From: Bacillota bacterium
GTDB taxonomy: Bacteria > Bacillota > Halanaerobiia > B1SED10-174
DNA length: 43,133 nt
Direction of reading: 5' to 3'
Assembly (NCBI GenBank): GCA_007122335.1
Contig: SKTZ01000041.1
Span: 1 to 43,133, forward strand
Positions 1 to 43,133 of the stretch are shown piece by piece; positions within the stretch are counted from its first letter, which is position 1; each line of letters starts with the position of its first letter. The position numbers and the translations under genes are program-made. The notes under the pieces are model-generated. The model searched no databases. It was not told where the DNA came from and saw only the letters and a list, made by a program, of their open reading frames with translations.

Positions 1-2055
1 CAGTTTATGGTTTCCTTTAATACACTGGCTCAGAAAGTAAAAAAGGTAGCGGGAGGAGATTACCAGTTTGAGCTCGTCCAGGGAAGCTACCGGGAATTTA
101 ACGACCTGGCGGGCAATATTAAGGTTATGTCGGAATCTATTAGAGCCAGGGAAAGGGCCCTGCGGGAGAGCCAGGACTGGTTGGGTACAACCCTGAACAG
201 TATCGGAGATGCGGTAATTGCCTGCGATGTCGGCGGCTATATTAAGCTGATGAATCCCGTAGCGGAAAAACTAACGGGCTGGTCAAATCAGGAAGCTAAA
301 AATCAACCCATGGAAAAAGTTTTTAATATTATTAATGAAAAAACTGGAGAAAAGATAGAAAACCCCATAAAAAGGGTTCTTTCTACCCAAAAAATAGTGG
401 GGATTGACCGGCTTACCATGCTTATTACCAAAGAGGGGCGCAGAATTCCCATTGATGACAGTGCTGCTCCGATAAAGGATGAGCAGGGAAATATTGAAGG
501 TGCTGTCCTTGTTTTCCGGGATGTAACCGAGCAGAAGGAAATGGAAGAAGCTCTGATGGAGAGTAAGAGCAAGATTGAGAAACTGCATGATGTGGCCATA
601 AAAATGGAGCGAAGTCAGGAAGAAAAAGAGGTTTACCACCTGACCGTGGAAGCCGCAGAGGAAATTCTAAACTTCAATATCTGCACCCTGGATATTGTTG
701 AAGATGGCTTTTTTGTTCCCAAGGCTACTTCTTCAGGAGTTCCCGTTGATGGTTCGGCAACCATGCCCTGTGACAGGGGACTGGGAGGCCAGACCTATAT
801 GGAAGGGAAAACAATCATGGTTGATGATATCCAGAAAGCTCCTGGGGCGACTCCCGTAAAATCAAAATACCGCTCTGCTATCAGTCTGCCCATTGGCGAC
901 CTGGGTATATTCCAGGTTATATCTGAAGAAGTGGCTGCTTTTGGCCAGGAGGACAAGGATCTTGCGGAACTTTTGATCTCGCACACGACAGAGGCCTTGA
1001 AAAGGATTAAATCTGAAAAAAAGATCCGCTATATCAGTTTTCACGATAACCTGACCAATCTCTATAACCGGGCTTATTTCGAAGAAGAGTTAAAGCGCCT
1101 CGATACCCAAAGACAGATGCCTCTGAGCATTGTTATCGGTGATGCTAACGGGTTGAAGCTTACCAACGATGTCTTTGGCCATCAGCAGGGGGATCGATTG
1201 CTGCAGGCCATTGCAAAGATTCTCAAGGAAACCTGCCGCAATGAGGATATAATTGCCCGCTGGGGGGGGGATGAATTTGCGATACTCCTTCCGGGAACTG
1301 ATAACGAGGAGGCTAAGAATATCTGTAGCAGGATCAAGCGGGCCTGCTGGGAAAGCGACCATTCTCCTATTCAACCGAGCATTTCTCTGGGCGTTGCCAG
1401 TAAAGAAGATATAAGAGAAGAAGTGGGCGAGGTTTTGAATAGGGCGGAGAACGAGATGTATGCCAACAAATTGACTGAAAGCCGGGATATCCGCAACTCC
1501 ATTATTGCTTCGCTACAAAGAGCCCTGGCCCACCATACCTACGAAGACGAAAAGCACGTTTCCCGGATAAGGGAACTGGTCCTTGCGATGGGACAGGAGT
1601 TAGATCTGGAAAAAGGAGAACTGGAAAAACTGGAACTCCTGGCGGACATCCACGATATTGGGAAAATTGCCATTCCCGAGGATATTTTAAAGAAAACCAC
1701 GGAACTAACCCGCAAAGAATGGGAGACAGTAAAAAGGCACCCGGAAATCGGCTTCCGGATTGCTGAATCTTCCCAGGAGTTTTCGGCCATTGCTGACCTG
1801 ATTTTAACTCACCACGAATGCTGGAACGGCGGGGGGTACCCCCAGGGACTCCAGGGTGAGGATATTCCTCTTCTCTCAAGGATACTGGCTATTGTTGAGG
1901 CCTACGAAGTAATGACCTGTGGCCGACCCCATAAAGAAGAAATGAGTTGTGAAGAGGCCCTGGCTGAATTGGAGAAAAACGCTGGTAGCCAGTTTGATCC
2001 AGAACTGGTGGAGATTTTCTGCGGGATAATAAGAAAGAGAAATGATAATAACTAA
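1..2055 (+). CDS. HAMP-PAS-GAF-GGDEF-HD-GYP cyclic-di-GMP signalling protein (5' partial)
   Basis: Sensor protein that probably both makes and degrades cyclic di-GMP. The frame is open from base 1, so the first ATG (position 7) is probably internal and an N-terminal membrane/sensor part lies upstream. Counting from that ATG: HAMP-like helices at about 1-50, a PAS domain at about 55-178, a GAF-like domain at about 195-335, GGDEF at about 340-495 and HD-GYP at about 500-680. The GGDEF active-site motif is intact (residues 420-424) and is preceded by RNED five residues earlier, which matches a product-inhibition I-site. The HD-GYP module has the HD pair (549-550) and HHECWNGGGYPQGL (602-615), so both catalytic modules look functional. 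Which activity dominates cannot be read from sequence. The next gene starts 30 bases downstream. Confidence 0.93.
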   Translation, partial: QFMVSFNTLAQKVKKVAGGDYQFELVQGSYREFNDLAGNIKVMSESIRARERALRESQDWLGTTLNSIGDAVIACDVGGYIKLMNPVAEKLTGWSNQEAKNQPMEKVFNIINEKTGEKIENPIKRVLSTQKIVGIDRLTMLITKEGRRIPIDDSAAPIKDEQGNIEGAVLVFRDVTEQKEMEEALMESKSKIEKLHDVAIKMERSQEEKEVYHLTVEAAEEILNFNICTLDIVEDGFFVPKATSSGVPVDGSATMPCDRGLGGQTYMEGKTIMVDDIQKAPGATPVKSKYRSAISLPIGDLGIFQVISEEVAAFGQEDKDLAELLISHTTEALKRIKSEKKIRYISFHDNLTNLYNRAYFEEELKRLDTQRQMPLSIVIGDANGLKLTNDVFGHQQGDRLLQAIAKILKETCRNEDIIARWGGDEFAILLPGTDNEEAKNICSRIKRACWESDHSPIQPSISLGVASKEDIREEVGEVLNRAENEMYANKLTESRDIRNSIIASLQRALAHHTYEDEKHVSRIRELVLAMGQELDLEKGELEKLELLADIHDIGKIAIPEDILKKTTELTRKEWETVKRHPEIGFRIAESSQEFSAIADLILTHHECWNGGGYPQGLQGEDIPLLSRILAIVEAYEVMTCGRPHKEEMSCEEALAELEKNAGSQFDPELVEIFCGIIRKRNDNN

Positions 2056-2085
2056 AAACCCGGGTCAAGAGAAAGGAGCATTTTT

Positions 2086-2610
2086 GTGGCTCGAATTAAA
2101 ATGGTGGAAGCGGAAGAAGCCCGGGGAGAACTTTCCCGGATATATGAAAAATTTGGCGGGAAACTCCCCAACATTTTAAAAATCCATTCCCTGCATCCCC
2201 GGTCTTTAATAGCCCACCTGGATTATTACCGGGCAATTATGTTTGGAAGTTCTCCTCTTTCCAGAAAACTCCGGGAGATGATTGCCACAGTTGTTTCGGC
2301 AGAAAATTCCTGCCATTACTGAGTGGAACACCACGGAGCGGCGCTCCAAAAGCTGGTAGACGATAGCCAACTGGTGGAAAAAATTAAAAAAGATTATCGG
2401 GTTGCTGAACTTTCGGAAAAAACCCGGGAAGTTCTTGATTTTTCCTGTAAACTTACCCATCAGCCAGCGGAAGTTAAGGACGGGGATATTGCCCGGTTAA
2501 AGGAGCTCGGTTTTTCCGACCGGGAAATACTCGATATTTGTCAGGTGACAGCCTACTTTAATTTTGTGAACCGGATGGCCGATGCGCTGGGAATTGAATT
2601 GGAAGAATAA
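2086..2610 (+). CDS. AhpD/carboxymuconolactone-decarboxylase-like selenoprotein
   Basis: The reading frame crosses an in-frame TGA (2320-2322) and continues with strong family similarity on both sides, giving 174 residues with selenocysteine at position 79. The local motif is NSCHY-U-VEHHGAAL. AhpD-like peroxidase-related proteins have a CxxC followed by HH at this point, so TGA stands for the second redox cysteine (CxxU). The start is GTG 2086, with AAAGGAG about 7 bases upstream. The protein is expected to be an all-helical thiol/selenol peroxidase or disulfide reductase, probably cytoplasmic; no substrate can be assigned. A hairpin follows the TGA at the usual bacterial SECIS distance. A nonsense mutation is unlikely because the codon falls exactly on a catalytic cysteine and the frame stays open and conserved for 95 more codons. 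Confidence 0.85.
2331..2356 (+). promoter_or_regulatory. Candidate bacterial SECIS element for the AhpD-like selenoprotein
   Basis: Immediately after the TGA at 2320-2322, GGAGC (2335-2339) pairs with GCTCC (2343-2347) around a GGC loop. An outer CCA/TGG pairing (2331-2333 with 2354-2356) may extend it. The loop G lies about 17 bases after the TGA, as known bacterial SECIS hairpins require. Folding was done by eye. Confidence 0.55.
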
Positions 2611-2615
2611 AACCC

Positions 2616-2643
2616 TTGTTTTCTACAGAATTAATGGTATAAT
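2616..2643 (+). promoter_or_regulatory. Sigma-A-type promoter for the riboflavin operon
   Basis: TTGTTT (2616-2621), a 16-base spacer and TATAAT (2638-2643) lie just upstream of the FMN riboswitch. A 9-bp inverted repeat, CCTTGTTTT (2614-2622) and AAAACAAGG (2645-2653), brackets the promoter; it could be an operator or a hairpin ending the upstream transcript. Confidence 0.6.
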
Positions 2644-2669
2644 AAAAACAAGGAAAATTGAATATGGTA

Positions 2670-2801
2670 GTCTTCGGGGCCAGGTGAGAGGTTAATCCTC
2701 AATTCCTGACCGGCGGTGATTTTAAAAGCCCGCGAGCTCCTGCTTGGAGTTGATCTGGTGCAAATCCAGAGCCGACAGTATAGTCTGGAAGGGAGAAGAC
2801 A
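2670..2801 (+). ncRNA. FMN riboswitch (RFN element)
   Basis: The conserved RFN blocks appear in order: CTTCGGGGC near 2672, GACCGGCGGTGAT near 2708, AAAGCCCGCGAGC near 2724, TGATCTGGTGCAAATCCAG, AGCCGACAGTATAGTCTGGA, and the closing GGGAGAAGAC near 2791 that pairs with GTCTTC at the 5' end. It stands directly ahead of the riboflavin genes and is followed by a terminator, so FMN is expected to switch off transcription of ribD-ribE-ribBA-ribH. Confidence 0.95.
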
Positions 2802-2849
2802 ATTCTTTATTCAGCACTGCTGGATAAATGGTGAGTTTAAACTTTTGAG

Positions 2850-2878
2850 CCCCGAATTTATTCGGGGTTTTCTTTTTG
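2850..2878 (+). terminator. Riboswitch-controlled intrinsic terminator
   Basis: CCCCGAA (2850-2856), loop TTTA, TTCGGGG (2861-2867) and a T-rich tail form a classic intrinsic terminator between the FMN aptamer and ribD. It is the likely expression platform. Confidence 0.88.
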
Positions 2879-2916
2879 GAAAAAACACACTGGAGGTGGA
2901 TATAATCGAAATATAT

Positions 2917-3954
2917 ATGCAGAGGGCACTTGAGCTGGCCCGAAGAGGAAAGGGAGCTGCTGCTCCAAATCCCCTGGTTGGAGCGGTGATGGTAAAAGAT
3001 GGGAAAATTTTAGCAGAGGGATGGCACGGGAAATACGGGGGGGCTCATGCTGAAGTTGAAGCCATAAATAAGGCAGGGGAATGTGACGGAGCTACTTTAT
3101 ATGTCAACCTGGAACCCTGTTCTCATTACGGAAAAACCCCTCCCTGTACCGAAAAAATTATAACAGCGGGCATCAAAAAGGTTGTCTGTGCCATGGTGGA
3201 TCCCAATCCCAAGGTGGCCGGCAGGGGTATTGCTCGTCTCCGGGCTAAAGGGATTGAGGTCGAAGTGGGGCTGATGGAAAAAGAGGCCCGCCAGCTGAAT
3301 GAAGTTTTCTGCAAGTATATTGAAGAGGGCCAACCCTTTGTCGCTCTTAAACTTGCTTTAAGCCTTGATGGTAAAATAGCTGCCGCCGATGGCTCGGCCA
3401 GCTGGATTACCGGGGAGAAGGCAAGAGAAAAAGTCCATAAACTACGGGAAAACTATCAGGCGATTATGGCTGGAAGCGGAACAATTCTTGCAGATGATCC
3501 CCGTTTAAACTGCAGGCTTGATAACTGCACTTACCAGCCAATAAAAATAATTCTCGACCGAAGGGGCCGGGTGCCCGGGGAAAGAAAAATCTGGGAACAG
3601 GGGGAAACCTGGCTTGTTTCGCAGGGGGAGGGTTTTCGCCCGGAAAAACCCCACCGCCTGGTTGAAGTGGATCAAAACGCAGGTCCAGAAGAGATTCTTA
3701 ATCACCTGGGCGAACTGGGCATAAGCGGCATCCTCCTGGAAGGAGGAGCCCGGCTTGCGGCAGAGTTTATTTCCCGGGGGCTGGTGGACAAATACTTTTT
3801 GTTTTTTGCTCCCAAGCTTCTCGGAGGCAGGGGTAAGGGTTTTACAGAAAATCTGGCGCTGGATACAATAAACGATGCCCTGGTTTTAAATCTATCTGAA
3901 GTTCAGGTTTTTGGAGAAGATTTACTGGGGGTTTACTACCCCGAGGAGGGTTAA
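2917..3954 (+). CDS. ribD: Bifunctional riboflavin biosynthesis deaminase/reductase RibD
   Basis: Catalyses deamination and then side-chain reduction of the pyrimidine intermediate of riboflavin synthesis. The N-terminal cytidine-deaminase-like domain has the zinc motifs HAEVEAI and PCSHYGKTPPCTEKI. The C-terminal reductase domain has KLALSLDGKIAA and ends near LLGVYYPEEG. From ATG 2917 it is 345 residues, close to the family norm of about 360. The start is uncertain: the only good ribosome-binding site, GGAGGTG at 2892-2898, is 18 bases before this ATG. The in-frame ATC 2905 would be well placed and would restore the few residues that normally precede this point. Longer frames running back into the riboswitch are artefacts. 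First gene of the rib operon; ribE starts one base after its stop codon. Confidence 0.95.
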   Translation: MQRALELARRGKGAAAPNPLVGAVMVKDGKILAEGWHGKYGGAHAEVEAINKAGECDGATLYVNLEPCSHYGKTPPCTEKIITAGIKKVVCAMVDPNPKVAGRGIARLRAKGIEVEVGLMEKEARQLNEVFCKYIEEGQPFVALKLALSLDGKIAAADGSASWITGEKAREKVHKLRENYQAIMAGSGTILADDPRLNCRLDNCTYQPIKIILDRRGRVPGERKIWEQGETWLVSQGEGFRPEKPHRLVEVDQNAGPEEILNHLGELGISGILLEGGARLAAEFISRGLVDKYFLFFAPKLLGGRGKGFTENLALDTINDALVLNLSEVQVFGEDLLGVYYPEEG

Positions 3955-3955
3955 A

Positions 3956-4591
3956 ATGTTTACAGGGATTATTGAGGAAACGGGAATATTGAGAGATATC
4001 AAAAAGAAAGAGGATTACCTCCGCCTGAAAATTCAGGCGGAGAGGGTGCTGGAGGAAACGAAAATTGGCGACAGCATTGCTCTTAATGGTGTTTGTTTAA
4101 CAGTTACCAATCTGGAAGAGAATGCATTTTTTGCAGACGTAATGCCCGCGACCTTTAACCGAACAAACCTTTCCCGGTTAAACCGGGGAGAAAAATTAAA
4201 CCTGGAGAGGGCATTAAGTTTAAAATCCCGCCTGGGCGGCCATATTGTCCAGGGACATGTTGATGAGGTAGGAATAGTAAAAAAAGTTGAGAGAAAAGGG
4301 AATGCCTGGGAAATTCATATTGGTTGTTCCTGGGAATTTTTAACCAATACTGTTGAGCGGGGCTCTGTTGCTGTTGACGGGATCAGCCTGACCGTTGCGG
4401 AACTGGGGGAAAATTATTTTATGGTAGGTATAATTCCCCATACCCTGGCCAGCACAACTCTCAACGGAGTCCGTTCCGGCCAACGGGTTAACCTGGAGGG
4501 CGATATTCTTGCCCGTTACGTGCAGCGGTTTTTGGAAAGGACAGAAAATAAAGATCTGCAGCTGGAAGACCTTATAGAACAGGATTTTTAA
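3956..4591 (+). CDS. ribE: Riboflavin synthase alpha chain
   Basis: Last step of riboflavin synthesis: dismutation of two lumazine molecules into riboflavin and the pyrimidine intermediate. At 211 residues it has the usual length, with two repeated lumazine-binding barrels (about 1-97 and 98-200). It begins with the family signature MFTGIIEETG and contains NGVCLTV in the first half and the matching VDGISLTV in the second, plus GHIVQGHVD at the domain junction. Start ATG 3956 has GAGGAGGG directly upstream, one base after the ribD stop, consistent with translational coupling. Called ribE (ribC in some nomenclatures). Confidence 0.96.
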   Translation: MFTGIIEETGILRDIKKKEDYLRLKIQAERVLEETKIGDSIALNGVCLTVTNLEENAFFADVMPATFNRTNLSRLNRGEKLNLERALSLKSRLGGHIVQGHVDEVGIVKKVERKGNAWEIHIGCSWEFLTNTVERGSVAVDGISLTVAELGENYFMVGIIPHTLASTTLNGVRSGQRVNLEGDILARYVQRFLERTENKDLQLEDLIEQDF

Positions 4592-4607
4592 AGGAGGGAA
4601 ATGATAG

Positions 4608-5828
4608 ATGCTGGTAAGTATAGAAGAAGGTATCGAAGAAATCAAAAAAGGTAAGATGCTGGTTGTTATTGACGATGAAGACCGGGAGAATGAAGGAGAC
4701 CTGGTCATGGCGGGGGATATGGTAACCCCTGCAACCATAAATTTTATGGCAACCTACGGCAGGGGAATGATCTGTGCTCCCCTGACTTCGGACCGGGCCC
4801 GTGAGCTAAACCTGGAATTGATGACGGCCCAGAACACGGAAAACATGAATACTGCCTTTACGGTGACAGTTGATGCCCGGGAGGGAACGACAACCGGAAT
4901 TTCAGCCTTCGACAGGGCTAAAACAATAAAGACCCTGGTTAACCCGGACACCGTTCCCGGGGACCTGGCCCGCCCCGGCCATATTTTTCCCCTGATTGCA
5001 AAAGAAGGTGGGGTGCTGAAAAGGGCCGGGCACACGGAAGCTGCTGTGGACCTGGCCAGGCTCGCTGAAAGAGCTCCTGTAGGTGTTATCTGTGAGATAA
5101 TGAACCCTGATGGAACCATGGCCCGCTTGCCCCAGCTGGAAGAATTCTGTGCTGAACACAGCTTAAAAATGATAACAATTGCCGGCCTGATTGAATATCT
5201 CAGGCGGCGGAAAAAGCTGGTGGAAAAAGAAGCGGAAGCCAAATTACCAACAGCTTTTGGAGAATTCAGGGCAATAGCTTACCGGGAGATTTATAGCGAA
5301 CAAACTCACCTGGCCCTGGTTTACGGGGATATAGAGGAGGAGATGCTGGTCCGGGTTCATTCGGAGTGTTTGACCGGTGATGTGTTTACCTCCCAGCGTT
5401 GTGATTGTCAGAACCAGCTGCATAAAGCCCTGGAAATGATAGCCGATGCCGGAGCAGGAATCTTACTTTACATGCGCCAGGAAGGACGGGGGATCGGCCT
5501 GGCCAACAAAATTAAGGCCTATAACCTCCAGGATCAGGGACTGGATACCGTTGAGGCCAATATAAAGCTGGGGTTTAAACCAGACCTCCGGGATTATGGT
5601 GCTGGAGCCCAGATCTTAAAAGATCTGGGAGTGGAAAAACTAAAACTGATAACCAATAATCCCAAGAAAATTGTAGGATTGAAAGGTTATGGCCTCTCCA
5701 TTACGGAAAGGGTTCCCATTGCAATTGCACCTGGCAAAAATAATCTTTGCTACCTGGAAACCAAGGCTCAAAAAATGGGCCACCTATTACAGGGATTAAC
5801 AGGAGGGAAAACTAATGAAAATTTATGA
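4608..5828 (+). CDS. ribBA: Bifunctional DHBP synthase / GTP cyclohydrolase II
   Basis: Supplies both precursors of the riboflavin pathway from ribulose 5-phosphate and GTP. It has 406 residues. The N-terminal DHBP synthase half (about 1-200) has [12 protein letters not shown] and [13 protein letters not shown]. The C-terminal GTP cyclohydrolase II half (about 205-400) has the zinc-binding cysteines in [16 protein letters not shown] and the motif [13 protein letters not shown]. Start ATG 4608 has AAGGAGGG about 9 bases upstream. Its 3' end overlaps ribH by 14 bases. Confidence 0.97.
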
Positions 5829-6276
5829 AGGACATTTAAAAGGCGAGGGCCTAAAGGTAGGGATAGTGGTCAGCAGGTTTAACGAGTTTTTTTCCAGCAA
5901 GCTTTTAAGTGGTGCCCTTGATTCTCTGAAAAGACACGGAGTCGAAGAAGAAAATATCCAGGTCTGCTGGGTTCCCGGGGGATTTGAAATTCCCCTGGCG
6001 GCTCAAACCATGGCGGCTAAAAAAGAAATCCAGGGGGTTATCTGCCTGGGAGCAATTATCAGGGGAAATACTCCCCACTTTGAATATGTAAGCAACGAGG
6101 TTGCCAAGGGAGTTGCCCGGGTTGGCCTTGATTCGGGCAAACCGGTTATCTTCGGGGTTATTACAACGGATTCCATTGAGCAGGCAATCGAAAGATCCGG
6201 CAGTAAAGCCGGAAATAAAGGCTGGGAGGCCGCAGTTACCGCCCTGGAAATGATTAATTTAAAAAAGGAATTTTAA
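5815..6276 (+). CDS. ribH: 6,7-dimethyl-8-ribityllumazine synthase
   Basis: Condenses the pyrimidine intermediate with DHBP to give lumazine, the substrate of riboflavin synthase. It has 153 residues, the usual length, with the family blocks [27 protein letters not shown] and [14 protein letters not shown] (His of the active site). ATG 5815 lies inside the end of ribBA with AGGAGGG about 6 bases upstream. Last gene of the operon, followed by a terminator. Confidence 0.96.
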
Positions 6277-6284
6277 CCAATAGT

Positions 6285-6313
6285 CCTCCGCATAAAGCGG
6301 GGGGTTTTTTTTT
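6285..6313 (+). terminator. Terminator of the rib operon
   Basis: CCTCCGC (6285-6291), loop ATAAA, GCGGGGG (6297-6303) and a run of nine T: a strong intrinsic terminator 8 bases after the ribH stop. Confidence 0.92.
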
Positions 6314-6414
6314 ATAGACCCAACGAGAAAATATTTTTATCCGGAAACTAGAATTTGGAAGGATTTTTTACTCGATTGGTTAAGTTTTTAAGTAATTATA
6401 CTGGAGGTGATCAT

Positions 6415-7275
6415 GTGGGCCTGGAAAACTTGGCAGATGTTCAGTTAAGGATTGGCAGTCTTTACGATTCCTTGAAACCTGCAGAAAAAAAGGTAGCCGA
6501 TTTTATCCTTAAAAACGCTTCCCAGGTAATTCGTTTTTCGATAACCCGGGTTGCAGAAGAGGCAGGGGTAAGTGAAGCCACCGTAGTAAAATTCTGTCAG
6601 CGCCTGGGCTATTCGGGCTACCAGGAATTAAAAATAACCCTGGCTCAGAACCGGAATGAAGCCGAGGTTGAAGAAATTTACGATGAAATAGGGCAGGAAG
6701 ATGATTCCCGGACGATAATTAATAAAATTTTCCAGCTTTATGAAGGTTCTTTTGCTGATACTAAAAAGCTTTTTACAGGGGCCGACCTGGAAAAATTCGC
6801 CCAGCTTATAAAAAAAGCCCGCCGGATTTATTTTTTCGGTTATGGAGCTTCGGGAATTGTGGCCCTCGATGCGGAGCAGAAATTTAATAGGATAAATTTC
6901 TTTTCCCGGGCCCTCGTGGAAAGCCATTCTCAACAGACTACTGCAGCCCTTCTTGGTCCGCAGGACCTGGTGGTGGCCTTCTCCCATTCGGGCCGGACCA
7001 GGGATTTAATTAAGTCCCTGGAAATTGTCCGGGACAATGGGACTCCCATAATTGCAATTACCTCTAACCTGAGGACACCCGTAGCGGAGATGGCAGACGA
7101 GGTTATTCTTTTTGCTTCCCGGGAAACCCCTTTCCGGGGCAGTGCAATGACCTCCAGGATGGCTCAACTTGCTGCAGTTGATATCCTGTTTCTGGCTGTA
7201 GCGACTTCGGATTTTGAAAAAACAACATCTTCCCTGCATAAAACCCGGGTGGTTATGAGCAGGACCAAGACTTAA
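6415..7275 (+). CDS. RpiR/MurR-family transcriptional regulator with SIS domain
   Basis: Probable sugar-phosphate-responsive regulator of the salvage cluster it heads. It has 286 residues. The N-terminal helix-turn-helix (about 1-80) includes ITRVAEEAGVSEATVVKFCQ; the C-terminal SIS phosphosugar-binding domain (about 110-270) includes YFFGYGASGIVALDAEQKF and AFSHSGRTRDLIKSL. The start is GTG 6415 because GGAGGTG (6403-6409) is correctly spaced; an in-frame ATG at 6355 has no such site and would add 20 residues not typical of the family. The neighbour murQ suggests a MurR-like role with MurNAc-6-phosphate as effector, but that ligand is inferred. No clear promoter or operator could be identified upstream. 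Confidence 0.9.
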   Translation: MGLENLADVQLRIGSLYDSLKPAEKKVADFILKNASQVIRFSITRVAEEAGVSEATVVKFCQRLGYSGYQELKITLAQNRNEAEVEEIYDEIGQEDDSRTIINKIFQLYEGSFADTKKLFTGADLEKFAQLIKKARRIYFFGYGASGIVALDAEQKFNRINFFSRALVESHSQQTTAALLGPQDLVVAFSHSGRTRDLIKSLEIVRDNGTPIIAITSNLRTPVAEMADEVILFASRETPFRGSAMTSRMAQLAAVDILFLAVATSDFEKTTSSLHKTRVVMSRTKT

Positions 7276-7287
7276 AGGAGGTTGACT

Positions 7288-8187
7288 ATGAGTAAAGAAA
7301 ACAGGGATATTCCTACAACTGAAAACCGCAATCCCCACAGCCTGAATCTGGACCAGATGGAAACAAGGGAAATTGTGGACCTGATAAATAGAGAGAATTC
7401 CCGGGTCCCTTCGGCCGTAGCCGGGGAAGCTGAAAAAATTGCCCGGGCCGTGGACCTGATTTACGAAAGGATGCTCAGGGAGGGAAGACTTTTTTATGTT
7501 GGAGCGGGCACCAGTGGCAGACTGGGTGTTCTGGATGCAGTTGAATGCATTCCGACTTTCAACATTGAAGAGGGACGCCTTGTGGCAATCATTGCGGGAG
7601 GCCCGGAAGCCATGTTTGTTTCACAGGAGAACGTGGAGGATAACCGGGAACTAGGCAAAAGTGAACTGGAAAAATACGCTTTAACAGAAGTAGATTCTGT
7701 GCTGGGTATTGCCGCTTCCGGAAGAACTCCTTTTGTCCTGGGAGCCCTGGAATACGCCCGGGAAATAGGTTCTCTTACCATTGGCCTGGCCTGTAATAAA
7801 GGAGTGCCTATCGAAGAGGAAGTTGAACTTGCCATAACTCCCCTGGTTGGGCCTGAAGTTTTAACCGGTTCCACCCGGATGAAGGCCGGAACAGCCCAGA
7901 AGCTTGTTTTAAATACCATTTCGACAACCCTGATGGTCCGGCTCGGGAAGGCTTACTCCAACCTGATGGTGGATTTAAAGCCCAGCAACGAAAAACTCCG
8001 GGAAAGGGCTTTCCGGATTTTTATAGAAATAACCGGGACCGAGGAACAAAAAGCAAGGGAAACCCTGGAAAAAGCGGACTATCACCTGAAAGAAGCGATA
8101 GTAATGCTGGAAAAAGATGTGGATTCCACCGAGGCAAAAAGACTCCTTGCCGAGAAAAAAGGAATTTTGCGGGAAGTAATAGGATAG
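7288..8187 (+). CDS. murQ: N-acetylmuramic acid 6-phosphate etherase
   Basis: Cleaves the lactyl ether of MurNAc-6-phosphate, giving GlcNAc-6-phosphate and D-lactate in the cytoplasm. It has 299 residues, the normal length, with a SIS-domain core. Family blocks include TENRNPHSLNLDQM, FYVGAGTSGRLGVLDAVEC, GIAASGRTPFVLGAL and GPEVLTGSTRMKAGTAQK. Start ATG 7288 was chosen over TTG 7282 because AAAGGAGG ends at 7281. Its product feeds nagA and nagB further along the same strand; the D-lactate could be used by the dehydrogenase at 17173. Confidence 0.96.
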   Translation: MSKENRDIPTTENRNPHSLNLDQMETREIVDLINRENSRVPSAVAGEAEKIARAVDLIYERMLREGRLFYVGAGTSGRLGVLDAVECIPTFNIEEGRLVAIIAGGPEAMFVSQENVEDNRELGKSELEKYALTEVDSVLGIAASGRTPFVLGALEYAREIGSLTIGLACNKGVPIEEEVELAITPLVGPEVLTGSTRMKAGTAQKLVLNTISTTLMVRLGKAYSNLMVDLKPSNEKLRERAFRIFIEITGTEEQKARETLEKADYHLKEAIVMLEKDVDSTEAKRLLAEKKGILREVIG

Positions 8188-8198
8188 GAGAGGTTAAA

Positions 8199-9370
8199 TT
8201 GAAGGAAATGTTTAAGCCGGGGTTGGAGATATTCCTGGAAAAATACTTACACCTGGTTCAGGGCAGGAAAGTGGGTTTGCTTACCAACCAGACTGGACTT
8301 AATAGGGAGTTGGTTTCCAATATAGATCTTTTCTGGGAGCATCCAGAGATTGACCTGGCCGCCCTTTTTGCTCCCGAACACGGGATGCGGGGAAATATTG
8401 GTGCGGGAGAGAAAGTTTCTGCTGAAATTGAAACCCGAACCGGGCTCCGGGTAAATTCTCTCTACGGGGACTGTAAACACCCCCCTGGAGAGGTCCTGGA
8501 GGAAATTGATGTTCTTGTTCTTGACCTGCAGGATGTTGGAGTTCGCTATTATACATACCTGAGCACGCTGCTTTATTGTTTAAAAGCCTGCGGGGAAAAG
8601 GACCTGACCTTAATCGCCCTGGACAGGCCGAATCCCCTGGGCAGAAAAGAAGAAGGAAATATCCTCCGGGAAGAATTTAAATCCTTTGTGGGTCCCGCGC
8701 CCATCCTGCCCCGGCACGGGATGACCCTGGGTGAACTGGCAGGGTTGTTTAATGCTTCCCTGGAGAAGCCGACTCCGCTGGAAGTGATTCCCTGTCAGGG
8801 GTGGCAGGGAGACCTGTTTCGGGGAGATAAGGGCAGGTGGGTTCCTCCTTCCCCGGGACTGCCCCACTTTGGCAGCGTCCTGGCCTATCCCGGAACCTGT
8901 CTTTTTGAGGGAACCAACCTCAGCGAAGGCCGGGGAACCACAAATCCTCTCGAATTCGCTGGGGCTCCCTGGATTGATCCTTTGCGGTGGCGGGAAAACT
9001 CCTGGACGAGAAACTGCCTGGAGTGGACTTCCGACCCAACTTTTTTTATCCAGAGTATTCCAAGCACCGGCAGAAGGAATGCGGTGGGCTTCAGGTATAT
9101 ATAACCGATCCGGATAGGGTGGATACAGTTCTAATGGGACTGGTTATGTTGTATTCCTGCAGAAAACTTTACCCGGAGGAAACCAGTTTCGTTTCAATGG
9201 GGGGGAACTATTTTCTTGATTTGCTTTTGGGAGATGACCAGCCCCGCCTGATGTTAGAAAAAGGCGTTCATCCTGGAGAAATTACCCGGGATTGGGCGGG
9301 GGAAAGAGCCCGCTTTGCGGAAATGAAAAAAGAATTTTTCCTTTATGATAACCCGGAGGAGGCAATTTAA
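8199..9370 (+). pseudogene. namZ: Exo-beta-N-acetylmuramidase NamZ (DUF1343/YbbC family), one frameshift
   Basis: Family enzyme that removes terminal MurNAc from peptidoglycan fragments. The first part (8199 to about 8981) matches the family: GLLTNQTG, FAPEHGMRG, LDLQDVGVRYYTYLSTL, DRPNPLG and EGTNLSEGRGTTNPLEFAGAPWIDP. The frame then breaks and continues in the -1 frame from about 8981 as FAVAGKLLDEKLPGVDFRP to the stop at 9368-9370. One missing base near CCTTTGCGG (8979-8986) explains it; restoring one T joins the two halves perfectly into about 390 residues. Start TTG 8199 follows GGAGAGG. No signal peptide is seen, unlike the secreted Bacillus enzyme, suggesting cytoplasmic use. It may be a real mutation or a sequencing error. 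Confidence 0.85.
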
Positions 9371-10925
9371 TGCGGGTTCAAAAAGTCCTGGAGAAGATGA
9401 GTTTAGAAGAAAAAGCAGGGCAGCTTTTCCAGGTGGGTTTTTCGGGAAAGGAACCCACTCCCTAGATTGAAAGTATGATTCTGGAATATAATGTTGGGGG
9501 AGTTATTCTTTTCAGCCGCAATATAAAAGAGCCTGAACAACTTGCTGCCCTGACCCGAAGCTTACAAAAACCTGCAGATCAACCCCTCCTTATTTCCACG
9601 GACCAGGAAGGAGGCCTGGTAAACCGCATCCAGGGACTAACTCATTTCCCCTCAAATATGGTCCTGGGGGCCGGTGGAGATGCGAACCTGGCCCGACTCC
9701 AGGGCCAGGCAATGGGCCGGGAACTCAGGGTCTGCGGGATAAATATGAACCTGGCCCCGGTCCTGGATCTGAATAATAACCAGGCCAATCCGGTAATTGG
9801 AGTTCGATCCTATGGAGAAGATCCGGAGCTTGCGCTCGCCTGGGCTGTGCTGTTATTGCCGGCCTGCAGGAAGAAGGGGTACCCGCCTGCGGTAAGCATT
9901 TCCCCGGACACGGAGACACGGATATTGATTCCCATCTGGCTCTCCCCGTTATAGAGCATGAGCTTGAAAGGCTGGAAAGGATAGAATTTTTCCCTTTCCG
10001 CAGGGCAATTGCCGCAGGCCTGGAGAGTATCATGACTGCCCACATATTTTTTCCGGCTATCGCAGAAAAAGAAGACCTTCCCGCAACCCTTTCCTGGCAT
10101 GTTCTGACGGGGCTTCTCCGGGAAGAAATGGGTTTTACCGGTTTAATTATTACTGATTGCATGGAAATGAAAGCCATAGTAGACAATTTTGGAACAACCC
10201 GGGGTCCAGTTCAGGCCATCGCAGCAGGGGCAGATATGTTGTTGATTTCTCACGATTACAAATTACAGGTTGCTGCTATCAGGGTTGTTATTGAAGCTGT
10301 GAGAGCAGGCATTATCAACGAGGAAAGGATTAATTCTGCCGTGGGGAGAATTTTATCCCTGAAGAAAAAGATCACCCCAGGAAATGGTATTAAAAAACAT
10401 AACCCCGGAGCAGGTGGGGAAATTGCCCGAGAAATTGCAGCCCGGGGAATAACTGTGGTGGAAGACCCCAATCACCTCATTCCTTTCTCGCGAGAAAAAC
10501 TTGTTATTATGGAATATCTCCCTTCTCCCGGGGATAAGCGAGATTCAAAACAAACACCTGCTGAAAAAATGGCGGCTACCCTGGGAGAATATAAATTTTC
10601 GATTTTTTTGCAGTCCATTTCCTCTGCAGAAGACATCAAGGAATTTTCTGGAGCTGAGCAGGTTCTTTTCTGCAGTTACAGCGCCTGGAAGGATCCTGCT
10701 CAGATAAATTTAATCCAAATAATTGCCTGGAAAAACCCGAATTTTGCCGTAGCAGCATTTTCAAGCTCTTATGATGCCAGGATAATTCCCTCGGGCAACA
10801 GTTTTATCACGTCCTTTGATACCTCGCCCTACAGTTTGCAAGCTCTGGCCGAAGTTTTAGCCGGGAGATTAAATGCCGCCGGCCGACTTCTCATTAAATA
10901 CAGAAAGGGTGGGAAAAATTCATGA
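9370..10925 (+). pseudogene. nagZ: Beta-N-acetylhexosaminidase NagZ (GH3), in-frame TAG and one frameshift
   Basis: GH3 enzyme expected to remove GlcNAc from GlcNAc-MurNAc or GlcNAc-anhydroMurNAc fragments. ATG 9370 overlaps the namZ stop (TAATG). The frame reads KVLEKMSLEEKAGQLFQVGF, meets TAG at 9463-9465, then continues in the same frame with [13 protein letters not shown] and [12 protein letters not shown]. Near 9838-9841 one base is missing; the frame moves by -1 and continues with [14 protein letters not shown] (acid/base dyad region) and GLIITDCMEMKAI (nucleophile Asp). About 518 residues when restored. It ends at TGA 10923-10925, overlapping anmK. No signal peptide. With both a stop and a frameshift the gene is either decaying or locally mis-sequenced. 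Confidence 0.85.
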
Positions 10926-12115
10926 ATACAGGGACAAAGAAAGGGAAAAAAAAGACAGATAGTTTTAGAATAATCGGGATTATGTCTGGAACTTCCCTGG
11001 ACGCAGTGGACCTGGCCCTGGTAGAAATTGAAGAAGGAAAAATAAAGGAATATGTCCTCAGATCTTTTCGCTCCTTCCCCATTAATCCCGACCTCCGGGA
11101 AAAAACTCTCCAGGCCAGCATCCCTGAATCCGGAGATGTTTCCCTGATCTGCGAACTCAATTTTGCCCTGGGGCATCTCTATGCTGAAGGTGTTCTTAAC
11201 CTTTTATATGAAGAAGGTTTAAAAGGAGAAGATATTGATTTAATTGGCTGCCACGGGCAGACCATTTACCACAAACCCCGGGCCAGAGTGCCTTCAACAC
11301 TGCAGATCGGGGAAGCAGGAGTAATAGCAGAGCGGACGGGTATAACCACCATCAGCAATTTTCGCAGTCGCGATATCGCTGCCGGTGGAGAGGGAGCACC
11401 CATTGTTCCCTATGTCGACTATCTCCTTTTCGGCCGGAGCGGCCTGAATATTGTATTGCAGAATATAGGGGGGATTGGTAATTTTACTTACCTGCCGGCC
11501 AGTGGAGACCTCAACGAGGTTATTGCTTCGGATTCGGGCCCGGGAAATTTGTTGATTGACACTGCGATATCGATATTAACAGAGGGAAAACAAACTTATG
11601 ATATAGATGGGAAGTTGGCGGAAAGTGGTAAAATAAACCGAAAACTTTTAAGCGAAATGATGGAGCATCCGTTTTTTGAGCGAAGCGTACCCAAGTCTAC
11701 AGGCCGGGAAGAATTTGGTCGTCCCCTGGTGGAAAGGTACCTTGCTCGTAGCAGGGAAATGGGGCTCTCTCAAAAGGATTTTCTGGCGACCCTAACCGCA
11801 TTTACTGCTCGGTCCATAGGACAAACCTGCGGGGAATTTCTGGTTGATAAAGGCCTGGAGATTGATGAATTTATTGTCAGCGGTGGGGGCAGCTTTAATC
11901 CTACTCTGATGGCGATGCTGCAGGAGAAACTGGGTGAAATACCCTGCAGGAGGTACCAGGACCTGGGACATAACAGCGAGGCCAAGGAAGCAGTAGCTAT
12001 GGCTATTCTCGCCTACTGTACTTTTAACAGGCAGGCAAACAATCTGCCCGGGGCAACGGGAGCCAGGCAAAGGGTAATAATGGGAGATATCACTCCAGGC
12101 AGGCTCTGGCCCTGA
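10922..12115 (+). CDS. anmK: Anhydro-N-acetylmuramic acid kinase
   Basis: Hydrolyses and phosphorylates 1,6-anhydroMurNAc to MurNAc-6-phosphate, the substrate of MurQ. It has 397 residues, slightly longer than the usual 370-390. Family motifs are IGIMSGTSLDAVDLAL, GCHGQTIYHKP, LQIGEAGVIAERTG, NIGGIGNFTYLP and SDSGPGNLLIDTAI. ATG 10922 overlaps the nagZ stop codon (ATGA). Its presence implies that anhydro-muropeptides, made by lytic transglycosylases, are recycled here as in diderm bacteria. A Lys-rich start (MNTGTKKGKKK) precedes the conserved core. Confidence 0.96.
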   Translation: MNTGTKKGKKKTDSFRIIGIMSGTSLDAVDLALVEIEEGKIKEYVLRSFRSFPINPDLREKTLQASIPESGDVSLICELNFALGHLYAEGVLNLLYEEGLKGEDIDLIGCHGQTIYHKPRARVPSTLQIGEAGVIAERTGITTISNFRSRDIAAGGEGAPIVPYVDYLLFGRSGLNIVLQNIGGIGNFTYLPASGDLNEVIASDSGPGNLLIDTAISILTEGKQTYDIDGKLAESGKINRKLLSEMMEHPFFERSVPKSTGREEFGRPLVERYLARSREMGLSQKDFLATLTAFTARSIGQTCGEFLVDKGLEIDEFIVSGGGSFNPTLMAMLQEKLGEIPCRRYQDLGHNSEAKEAVAMAILAYCTFNRQANNLPGATGARQRVIMGDITPGRLWP

Positions 12116-12244
12116 AAAAGAAGGTTTAATCGTATTGGATAGCAAAAAGAGGATTAGGGATTGTTCTGGAGAAATTTTCAGATAAAGGTTTTTTGGTGCA
12201 GAGTGAAAAATAACGCAAAAAAGGGGAAGGAAAGGGGGGGGAAA

Positions 12245-13996
12245 ATGTTAAAGAAGGTTTTGGTTTGGGCTTCAATTATTATTTTTTTATTCCCCGCTGC
12301 TGCCGGGGCCTGGGATGGATTTTTTACCGATGCAGAAGAAATTGAAGTCCGGGAAGAAGAGATAGTTCCCGGAGTAATAAGGATTTCTCTGCAGGTAACC
12401 GGGCCCGAAGATAAACAATCAATCCAGATCCTGAGGGTAAATCACCGCAGTCCAGACCTTAATTTACGAGCTGCTTTAGGCCAGGATCAGCTCACGGGGG
12501 GGTTGGAAACTGTTCGGGCCCAGGCTGTGAGAGCGGATAAGCCTGGGGAGAGAGTTGTAGGCGCAATTAATGCTGATTTTTTCCAGTTTGATCGGACTGC
12601 TTCTACTTACGGAGTTCCCCTGGGTTTACATGTTGAGCAGGGAGAGCTGATAGCCAGCCTGATGCATTATCCGGTAATGGGAATTGAAGCTGGCAAGGTT
12701 TATATTGAACAACCCCGCATGGTTACCCGTGCTACAAGCCTTTCCAGTGGAGAAACCAGGGAAATCGACGCTATTAACCGAACGGTTTTCTGGGGGAACC
12801 TGGAACTTTTTACTCCCAGATTCGGGGAGAAAACTCCCCAGCGGGAAGGAGTCCTGGAAATTGTCCTCTCCGGGTTGGAGAGGCCAATGGCCTATAACAC
12901 CTACCATACCCTGCAGGTTGAGGGTGAACCCAGAAGCGGTGGAGGAACTCCCCTGGAAGAGGGGCAGGTTGTTTTGAGCGCTTCCTGGGAGGGGATTGAA
13001 TTTGTCCAATCTCTGTTTCCGGGTGGTCAGGTCCGAATAGTTGCTGCATTTTTACCTCCTTTCCAGATAATTACCGATGCCCTAGCCGGTTCCCATTACC
13101 TGCTGCAAGATGGGCAGAAAATGGAACTGGACACCCGGCCCCTGGTTACGGGGCGCCATCCCCGTACTGCAGTTGGAACCAACGCCAACGAAACAATGCT
13201 GGTTACAGTTGACGGGCGTCAGGACGATGCTTACGGAATGAACTTACACGAACTGGCTGATTTTTTCCTGTTTTTGGGTGCGAAGGACGCAATAAATTTT
13301 GATGGTGGCGGTTCCACGACCATGCTTGTTTCTGATCCGGAAAACTGGAACCTGCATCTGGCCAACAGGCCTTCTGAAGGGAGAGAAAGAGCGGTGAGCA
13401 ACGCTCTCCTGGTAACCTATAGTTTTGATGAAAAAGTGCTGCCCAAAGTTGAAGAGGAAAGGGAAGAAATAGAAATAACTGAAGAAAGGGAAAATGAAAA
13501 ACCTGAAGAAAGGCCCGAACCTCCAATAATTGATCACTGGGCCCGCAACCGGTTTTTCGATTACGGGGTTTACGCCCGGACCAGCATATCCCTCTCCGAC
13601 CATATAAGTCCCGGGGGCAAGGAAACAATTGCTTTTGAATATACCCTGGATGCCCCTGAAGGGGAAACCGCAGCCGCTTACCTCTATTTTGTGGGGCCAA
13701 TGATCCTGGAAGAGATTCCTCCCTTCCTGGGGATGTGGGTGCATGGAGATGGGAGCGGCCACTGGCTGCGGGTCGAAACATATGACCCCGATGAACAGGT
13801 TTACCGCCTGGATGCGGTAGAAGAAAGCCGAGTTTACTGGGAGGGGTGGCGGTACGTTCAATTTCCTATCCCGGATGGTATTGAAGGTCCGTTAAAGGTA
13901 ACCAGAATTTACCTGGCTGAATTCAGACAAGAACTAATGGGTTCAGGTTCTATTTATCTGGGCCCCCTGGAGGTAAATTTTGACCGGGAGGATTAA
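12245..13996 (+). CDS. Secreted phosphodiester glycosidase (NAGPA/DUF2233 domain) with C-terminal beta domain
   Basis: Exported protein of 583 residues. A signal peptide is clear at residues 1-22 (MLKKV, then a hydrophobic stretch, ending AAAGAW). The NAGPA-like domain spans about 45-400 with the family blocks INADFF (108-113), VGTNANETMLVTVDGR and NFDGGGSTTML (about 351-361). A Glu/Pro/Arg-rich linker (about 400-422) leads to a C-terminal region of about 160 residues that looks like a beta-sandwich/carbohydrate-binding domain; this is a guess. The domain is related to the enzyme that removes GlcNAc from GlcNAc-1-phosphodiesters, so a cell-wall or teichoic-acid-type polymer is a plausible target. 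Start ATG 12245 follows a purine/G-rich ribosome-binding site; the gap from anmK (129 bases) shows no gene. nagB begins three bases after its stop. Confidence 0.88.
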   Translation: MLKKVLVWASIIIFLFPAAAGAWDGFFTDAEEIEVREEEIVPGVIRISLQVTGPEDKQSIQILRVNHRSPDLNLRAALGQDQLTGGLETVRAQAVRADKPGERVVGAINADFFQFDRTASTYGVPLGLHVEQGELIASLMHYPVMGIEAGKVYIEQPRMVTRATSLSSGETREIDAINRTVFWGNLELFTPRFGEKTPQREGVLEIVLSGLERPMAYNTYHTLQVEGEPRSGGGTPLEEGQVVLSASWEGIEFVQSLFPGGQVRIVAAFLPPFQIITDALAGSHYLLQDGQKMELDTRPLVTGRHPRTAVGTNANETMLVTVDGRQDDAYGMNLHELADFFLFLGAKDAINFDGGGSTTMLVSDPENWNLHLANRPSEGRERAVSNALLVTYSFDEKVLPKVEEEREEIEITEERENEKPEERPEPPIIDHWARNRFFDYGVYARTSISLSDHISPGGKETIAFEYTLDAPEGETAAAYLYFVGPMILEEIPPFLGMWVHGDGSGHWLRVETYDPDEQVYRLDAVEESRVYWEGWRYVQFPIPDGIEGPLKVTRIYLAEFRQELMGSGSIYLGPLEVNFDRED

Positions 13997-13998
13997 AT

Positions 13999-14727
13999 AT
14001 GCGCATTCACATACTGGACAATTACGATGAAATGAGTACCAAGGCTGCCGCTATTGTGGCCAGCCAGATAATATTAAAACCGGATTCGGTCCTGGGCCTG
14101 GCTACAGGTTCTACTCCCCTGGGTATGTATGCCCAGCTGGTTGAGATGCACAAAAAAAACCGGGTCGATTTCCGGGAAGTTAAAACCTTTAACCTTGATG
14201 AATACCTGGGCCTGGCTCCGGATCATCTCCAGAGCTATAACTATTACATGTTTGAAAACTTTTTTAACCATGTCAATATTCGGCCGGAAAATATAAATAT
14301 TCCCCCGGGGAACCCTGAAAATATTGACCGGGCCTGCCTCAGTTACGACCGGGCCATAAAAGAAGCCCGGGAGATTGACCTGCAGGTTCTGGGGGTCGGG
14401 ATTAACGGGCACATAGGTTTTAATGAACCTGATTTTAAGTTAAAAACCGAAACTCACGTGGTAAATCTGACCCCGGAAACAATTGAAACCAACAGCAGGT
14501 TTTTTGACTCTGTTGAAGATGTTCCCCGCAGGGCAATTTCCATGGGGATGGGTTCAATAATGAAGGCCAATAAAATCCTGCTCATGGCAAGCGGAAAAAG
14601 CAAGGCTGAAGTTATCAAAAAGACTGTGAGCGGTGAAATAACAACGGAGGTTCCCGCTTCTCTGCTCCAACTGCATCCGGAAGTAATCCTTGTCCTCGAC
14701 AGAGAAGCAGGGAGCTACCTTGAGTAA
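13999..14727 (+). CDS. nagB: Glucosamine-6-phosphate deaminase
   Basis: Converts glucosamine-6-phosphate to fructose-6-phosphate and ammonia, linking the pathway to glycolysis. It has 242 residues, the usual short Gram-positive length. Motifs are GLATGSTPLGMYAQLV, TFNLDEYLGL, GVGINGHIGFNEP (catalytic region) and SMGMGSIMKA. Start ATG 13999 with GGGAGG upstream, three bases after the preceding stop. It acts after NagA, encoded two genes downstream. Confidence 0.96.
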   Translation: MRIHILDNYDEMSTKAAAIVASQIILKPDSVLGLATGSTPLGMYAQLVEMHKKNRVDFREVKTFNLDEYLGLAPDHLQSYNYYMFENFFNHVNIRPENINIPPGNPENIDRACLSYDRAIKEAREIDLQVLGVGINGHIGFNEPDFKLKTETHVVNLTPETIETNSRFFDSVEDVPRRAISMGMGSIMKANKILLMASGKSKAEVIKKTVSGEITTEVPASLLQLHPEVILVLDREAGSYLE

Positions 14728-14729
14728 TC

Positions 14730-15350
14730 ATGTTAAAAAGGAAAATATTCTGGGCAGCCCTGGGCCTTATCCTTGCTCTGATTCTTATTCTGATTTTTTG
14801 GGGTGGAGTTTTTTTGGTCAGGGAAGATCCCCTGAGGCCCGTAGAATTTGGAGTTATCCTGATTGGCCATTTCCCGGCCCGAATTTTACACGGGGTGGAC
14901 CTCTATAAGCAGGGGATGGTGGAAAAGCTCCTTATGGTTTCCCCCTCCCGGGGGCAGGGGCATGAATTTCTCCTGGAAAAGGGAATTTATACCCCTGACG
15001 AGGCGGACCTTTCCCGGGAGGTGGCGATTCGGCTGGGGGTAAATCCAGCTGATATTGTAATAGTCCTGGGGGGAGCTGACAGCACTCGCCAGGAAGCTCT
15101 GCTCATCGCCGGCCACCTGGAAGGGTGGGAAGAGGCTGAGGAGATTATTCTGATTACATCTCCTTCCCACAGCCGCCGGGCAGCCTTTATTTTCGCAAGG
15201 GCCCTGGGCCGGAATATTATTTCCAGTCCAACTTCATACGAAGATTTTTCCGGCCACCGCTGGTGGGAACGGCGGGACTGGGCCCGGCAGGTGGTTTTGG
15301 AATACCAGAAGTTTCTCCATTTTCTGCTCTGGGAACGTTTCGGACTGTAA
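14730..15350 (+). CDS. Membrane-anchored DUF218/YdcF-ElyC-like protein
   Basis: A protein of 206 residues with one N-terminal transmembrane segment (about 5-29) and a DUF218 domain. The domain shows the usual pattern VILIGH (residues 43-48), KLLMVSPSR, IVIVLGGADSTRQEA and IILITSPSHSRRAAFIF. DUF218 proteins (YdcF, SanA, ElyC) are linked to envelope integrity and undecaprenyl-carrier metabolism, but their chemistry is poorly known. It starts two bases after nagB and precedes nagA, so an envelope or cell-wall role fits. The exact function is not assignable. Confidence 0.85.
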   Translation: MLKRKIFWAALGLILALILILIFWGGVFLVREDPLRPVEFGVILIGHFPARILHGVDLYKQGMVEKLLMVSPSRGQGHEFLLEKGIYTPDEADLSREVAIRLGVNPADIVIVLGGADSTRQEALLIAGHLEGWEEAEEIILITSPSHSRRAAFIFARALGRNIISSPTSYEDFSGHRWWERRDWARQVVLEYQKFLHFLLWERFGL

Positions 15351-15362
15351 AGGAGGATCGGT

Positions 15363-16535
15363 ATGGATTTAATAATCACCGGAGGCAAGATAATAACACC
15401 TTTCGAGGTAATTGAAGAGGGGTTTATAGCTGTAAAAAGAGGGATAATAACCGATCTTGGAACCCGCGGAAAAATGCCGGAAATTTCTGCTGGTGTAGAG
15501 GAATTTGATGCCCGGGGTTATTATGTAATTCCGGGAATGATTGATATTCATACCCACGGTGCCCGCGGCCATGACGTTATGGATGGAACAGCCGAAGCAC
15601 TGAGAGAAATTACCCGGCACAAACTGGGCCGGGGCACTACCTCCTGGGTGGGGACAACGGTTACTTCCTCTGGAGAACAGATCTTAAAAGCGGAAAATGC
15701 GTTGAAAAATTACCTGGAGGGAAATCCTGAAGAATCTGTCTTGCTGGGATTACACCTGGAAGGGCCTTTTATCAGCAGGGAGAAAAAAGGTGCGCAGAAT
15801 GAAGAATTTATAAGGAACCCTTCTCTTGAAGAATATCGAGAATGGAAGGAACACCTGGGGAGTTATTTTAAAATTTTGACCCTGGCCCCGGAGATGGAAG
15901 GGGCCCTGGAGATTATTAAAGAGGCTGCAGAGGATGCTATTCTTGTCGCTGCAGGGCATACCAATGCTACTTATGCAGAAACCAAAAAAGCCATGACAGC
16001 AGGACTTACGCACGCGGCTCATTTTTTCAATGGGATGCGCAGCCTGCATCACCGGGAACCAGGGGTAATTGGAGCATTCCTGGAAAACCCCGAAACCACC
16101 CTGGAACTTATCTTAGATGGTGCTCACCTGCACCCGGCAATAGTTCGTCTGGTATGGAAAGCAGCAGGCCCGGAAAGGATAGTTCTGATAACCGATTCCA
16201 TGCGGGCTGCAGGGATGCCCGATGGAAAATATGACCTGGGGGGGCAGGAGGTAACCATCAGCGATGGGATCGCCCGCTTGAAAGATGGGACCCTGGCCGG
16301 GAGTTCCCTGGATATTGACCGGGCCCTGCGAATGATGCTGGAAATGGTTGGAGAGGACTTGAAAACCGTTTTACCTGCTGCAACAATAAATCCCGCCCGC
16401 TGCCTGGGAGTTGAAGGGGAAAGAGGTTCATTGGAACCAGGGAAAAGAGCAGATATTGTCCTGCTTGATGGTGATTTAAAACCCTGTAAAACTATTACCG
16501 GAGGCACGGTATTTAACCCGGAGGGAGGATCCTAA
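15363..16535 (+). CDS. nagA: N-acetylglucosamine-6-phosphate deacetylase
   Basis: Removes acetate from GlcNAc-6-phosphate, giving glucosamine-6-phosphate for NagB. It has 390 residues, the usual length, and an amidohydrolase fold. Metal/active-site motifs are GMIDIHTHGARG, LHLEGPFIS, AAGHTNATYAETKKA, THAAHFFNGMRSLHHREPG and LITDSMRAAGMPDG. ATG 15363 follows AAAGGAGG. The next gene's ATG abuts its stop codon. Takes the GlcNAc-6-phosphate made by MurQ. Confidence 0.97.
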   Translation: MDLIITGGKIITPFEVIEEGFIAVKRGIITDLGTRGKMPEISAGVEEFDARGYYVIPGMIDIHTHGARGHDVMDGTAEALREITRHKLGRGTTSWVGTTVTSSGEQILKAENALKNYLEGNPEESVLLGLHLEGPFISREKKGAQNEEFIRNPSLEEYREWKEHLGSYFKILTLAPEMEGALEIIKEAAEDAILVAAGHTNATYAETKKAMTAGLTHAAHFFNGMRSLHHREPGVIGAFLENPETTLELILDGAHLHPAIVRLVWKAAGPERIVLITDSMRAAGMPDGKYDLGGQEVTISDGIARLKDGTLAGSSLDIDRALRMMLEMVGEDLKTVLPAATINPARCLGVEGERGSLEPGKRADIVLLDGDLKPCKTITGGTVFNPEGGS

Positions 16536-17159
16536 ATGAAAACCCGGTTGGGAGTTTTGTTAATAACTATTTCGATATTTTTAATTGCCCTCCCGACCGC
16601 AGCAGCCGAGCCGCTTTTCCAGGAAGAATGGCAGAAACTGGGCGAGGAAGCTTCCCGGGAAGCCGAAGAGGGCAATGTTATCGCCATGTTCAAAAAAGGC
16701 GTTTCCCTGGCTATGATTGGGAAGTTTGAAGCGGCCGTGGAATGGTTTGACCGGGTAAGTGAGCATCCCCACCGCAAAAGCGAGGGAGAAGCCTACCAAA
16801 AAGAAATCGAGGAAAGTTTAAAGAAATCCCCCGAGGAGCACATTCTTTTGGGGCAAAAAGCTTTTCTCCACTTTACCCATAAAGAATATCAGGAAGCTTT
16901 AACAATCCTGGATAAGATGGAAGAACAGGATCCGGCGAATATCTGGCTTGATAACTACCGGGCCCTGATCCTGGTGGAACAGGATAAGTACAGTTCCGCC
17001 CGGGAGATTCTGCGCTGTTCTCTGGAAAAAGAAGAAAACCGATATACGAGGGCTTTTATGGGTTACGCCTACTGGCAGGAAGGACAGTACGCAAGGGCCA
17101 GCAAACACTTCCTGCGGACGGGAACTTTGATTTTTTCGATCAATAAACTTTTGCCCTGA
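16536..17159 (+). CDS. Exported tetratricopeptide-repeat protein
   Basis: A protein of 207 residues with an N-terminal signal peptide (about 1-23, ending TAAAEP) and several TPR-like helical pairs. The clearest are around GNVIAMFKKGVSLAMIGKFEAAVEWFD written as two helices (about residues 47-73), HILLGQKAFLHFTHKEYQEAL, and the segment containing YRALILVEQDKYSSAREIL. There is no lipobox cysteine, so it is likely periplasmic. Starts directly at the nagA stop. No enzymatic motif; it may scaffold envelope proteins. Family beyond TPR is not recognised. Confidence 0.8.
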   Translation: MKTRLGVLLITISIFLIALPTAAAEPLFQEEWQKLGEEASREAEEGNVIAMFKKGVSLAMIGKFEAAVEWFDRVSEHPHRKSEGEAYQKEIEESLKKSPEEHILLGQKAFLHFTHKEYQEALTILDKMEEQDPANIWLDNYRALILVEQDKYSSAREILRCSLEKEENRYTRAFMGYAYWQEGQYARASKHFLRTGTLIFSINKLLP

Positions 17160-17172
17160 AAGGAAGGTAAGA

Positions 17173-18162
17173 ATGATGAAAGTTCTTTTCCTCTGGGAAG
17201 TCCCGCAAAAACTGCAGGGATATATTGAAAAACGAGTTGATAAAGATGTGGAATGTGTTTTTCCGCCCTCCGGAGATACCGCTGATTTAATCCCCCTGGC
17301 CGAAGAAGTGGAAGTGATGGTGGGCTGGAAACCGGACCGGGAACTTTTAAATGCTGCGGGAAAACTGCAGCTTTTCCAGAACCCCGGAGTCGGGGTTCAG
17401 CACCTCACAACTCTTTTCCGGGAGTATCCGGGTATACTTTTGGCCAATTCTCACGGGAACACCTATTTTACTGCCCAGCATGCCGTAGCCCTACTCCTGG
17501 CCCTCAGCAACAAGGTTGTTCTTCACCACGATTTTTTGAGGCAGGGGGCCTGGAGGACAGGCGATGAGGAAGGAGCCAGTATTCCCCTGCGAAACAGGAC
17601 AGCAGGGCTTCTGGGGTTTGGGTCCATCGGCAGCCACGTTGCTTCCTTCCTTTCTGGCTGGGAACTGGAGCTGATTGCCTGCAAAAGAAAAATTTCGGGG
17701 CAAAAACCCGAAATTCTTAAGAAATGGTACGGAATTGAAGACCTACAGGAATTTTTAAAACAAACTGATTTTCTAATAATTTCCCTGCCCCACACCCCTG
17801 AAACGGAAGGGATTATCGGTGAGGGAGAAATTGAGCTCCTGGGTCCTGAAGGATTATTGATTAACGTGGGCCGGGGACCGGTGGTTAACGAAGAAGCTCT
17901 TTTCCGGGCTTTAAAAGAAAAGAGGATTGGAGGAGCGGGCATTGACGTCTGGTACGATTATGACCCTGCTCCCGATGAGGAAGGGAGAAAATTTCCCTAT
18001 AATTTTCTCTTCCACGAGCTGGATAATGTAGTTTTGAGCCCCCACAGGGCTGCCTCTCCTTTTTCTGACCTGGAGAGGTGGGGAGAAGTGATTGAAAATA
18101 TTAACAGGGTAGCCCGGGACAAATTGCCCATTAACCTTGTAAATCGAGAACTCGGTTATTAA
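17173..18162 (+). CDS. D-isomer-specific 2-hydroxyacid dehydrogenase family protein
   Basis: NAD(P)-dependent oxidoreductase of 329 residues. The nucleotide-binding motif GLLGFGSIGSHVASFL is at about residues 141-156; the catalytic Arg is in NVGRGPVVNEEAL, and the catalytic His is in LSPHRAA. The residues after the second strand are ACKRK rather than the usual acidic residue, which may favour NADP over NAD (inference). It lies 13 bases behind the TPR gene at the end of the salvage cluster. MurQ releases D-lactate, so oxidation of D-lactate to pyruvate is a plausible job, but other 2-hydroxyacids are equally possible from sequence. Two consecutive ATG codons (17173, 17176) could serve as start. 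Confidence 0.88.
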   Translation: MMKVLFLWEVPQKLQGYIEKRVDKDVECVFPPSGDTADLIPLAEEVEVMVGWKPDRELLNAAGKLQLFQNPGVGVQHLTTLFREYPGILLANSHGNTYFTAQHAVALLLALSNKVVLHHDFLRQGAWRTGDEEGASIPLRNRTAGLLGFGSIGSHVASFLSGWELELIACKRKISGQKPEILKKWYGIEDLQEFLKQTDFLIISLPHTPETEGIIGEGEIELLGPEGLLINVGRGPVVNEEALFRALKEKRIGGAGIDVWYDYDPAPDEEGRKFPYNFLFHELDNVVLSPHRAASPFSDLERWGEVIENINRVARDKLPINLVNRELGY

Positions 18163-18191
18163 AGCAAAAAACCGACGCAACCAACGGCGGT

Positions 18192-18554
18192 TTAATAATT
18201 AAAAAGAAGCGCCAGGAAACCGGAGATAAATGTAAAGAGGATAACGCCCAGCCCGATAATAATCAAAATTCCCTGGATTTGGAAGTAGGTAACCAGGTTT
18301 TTAAACAGGAGATTTAATTCCTCAGGGTCACTTTCTCCCTCTTTTTCCAGAAGCTTTTCCGCATTATTCCTGGCGTGGTAAAGTTTTAGGCCCAGGATTA
18401 CTGCAATTACTCCGGGAATGGCACCAATTATAAGGGCGAAGAGCCCCAGGATTGCCGAGAGAATTCCGGTAATTATCGTTACGATACTTACCAGTCCCGC
18501 CCAGCGGCTTAGGTTGCTTAAATTTTCTTTGCTGACTGGCCTCTGTTCCTGCAA
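18192..18554 (-). CDS. Small membrane protein, DUF5362-like
   Basis: A hydrophobic protein of 120 residues. It has two adjacent membrane helices near the N-terminus (about 18-55), a charged amphipathic stretch (about 58-87), then a third hydrophobic segment (about 90-118). The arrangement resembles the small DUF5362 membrane proteins; no function is known. Start TTG at 18554, with a GGGGTTGATC Shine-Dalgarno-like element before it. It converges on the dehydrogenase gene and diverges from the radical SAM gene. Confidence 0.7.
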   Translation of the reverse strand: MQEQRPVSKENLSNLSRWAGLVSIVTIITGILSAILGLFALIIGAIPGVIAVILGLKLYHARNNAEKLLEKEGESDPEELNLLFKNLVTYFQIQGILIIIGLGVILFTFISGFLALLFNY

Positions 18555-18696
18555 AGGATCAACCCCTTTAAACCATTTTCAGTATACTTCGTCACGGGCT
18601 GTTGTTCCACCTTTTTTGGGTAACCGGTGGAAGGAAGAGAGGCTCAAATGACGAATTAAAAAGTACAGCCAATTAGAGAGGGAAAGGGGGTTTTTG

Positions 18697-19560
18697 GTGC
18701 AGCCTTCTGAAAGGGTAAAAAAACTCTGGGAGATGTGGCGAAGATGCCGCCTCTGCCCCAGGGAATGCCTTGTTAACAGGGAGGTTCAGTTAGGAACCTG
18801 CGGAGTTGGAAAGGAGCTTTTGATTGGCTCCTGGGGTCCCCACCCGGGAGAAGAAAGTCCATTAACTGGCTGGCGGGGCTCGGGAACGATTTTTTTTGCC
18901 GGCTGTAACCTGAAATGTGTTTTTTGCCAGAACTATGATTTAAGCCACGAGGTCCGGGGAAAAAGAACCAGTTCAGGCGAACTCATTAAAATTATGCTTA
19001 CCCTGCAGAAGTACGGCTGCCATAATATTAACCTTGTTACTCCCACCCATGTTGTGCCCTGGATAGCAGAGGGGATTTTAGCTGCTCGTGAAAAAGGGTT
19101 GGAGGTGCCAGTAGTTTACAACTGCGGGGGTTATGAATCAGTTGAGGCTTTGCGCCTTTTAGAAGGGTTTGTGGATATTTACATGCCCGATGTTAAGTAC
19201 GGCTCGGATAAAGTGGGGGAAAAATACTCCGGAGTTCCTGACTACTGGCAGGTTGCTCAAAGAGCCCTAAAAGAAATGCACAGACAGGTGGGGGACCTGG
19301 AAATAGATAGTCAGGGCCTGGCCGGAAAAGGTCTTTTGATCCGCCACCTGGTTTTGCCCGAACAGTACGAGGGAGCCCAAAAAATAATGGACTTCCTCCA
19401 GCAGGAAATTTCACCCCGGACGTATTTAAACCTGATGGCTCAGTACTACCCCGCCTACCGAAGCGGGGAATTTCCCGAACTATCCTGCCCGATTTCCCCT
19501 TTTGAATACAGGGCTCTGCAGCAGGAAGCCCGGGAAAAGGGGTTCAGGCTGGACCGTTAA
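18697..19560 (+). CDS. PflX-type radical SAM protein
   Basis: Iron-sulfur radical SAM protein of 287 residues related to pyruvate-formate-lyase activating enzymes (COG1313 group). The SAM cluster motif is CNLKCVFC (CxxxCxxC). An additional N-terminal cysteine set (CRLCPREC, then TCGVG) may bind a second cluster. The C-terminal part contains IYMPDVKYGSD and NLMAQYYPAYR, typical of this subgroup. GTG 18697 is preferred over TTG 18694 because AAAGGGGG ends at 18690. The substrate of the family is not established; no glycyl-radical enzyme lies nearby. Confidence 0.88.
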   Translation: MQPSERVKKLWEMWRRCRLCPRECLVNREVQLGTCGVGKELLIGSWGPHPGEESPLTGWRGSGTIFFAGCNLKCVFCQNYDLSHEVRGKRTSSGELIKIMLTLQKYGCHNINLVTPTHVVPWIAEGILAAREKGLEVPVVYNCGGYESVEALRLLEGFVDIYMPDVKYGSDKVGEKYSGVPDYWQVAQRALKEMHRQVGDLEIDSQGLAGKGLLIRHLVLPEQYEGAQKIMDFLQQEISPRTYLNLMAQYYPAYRSGEFPELSCPISPFEYRALQQEAREKGFRLDR

Positions 19561-19568
19561 AATTAGGA

Positions 19569-19597
19569 TTGAAAACCATTATCAAAAATGGTATAAT
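19569..19597 (+). promoter_or_regulatory. Strong sigma-A-type promoter with overlapping inverted repeat
   Basis: TTGAAA (19569-19574), a 17-base spacer and TATAAT (19592-19597) precede the peroxiredoxin gene by about 30 bases. The spacer is almost entirely an inverted repeat, ACCATT (19575-19580) and AATGGT (19587-19592), six bases apart, placed where a repressor would block RNA polymerase. Confidence 0.75.
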
Positions 19598-19627
19598 TAA
19601 GAGTAAATAAATAAGGAGGGTGATTCA

Positions 19628-20230
19628 ATGGAAGCTCGGGTTGGTGCCAAGGCGCCGGAATTTTCCGCCATGGCCTATCAGGATGGTAAGTTCAAGAAAG
19701 TTAAACTTTCGGATTATCAAGGAAAATGGGTGGTTCTATGTTTCTACCCCGGTGATTTCACTTTTGTCTGACCCACGGAACTGGGTGCAGTTGCATCCCG
19801 TTATGAAGAACTCAAGGAACTCGGTGTTGAAGTCTTATCAATGAGTGTGGATAGTGTCCACTCCCACAAAATATGGCACGAAACCGAGCTTTCCCAGTGG
19901 GATCCGGCAGTTCAATTTCCAATGCTTAGTGATCCCGGAGGAAAAATTGGGACCCTCTATGGAGTTTATGATGAAAAAGGCGGAGTAAATGTCCGCGGAC
20001 GCTTTATCATCGATCCCGATGGCATAATCCAGGCCATGGAAGTACTTACCCCGCCCGTTGGGCGAAACGTGAGCGAATTAATCCGCCAGGTTCAGGCCTA
20101 TCAGCACCACCGGGAAACTGGCGAAGTTATTCCTTCTGGCTGGAAGCCAGGCAAGAAAACCCTTAAACCTGGCCCAGATCTTACCGGAAAAGTCTGGAAA
20201 GAGTGGGATCCCAGCCAGGCCCGCGACTAG
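19628..20230 (+). CDS. Selenocysteine-containing peroxiredoxin (AhpC/Prx1-like)
   Basis: Peroxidase of 200 residues read through an in-frame TGA (19769-19771) as selenocysteine 48. The motif is [14 protein letters not shown]; in ordinary peroxiredoxins this is FTFVCPTE, so Sec replaces the peroxidatic cysteine. Further family blocks follow in frame: [35 protein letters not shown] and GRNVSELIR. The usual C-terminal resolving cysteine (GEVCP) is Ile168 here ([11 protein letters not shown]), so it should work as a one-Sec enzyme or use an external thiol; the only cysteine left is in VVLCFYP, ten residues before U. Start ATG 19628 follows AAGGAGGG. A SECIS-like hairpin sits just after the TGA. 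Confidence 0.93.
19783..19799 (+). promoter_or_regulatory. Candidate bacterial SECIS element for the peroxiredoxin
   Basis: GGG-TGC (19783-19788) pairs with GCA-(T)-CCC (19793-19799), leaving a bulged U and an AGTT loop whose G is 19 bases past the TGA. The bulged U and a loop G/GU resemble the well-known fdhF-type bacterial SECIS. Folding was done by eye. Confidence 0.65.
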
Positions 20231-20238
20231 ATTAACCT

Positions 20239-20269
20239 GGGGTGCCCAAAGCGGCACCCCTCTTACTTT
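20239..20269 (+). terminator. Terminator after the peroxiredoxin gene
   Basis: GGGGTGCC (20239-20246), loop CAAAGC, GGCACCCC (20253-20260), then TCTTACTTT. A perfect 8-bp GC-rich stem with an imperfect T tract, so partial read-through into the ZIP gene is possible. Confidence 0.75.
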
Positions 20270-20293
20270 CTCCGACAGAGGAGGTTCTAGTAA

Positions 20294-21136
20294 ATGGACG
20301 GCAATGTGTTATTCGCTTTTATTCTCACCTTACTTGCAGGTTTGGCAACCGGCCTGGGAAGTATTATTGCCTTTTTTGCCCGGTCCAACCAGTACCGCTT
20401 CCTTGCTTTTGGGCTGGGTTTATCTGCCGGTGTTATGATATATATATCTTTCCTGGAAATACTGCCAGAGGCAGAGGAAAGCCTGGTCCTGGCCTGGGGA
20501 GAGAACCTGGGGCCCTGGGTTGGCCTGTTAGCTTTTTTTGGAGGGATCGGAATTACGGCTTTAATTGATCGCCTGGTTCCTCACGCTGAGAACCCCCACG
20601 AGATTAGACCTGAAGAGGATCTGGAAGTTTTGAGGAGAGAGGGAGATGTAGAGGAGCTCAAGGATTTCCAGGAGGAGAAAGAAAAATCCCGCCTGATGCG
20701 GACTGGACTATTTACGGCCGGAGCAATTGCTGTCCACAATTTCCCCGAGGGGATTGCAACTTTTATTGCAGCCATGGTTGATCCTGCCCTGGGGGTTTCG
20801 ATTGCCATCGCGATTGCCATCCACAATATTCCCGAAGGTGTATCAGTTTCTGTCCCGATCTATTTTGCGACAGGAAACCGGAAAAAAGCTTTCTTTTACT
20901 CTTTTCTCTCGGGCATGGCTGAACCCGCAGGAGCCCTTATTGCCTATTTTATCCTCATGCCCTTCCTTACAGATGCTTTAATGGGCATCCTTTTCGCCGG
21001 TATTGCGGGAATTATGGTTTATATTTCTTTTGATGAACTACTTCCCATGGCCCGGGAGTATGGGGAAGGCCATACGGTTATAACCGGTCTTGTTATCGGA
21101 ATGGCCGTTATGGGGATAAGCCTCTTATTATTGTAA
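20294..21136 (+). CDS. zupT: ZIP-family divalent metal transporter (ZupT-like)
   Basis: Integral membrane importer of zinc and probably other divalent metals. It has 280 residues with about eight membrane helices. Two metal-site motifs typical of ZupT are present, VHNFPEGIA and IHNIPEGVSVS. A charged cytoplasmic loop rich in Glu/Lys (about residues 95-137) separates helices three and four. Start ATG 20294 follows GAGGAGG at about 8 bases. Its proximity to the peroxiredoxin may reflect metal/oxidative-stress control, but a terminator lies between them. Confidence 0.94.
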   Translation: MDGNVLFAFILTLLAGLATGLGSIIAFFARSNQYRFLAFGLGLSAGVMIYISFLEILPEAEESLVLAWGENLGPWVGLLAFFGGIGITALIDRLVPHAENPHEIRPEEDLEVLRREGDVEELKDFQEEKEKSRLMRTGLFTAGAIAVHNFPEGIATFIAAMVDPALGVSIAIAIAIHNIPEGVSVSVPIYFATGNRKKAFFYSFLSGMAEPAGALIAYFILMPFLTDALMGILFAGIAGIMVYISFDELLPMAREYGEGHTVITGLVIGMAVMGISLLLL

Positions 21137-21153
21137 AAAAATTGAAGTTTCGA

Positions 21154-21182
21154 AATAGCCCTGCAGAGGGGCTATTTTTTTT
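21154..21182 (+). terminator. Terminator after zupT
   Basis: AATAGCCC (21154-21161), a short loop, GGGCTATT (21169-21176) and a run of T. Strong intrinsic terminator. Confidence 0.9.
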
Positions 21183-21216
21183 GGAAGTAAATAAAATTCA
21201 AAAAATGCAGGATATT

Positions 21217-21245
21217 CTGAAAACAATATCGAAATCTTATATACT
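21217..21245 (+). promoter_or_regulatory. Probable sigma-A promoter of the peptide-transport locus
   Basis: CTGAAA (21217-21222), a 17-base spacer and TATACT (21240-21245). The -10 is good, the -35 only moderate. It lies just upstream of the Shine-Dalgarno of the first binding protein. Confidence 0.45.
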
Positions 21246-21267
21246 ATTTGAAAGGGAGGTGTGTTTT

Positions 21268-22785
21268 TTGTTTAGGAAGTTAGGCATTTTATTGGTGGTT
21301 GTCGTAATGGTCACAGGAATTTCTGTAATAGGGATGGCGGATAACAACACCTTAAATATTGGTTCCGCAGCAGAGGCGACCGGGCTTGATCCCCGCCTGG
21401 AAACTGATATTCCTTCTGCTGAGCGCTTGAACATTATTATGGAACCTTTGGTAACGTTCAATTCGGATATGGAACTGGAAACAAGGCTTGCCACCAGCTG
21501 GGAATTTAGCGATGACAGCCTCCGGTTGTCCTTCTGGCTGCGCGATGATGTGCTCTGGCATGATGGGACACAATTTACCGCAGAAGATGTTAAATATACC
21601 ATGGAATGGGTGCTGAGTGAGGATAACGCCGCTCCTAACCGTCCCCTCTATGCCGCGATTTCGGAGATCGTAATTGAGGACGACTATACCATCCACTTCC
21701 ACCTGAGCAGCCCCAATGTATTTTTACTGAATAATATAGCCAGGATGCCCATTGTCCCTGCTCACCATGGAGATCGTGCTGATTTCAGAAGAAATCCCGT
21801 TGGAACCGGACCTTATAAGTTCGTTTCCTGGACCAGAGACGATAGAATGGTGATGGTAGCCAATGAAGATTACTGGGGTGGCGTTCCCATCGTTAAAAAT
21901 CTGGTTTTCAGAGCCATCCCCGAAGATTCCGGAAGGCTTCTGGCTTTTGAAGCTGGCGAGATCGACATGTACCAGGGTGGGATAGTTCCCCAGGAACTGC
22001 CCCGTCTCGAAGAGGATCCCAATATTATAGTGCAGAGGGCTACAGGTACTGGTCACGTCTACCTTGGTTTCCAGACCAGGACCGAACCTTTTGATAACCT
22101 CAAGGTCCGCCAGGCCATGGCTCATCTGCTTAACCGGGAGGCAATTATTGACCGAATTCAAAACGGTATCGGGACTGTTTCAACCGGCCCGGTTCCCGCA
22201 GGACTTCCCTGGTACAATCCCGATGTCCGCACTTATGATTACAGCCTGGAAAGGGCGCGGGAATTAATGGCAGAAGCAGGACTGGAAGGCGCAGATTTCA
22301 CGGTTAACCTCCACACCAACGAAAACCCCCTCCGGATCAGGATTTCCGAACTTCTTCAGTTTGAAGCAGCCCGGATCGGGATTTCAGTTAATGTAACCAT
22401 TGAAGAGTGGGGATCTTTCTGGAGCAGGTTGCAGCAGCCCGACCACCCCTTTGATATGTTCATTGTCGGTTGGGTAGGTCAGGTCGACCCGGACCGGGCC
22501 ATGTACCGCCAGTTCCACACTGATGGGCCCTTCAACTTTGGCGGTTATTCAGATGAACGCCTGGATTACCTGCTGGAAAAAGGGCTTACCGTTGATCCCA
22601 CAACTCAGGAATCAATTGATATTTACCGTGAAGCACAGGCGATTGTTGCCGAAAACTGTTACTACGGGTTTATTAACTACTATGAAGAAATCATGCTAAC
22701 CCACCCCTATATGGAAGGGCCCGTTGTTCACCCCTACACTGCTAACGCCTGGCAAAACGCTCACCTTTTCTCTAAAAATAAATAA
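21268..22785 (+). CDS. ABC transporter substrate-binding protein, family 5 (peptide type), copy 1
   Basis: Periplasmic binding protein of 505 residues for a peptide-type ABC importer. A signal peptide covers about residues 1-23 (hydrophobic LLVVVVMVTGISVIG, ending GMADN), with no lipobox cysteine. The mature protein has the SBP family 5 pattern: GLDPRLETD near the N-terminus, DVLWHDGTQFTAEDVKYT, FHLSSPNVFLLNN and RNPVGTGPYKF. Start TTG 21268 follows AGGGAGGTG at 6 bases; longer frames extending into the terminator are not real. It is a close paralogue of the next gene. The ligand is unknown. Confidence 0.92.
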   Translation: MFRKLGILLVVVVMVTGISVIGMADNNTLNIGSAAEATGLDPRLETDIPSAERLNIIMEPLVTFNSDMELETRLATSWEFSDDSLRLSFWLRDDVLWHDGTQFTAEDVKYTMEWVLSEDNAAPNRPLYAAISEIVIEDDYTIHFHLSSPNVFLLNNIARMPIVPAHHGDRADFRRNPVGTGPYKFVSWTRDDRMVMVANEDYWGGVPIVKNLVFRAIPEDSGRLLAFEAGEIDMYQGGIVPQELPRLEEDPNIIVQRATGTGHVYLGFQTRTEPFDNLKVRQAMAHLLNREAIIDRIQNGIGTVSTGPVPAGLPWYNPDVRTYDYSLERARELMAEAGLEGADFTVNLHTNENPLRIRISELLQFEAARIGISVNVTIEEWGSFWSRLQQPDHPFDMFIVGWVGQVDPDRAMYRQFHTDGPFNFGGYSDERLDYLLEKGLTVDPTTQESIDIYREAQAIVAENCYYGFINYYEEIMLTHPYMEGPVVHPYTANAWQNAHLFSKNK

Positions 22786-22816
22786 ATATTAAAGGCAAAA
22801 ATAGAACGAATTTAAA

Positions 22817-22880
22817 CGCCCTCCCCCGCTTTCCTTTCCAGGAACAGAAGGATTGGTCAAAAAAGGGGGAGGGTGTTTTT
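22817..22880 (+). terminator. Hairpin between the tandem binding-protein genes
   Basis: CGCCCTCCCCC (22817-22827) pairs with GGGGGAGGGTG (22865-22875, one G-U) across a 37-base loop and is followed by TTTTT. Likely a terminator or 3'-end stabiliser for copy 1. No convincing promoter is seen between it and copy 2. Confidence 0.72.
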
Positions 22881-22958
22881 ATGAATAGCTAAAATAGAAA
22901 AAGGGATTCTCTTGGGTATGTTGAAATAAAATATTGACTACTAAAAGGAGGTATTTCA

Positions 22959-24473
22959 ATGAGGCAAAAAGTTCTTGTCGTTTTATTAACCCTGGCGCTG
23001 GTTTTGGTCCTGGCTCCATTAGGGTTGGCCGATAATGACACCTTAATTATCGGCTCTGGTGCAGAGGCTCCTGGTCTCGATCCCCGGGTGGAAGTTGATA
23101 TCCCGGCTTTCGAAAGGATCAATCTGATCCTGGAACCTTTAATTGTGTTTAACACCCAGATGGAACTTGAAGCAAGGCTAGCTGTTGATTGGGAACTAAC
23201 AAATGACAACTACACCATTACTTTCTGGTTGAGGGAAGGAGTTACCTGGCACGACGGTGAACCATTTACCGCCGAAGACGTAAAGTATACTTTCGAGTGG
23301 GTCCTTGATCCCGATTCTGATGCTGCAAACGCTTCTTTATACGCTGATATCGAGGAAATTGAAATTGAAGATGACCACACGGTTCATTTCCACCTGAGTT
23401 CTCCCAACGTATTCCTGCTCAACAATATGGCCCGGATGAATATTACCCCGGCCCATGCTGGAAACCGGGAAGATTTCCGCCAGAATCCCGTTGGAACTGG
23501 ACCCTATATGCTGGACAACTGGGTTAGAGATGACCGGATGGAATTGGTTGCTTTTAACGATTACTGGGGCGGAGAACCCAACATCCCCAATGTTGTTTTT
23601 CGGACTATCCCCGAGAACCCCACCCGTCTCCTGGCTTTTGAAGCTGGAGAAATTGATGTCTACCAGGGTGGAGTTGTCCCAAGAGAGATAGAGAGGCTTG
23701 AGGCTGATCCAAACCTTATTGTTCAGAGAACACCAAGTACCGGTTACGCTTATCTGGGAATGAATACCCTGAGCGAACCCCTTAACGATGTAAGGGTCCG
23801 CCATGCATTGAGCCACGCCATTAATCGCGAGGGCATTGTCCAGAGGGTTCTCAATGGAATCGGAACTACCGGTGTAGGTCCTGTTCCTGCAGCCCTGCCC
23901 TGGTATAATGACGATGTACCCCGCTATGACTACGACATTGAGCGGGCAAGAGAACTCCTTGATGAAGCAGGACTCCTCGGACAGGATATTACTCTCGACC
24001 TCTACACCAATGAGAACCTGGAGAGAATCAGAATTGCTGAAATCCTGCAGTTTGAAGCTGCCCGCGTTGGTATCGACATCAACGTCCACATTGAAGAATG
24101 GGGTGCTTTCCTGGACAGGATTTTAGGATCTGAAGACTACGATCTTTATATCCTGGGCTGGTCCGGACAGCTCGACCCCGATCGGGCAATGTACCGCCAG
24201 TTCCATACTGAAGGATCTTTCAATGATACTTACATTTCCGATCCTCGCCTGGACGAACTTTTGGAAAAGGGTTTAACAGTTCCTCCTGACAGCCAGGAAT
24301 CCATCGAGATTTACCGTGAAGCTCAGGAGATTGTTGTTGAGCTGGCCCCTTACGGGTTTATCAACTTCCAGGAAGAAGTCGGACTGGTTCACCCCTATAT
24401 TGAAGGGTACGAAGTTCATCCCTACCCGGCCAATTCCTGGCAGAACGCCCACCTTTTCACTAAAAACAAGTAG
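22959..24473 (+). CDS. ABC transporter substrate-binding protein, family 5 (peptide type), copy 2
   Basis: Second peptide-type binding protein, 504 residues, collinear with copy 1 over its whole length. Both share blocks such as VFLLNN, LLAFEAGEID and DPDRAMYRQFHT. The signal peptide spans about 1-24 (MRQKV, hydrophobic core, GLADN) and again lacks a lipobox cysteine. Start ATG 22959 follows AAAGGAGG. The pair looks like a tandem duplication that has diverged, perhaps for different ligands using the same permeases. Confidence 0.94.
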   Translation: MRQKVLVVLLTLALVLVLAPLGLADNDTLIIGSGAEAPGLDPRVEVDIPAFERINLILEPLIVFNTQMELEARLAVDWELTNDNYTITFWLREGVTWHDGEPFTAEDVKYTFEWVLDPDSDAANASLYADIEEIEIEDDHTVHFHLSSPNVFLLNNMARMNITPAHAGNREDFRQNPVGTGPYMLDNWVRDDRMELVAFNDYWGGEPNIPNVVFRTIPENPTRLLAFEAGEIDVYQGGVVPREIERLEADPNLIVQRTPSTGYAYLGMNTLSEPLNDVRVRHALSHAINREGIVQRVLNGIGTTGVGPVPAALPWYNDDVPRYDYDIERARELLDEAGLLGQDITLDLYTNENLERIRIAEILQFEAARVGIDINVHIEEWGAFLDRILGSEDYDLYILGWSGQLDPDRAMYRQFHTEGSFNDTYISDPRLDELLEKGLTVPPDSQESIEIYREAQEIVVELAPYGFINFQEEVGLVHPYIEGYEVHPYPANSWQNAHLFTKNK

Positions 24474-24489
24474 TTAGGAATTCGGGATA

Positions 24490-24516
24490 CCGGGCGGGGT
24501 TACCCGCCCGGTTTTT
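24490..24516 (+). terminator. Terminator or attenuator after the second binding protein
   Basis: CCGGGCGGG (24490-24498), loop GTTA, CCCGCCCGG (24503-24511), TTTTT. Strong hairpin. A TATAAT at 24523-24528 just downstream lacks a good -35, so the permeases are probably reached by partial read-through, giving more binding protein than permease. Confidence 0.9.
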
Positions 24517-24560
24517 CCTTATTATAATGATTCTGCAGAAAGGGGGAAATAGACTAAGTT

Positions 24561-25544
24561 ATGTTCAAATTTACAGTTCGTAGAATGCTGCAGTTGGTTC
24601 CCGTAATTGTCGGAATATCCATCCTGGTTTTTTTACTGGTCCACCTTGCTCCTGGAGACCCCATCAGGCTTCTTTTAGGGGAAGAAGCTACACCCGAAGA
24701 TTATGAACGTCTGCAGAGGATTTATGGCTTTGATAGACCGCTTTATGTCCAGTATTTCTCCTGGGCTGGCAATGCTATTCGGGGCGATTTCGGGGTTTCG
24801 ATCCGGCAGGGGGTTCCCGTTACGGCCTTGATATATTCCCGCCTGCCAGCAACCATGGAACTGGCTTTTTTTTCAGTTCTTTTTGCGGTAACCTTTGGAG
24901 TTCCCCTGGGAGTTCTTGCAGCAATTAAGAGGGGTTCTCCGATTGACCTTTCCAGTATGGTTCTTGCTCTTCTTGGGGTGTCAATGCCGGGTTTCTGGCT
25001 TGGTCTCGTGTTGTTAACCTATGTGGCCCTGAATGTTGGCTGGCTGCCCATGTTCGGTCGCGGGGGTTCGGTTTTTTACGGAATCGGCCAGCTTTTTACC
25101 ACCTTCAGTACTGAGGCCTTATTTGATGGCTTCAGGTATATTCTGCTCCCGGCTTTATCAATCGGAACCGCAATGATGGCCATTATAACCCGCCTGACTC
25201 GTTCCAGCCTGCTGGAAATAATGGGGAAAGATTATATCAGGACCGCCCGGGCGAAAGGCCTCGGCGAGAGAGTAGTCGTGTTTAAGCACGGACTCCGCAA
25301 TGCCCTTTTGCCTGTTGTTACAATAGTGGGTATCCAGTTTGGAGTTATGCTCGGGGGGGCTGTAATAACCGAGACTGTTTTTGCTTGGCCCGGCGTGGGG
25401 CGCCTGATTGTAAATGCAATTTCCCAGAGGGATTTTCCCATTATTCAAGCGGGGGTTTTAATGCTTGCAGTTATTTTTACTCTGGTCAACCTGATCGTGG
25501 ACTTGAGTTATGCCCTGCTTAATCCACGTATCAGGTACGATTGA
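24561..25544 (+). CDS. Peptide-type ABC transporter permease (DppB/OppB family)
   Basis: Inner-membrane subunit of 327 residues with about six helices. It begins with the subfamily signature MFKFTVRRMLQLVPVIVGISIL written across the first helix (residues 1-22) and LVHLAPGDPI. The ATPase-contacting EAA loop is near RTARAKGLGERVVVFKHGLR, followed by LRNALLPVVTIVG. Start ATG 24561. It pairs with the next gene; the ATPase partners are not encoded in this window. Confidence 0.95.
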   Translation: MFKFTVRRMLQLVPVIVGISILVFLLVHLAPGDPIRLLLGEEATPEDYERLQRIYGFDRPLYVQYFSWAGNAIRGDFGVSIRQGVPVTALIYSRLPATMELAFFSVLFAVTFGVPLGVLAAIKRGSPIDLSSMVLALLGVSMPGFWLGLVLLTYVALNVGWLPMFGRGGSVFYGIGQLFTTFSTEALFDGFRYILLPALSIGTAMMAIITRLTRSSLLEIMGKDYIRTARAKGLGERVVVFKHGLRNALLPVVTIVGIQFGVMLGGAVITETVFAWPGVGRLIVNAISQRDFPIIQAGVLMLAVIFTLVNLIVDLSYALLNPRIRYD

Positions 25545-25560
25545 CAAGGGAGGGAACTAG

Positions 25561-26400
25561 ATGCTGAAACAGCTTGTAAAAAACAAGGGAGCCCTTATCG
25601 GTCTTGTGCTGATTATTATCCTAATTCTGGTTGCAATATTCGCAGAATTTCTGGTCCCCCACGATCCCTATGATATGGATATCTGGATCAGTTACGAAGC
25701 CCCCGGCTGGTTTGCTGAGGACAGCAGGTATATTCTGGGAACCGATGATATGGGACGCTGTGTTTTAAGCAGGATCATTATGGGTTCACGAGTTTCGCTC
25801 ATGGTAGCCGGTATGGCAACATTTGCTGCCCTCTTTTTCGGGGTTGGCCTTGGTGCTATTGGCGGTTACATGGGAGGAAAGATGGATGCTTTAATAATGC
25901 GTTTTATGGATTTGATCCTTTCTATTCCCGCGATTCTCCTGGCTATAGCAATTGTCGCAACTCTTGGGCCGGGGGTAGTCAATGCCATGATTGCCATAGC
26001 AATTGTCCGTATTCCCCAGATGGCAAGGGTGACCAGGAGCATGGTCCTGGGAATTAAAGAAGAAGACTATATCCAGGCGGGGAAAGCACTTGGTTTTTCC
26101 CACTTCCGGATCCTTTTCAAGCATATCCTGATGAACTGTTTTGCTCCAATCATTGTTGTGGCAACCCTGGGAATGGGAACTGCAATTGTAGTCGAGGCCA
26201 GCCTGAGCTTTTTGGGACTCGGAGCCCAGCCCCCGATAATCAGCTGGGGAAGAATGCTGGCCATGGGGCGAGAAGCAATTCGCTCCGCGCCTCACCTGAC
26301 CCTTTACCCGGGCCTGGCTATTGTTTTTACCGTCCTGGGTTTCAACCTTTTGGGTGACGGATTAAGGGATATTTTTGATCCACAGTTGAAGCAGAGGTAA
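25561..26400 (+). CDS. Peptide-type ABC transporter permease (DppC/OppC family)
   Basis: Second permease subunit, 279 residues, about six helices. It has the DppC features: an N-terminal helix followed by the periplasmic segment ILGTDDMGRCVLSRIIMGSR, and the EAA loop YIQAGKALGFSHFRILFKHI. The C-terminus ends NLLGDGLRDIFDPQL, typical of the subfamily. Start ATG 25561 with AAGGGAGG upstream, 17 bases after DppB. A hairpin follows, with no dppD/dppF-type ATPase genes. Confidence 0.95.
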   Translation: MLKQLVKNKGALIGLVLIIILILVAIFAEFLVPHDPYDMDIWISYEAPGWFAEDSRYILGTDDMGRCVLSRIIMGSRVSLMVAGMATFAALFFGVGLGAIGGYMGGKMDALIMRFMDLILSIPAILLAIAIVATLGPGVVNAMIAIAIVRIPQMARVTRSMVLGIKEEDYIQAGKALGFSHFRILFKHILMNCFAPIIVVATLGMGTAIVVEASLSFLGLGAQPPIISWGRMLAMGREAIRSAPHLTLYPGLAIVFTVLGFNLLGDGLRDIFDPQLKQR

Positions 26401-26434
26401 GAAAGAGAAGCCAATTTTTCAGGGGAAATTAATT

Positions 26435-26470
26435 TAAGCCAGGTGGTAGAAACCACCTGGCTTATTTAAT
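26435..26470 (+). terminator. Terminator after the permease genes
   Basis: A perfect 13-bp stem: TAAGCCAGGTGGT (26435-26447) and ACCACCTGGCTTA (26452-26464), loop AGAA, followed by TTTAAT. The T tract is short but the stem is very stable. Confidence 0.82.
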
Positions 26471-26624
26471 AATGACTGCTCAAAGAGAACAAAAGAAAAT
26501 TTATAATTTCCGGTAAAAAATCTAAAAAAAGATAAAAAAAGGGACTTTTTATTACAAAAAGGATTAACTTCCGGTATTACCGAAAACAATAAAAGGTGCA
26601 ATTCAAAAGGGAAGGATTTTTGGA

Positions 26625-27737
26625 ATGAATAAAAAACAACTATTGGTTTTAAGTGATGGAAAGCCGGGACACTTCAATCAATCTCTGGGTGTTGCCGAAA
26701 AGGTCCCAGGGGTTGAAGTGGAGTATTTAGAATTACATTTTAAAAACCGGTTTGGGGATATCCTGAATCGCTTGGTGGGAATTTTACATCGATTTTTAAA
26801 CCTTCCCGGAAAATTTCTCAAGTTAATTTTGCGTTTAAGTTTAATAAAAGAGGACTTTAAAAAACTCAGCAGGACGGAACCTGATTTAATTATTTCCGCG
26901 GGGTCCTCCATGGCTGCTCCCAATATTTTCTGGGGCAAGTTAACCCGGGCGAAAAAAATAACCTGTGGCATTCCAAGCCTTATTGGCTCCCCGCCTTTTG
27001 ACCTGGTTTTGGCCCCGGGCAATAAAAAACCGCCTGTAAAAGAAAATATCCTGGTAACAATGGGGACTCCCCATCGACTGGAACAGAAAAAAATTGAAGA
27101 GGAAGTCTTTTTCTGGAAAGAAAGGGAGGGGCTCAAGGGGAAAATCAAGAAACCCTGCCTGGGCTTGGTTTTGGGGGGACCGGTCCGAAACCTTTTAATG
27201 AGAAAAGTTTTTATAGAGAAAATTCTTCGGGAAATTGTGCATTTCCTAAAGGAAAACGAAGGGGAAATAATTGCTGCTACTTCCCGCCGGACTCCAGAGG
27301 AAGTTGAAGCTTTCCTGCAGGAGGAACTGGGAAACTCTCCCCTTTGCAGGCGTTTAATCCTCGCCAAACAGGAAAAGAAAAACCCGGTACCGGTGATGGC
27401 TGGAGTATGTGATTTGTTATTGGTAACTGAGGATAGTGCGACCATGATATCCGAATTGGCCAGCAGCCACCAGCGGGTTATAGTTGTCGGTCTGGAGAGG
27501 GAAAGGGCAAACAGATCTATAGCAAGTGATGCTCAACTGGGGCCTTTGCTTGCTGCTGAAGGCTACCTGGATTATTTTCCGGGAGAATTCCTGGAAAAGG
27601 AGGGCGAACTGGGCCAGTTATTGTATGAAACCTGGAAACATGAGAATAAACGTCCCAGGCTAGCTGAGGCTGAAAGATGTGCCCGGGAAATTGTAAAGAG
27701 GTTTTTGGAGGAAGGAAGGGGGGAAACCCCCAAATGA
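26625..27737 (+). CDS. ELM1 (DUF1022)-family protein, putative LPS-core glycosyltransferase
   Basis: A 370-residue member of the bacterial ELM1 family, named after a plant mitochondrial fission protein. It opens with LLVLSDGKPGHFNQSLG, and contains DLIISAGSSMAAPNIF, TMGTPHRLEQ, LVLGGPVRN and VTEDSATMISELASS, which together look like a GT-B glycosyltransferase-like fold. Bacterial relatives are often found with Kdo or LPS genes; here waaA is two genes downstream, so a role in LPS core sugar transfer is plausible. Start ATG 26625 with GGAAGG upstream. The upstream 160 bases hold no gene but two copies of TTCCGGTA (26508, 26569). Confidence 0.85.
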   Translation: MNKKQLLVLSDGKPGHFNQSLGVAEKVPGVEVEYLELHFKNRFGDILNRLVGILHRFLNLPGKFLKLILRLSLIKEDFKKLSRTEPDLIISAGSSMAAPNIFWGKLTRAKKITCGIPSLIGSPPFDLVLAPGNKKPPVKENILVTMGTPHRLEQKKIEEEVFFWKEREGLKGKIKKPCLGLVLGGPVRNLLMRKVFIEKILREIVHFLKENEGEIIAATSRRTPEEVEAFLQEELGNSPLCRRLILAKQEKKNPVPVMAGVCDLLLVTEDSATMISELASSHQRVIVVGLERERANRSIASDAQLGPLLAAEGYLDYFPGEFLEKEGELGQLLYETWKHENKRPRLAEAERCAREIVKRFLEEGRGETPK

Positions 27738-28825
27738 AAATACTTTTAACCCTGCCCCGTATGGACAGTGGCGGGGTAGAAACACATATCGATTATCTGG
27801 CGCGAGGGTTTTTGAAGGAAGGATTGCAGGTAGTCTTAGTCTGCAAGGAGGGCCGCAAGGTAAAGGACTTAAAAAAAGCAGGTGTGATTTTTAGAGCCCT
27901 TGATGTGGCCAGCCAGTCTATCCTGACTCTCCCCCACCGCATTAAAAAAATGGAGAAAATTATTGAAGAAGAAAAGGTTGATTTAGTTCATGCCCATTCC
28001 AGGGTTCCAGCCTGGATAGGTTACTATGCTGCCCGAAGAAAAGGAGTTCCTTTTATTACAACTGCCCACGGCCAGTACAGCCTGCACCTTGGTTCTAAAG
28101 TCATGGCCTTAGGAACAAGGGTGATTGCAGTTAGCGATACTGTGGCCGGCTATCTACAAAAGGGGTGGAATATTCCGGGGGAAAAGTTCCAAATTATCCC
28201 CGAAGGGATTGATCCAGCTCAGTTTATACTCCCTTCTGCTGAGGGAGAAAAAGTAAGACAGGAGCTGGGGATTGGAAAAGATGATATGGTAATTGGAACA
28301 GTGGGCAGGATGACCTCTGTTAAAGGCCACAGGTACCTGATTGAGGCTTTTTCCCTGCTTGAAGAGGATTGCAAGCTACTCCTGGTGGGAGATGGTCGGA
28401 AACGAGCTGAACTGGGAAAATTAGCCATTAAACTGGATATCCGGGATCGAGTGATTTTTGCGGGAGATAGGGAAGATGTTCCCCGTTTCCTGGGAGCAAT
28501 GGATATTTATGTTCAGAGCTCTCTGGCAGAAGGCCTGGGGCTTGCAGCCCTGGAGGCAATGGCCGCTGGTTTGCCGGTTATCTTGACCCGCTGTGGCGGG
28601 CTTGCTGACCAGGTCAGGGCAGAACAGGAGGCCCTTCTGGTTCCCCCTGGTGAGTCTTGCGCCATGGCTAAAGCAATTAAAAATCTGATTATGAACGAAG
28701 AGCTCCGGAGAAAGCTGAGCAGCGGAGGTAGAGAACTGGTCAGGGCAAGATTTTCTCCTGAAGTAATGATAAATGAAACAATAAAGGTTTACCGGGAAGT
28801 TTTGCAAGGAAAGGGAGGCATTTAA
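27734..28825 (+). CDS. GT4-family glycosyltransferase
   Basis: Retaining GT-B glycosyltransferase of 363 residues. The N-terminal domain carries MDSGGVETHIDYLARG and LVHAHSRVPAWIG; the C-terminal nucleotide-sugar domain carries GRMTSVKGHRYLIEAF, LLLVGDG and SSLAEGLGLAALEAMAAGLP with the GT4 EX7E motif. ATG 27734 overlaps the previous stop codon (ATGA). Its position between the ELM1 protein and WaaA suggests LPS core or other envelope-glycan assembly; donor and acceptor are unknown. Confidence 0.93.
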   Translation: MKILLTLPRMDSGGVETHIDYLARGFLKEGLQVVLVCKEGRKVKDLKKAGVIFRALDVASQSILTLPHRIKKMEKIIEEEKVDLVHAHSRVPAWIGYYAARRKGVPFITTAHGQYSLHLGSKVMALGTRVIAVSDTVAGYLQKGWNIPGEKFQIIPEGIDPAQFILPSAEGEKVRQELGIGKDDMVIGTVGRMTSVKGHRYLIEAFSLLEEDCKLLLVGDGRKRAELGKLAIKLDIRDRVIFAGDREDVPRFLGAMDIYVQSSLAEGLGLAALEAMAAGLPVILTRCGGLADQVRAEQEALLVPPGESCAMAKAIKNLIMNEELRRKLSSGGRELVRARFSPEVMINETIKVYREVLQGKGGI

Positions 28826-28828
28826 ACA

Positions 28829-30031
28829 GTGAAATTCTTTTTATTCCTTTATAATTTTCTTCTTCTACCCTTTGAACTGGCTTTCTTATTGATTAACAAA
28901 TGGAAGAGAGGAAAGGGGAGGGGACGCAACTACAAACCCGAAAGAATTACCCCCGGCGGGATCTGGATTCATGCTGCTTCAGTAGGAGAAGTAAGGGCGG
29001 CAGAACCCCTGATAAAAGAATTAAAAAAAATTGCAGAAGATAAACCTGTTTATATTTCAACATTAACCCCTGCGGGACAGGAAACCGCCCGGAATATCAA
29101 GGAGGTTGAGGATACTTTTTATTACCCATTCGATCTCCCCATCTCTGTTTATTACCTCTTTCAGCGCCTCCGTCCCTGGCGGGTGGTTGTAATGGAAACA
29201 GAACTCTGGCCCAATTTGATCAGTATGGGAAAGAAAAGGTCCCGGATTTTCCTGGCCAACGGCAGGCTGGGGATAAAAAAAATGCCTACCTATCAAAAAC
29301 TCCATTGGCTTTACCGGCCCCTTTTGCAGTCTTTTTCTGCCCTCTGCTTACAATCCCGGGAGGATGGTGAAAGAATAGAATCCCTGGGGGTTGGCCCGGA
29401 TAAATTTTATTTCCCCGGCAACCTAAAACTCGACGGAATGGAGGTTTTGTCCCGGGGAGAAAAGGAAAATATTATCGTGGGGGGCAGCACCCATCCCGGG
29501 GAAGAAGAGATTCTCCTGGATATTTTTGAGAATATTAGAAAGGAAATTCCGGATTTGAAGCTGTTACTTGCCCCCCGCCACCTGGACCGGGTTGCTGATG
29601 TTGTTGAACTGGCAGAGAAGAAGGGTTTTGGCTCGGGTTTCTGGTCCAAAAACGAGCTGGAAAGCCCGGTTACGATTATGGATGTCATGGGCCGGCTTGT
29701 AGAGATTTACAGCCGCGCCCGGCTGGTTTTTATCGGGGGGAGCCTGGTCCCAAAGGGGGGACATAATCCCCTGGAAGCCCTGGGAAAGCCCCTTTTTTTT
29801 GGCCCCTACATGGAGAACTGGCAGGAACTGGTGGGGCTTTTGTGCGAAGCCAGCCTGGCCTTTCAGGTTAAAAATAAGGAAGAGCTTTTTAACCGTTGGG
29901 AAAAATATTTCCGGGAAGAGGGAGAAGAATATCATAATCTCAGGCAGAAGGCCCGGGAATTTAAAGAAAAAAACGCCGGTTCTGCCCGGCAGACCGCGAC
30001 CATAATTGTACAAGAAAAAAGGAAGGGTTAG
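28829..30031 (+). CDS. waaA: 3-deoxy-D-manno-octulosonic acid (Kdo) transferase
   Basis: Transfers Kdo to a lipid A precursor at the inner face of the cytoplasmic membrane. It has 400 residues, near the family norm of about 425. A membrane-anchoring N-terminal helix (about 1-22) is followed by WIHAASVGEVRAAEPL (catalytic Glu region), the block VVVMETELWPNLI and FIGGSLVPKGGHNPLEA. Start GTG 28829 with AAGGGAGG at about 10 bases. The gene is good evidence for LPS and a diderm envelope in an otherwise Firmicute-like genome. Its stop codon lies in the loop of the terminator hairpin that follows. Confidence 0.95.
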   Translation: MKFFLFLYNFLLLPFELAFLLINKWKRGKGRGRNYKPERITPGGIWIHAASVGEVRAAEPLIKELKKIAEDKPVYISTLTPAGQETARNIKEVEDTFYYPFDLPISVYYLFQRLRPWRVVVMETELWPNLISMGKKRSRIFLANGRLGIKKMPTYQKLHWLYRPLLQSFSALCLQSREDGERIESLGVGPDKFYFPGNLKLDGMEVLSRGEKENIIVGGSTHPGEEEILLDIFENIRKEIPDLKLLLAPRHLDRVADVVELAEKKGFGSGFWSKNELESPVTIMDVMGRLVEIYSRARLVFIGGSLVPKGGHNPLEALGKPLFFGPYMENWQELVGLLCEASLAFQVKNKEELFNRWEKYFREEGEEYHNLRQKAREFKEKNAGSARQTATIIVQEKRKG

Positions 30032-30040
30032 TCCCTTCCT
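30012..30040 (-). terminator. Intrinsic terminator of the minus-strand ylbF-family gene (possibly bidirectional)
   Basis: AGGAAGGG (30020-30027), loop TTAGT, CCCTTCCT (30033-30040). On the minus strand the hairpin is followed by a T-rich tail (plus-strand A run 30013-30019), so it terminates the gene at 30058-30387; on the plus strand the tail is poor. Confidence 0.78.
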
Positions 30041-30057
30041 TACTGTATTGGCTGTTT

Positions 30058-30387
30058 TTACTTGTCCTGCAGGTTTTCGGTAATCACCTGGTTTACCGAT
30101 TGCATCAACTCGTTAAAACTTTCTTGAGCCTTAAACAGGTTCTGCAGGGTGGTATTCAGCTTCATCTGGTTTTGCAGTTGCTGCAGATCCTGAACAACTT
30201 CAGAACTGGGCTGCTGTCCCTGGGCCTGGGCCTGCTGCAGTTCATTTTGTTTCTGCTGCAGTTCGTCGACCAGGTCCTGGGCTTTAGGATCAAGGCTAAT
30301 CCTGTTTTCTGCTGATTGTAAGTTCTGGAATTCTTCGGTATCCTTGATTTCTTCGGCCAGTTCAGCAGCTTTATCCTTTACACTCAT
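30058..30387 (-). CDS. YlbF/YmcA-family protein
   Basis: A 109-residue helical protein with the YlbF family pattern: an N-terminal helix (KDKAAELAEEIKDTEEFQNL), a Gln-rich coiled coil (about 45-65) and a C-terminal helix ending FNELMQSVNQVITENL. In Bacillus, YlbF, YmcA and YaaT form a complex that affects RNase Y and development; here no partner is nearby, so the role is open. Start ATG at 30387 lies 6 bases after AGGAGGTG; the GTG at 30396 overlaps that site and is rejected. Confidence 0.85.
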   Translation of the reverse strand: MSVKDKAAELAEEIKDTEEFQNLQSAENRISLDPKAQDLVDELQQKQNELQQAQAQGQQPSSEVVQDLQQLQNQMKLNTTLQNLFKAQESFNELMQSVNQVITENLQDK

Positions 30388-30490
30388 TATTTTCACCTCC
30401 TAATTTAATACGCCAACTTCAGTTCTTCTATATACCATAACGCAGTCCTGCAAAAAATTCAAGGATTCTTAAAGATTTTCGGAAAAAGGG

Positions 30491-30511
30491 AAAAGTTTTA
30501 TCAAAACTTTT
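30491..30511. repeat. Perfect inverted repeat ahead of the CoA-disulfide-reductase-like gene
   Basis: AAAAGTTTT (30491-30499), spacer ATC, AAAACTTTT (30503-30511). It lies in the divergent intergenic region about 25 bases before the flavoprotein start. It could be an operator or an RNA hairpin; there is no T run that would mark a terminator. Confidence 0.6.
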
Positions 30512-30536
30512 AATTCCTCGGAAAGGGGAGATACTC

Positions 30537-31877
30537 ATGCGAATTATTGTGATCGGTGGAGTTGCCGGAGGAGGAAGTGCCGCCGCCAGAGCCAAAAGGC
30601 AGAACCCGGAGGCAGAGGTTTTGATCCTCGAAGAGAGCGCCCACATTTCCTATGCCGCCTGTGGCCTGCCTTATTTCTTATCGGGGGAAGTTGAAGAAGC
30701 TTCCGGCCTGCAGTTTTTAACCCCGGAAACCTTCCAGAAAACCAGGGGTGTGGTTGTAAAAATCAACCAGCGGGTCGTGAAAATAGACAAAGAGGAGAAA
30801 AAAGTCCTGGTCCGGGACCTGGAAACGGGTGGGGATTATGTAGAAGCTTATGATAAGCTGGTTATTGCTACCGGAGCCCGATCTTTCGTGCCTCCGATTG
30901 AAGGGAAAGACCTGCAGGGAGTTTTTACCCTGCGTTCCCTCCAGGATGGATTAGAACTGTCTCGAGCAGAAAAAGCCTCCCGGGTGGTTATTGTCGGAGG
31001 TGGTTCCATAGGCTGCGAAATGGCCGAAACCTATCTAAAACTCGGGCGGGAAGTTACAATAATAGATAAGAGCGAACAGCTCCTGCCCATTTTGGATCCG
31101 GAAATGGCGGAAATAGTCAGCAATCACCTCCGGGAAAAAGGTGCAAAAATTGAGCTGGGTAAGGGTATAAAGGCCATAAAGGGAAAAGGCCAGGTAGAAC
31201 AAGTAATTACCGATGATGGGGCAATCTATCCCGCGGATATATGTCTGCTGGCTCTGGGAGTTAGACCCGAAACCACTCTGGCCAAGGAAGCCGGCCTGGA
31301 TCTGGGAGTGCGGGGAGCGCTTGCTGTAAATGAATATATGGAAACCTCCCACCCCGATATTTATGGTGCTGGAGATTGCTGCGAGACCACTCACCTTCTG
31401 ACCGGGAAAAAAACCTGGATGCCCCTGGGGAGCACGGCCAATAAACAGGGCAGGGTTGCCGGCATCAATGCCGCAGGAGGTAGAATGAGTTTCTGGGGAG
31501 TTTTGGGAACAGGGCAGGTCAAGGTTTATGACCTTGATGTAGCCCGGACCGGACTCGGAGAAAAGGAAGCACAGGCGGAAGGGCTGGAGGTTATTTCAGC
31601 AAAAATTGAAACCCGCAGTAATGCAGGATATTATCCTGATGTGGGTTCTTTACACCTGAAATTAATTGCGGCTCCAGATGGGAAAATCCTGGGAGCCCAG
31701 GCTGTTGGATATAAGGGAGTTGACAAGCGGATTGATGTCCTGGCTACTGCCATTTACAACGGAATGTGGGTGAATGAACTGGAAGCAATTGACCTTGGTT
31801 ATGCTCCTCCCTATTCGGTTCCCATAGACCCGGTAATTGTTGCAGGAAACGTTCTCGAAAAAAAGATTTCGAGATAA
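30537..31877 (+). CDS. CoA-disulfide reductase-like FAD/NAD(P)-dependent oxidoreductase
   Basis: Flavoprotein of 446 residues in the single-cysteine class that includes CoA-disulfide reductase, NADH oxidase and persulfide reductase. The FAD motif is VIGGVAGGGSAAARAKR; the redox cysteine is in SYAACGLPYF (about residue 42); the NAD(P) motif is VVIVGGGSIGCEMAE; a second FAD motif is DIYGAGDC. The C-terminal dimerisation domain ends APPYSVPIDPVIVAGN, with the conserved tyrosines. Likely roles are keeping CoA reduced or handling persulfides and oxygen. No rhodanese domain is fused. Start ATG 30537 with GGAAAGGGGAG upstream. It sits ahead of the flagellar cluster, whose own promoter begins right after its stop. 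Confidence 0.92.
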   Translation: MRIIVIGGVAGGGSAAARAKRQNPEAEVLILEESAHISYAACGLPYFLSGEVEEASGLQFLTPETFQKTRGVVVKINQRVVKIDKEEKKVLVRDLETGGDYVEAYDKLVIATGARSFVPPIEGKDLQGVFTLRSLQDGLELSRAEKASRVVIVGGGSIGCEMAETYLKLGREVTIIDKSEQLLPILDPEMAEIVSNHLREKGAKIELGKGIKAIKGKGQVEQVITDDGAIYPADICLLALGVRPETTLAKEAGLDLGVRGALAVNEYMETSHPDIYGAGDCCETTHLLTGKKTWMPLGSTANKQGRVAGINAAGGRMSFWGVLGTGQVKVYDLDVARTGLGEKEAQAEGLEVISAKIETRSNAGYYPDVGSLHLKLIAAPDGKILGAQAVGYKGVDKRIDVLATAIYNGMWVNELEAIDLGYAPPYSVPIDPVIVAGNVLEKKISR

Positions 31878-31879
31878 CT

Positions 31880-31906
31880 TAAACAAAACTAAAATTGTGC
31901 CGAAAA
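31880..31906 (+). promoter_or_regulatory. Sigma-28 (sigma-D)-type promoter for the late flagellar genes
   Basis: TAAA (31880-31883), exactly 15 bases, then GCCGAAAA (31899-31906), close to the motility-sigma consensus TAAA-N15-GCCGATAT. It lies directly ahead of yvyF-flgM, the genes that such a promoter drives in Bacillus. Confidence 0.82.
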
Positions 31907-31926
31907 GAATAGCAGGAGGTGTTGTT

Positions 31927-32355
31927 GTGCAGCTAAAAAATTGCCACTGGTGCGGAAAAGTCTTTGCCCATGCCACAGACACCGTCTGCCAGGATTGCCG
32001 TAAAGAGGAAGAAAAAGATTTTGACAGAGTTTTTGAATACTTAAAAAATAAAAAGAATGCAACTATTGTTGCTGTTCATGAAGAAACTGGGGTTGATAAA
32101 AGACGGATAATTAAATTTATCCGCCAGGGGCGATTGTTAACTGCTTCTGGAGAACCATTTGATATATTTGTCGAATGTGAAAAATGCGGTGAACCTATTC
32201 GTGAAGGAAGGTTATGCGATAGTTGCGCAAAATCAATCCGCGAGGAACTGGAAAGTTCTTTTAAAAAGGAAAAAGAAACGGAAAAGCCCCGCAGGAAATT
32301 TAGGAAATCGGGGCAGATGTATACCGCGGACCGGAGAAACAAAAAGAGCGACTGA
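31927..32355 (+). CDS. yvyF: Flagellar operon protein YvyF (TIGR03826 family)
   Basis: A 142-residue protein conserved at the start of Firmicute flgM operons. It has two zinc-ribbon-like cysteine pairs sets: CHWCG with CQDC at the N-terminus and CEKCG with CDSC in the second half, and a helix-turn-helix-like stretch between (VHEETGVDKRRIIKFIRQGR). The C-terminus is very basic. Function is unsettled; a DNA- or RNA-binding regulatory role is possible. Start GTG 31927 follows AGGAGGT at 6 bases, immediately downstream of the sigma-28-type promoter. Confidence 0.88.
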   Translation: MQLKNCHWCGKVFAHATDTVCQDCRKEEEKDFDRVFEYLKNKKNATIVAVHEETGVDKRRIIKFIRQGRLLTASGEPFDIFVECEKCGEPIREGRLCDSCAKSIREELESSFKKEKETEKPRRKFRKSGQMYTADRRNKKSD

Positions 32356-32377
32356 TTGAAAAAGAGAGGTGAGAGGA

Positions 32378-32674
32378 ATGAGAATTTCTCCCAAGCAATT
32401 TGAACAGGTAATGGCTGTTTACCGCAACCAAATGCAAAAAGTACCGGAAAAACAGCAAACCGAGGCCAAGGATTCTTTATCCCTATCAGGAGATGCAAAA
32501 GCGGTCAACGAAGTGCGCGATCTTTTGAAATACATTCCCGAAGTACGCCAGGAAAGAATAGATGAACTAAAAAAAGCAATAGAAAACGGTGAATACAAAG
32601 TAGATGGGCAGAAGGTTGCGGAAAAAATGCTCCAGCGAATGGCCGTTGACCGCTTCCTGAAAGGGGATGACTGA
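32378..32674 (+). CDS. flgM: Anti-sigma-28 factor FlgM
   Basis: A 98-residue protein that holds the motility sigma factor inactive until the hook is complete and FlgM is exported. The C-terminal sigma-binding half is recognisable (AVNEVRDLLKYIPEVRQERI and LKKAIENGEYKVDGQKVAEKM). Start ATG 32378 with AGAGAGGTG upstream; a GTG at 32369 overlaps that site. Its own promoter being sigma-28 dependent would give the usual feedback loop. Confidence 0.94.
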   Translation: MRISPKQFEQVMAVYRNQMQKVPEKQQTEAKDSLSLSGDAKAVNEVRDLLKYIPEVRQERIDELKKAIENGEYKVDGQKVAEKMLQRMAVDRFLKGDD

Positions 32675-32687
32675 GGGAGGTTAGAAA

Positions 32688-33158
32688 ATGAAGGCTGCAT
32701 TTAAGGAACTTGATTCCCTTCTGGCACGGGAAAAAGAATTGTACCGGGAACTTGTTGAGCTGGCTAAAACCAAACAGGAACGATTAGTCCAGAATGACCT
32801 GGAGGGTATTGGAACCGCTGTTGCCGACGAGGAAACAATCCTGAATAAAATTGCCGGGGAAGAAGAAAAGCGAAAAGACTTACTGGGACAGCTCGAAGGA
32901 GAAGAAAAATCCTTTTCTGAACTCTGTGGAGAAGCCCCGGAAGATCTGGTGCAGAGCCTGCGGGAAACCCGGGAGGGTTTGCTCCTGGTCCTGGAAGAAC
33001 TCTGGGAGGTTAATGAAACCAATAACCGGCTGATCCAGGACTCCCTGGAATTTAACAATAACCTGGTTAATTCCCTGGCAAAAATAAGGGGCAGCAGTAC
33101 CTACAGCAAGGAAGGAAGCCGGGAAGAAACCCGATCTTTCCTCGATAAGAGAGCCTAG
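32688..33158 (+). CDS. flgN: FlgN-family export chaperone
   Basis: A 156-residue, largely helical and coiled-coil protein with the FlgN pattern: ELDSLLAREKELYRELVELA near the N-terminus and a C-terminal helix containing NNRLIQDSLEFNNNLV. FlgN binds the hook-filament junction proteins FlgK and FlgL, encoded just downstream, and keeps them export-competent in the cytoplasm. Start ATG 32688 with GGGAGG upstream, 13 bases after flgM. Confidence 0.9.
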   Translation: MKAAFKELDSLLAREKELYRELVELAKTKQERLVQNDLEGIGTAVADEETILNKIAGEEEKRKDLLGQLEGEEKSFSELCGEAPEDLVQSLRETREGLLLVLEELWEVNETNNRLIQDSLEFNNNLVNSLAKIRGSSTYSKEGSREETRSFLDKRA

Positions 33159-33169
33159 GAGGACTTGTT

Positions 33170-34591
33170 ATGAGCAATTTTGCTATATTTCAAACAGGGC
33201 TGCGCAGTCTGCGGGCCCACCAGCAGGCTCTGGATACTACAGCCCATAATATCGCCAATGCCAATACTCCGGGGTATGCCCGCCAGCGGGCCGAAATGAG
33301 GACCCATCACCCCATGGCAATGCCTGCCATGAATAACAACGGCCAGGCCGGCCAAATGGGAACGGGAGTCCATATTACCGAAATTTACCAGATCCGGGAT
33401 TATTTCCTGGACCAGCAGGTCAGGCATGAATTAAGTTTGCAAGGAACCTGGGATGGAGAGGCAAAGATACTTACCAGGATTGAAGCCTTCTTAAACGAGC
33501 CTTCAGACGAGGGTCTTGCGGCGACTTTTTCCCAGTTTTTTAAAGAACTTGAGGCTTTATCCCAGTACCCCGAGAGCACCGCTACCCGCCAGTCGGTAAT
33601 AGAAAATGCCCGGATGCTGACCGATACCTTTAACCAGATCTACAATCAACTGGGAACATACCGGAAAGATTTAAACGACAGCGTTGAAGCCCGGGTCCTG
33701 GAGATAAACACTCTGGCCGAGAGGATAGCCGACCTGAATGGCCAGATTGTCAGGGCCAAGGGTTACGGAGACAAACCCAACGACCTGATGGACCAGCGCC
33801 AGTTACTGACCGAAGAACTGGCCGAACTTACTAACATCAGGGTTAAGGAAGATAATTTTGGCAGCTGGAATATCAGCATCGGAGGTTTTCACCTTGTTGA
33901 GGCAGATTCGGCCCACGAAATAGAGGCCTATGAAGACGAAGAAAACGACGGCCTGTTTTCCCTGCGTTGGGAACATAACGGCCATCCAGTTACCCTACGG
34001 AGCGGGAAAGTAGAAGCTTTAATAAGGGGCAGGGATGAATACACGGGTAATTTCCAGGAACGCCTGAATGAAATTGCTATTACCCTGGCCGAAGAGTTTA
34101 ATTCTCTTCACCAGGAAGGGCATGGCCTTGATGGCTCCACAGGACATGATTTTTTTCAGGGTGAGGGAGCCGGTGTAATTTCTGTTAATCCCCATATTAT
34201 TGATAACCGTAGCGCTTTTGCGGCAGCGATAATTGAAGAGGAGGGGGATGTTGATCCCGACCTTGTTCCAGAGGGCAATGCCGATAATATATTCCGGATG
34301 CTGGAACTTCGCGATGAGAGAATAATGGAGAACGGGACTGCTACCATGGAAGATTTTTACCGCAGCATCACAACCGAAATCGGAGTCCTGGGTCAGAAAG
34401 CCGACCGCATGGGCCATAACCAGGATAACCTGGTGAGTAACATTAAGAAAAAGCGGGAAGAGGTTTCAGGAGTGTCCCTGGATGAAGAAATGGGGAACAT
34501 GATCCGTTTTCAGCACGGCTATAACGCCGCTTCGCGGTTAATAAGCAGAATGGATGAGATGATGGATTCGCTGATAGCAATGGTCCGCTAG
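33170..34591 (+). CDS. flgK: Flagellar hook-associated protein 1
   Basis: Hook-filament junction protein of 473 residues, exported by the flagellar type III system. The rod/hook N-terminal motif is clear (FQTGLRSLRAHQQALDTTA, NIANANTPGYARQRAEM), and the C-terminal motif includes GVSLDEEMGNMIRFQHGYN and ASRLISRMDEMMDSL. The middle is shorter than in enterobacteria (about 550 residues) and acidic. Start ATG 33170 follows TAGGAGGA, 11 bases after flgN. Confidence 0.96.
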   Translation: MSNFAIFQTGLRSLRAHQQALDTTAHNIANANTPGYARQRAEMRTHHPMAMPAMNNNGQAGQMGTGVHITEIYQIRDYFLDQQVRHELSLQGTWDGEAKILTRIEAFLNEPSDEGLAATFSQFFKELEALSQYPESTATRQSVIENARMLTDTFNQIYNQLGTYRKDLNDSVEARVLEINTLAERIADLNGQIVRAKGYGDKPNDLMDQRQLLTEELAELTNIRVKEDNFGSWNISIGGFHLVEADSAHEIEAYEDEENDGLFSLRWEHNGHPVTLRSGKVEALIRGRDEYTGNFQERLNEIAITLAEEFNSLHQEGHGLDGSTGHDFFQGEGAGVISVNPHIIDNRSAFAAAIIEEEGDVDPDLVPEGNADNIFRMLELRDERIMENGTATMEDFYRSITTEIGVLGQKADRMGHNQDNLVSNIKKKREEVSGVSLDEEMGNMIRFQHGYNAASRLISRMDEMMDSLIAMVR

Positions 34592-34608
34592 GAGGGGAGT
34601 GAAGAAAA

Positions 34609-35505
34609 ATGAGGGTAACAGACCGAATGATGTCCATGAATTTATCCCAGCACCTGCACAACAGTATGCGAAGGATGGATAAATTTTACGACCAGCTTTC
34701 CACGGGCAAGAAATTTTCCCGGCCTTCTGAAGATCCAATGGGAGCCCTTTTTTCCATGCGGGCCCGCAATGATATTGAAATCAATGACCAGTTCCGCAAA
34801 AATGTGGAATCAGCTGAGGACTGGCTAAATAATACAGATAACCTGCTGGATAACCTGGGCAAGATTGCCCATCGGACCAGTGAACTCATGGTCCAGGCTG
34901 CCAATGAAACCTATGAGCAGACGAGCTTTGATTCGATAGCCAAAGAAGTAGAAGAGCTCAGAGAGGGTTTATTAGAGCTTGCCAATACTCGTTTTGGCGA
35001 CCGCTATATTTTCAGCGGGCAAAGGACCCAGTCACCTGCCTACGAGAGAGTTATTGACACGGGTACCGGCGAGGTATCTTTCAATTACCTGGGAGATGAC
35101 GGAGGAATTACCTTCCGCCTGGCTCCGGGAGCAGAGGTATCCATTAACCTGAATGGAGAGGAGGTTTTCCAGCCGTTTTTTGATATTTTGGGGAATTTCA
35201 TGGAGAACCTTTCCAACGGGGATTCCCAGGCCATATCCCAGGACGATAAAGCAGCTATTAATCAGCAGATGGATAATTTCCTCGCCCAAAGGGCTGAAGT
35301 AGGAGCCCTGGGAAGAAGGATGGAACTTTCCAAAGAAAGACTTTTGGACCAGGAGGTTCACCTCCGTAAATCCCTGGCTGATGCAGAATCAGTTGATATT
35401 CCCAAAGTTATTGCCGAACTCAACATGGAAGAAAATGTGTACCGTTCCGCCCTGGCTGCAGGAGCAAGAATTGTCCAGCCCAGTTTGATTGACTTCTTGA
35501 GGTAG
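34609..35505 (+). CDS. flgL: Flagellar hook-associated protein 3
   Basis: Second junction protein, 298 residues, between FlgK and the filament. The flagellin-like N-terminal helix (MRVTDRMMSMNLSQHL, FYDQLSTGKKFSRPSEDP) and C-terminal helix (PKVIAELNMEENVYRSAL) are intact. Start ATG 34609 follows GGAGGGGAG. Five bases separate its stop from the next gene. Confidence 0.96.
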   Translation: MRVTDRMMSMNLSQHLHNSMRRMDKFYDQLSTGKKFSRPSEDPMGALFSMRARNDIEINDQFRKNVESAEDWLNNTDNLLDNLGKIAHRTSELMVQAANETYEQTSFDSIAKEVEELREGLLELANTRFGDRYIFSGQRTQSPAYERVIDTGTGEVSFNYLGDDGGITFRLAPGAEVSINLNGEEVFQPFFDILGNFMENLSNGDSQAISQDDKAAINQQMDNFLAQRAEVGALGRRMELSKERLLDQEVHLRKSLADAESVDIPKVIAELNMEENVYRSALAAGARIVQPSLIDFLR

Positions 35506-35510
35506 CAACC

Positions 35511-35873
35511 ATGAATGTCATGAATAGACCGGTGATGCTTGCTATCAATATTACCTGGGGTCGGATTGATGTTGACTACAGACCATCTCAACAAGACATT
35601 GACGTGTTTGATGCTCATTCCGGGGCTAAATACTGGGCAGATTATTCCCAAAAAAAGGGGATAGAAGGAATAGGAGAAATAGCCAGCAGGGGGTACCGGT
35701 TGGGCAGGATTGAAACAGGGCACACCCTGGCTGATGAGGCCAGGATTGCTTCTCAACCCCCTACCTACCGGGTGGGTGTAGGCTTTATGCGGGGGCCAGA
35801 AATTAATATTGAAGAAAACAGGTTAAGTTTGAATATTGTGCCTCGCGGAGGGCACATCAATGTTTTAAGATGA
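35511..35873 (+). CDS. DUF6470-family flagellar-locus protein (YviE-like)
   Basis: A protein of 120 residues in the position of Bacillus yviE, between flgL and fliW. It has the family features AINITWGRIDVDYRPSQQDI near the N-terminus, then GIGEIASRGYRLGRIETG. It is shorter than Bacillus YviE (about 190 residues), with the C-terminal part reduced to a short beta-rich tail. No function is established. The start may be ATG 35511 or 35520. Confidence 0.82.
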   Translation: MNVMNRPVMLAINITWGRIDVDYRPSQQDIDVFDAHSGAKYWADYSQKKGIEGIGEIASRGYRLGRIETGHTLADEARIASQPPTYRVGVGFMRGPEINIEENRLSLNIVPRGGHINVLR

Positions 35874-35886
35874 AGGAGTGGTTTCC

Positions 35887-36324
35887 TTGAAACTGGAAAC
35901 AACGAGATTTGGCGAGTTTGAGGTTCCCGAGGATGAAATTCTGGAATTTCCAGAAGGCTTGATTGGTTTTGAAAAGGAAAGGCGGTTTGTCCTCCTGCCA
36001 ACCCAGGAAAAATCGCCCTTTTTCTGGCTCCAGTCGGTGGACGATCCCGACCTTGCTTTTATTGTCAGCGAACCCTGGGGGCTGGTTGAGGATTATGAAT
36101 TTCAACTGCCCCAGGAAAGTAAAAAGAAACTGGATGTAAAAGAAGAAAAAGACCTCCGGGTTTTATGCCTGGTGGTAATCCCGGAAGATCCCCAGAAAAC
36201 CACCATGAATTTAAAAGGTCCCCTGGTATTGAACTTACCCCAGCGGACTGGGAAACAGGTAATTATCAATGAAAATTTCAGTACAAAGCACCCCATATTT
36301 AAAGAAGCTTCGGCCTCGGCTTAG
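35887..36324 (+). CDS. fliW: Flagellar assembly factor FliW
   Basis: A 145-residue protein that binds either flagellin or CsrA. When flagellin is scarce, FliW sequesters CsrA-free flagellin poorly and CsrA represses hag translation differently according to partner balance. Motifs are [32 protein letters not shown] and the block [15 protein letters not shown]. Start TTG 35887 follows AAGGAG at 35873-35878; the in-frame GTG at 35878 overlaps the ribosome-binding site and is rejected. Next to csrA and hag, as in Bacillus. Confidence 0.95.
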
Positions 36325-36335
36325 GGGGTGAAGAA

Positions 36336-36575
36336 TTGTTAGTTCTTACCCGAAAAAAAGGTGAAAAGATTGTAATTGGAGATAACATTGTCCTTACAGT
36401 GGTTGATATTAAAGGGGATCAGGTTCAACTGGGGATCGAAGCACCAAGAGATATCCCGGTGCACCGGGAAGAAGTATACAAGGAAATCCAGGAAGAAAAT
36501 ATCAAGGCCAGAAAAACTGAAAGGGTTAACCTGGAAAGCATTCAAAAACTCATGGAAAAGAAGAAGGGAGAATAA
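36336..36575 (+). CDS. csrA: Translational regulator CsrA
   Basis: RNA-binding repressor of 79 residues. The core (about 1-50) is well conserved: [37 protein letters not shown]. The C-terminal tail (about 50-79) is helical and charged, as in FliW-regulated CsrA proteins, which are longer than the 61-residue enterobacterial form. Start TTG 36336 follows GGGGGTG. The expected target is the leader of the next gene (flagellin), which contains GGA motifs in hairpin loops and at the Shine-Dalgarno. Confidence 0.97.
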
Positions 36576-36640
36576 GCAAAAAATTGGAGTTAAGGCTTGG
36601 AGAAAAGATTTAAAGTCCGAAAATGACCTAAAATGAGAAT

Positions 36641-36668
36641 TAAAAGGGAACAAATAAATTCCGAATAA
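36641..36668 (+). promoter_or_regulatory. Sigma-28-type promoter of the flagellin gene
   Basis: TAAA (36641-36644), 15-16 bases, then CCGAATAA (36661-36668) with the core CCGA exact. This leaves a leader of about 155 bases before the flagellin start. Confidence 0.72.
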
Positions 36669-36706
36669 TTGGGTGAAAGGAATAATTCAGCGACTTTTCC
36701 TCTGTT

Positions 36707-36820
36707 CTCTTAGAAGAACCGAGGAATGGTTTCTGAAAGAGGAGAGTCTTCCGGCCGGGACTTTCTTCAAAAAGAGCCAAAAAAGCCGCAAGGAAGCGGT
36801 AAAAAACTATCACGGAGGAG
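36707..36820 (+). promoter_or_regulatory. Structured flagellin mRNA leader with candidate CsrA sites
   Basis: Three GGA elements stand out. Hairpin 1 is AACC (36717-36720), loop GAGGAAT, GGTT (36728-36731), with outer pairing CTCTT (36707-36711) to AAGAG (36737-36741). Hairpin 2 is CCGC (36786-36789), loop AAGGAA, GCGG (36796-36799). The Shine-Dalgarno CACGGAGGAG (36811-36820) carries the third. CsrA binds GGA in hairpin loops, and in Bacillus one site overlaps the hag ribosome-binding site, so CsrA probably blocks translation here. Confidence 0.7.
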
Positions 36821-36829
36821 TGTTTACTA

Positions 36830-37729
36830 ATGAGAATTAATCAGAACATCGCTGCGATTAACGCGTGGCGAAACCTTGGAATGACTGACAGGGCTATGGG
36901 AAAAACAATGGAGAAGCTTTCCTCGGGACTCAGGATCAATAGGGCAGCTGATGATGCAGCAGGGCTTGCTATCAGCGAGAGGATGCGGAGCCAGGTAAAT
37001 GGACTTGACAGAGCAGTATCTAACGCACAAGATGGTATTTCTCTTATCCAAACAGCTGAAGGAGCGCTGGATGAGACCCACGCTGCTCTCCATCGGGTTC
37101 GGGAGTTGACAATCCAGGCTGCGAACGAAGTTAATGAAGGTGGAGATGTTTCTAAAATTCAAGATGAAGTAAGTCAGCTCCTTACAGAAATTGATAGAAT
37201 TGCGGAAACAACAGAATTTAATACCAAAAACCTTTTAGATTTTGCGGTTGATGGTGATGGGAATCTTGAGGGAAACGAATTAACCCTTCAGATAGGCGCT
37301 AACGAAGGGCAAACCATGCAGATTACCCTGCAAAATATGGGTTCCGAACATTTGGCTGTGTTTGATGGTGAGCCAGGAGATGGAGACTTGGCTCATTTAG
37401 GAGCAATTGATTTAACTGCAACTGTCCACGAAGGTGAGGATACTGATATTACTTTTGAAGAGGTAATTGAAGCCATCGATACTGCAATTGATGAAGTATC
37501 CTCCTTCCGCTCGGAACTCGGTTCTTACCAGAACCGCCTGGAGCATACCATCAATAATCTTGAAGTAGCCAGCGAGAACCTCACTGCTGCTGAATCCAGG
37601 ATTCGGGATGCGGATATGGCCGCAGAAATGATGTCTATGACTCGCCACCAGATAATGACCCAGGCTGGAACTGCAATGTTGGCCCAGGCCAACATGAGGC
37701 CCCAGAGCGTACTGCAGCTTTTGGGCTAA
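36830..37729 (+). CDS. hag: Flagellin
   Basis: Filament subunit of 299 residues, a short flagellin. The N-terminal D0/D1 region (MRINQNIAAINAWRNLG, KLSSGLRINRAADDAAGLAI) and C-terminal helix (ESRIRDADMAAEMMSMTRHQ, ending QSVLQLLG) are complete. The central part (about 140-215) is small and acidic, consistent with a saline habitat, though that is inference. Start ATG 36830 follows GGAGGAG within a long leader. The only flagellin gene in the window. Confidence 0.97.
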   Translation: MRINQNIAAINAWRNLGMTDRAMGKTMEKLSSGLRINRAADDAAGLAISERMRSQVNGLDRAVSNAQDGISLIQTAEGALDETHAALHRVRELTIQAANEVNEGGDVSKIQDEVSQLLTEIDRIAETTEFNTKNLLDFAVDGDGNLEGNELTLQIGANEGQTMQITLQNMGSEHLAVFDGEPGDGDLAHLGAIDLTATVHEGEDTDITFEEVIEAIDTAIDEVSSFRSELGSYQNRLEHTINNLEVASENLTAAESRIRDADMAAEMMSMTRHQIMTQAGTAMLAQANMRPQSVLQLLG

Positions 37730-37744
37730 ATTAAAGAGGTAATA

Positions 37745-37785
37745 GGCCGGTCGGGTTTTACCGGCCGGCTTTTCCTTTTTAATTT
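37745..37785 (+). terminator. Terminator after flagellin
   Basis: GGCCGGT (37745-37751) and ACCGGCC (37760-37766), followed by two T-rich runs (CTTTTCCTTTTT). Limits read-through from the highly expressed flagellin gene. Confidence 0.85.
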
Positions 37786-37800
37786 TAAGGAGGTGGAGCT

Positions 37801-38166
37801 ATGAAGATCAATGACCTGCCGCCTCTCCGGCCTGATACAGGGCAGTATGCTCCCCGGATAGAAACGGGTTTTGAATCCGGGGATGGGAGAACGCGGGGGA
37901 AGACCGTGGAAGAAGTACAAAAAGCAGCTAACCAGGACCTGGAACAGCGGGTCCAGGAAGAAGTTGATGATTTTAACGAAACTGTAGAGAGTTTTATGGT
38001 CCGGGATCTCAAGTTCCAGCTTCACCGGGATTCCGACCGCCTGTTTGTCCAGGTGATAGATGTTATTCATGACGAAGTGGTTAGCGAAATGCCACCGGAA
38101 GAATTTCTGGATATGGTTGCCAAGATCCAGGATATGGTGGGCATAATATTGGACGAATTGGTTTAA
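37801..38166 (+). CDS. flaG: FlaG-family protein
   Basis: A 121-residue protein with the FlaG C-terminal domain (RDLKFQLHRDSDRLFVQVID, then EMPPEEFLDMVAKIQDMVG). The N-terminal half is charged and probably disordered. FlaG influences filament length in other bacteria. ATG 37801 follows AAGGAGGTG. Located between flagellin and fliD as in Bacillus yvyC. Confidence 0.92.
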   Translation: MKINDLPPLRPDTGQYAPRIETGFESGDGRTRGKTVEEVQKAANQDLEQRVQEEVDDFNETVESFMVRDLKFQLHRDSDRLFVQVIDVIHDEVVSEMPPEEFLDMVAKIQDMVGIILDELV

Positions 38167-38178
38167 GGGGGGCTTAAA

Positions 38179-39492
38179 ATGGAAGGCACAATGAGCATCC
38201 GAGGTATGGCATCTGGTATGGATATTGACAATATTGTTGAGCAGTTAATTCAATTGGAGCGGCGGCCAATCCGCCAGCAGGAAGCCCACATAAGCGGATA
38301 CCAGCAAAGCCAGAAAGCATGGCAGGATATTAACAGCCAGCTATATAATCTCCGCCAGGCCAACCAGGGTTTGCTCGACCTGCGTGATTCCAGGGTGGCA
38401 TTTTCCAACCATGAAGAAGTTTTAACAGCTGATGCCACCACCCAAGCCCAGGAAGGTAATTACAATATCAATGTGCTGGCTCTGGCCCAGAACCTGATTA
38501 TTTCATCCGAAAATGCTCTTGACTCAGAACCGGGAGTTAGCGGAAGCTTCACCATAAACGGGGCTGAAGTGTCAATTGAAGAGGGCGACACCCTTTATCA
38601 GATTAGGGATGCAATTAATCACGCCCAGGAAGGGGTCAGGGCCAGCATTGTAAGTAACCACCTGGTTTTGGAAGACCAGGCCGGGGCAGGAATTGAATTC
38701 GGGGGAGATACCGATATTCTCCAGGAACTTGAATTGATCACTGGAGAAGGTGATTTTTCTCGGGTACTGCAGGAACAGCAGGACGCCCAGGTTGAGATTA
38801 ATGGGCTCCTTGTGGAATCGACTTCAAACGTTCTTGATGATGCTATTGAAGGGGTAACCATTGATTTAAAACGTGTCGGGCAGAGTGAACTTAATGTTGG
38901 AGAAGATATTGACAGCCAGGTGGAGGCAGTCCAGGAATTCGTCGACGCCTATAACAAGGCTGCTTCCCAGATGAGCCAGATGGCTGGGAGAGATGGTCAG
39001 CTCCAGGGGGATACTCTCCTAAACCGCCTGCGGAGCAATGTCCGAACCCAGATAATGAATCCTGTTGGCGATGGAGAAATCAATTACGGGATCAATCACC
39101 TGGGTAGCCTGGGGATCAATATCGACTGGCAGACCGGGCAGATGTCCCTGGATGAAACTGAATTGAGGAATGCCCTGGAGGAAAACTCGGAAGCTGTGAG
39201 AAACCTGTTCCAGGCCAGAGAAGAATATGAGGGCTTCCAGGGAGTAGGACAGCGCCTGGAGGGGCTCCTGCACAGGACCCTGCGCAGTGGCGATGGTTCT
39301 ATAACCATGCGCGAGAGGTATTATGACCAGAGCATAGAACGAGCCCAGGACAGGATTGCAACCCTGGAGCGGAGGGTTGAACAAACAAGAGCAAGGTTGA
39401 TTAGACAATTCGGGGCTATGGAAAATGCAATTGGGACCATGAACAGCCAGAGTATGTGGTTATCCCAGCAAATCGACCAGATGGGCATCTAA
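38179..39492 (+). CDS. fliD: Flagellar filament cap protein
   Basis: Caps the filament and folds exported flagellin. It has 437 residues, with the N-terminal family motif IRGMASGMDIDNIVEQLI and heptad-rich C-terminal helices (ERAQDRIATLERRVEQTRAR) ending in the conserved SQQIDQMGI-type tail. Start ATG 38179 follows AAGGGGGG; an in-frame ATG at 38191 is an alternative. Confidence 0.95.
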   Translation: MEGTMSIRGMASGMDIDNIVEQLIQLERRPIRQQEAHISGYQQSQKAWQDINSQLYNLRQANQGLLDLRDSRVAFSNHEEVLTADATTQAQEGNYNINVLALAQNLIISSENALDSEPGVSGSFTINGAEVSIEEGDTLYQIRDAINHAQEGVRASIVSNHLVLEDQAGAGIEFGGDTDILQELELITGEGDFSRVLQEQQDAQVEINGLLVESTSNVLDDAIEGVTIDLKRVGQSELNVGEDIDSQVEAVQEFVDAYNKAASQMSQMAGRDGQLQGDTLLNRLRSNVRTQIMNPVGDGEINYGINHLGSLGINIDWQTGQMSLDETELRNALEENSEAVRNLFQAREEYEGFQGVGQRLEGLLHRTLRSGDGSITMRERYYDQSIERAQDRIATLERRVEQTRARLIRQFGAMENAIGTMNSQSMWLSQQIDQMGI

Positions 39493-39526
39493 AAGGATAA
39501 TAGCAGTATTAACAGGGGGAATGGAC

Positions 39527-39928
39527 ATGCACGCCAATCCTTATCAAAAATATAAAAAGAACCAGGTTGAAATGGCTTCGCCTGCTGAACTAACTTTACT
39601 TTGTTTCAAGGGTTCAATTAAGAATCTAAAACAGCTCGTTGATAACTGGGAAGAGAAAAAACCAGAGGAAATCCACGAAAAACTTTTAAAAGTTCAGGCC
39701 ATCCTGGAAGAATTAATTTTTGGACTCAACGAACAGGCTGGTGAAGTGGTGAATCACCTGGCCAGTCTCTATGATTACATGCAGAGGAGACTCGTGGAAG
39801 CAAATGTGAAAAAAGATCCTGAGATAATTAAGGAAGTCCTGGATATGTTCGAGGAGCTCAAAGATACCTGGGAAGAGGCCATGGTCAACCAGGTTCCTGC
39901 TGCAGCCTCTTCAGCAAGGGAAGGGTGA
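39527..39928 (+). CDS. fliS: Flagellin export chaperone FliS
   Basis: Cytoplasmic chaperone for flagellin, 133 residues. Family features are NPYQKYKKNQVEMASPAELTL written around the N-terminus (residues 3-23), LCFKGSIKNLKQL, and the helix LYDYMQRRLVEANVKKDPE. ATG 39527 is preferred over ATG 39521, which touches the AGGGGGA ribosome-binding site. The C-terminus overlaps the next start by four bases. Confidence 0.95.
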   Translation: MHANPYQKYKKNQVEMASPAELTLLCFKGSIKNLKQLVDNWEEKKPEEIHEKLLKVQAILEELIFGLNEQAGEVVNHLASLYDYMQRRLVEANVKKDPEIIKEVLDMFEELKDTWEEAMVNQVPAAASSAREG

Positions 39929-40287
39929 ATAAACAAGTGACTGCTTTGTTAAAACTTTATCAAAAACTTTTCGATTTAACCCGCCAGGAACACGAGGTAA
40001 TCCAGGAAAACAGATTTGAAAAACTAGGGGAAATTTTGCAGGACAAACAGGAAACCATTTATTTAATTAACCGCCATCCCGAAGCTAAAAAGGGCCCAGA
40101 AAAAGAGAAAATTTTGCAAATAATGACTGAAATTAAAAAGCTTGGAGATAGCAACCTTGAAGTTTTACAGGAAGAGATAAAAGTTACAGGGGGAAAACTT
40201 GAAAAATTAAATTTAGGCTGGCAGAATTTGCAAAACTACAGCAATTCTTCCCAGGGGCAGCCATCGATAATAGACCGCAGAGGATAA
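39925..40287 (+). CDS. FliT-like flagellar protein
   Basis: A 120-residue, helical, charged protein in the position of fliT. The N-terminal part (LLKLYQKLFDLTRQEHEVIQ) and the segment after it resemble FliT/FlgN-like chaperones, but similarity is weak. It overlaps fliS by four bases (GTG 39925), suggesting coupled translation. Likely binds FliD or another late export substrate; the assignment rests mainly on position. Confidence 0.72.
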   Translation: MNKQVTALLKLYQKLFDLTRQEHEVIQENRFEKLGEILQDKQETIYLINRHPEAKKGPEKEKILQIMTEIKKLGDSNLEVLQEEIKVTGGKLEKLNLGWQNLQNYSNSSQGQPSIIDRRG

Positions 40288-40307
40288 TTTGAAAGGCGGA
40301 AAAACTT

Positions 40308-40541
40308 ATGAAGGAAATAACTTTAATCCAGAAAGAAATAATCCGGTTGCTACAGAAAAAGGGAGCAACTTACGCTCATCCCCTGAAATCAAAAGACCTG
40401 GGGGCGAAGTTAAATGTAACCCCCTCCTATATAAGAGAACAGGCCAAGGTTCTGGAAAAAAAAGGAGTTATCGCCGTCCGAAGAGGTCCAGGAGGCGGGT
40501 ATTTTTTCCTGTCCGAGGATTATAAAGACCTGAGCCTTTAA
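40308..40541 (+). CDS. Small winged-helix DNA-binding protein
   Basis: A 77-residue protein with a helix-turn-helix (KSKDLGAKLNVTPSYIREQA) and a wing of the Rrf2 type (GVIAVRRGPGGGYFFLSE). It lacks the cysteine region of full-length Rrf2 regulators, so no cluster-binding role is suggested. Start ATG 40308. It ends at a strong terminator. A same-strand frame overlapping it (40289-40525) is a shadow. It could regulate the flagellar genes or the genes downstream; no target is visible. Confidence 0.78.
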   Translation: MKEITLIQKEIIRLLQKKGATYAHPLKSKDLGAKLNVTPSYIREQAKVLEKKGVIAVRRGPGGGYFFLSEDYKDLSL

Positions 40542-40575
40542 AAAAGGATCGGCTAACCAGTAGTCGGTCCTTTTT
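40541..40575 (+). terminator. Terminator of the flagellar cluster
   Basis: AAAAAGGATCG (40541-40551) pairs with CGGTCCTTTTT (40565-40575) over a 13-base loop: a strong hairpin with built-in A/T tracts, starting at the winged-helix stop codon. It may terminate in both directions. Confidence 0.9.
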
Positions 40576-40602
40576 AAAATAGTTCCGGTGGGAGGGAGCA
40601 AG

Positions 40603-42390
40603 GTGGAAAAACAACAACTAAAAGCAAGAGCATCAGGAATTAAAAAAGAATTAAAGGAATTAATCCAACAGGGAAAAAACACGGAAGCCCTGCAGTTATT
40701 TAATAAAAATATTGACCTGCTTCAGGTCGATATCGAAATGTTTTCGATTGCTGCCGTGATTTTTATTTCCCAGATGAAGCTTGAAGAAGCCACCGAAGTG
40801 ATTTTAAGTGGACTTAAACTTGACCCTGAAAACTTTGATCTCCTGTTTAATTTGGGATATGTTCATGAGTTGAAAGGAGAGCTCTTCCACGCCTGGAACC
40901 TGTTTCGCCAGGCCGAATACTCAGCAGGAACAGCCAGCCAGAAAAGAGACCTGGAGATAGTAATTGGTGAACTTAACAAGAAATTCAGCTATGGAACTGT
41001 ATTTGAAGAGGATAAATTTTTGATTGAAATTATTGGCGGGAAACAACGCTTTCCCCTGGCCTATAAGCTTGATCATCTCCGGGAAAGAAAAAAAATTCTG
41101 GATGTAATAATGGAAAATATTCTGGAAGGTGTTAACTCTATAGTGGAAATTGAATATGGTCCCGGGATTATTTCCAGGACCCTGGCCCGTTGTGGATTTT
41201 ACGTGCAAAGCTTTGACTCTAAAACCCTGAATTTCCTTGGAGCTTTGGGACTGGAAATGGGGGAAAAACTCCGCCAGAGGGACAGGCTTGACCTGCATCC
41301 GTTTACAAAATTTGAAATTAACGGAGGAAATGCGGACAAATTAAACCCCGTAGATATGGTTTTGCTGCTTCCGGAAACCTTTAAGTGGTATAAAAATAAG
41401 GGATCAAAGAATTCCCTGAAAATCATAAAAATACTTGCCACTAAAGCAAAAAAGCAAATTTTCATCAACCTGCCACTTTCTTCCGAGGATGATAAAGAAT
41501 TATTCAAAAAGCTCAAAATAGAGATAAAAAATCTGCTCCAGGAAATGGGCTGGAAAGAAAATGGTGTGGGGAGAGATTTGGGAGAAAATCAAATATTTAA
41601 CTTTGGTAAGGTTTCTTTGAATCGGGTCCAACCAGAAACCCTTATCCCCAGGGGACTTGATGTTATTTATTCCCAATCTGAACTCTTGCAGATACCGCTG
41701 AAAAAATGCGTTGATATAAATGGGTTTACTTTTGCTCCCGGGGACTGGCAACCCTTCGCGGCAACAATTCGTGAACACCTGGAGGACCCTGAATTAGAAT
41801 ATCAGGGTTCCATCCTGGAAAAATTTTTTCAAAAATTTGCACCCAAAAACAGGCAGGAACAGTGGGCTCCACACCTCGACCAGGAAATTTATCCCGCAAA
41901 TAAGGGCTGGGTGGGTTTGCCCTGGATAAGGGTCCTGGAAAAAACAACTTCAATAGCCAAGAAATTTGAAACTGAGTTGACCCGAAACCGCGGGGGAAAT
42001 CAACATTTTGGTCCCAACAGCCAGAAATTCGGTCAGGAAGAAATTGGGCGGATAATTAAAGCATATCAGCATATGGAAAAGGGGTACCAGCCCGAATTAT
42101 TCCCAGATGGATATATTAATGGCTACTTCTTGAAAAAAGATTATGACTACCGCTTGATTGTTACCGAGGGGCAACACCGTGCTGCAGCTTTAAGTGTTTT
42201 AGGGTATAAAGAGATTACAGCTAAACTAAGTTCTGACAGCAGGCATATGAAGGTAGTAGACTACAATAACGTAGAATTCTGGCCCGGGGTTAAAAGCGGT
42301 TTATTTTCTCCGGAAGATGCAAAAACCTTGTTTAATGTTTTCTTTTATGCTGACGGTTGCTGGAAAGCTGAATATTTGGGAATCATATAA
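40603..42390 (+). CDS. Uncharacterised TPR protein with methyltransferase-like and ParB-like segments
   Basis: A protein of 595 residues that I do not recognise as a named family. The N-terminal part (about 14-125) is a TPR-like helical repeat, including DPENFDLLFNLGYVHELKGE. The middle (about 165-330) contains SIVEIEYGPGIISRTLARCG (179-198), followed by an acidic residue in QSFDSK, which looks like motif I of a class I SAM methyltransferase but with a degenerate glycine loop. The C-terminal part (about 470-560) contains VTEGQHRAAALSVLGYKEI (520-538), as in ParB-like domains. It lacks a signal peptide or membrane helix. Start GTG 40603 with GGGAGGGA upstream. It directly follows the flagellar cluster, so a role in flagellin or envelope-glycan modification is possible but unproven. 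The next gene repeats its TPR part. Confidence 0.72.
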   Translation: MEKQQLKARASGIKKELKELIQQGKNTEALQLFNKNIDLLQVDIEMFSIAAVIFISQMKLEEATEVILSGLKLDPENFDLLFNLGYVHELKGELFHAWNLFRQAEYSAGTASQKRDLEIVIGELNKKFSYGTVFEEDKFLIEIIGGKQRFPLAYKLDHLRERKKILDVIMENILEGVNSIVEIEYGPGIISRTLARCGFYVQSFDSKTLNFLGALGLEMGEKLRQRDRLDLHPFTKFEINGGNADKLNPVDMVLLLPETFKWYKNKGSKNSLKIIKILATKAKKQIFINLPLSSEDDKELFKKLKIEIKNLLQEMGWKENGVGRDLGENQIFNFGKVSLNRVQPETLIPRGLDVIYSQSELLQIPLKKCVDINGFTFAPGDWQPFAATIREHLEDPELEYQGSILEKFFQKFAPKNRQEQWAPHLDQEIYPANKGWVGLPWIRVLEKTTSIAKKFETELTRNRGGNQHFGPNSQKFGQEEIGRIIKAYQHMEKGYQPELFPDGYINGYFLKKDYDYRLIVTEGQHRAAALSVLGYKEITAKLSSDSRHMKVVDYNNVEFWPGVKSGLFSPEDAKTLFNVFFYADGCWKAEYLGII

Positions 42391-42529
42391 ACCATTCTAA
42401 ATATTTTCTGAAATTCGCTGTTTTTATTAGCCGGCTTTATTCTGGGTCTTCTTTAAAAAAATTCTCAAGAGTTTATTTTAGATAAAAAAATTTTGGCCTC
42501 CTAAAAAAATTTTCTCAGGGGGAATTGTG

Positions 42530-42934
42530 ATGGAACGAAAAAAACACGCATTAAAAGAGAAAAACAGGGAGATAAAAAGAATATTAAAGGGCTTAATCAG
42601 GGAGGGAAAAACCAGGCAGGCTTTGATCTTTCTCGAAGACAACTGGGACTTACTCTCTTTTGATATAGAGTTATATTCCATTGCGGGGGTAATTTATTCC
42701 TACCAGTTGCGAATAAAGGAAGCCAGGGAGATAATATTAAAAGGATTGAAAAAGGATCCCAAAAACTTTGATTTATTGTTCAACATTGGGTATATTTGTG
42801 AACTCCAGGAAGATTATTTTAATGCCTGGAATTATTACCAGAAAGCAAAAAAAAATATGACAACTGAAGAACAGGAAAAGGATCTTGAAATAGTTTTAGA
42901 TTCCTTGAGAAAAAAGATTAAGGAAAGGAGTTAA
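42530..42934 (+). CDS. Short TPR protein, paralogue of the preceding gene's N-terminus
   Basis: A protein of 134 residues collinear with the first 125 or so residues of the preceding gene. Shared pattern: EIKRILKGLIREGKTRQAL against ELKELIQQGKNTEAL, IELYSIAGVIY against IEMFSIAAVIF, then DPKNFDLLFNIGYICELQ against DPENFDLLFNLGYVHELK. It stops cleanly after the TPR module and does not include the methyltransferase-like part. Start ATG 42530 follows CAGGGGGA at 6 bases; GTG 42527 is an alternative. The 139 bases upstream contain only A/T-rich sequence, including a direct repeat of AAAAAAATTTT (around 42484 and 42504). Confidence 0.78.
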   Translation: MERKKHALKEKNREIKRILKGLIREGKTRQALIFLEDNWDLLSFDIELYSIAGVIYSYQLRIKEAREIILKGLKKDPKNFDLLFNIGYICELQEDYFNAWNYYQKAKKNMTTEEQEKDLEIVLDSLRKKIKERS

Positions 42935-42960
42935 AACCAGTAGGTCAGGAAAAAAGCTTT

Positions 42961-42981
42961 AAAGCCCTTCACCAGGGCTTT
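42961..42981 (+). terminator. Hairpin after the short TPR gene
   Basis: AAAGCCCT (42961-42968), loop TCACC, AGGGCTTT (42974-42981). A perfect stem but followed by GAATTAAAT rather than a T run; it may be an RNA-stabilising hairpin or weak terminator. Confidence 0.55.
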
Positions 42982-43006
42982 GAATTAAATAGGAATTCAA
43001 TTTATT

Positions 43007-43034
43007 AATCTCCCCGAAAAGGGGGGATTTTTTT
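43007..43034 (+). terminator. Intrinsic terminator near the window end
   Basis: AATCTCCCC (43007-43015), loop GAAAA, GGGGGGATT (43021-43029) and a T run. Strong intrinsic terminator for the TPR genes. Confidence 0.87.
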
Positions 43035-43133
43035 GTGCGACGGGCAGTCACATCCGTTGTGGAACAACACAACAATATTGCTGAAAAGAACGGCGACTAC
43101 GTTACGGTGGTAAAACGGGTCGAGAGTTCGGAA
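43035..43133 (+). CDS. Possible start of an unrecognised ORF (3' truncated)
   Basis: GTG 43035 opens a frame that runs to the window end without a stop (33 codons, starting VRRAVTSVVEQHNNIAEKNG). The only ribosome-binding-like sequence is the G-run of the terminator hairpin just upstream, which would be unusual. No family is recognisable and chance cannot be excluded. Confidence 0.25.
   Translation, partial: MRRAVTSVVEQHNNIAEKNGDYVTVVKRVESSE

Follow-up and report, generated by a model that had tools for sequence, protein, structure and literature searches.

The gene and its flagellin cluster

Toward the 3′ end of the window, by which we mean the whole 43,133-nucleotide stretch of DNA that was analyzed, an open reading frame (ORF) for a 595-amino acid protein lies downstream of fliS. 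The features of the locus, including the parts of the encoded protein, are as follows.

39521-39928, + strand: fliS (context)
39925-40287, + strand: fliT/flgN-like chaperone gene (context)
40308-40541, + strand: 77-amino acid winged-helix ORF between fliT and the 595-amino acid ORF, Rrf2-like (E 1.4e-6), kept in four species
40544-40577, + strand: hairpin and T-run directly 5′ of the ribosome-binding site of the ORF, found in four species with wobble-compatible changes; terminator or attenuator
40603-42390, + strand: the ORF, a 595-amino acid TPR/methyltransferase-like/SerK-ParB-like protein; GTG start, ribosome-binding site GGGAGGGAGC
40660-40977, + strand: TPR module (residues ~20-125), of the same TPR type as the glycosyltransferase (GT)/methyltransferase fusions of flagellar clusters in the class
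40978-41637, + strand: middle domain (residues ~126-345), class I SAM-methyltransferase-like fold
41143-41178, + strand: degenerate motif I, VEIEYGPGIISR (residues 181-192), with the first glycine replaced by E184 and the two later glycines retained
41650-42387, + strand: C-terminal family domain (residues ~350-595), ParB/sulfiredoxin (Srx) fold of SerK/SbnI type
42166-42192, + strand: predicted phosphate-binding box EGQHRAAAL (Box II/GxHR; residues 522-530, with Arg526)
42527/42530-42934, + strand: stand-alone TPR paralogue of the N-terminal module, 134-135 amino acids
43007-43036, + strand: intrinsic terminator 3′ of the TPR paralogue

The ORF is a genuine gene under purifying selection. Orthologues with 70-83% identity were found in three congeners, and the gene is present in four of the five genomes of the genus, the window genome counted; in an order-level comparison covering five other genomes besides that of the window, it was absent from one congener (94% complete; fliS was not found there either) and from the sister genus. 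Measured against the closest congener, dN/dS was 0.145 for the whole ORF and 0.106, 0.231, and 0.104 for the TPR, middle, and C-terminal parts, respectively, with the middle domain the least constrained; the lowest stretches were motif I (0.086) and the ParB-like core (0.042). The ORF is also rare, occurring in few further lineages among several hundred genomes searched: when genome contigs were scanned with the full-length protein, a single close relative turned up, and searches of 399 and 376 genomes of the phylum added just two carriers of homologues, G147 and G113.

TPR_11 was matched above the Pfam cut-off at residues 54-92, and besides the TPR no Pfam or NCBIfam family reached its cut-off in the ORF. 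A preliminary description of this DNA had proposed a TPR module, two short motifs, and an adjoining paralogue of the TPR part; the module was confirmed by the Pfam match, both motifs are present, and the paralogue is 49% identical to the TPR part of the ORF. The same description had placed the gene behind the late flagellar genes. The order fliD-fliS-fliT-small winged-helix gene-ORF is shared by the window and three congeners, and the TPR paralogue comes after the ORF wherever the contig is long enough. In two congeners another flagellin gene lies directly beyond the paralogue, a position before which the window contig stops, and the ORF is therefore located inside a flagellin cluster; the flagellar neighborhood stands, but the gene is not merely behind it. 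In the genus, the ORF has no visible glycosyltransferase neighbor, a point against a role in flagellin modification. The winged-helix ORF is a possible local regulator, and the hairpin and T-run suggest control of the ORF by read-through or attenuation.

Several other features were observed in passing. One congener carries four tandem flagellin genes (L013:436-4262), and contigs L012 and L014, as well as the window, break in or beside flagellin genes 3′ of the ORF, hiding the downstream content. The window also holds other envelope-glycan genes at 26.6-30 kb and a NagZ-like β-N-acetylhexosaminidase (region 9475-10925) whose frame is split (9475-9954 and 10032-10925) by a frameshift or an assembly error.

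The fliS-side slot in related genomes and the TPR module

In a survey of fliS neighborhoods, the Maf flagellin glycosyltransferase (PF20157/PF01973) was located within ~2 kb of fliS in ~10 genomes of the class, and several of the class Maf genes are followed by LegB, LegC, or NeuB/PseI-type genes (legionaminic-type sugar). In two class genomes, TPR-GT-methyltransferase fusions lie near fliS in place of Maf. The MptE-like profile scored above cut-off in 19 of 59 class genomes; MptE-like/Maf was found in none of the five genomes of the window genus by a search that was positive in four control genomes, and the ORF itself lacks the Maf_flag10_N and MptE-like domains. Mutual exclusion of Maf and the ORF in the class (0/6 against 19/53) is suggestive only. 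With Maf absent from the genus and the ORF at Maf's fliS-side slot, the ORF holds a flagellin-modification position in a lineage without the usual enzyme. Maf, with its helper GlfM, occupies the corresponding neighborhood in class relatives and docks flagellin via TPRs or a partner protein (PMC13317340), but bears no sequence relation to the ORF.

The large fusion of G040 (L071:5787-9176), which joins GT2, TPR, and Methyltransf_23 in a flagellar cluster, resembles the ORF in its TPR type, in having the TPR before the methyltransferase, and in lying beside fliS; it differs in its GT2 and intact methyltransferase domains and in the lack of a SerK-like domain. A TPR/GT1-methyltransferase gene and sulfotransferase genes were also seen in the flagellar cluster of a class member (L072:126-5352).

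The TPR profile of the ORF matched the TPRs of two flagellar-cluster fusions of the class at E 8.5e-20 and 2.5e-32. Caulobacter FlmG binds flagellin by its TPR domain (PMC7591256) and Maf-1 employs C-terminal TPRs (PMC13317340), which makes flagellin docking the natural reading of the TPRs of the ORF. FlmG (596 amino acids) is similar in length and likewise has an N-terminal TPR before its modifying domain (PMC7591256), but that domain is a GT-B, whereas the ORF has no glycosyltransferase match. By analogy with these systems, the N-terminal TPRs would dock flagellin ahead of export. The free-standing paralogue probably docks flagellin too, and may be a docking helper with a role comparable to that of GlfM of Maf-2 (PMC13317340).

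Homologues and their settings

Homologues of the C-terminal part, at ~23-37% identity, were found in G031, G032, G147, G113, and Acetoanaerobium, and three fusion forms were seen. The window genus combines TPR, methyltransferase-like, and SerK-like parts; G147 has the methyltransferase-like and SerK-like parts, as probably does Acetoanaerobium with a decayed middle; and G113 joins TPR and SerK-like parts to ATPgrasp_ST ("sugar-transfer associated ATP-grasp," E 1.9e-36), with no methyltransferase part. The G147 gene is located among flagellin and fliD genes next to a Maf-like gene (Maf_flag10_N, E 1.3e-9), and that of G113 among fliW, fliD, and flagellin. The stand-alone homologues of G031 and G032 lie in O-antigen/LPS clusters, between O-antigen ligase, WaaP/Kdo-type kinase, and GT2 genes, and the Acetoanaerobium homologue has no evident glycan or flagellar setting; the C-terminal domain is thus not specific to flagella.

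The two stand-alone homologues, together with the envelope-glycan genes within the window, would fit an enzyme that modifies surface glycans (LPS/O-antigen) in general and lies in the flagellin cluster by chance. This we regard as very unlikely, given that the fused forms of two other lineages also lie in flagellin clusters, that the TPR type is common to flagellar-cluster fusions, and that the position is that of Maf.

Two further observations were made on these contigs. In one LPS cluster, the gene next to the stand-alone C-terminal homologue (L011:6344-7165) also encodes a ParB/Srx-type box (GGNHRLAIAKILNIEKLPVIV), and surface-glycan clusters may often hold ParB-fold proteins. The PLSDB entry for a 2.63-Mb Acetoanaerobium "plasmid" (L019, NZ_CP154629.1) carries housekeeping genes and is probably a mislabeled chromosome.

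The middle methyltransferase-like domain

The window ORF itself gave no Pfam methyltransferase match; the G147 homologue matched Methyltransf_31 (E 3.3e-4, domain alone) and UbiG (E 4e-4). A five-sequence profile of the middle domain matched four PDB chains, all of them SAM methyltransferases (E 0.18-0.94), and its comparison with a methyltransferase profile gave P 0.0016 (ParB control, P 0.39), with a score equalled by none of 150 column shuffles. An AlphaFold2 model from two input sequences (window and L003) reached a pLDDT of 46; Foldseek with this poor model ranked methyltransferases first, but at E 8e-3 and TM 0.28, which lends weak support to a methyltransferase fold.

In motif I of the window (EIEYGPG), two of the three glycines of G-x-G-x-G are retained, as is the acidic residue after strand 2 (D205), and the first glycine is E in all four congeners. 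The motif runs from LEVKCGEG in G147 through VEIEYGPG in the window genus to GYLENTDG in Acetoanaerobium, where it is lost. With E for the first glycine here and a more worn motif in Acetoanaerobium, a live methyltransferase is doubtful in the window genus, and on these residues catalysis by the middle domain appears doubtful despite the strongly conserved motif-I stretch.

A live methyltransferase would methylate flagellin or a glycan substituent in spite of the altered motif I, with the C-terminal domain merely in support. Flagellin-glycan methyltransferases are common (CD0243/PA1088, PMC10714395 and PMC11833859; SfmD, PMC3765264), the G147 motif is near normal in a protein that matches methyltransferase families, and the motif-I stretch is highly conserved within the genus. 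The lost glycine, the missing Acetoanaerobium motif, the low constraint on the middle domain (dN/dS 0.231), and the flagellar homologue of G113 that does without a methyltransferase part all speak against it, and we judge it quite unlikely. The middle domain would then probably serve substrate binding or structure in this genus, where methylation would have been lost; it may persist in some relatives.

The C-terminal SerK/SbnI-like domain

Pfam ParB matched none of eight members of the C-terminal family, which leaves the family unclassified. The only two PDB matches of its profile were SbnI (PDB 5uje, a free-serine kinase, E 0.19), whose alignment falls exactly on the strand-GxHR-helix core, and 3wyi (undecaprenyl pyrophosphate synthase, E 0.08), which was dropped as a diffuse match with no motif in common. 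SerK (NF053625), an ADP-dependent free-serine kinase, was among the NCBIfam matches of two members, at E 0.0044 (top match) and 0.06, below its cut-off (16.2 against 380 bits). Taken singly, these sequence links to SerK and SbnI (E 0.004-0.2) are weak. Comparison by hhalign of the C-terminal family with a ParB profile built on phage ParBs gave P 1.1e-5 over the core (methyltransferase control, P 0.15), and the score of 40.7 was reached by none of 150 column shuffles (maximum, 22.3). That profile includes G389 (L022), an ordinary phage-type ParB that was rejected as a family member and used for the profile only.

The conserved core, a GxHR/GxxR phosphate box, a helix, and an L-G-x-x-x-I strand, was recovered in the family alignment, the SbnI alignment, and the hhalign comparison. 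SerK and SbnI share the strand, GxHR box, helix, and LGxxxI strand with the C-terminal family and are, as judged by sequence, its nearest named relatives; the ORF differs from them in its TPR and methyltransferase-like fusion and in ~140 extra residues before the core, to which the similarity is confined. The AlphaFold2 model of the C-terminal domain (pLDDT 36; input, window and L003 only) gave a Foldseek list that is meaningless, and matches to Spuma_A9PTase, DUF4377, and Kelch were set aside as scattered and below cut-off.

The arginine of the GQHR box is retained in the window. In other ParB-fold proteins, loss of that arginine abolishes nucleotide binding (PMC12704722). The C-terminal domain would use its GQHR box to bind a nucleoside di- or triphosphate and, by analogy with SerK and SbnI, would most likely phosphorylate a small hydroxyl-bearing acceptor. 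The acceptor may be an amino acid or a sugar substituent, bound for flagellin or already on it. Against this reading, archaeal SerK did not phosphorylate threonine or peptides (PMC5120207), a SerK-like protein bound CTP (PMC12704722), and the G113 homologue lacks the box arginine (GHHF).

Canonical features of ParB partition were looked for, and neither a helix-turn-helix (HTH) in the ORF nor a parA-like gene among the neighbors was found. The proximity of the C-terminal end to SerK/SbnI suggests phosphotransfer or NTP binding and not DNA work. A DNA-directed ParB/methyltransferase of mobile-element origin, acting in partition, defense, or DNA modification and unrelated to flagella, could draw on the enrichment of ParB-methyltransferase fusions in prophages (PMC12704722). 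It is hardly credible here: tblastn gave no phage match, scanning viral contigs with the C-terminal profile yielded no relative, the ORF has no DNA-binding HTH, linkage to flagellar genes is conserved, and homologues lie in glycan clusters.

The domain could also work as an NTP-dependent scaffold or switch. In that case the ParB-like domain would bind ATP or CTP and change shape without transferring anything and, together with a dead methyltransferase, would form a chaperone-like checkpoint on the modification or export of flagellin. NTP switching is frequent among ParB-fold proteins and ATP is bound by bacterial fusions with a SAM methyltransferase (PMC12704722), motif I of the middle domain is degenerate, and the adjoining TPR paralogue and fliS/fliT neighborhood fit a chaperone circuit. 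The nearest relatives of the C-terminal domain, SerK and SbnI, are enzymes, however, and the homologues lie in glycan clusters, one of them fused to the sugar-transfer-associated ATP-grasp; we consider a switch somewhat unlikely.

A probable flagellin-modification factor of new make-up

The reading that we prefer, at a probability of about one-half, is that the ORF encodes a cytoplasmic flagellin-modification protein that combines TPR docking of flagellin, a SerK-like NTP-binding (phosphotransfer) domain, and a methyltransferase fold. We infer both flagellin as the client or substrate and the phosphotransfer (kinase) chemistry. The ORF is probably a flagellin-modification factor of new make-up, because it lies in a flagellin cluster where relatives keep flagellin-decorating enzymes. 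Between the modification and scaffolding roles that the preliminary description had left side by side, modification is strengthened by the synteny of Maf with nonulosonic-acid genes, or of TPR-GT-methyltransferase fusions, beside fliS. Its three-part domain reading holds in outline, with the "ParB-like" end now placed closest to SerK/SbnI and a live methyltransferase in doubt.

That description had also called the combination unfamiliar and perhaps of a new kind. Fusions of a methyltransferase fold and a ParB fold in a single chain were already published in 2025, with ATP binding shown for some (PMC12704722), so the kind itself is not new; unlike the ORF, those fusions have no reported TPR and occur in phage-enriched, DNA-modification-type settings, with flagella not mentioned. 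The parts of the ORF belong to known kinds; judged by the available literature, what is new is their combination, the presence of a TPR, and the flagellar location. A search for literature on ParB together with flagellin glycosylation found nothing.

A possible chemical counterpart is the N-methyl-phosphothreonine ornament on C. difficile flagellin (PMC10714395), which has a dimethyl form in P. aeruginosa (PMC11833859). The C. difficile type A/P. aeruginosa b-type pathway needs a phosphate-transferring enzyme and a threonine-directed methyltransferase (PMC10714395, PMC11833859), but CD0240/0242/0244-type genes were not seen beside the ORF, archaeal SerK takes neither threonine nor peptides (PMC5120207), and a link by analogy to this pathway is attractive but unproved. 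The C. difficile paper named the origin of the phospho-amino acid in phospho-linked flagellin ornaments as its most challenging prediction (PMC10714395). The SerK-like domain, the methyltransferase fold, and probable flagellin docking provide testable candidate chemistry for such ornaments.

More specifically, the ORF could be a TPR-docked kinase of the ParB/sulfiredoxin fold that either phosphorylates flagellin or assembles on it an ornament of phospho-amino-acid or phospho-sugar type, a version we hold only tentatively and think rather unlikely. If true, this kinase fold would be serving surface-protein modification for the first time, and a single protein would stand in for the Maf system. 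The ParB fold, whose versatility as an NTP module was demonstrated recently, would also gain a place in the biology of flagella and the cell surface, and the finding points to an unclassified domain family common to flagellin and O-antigen clusters.
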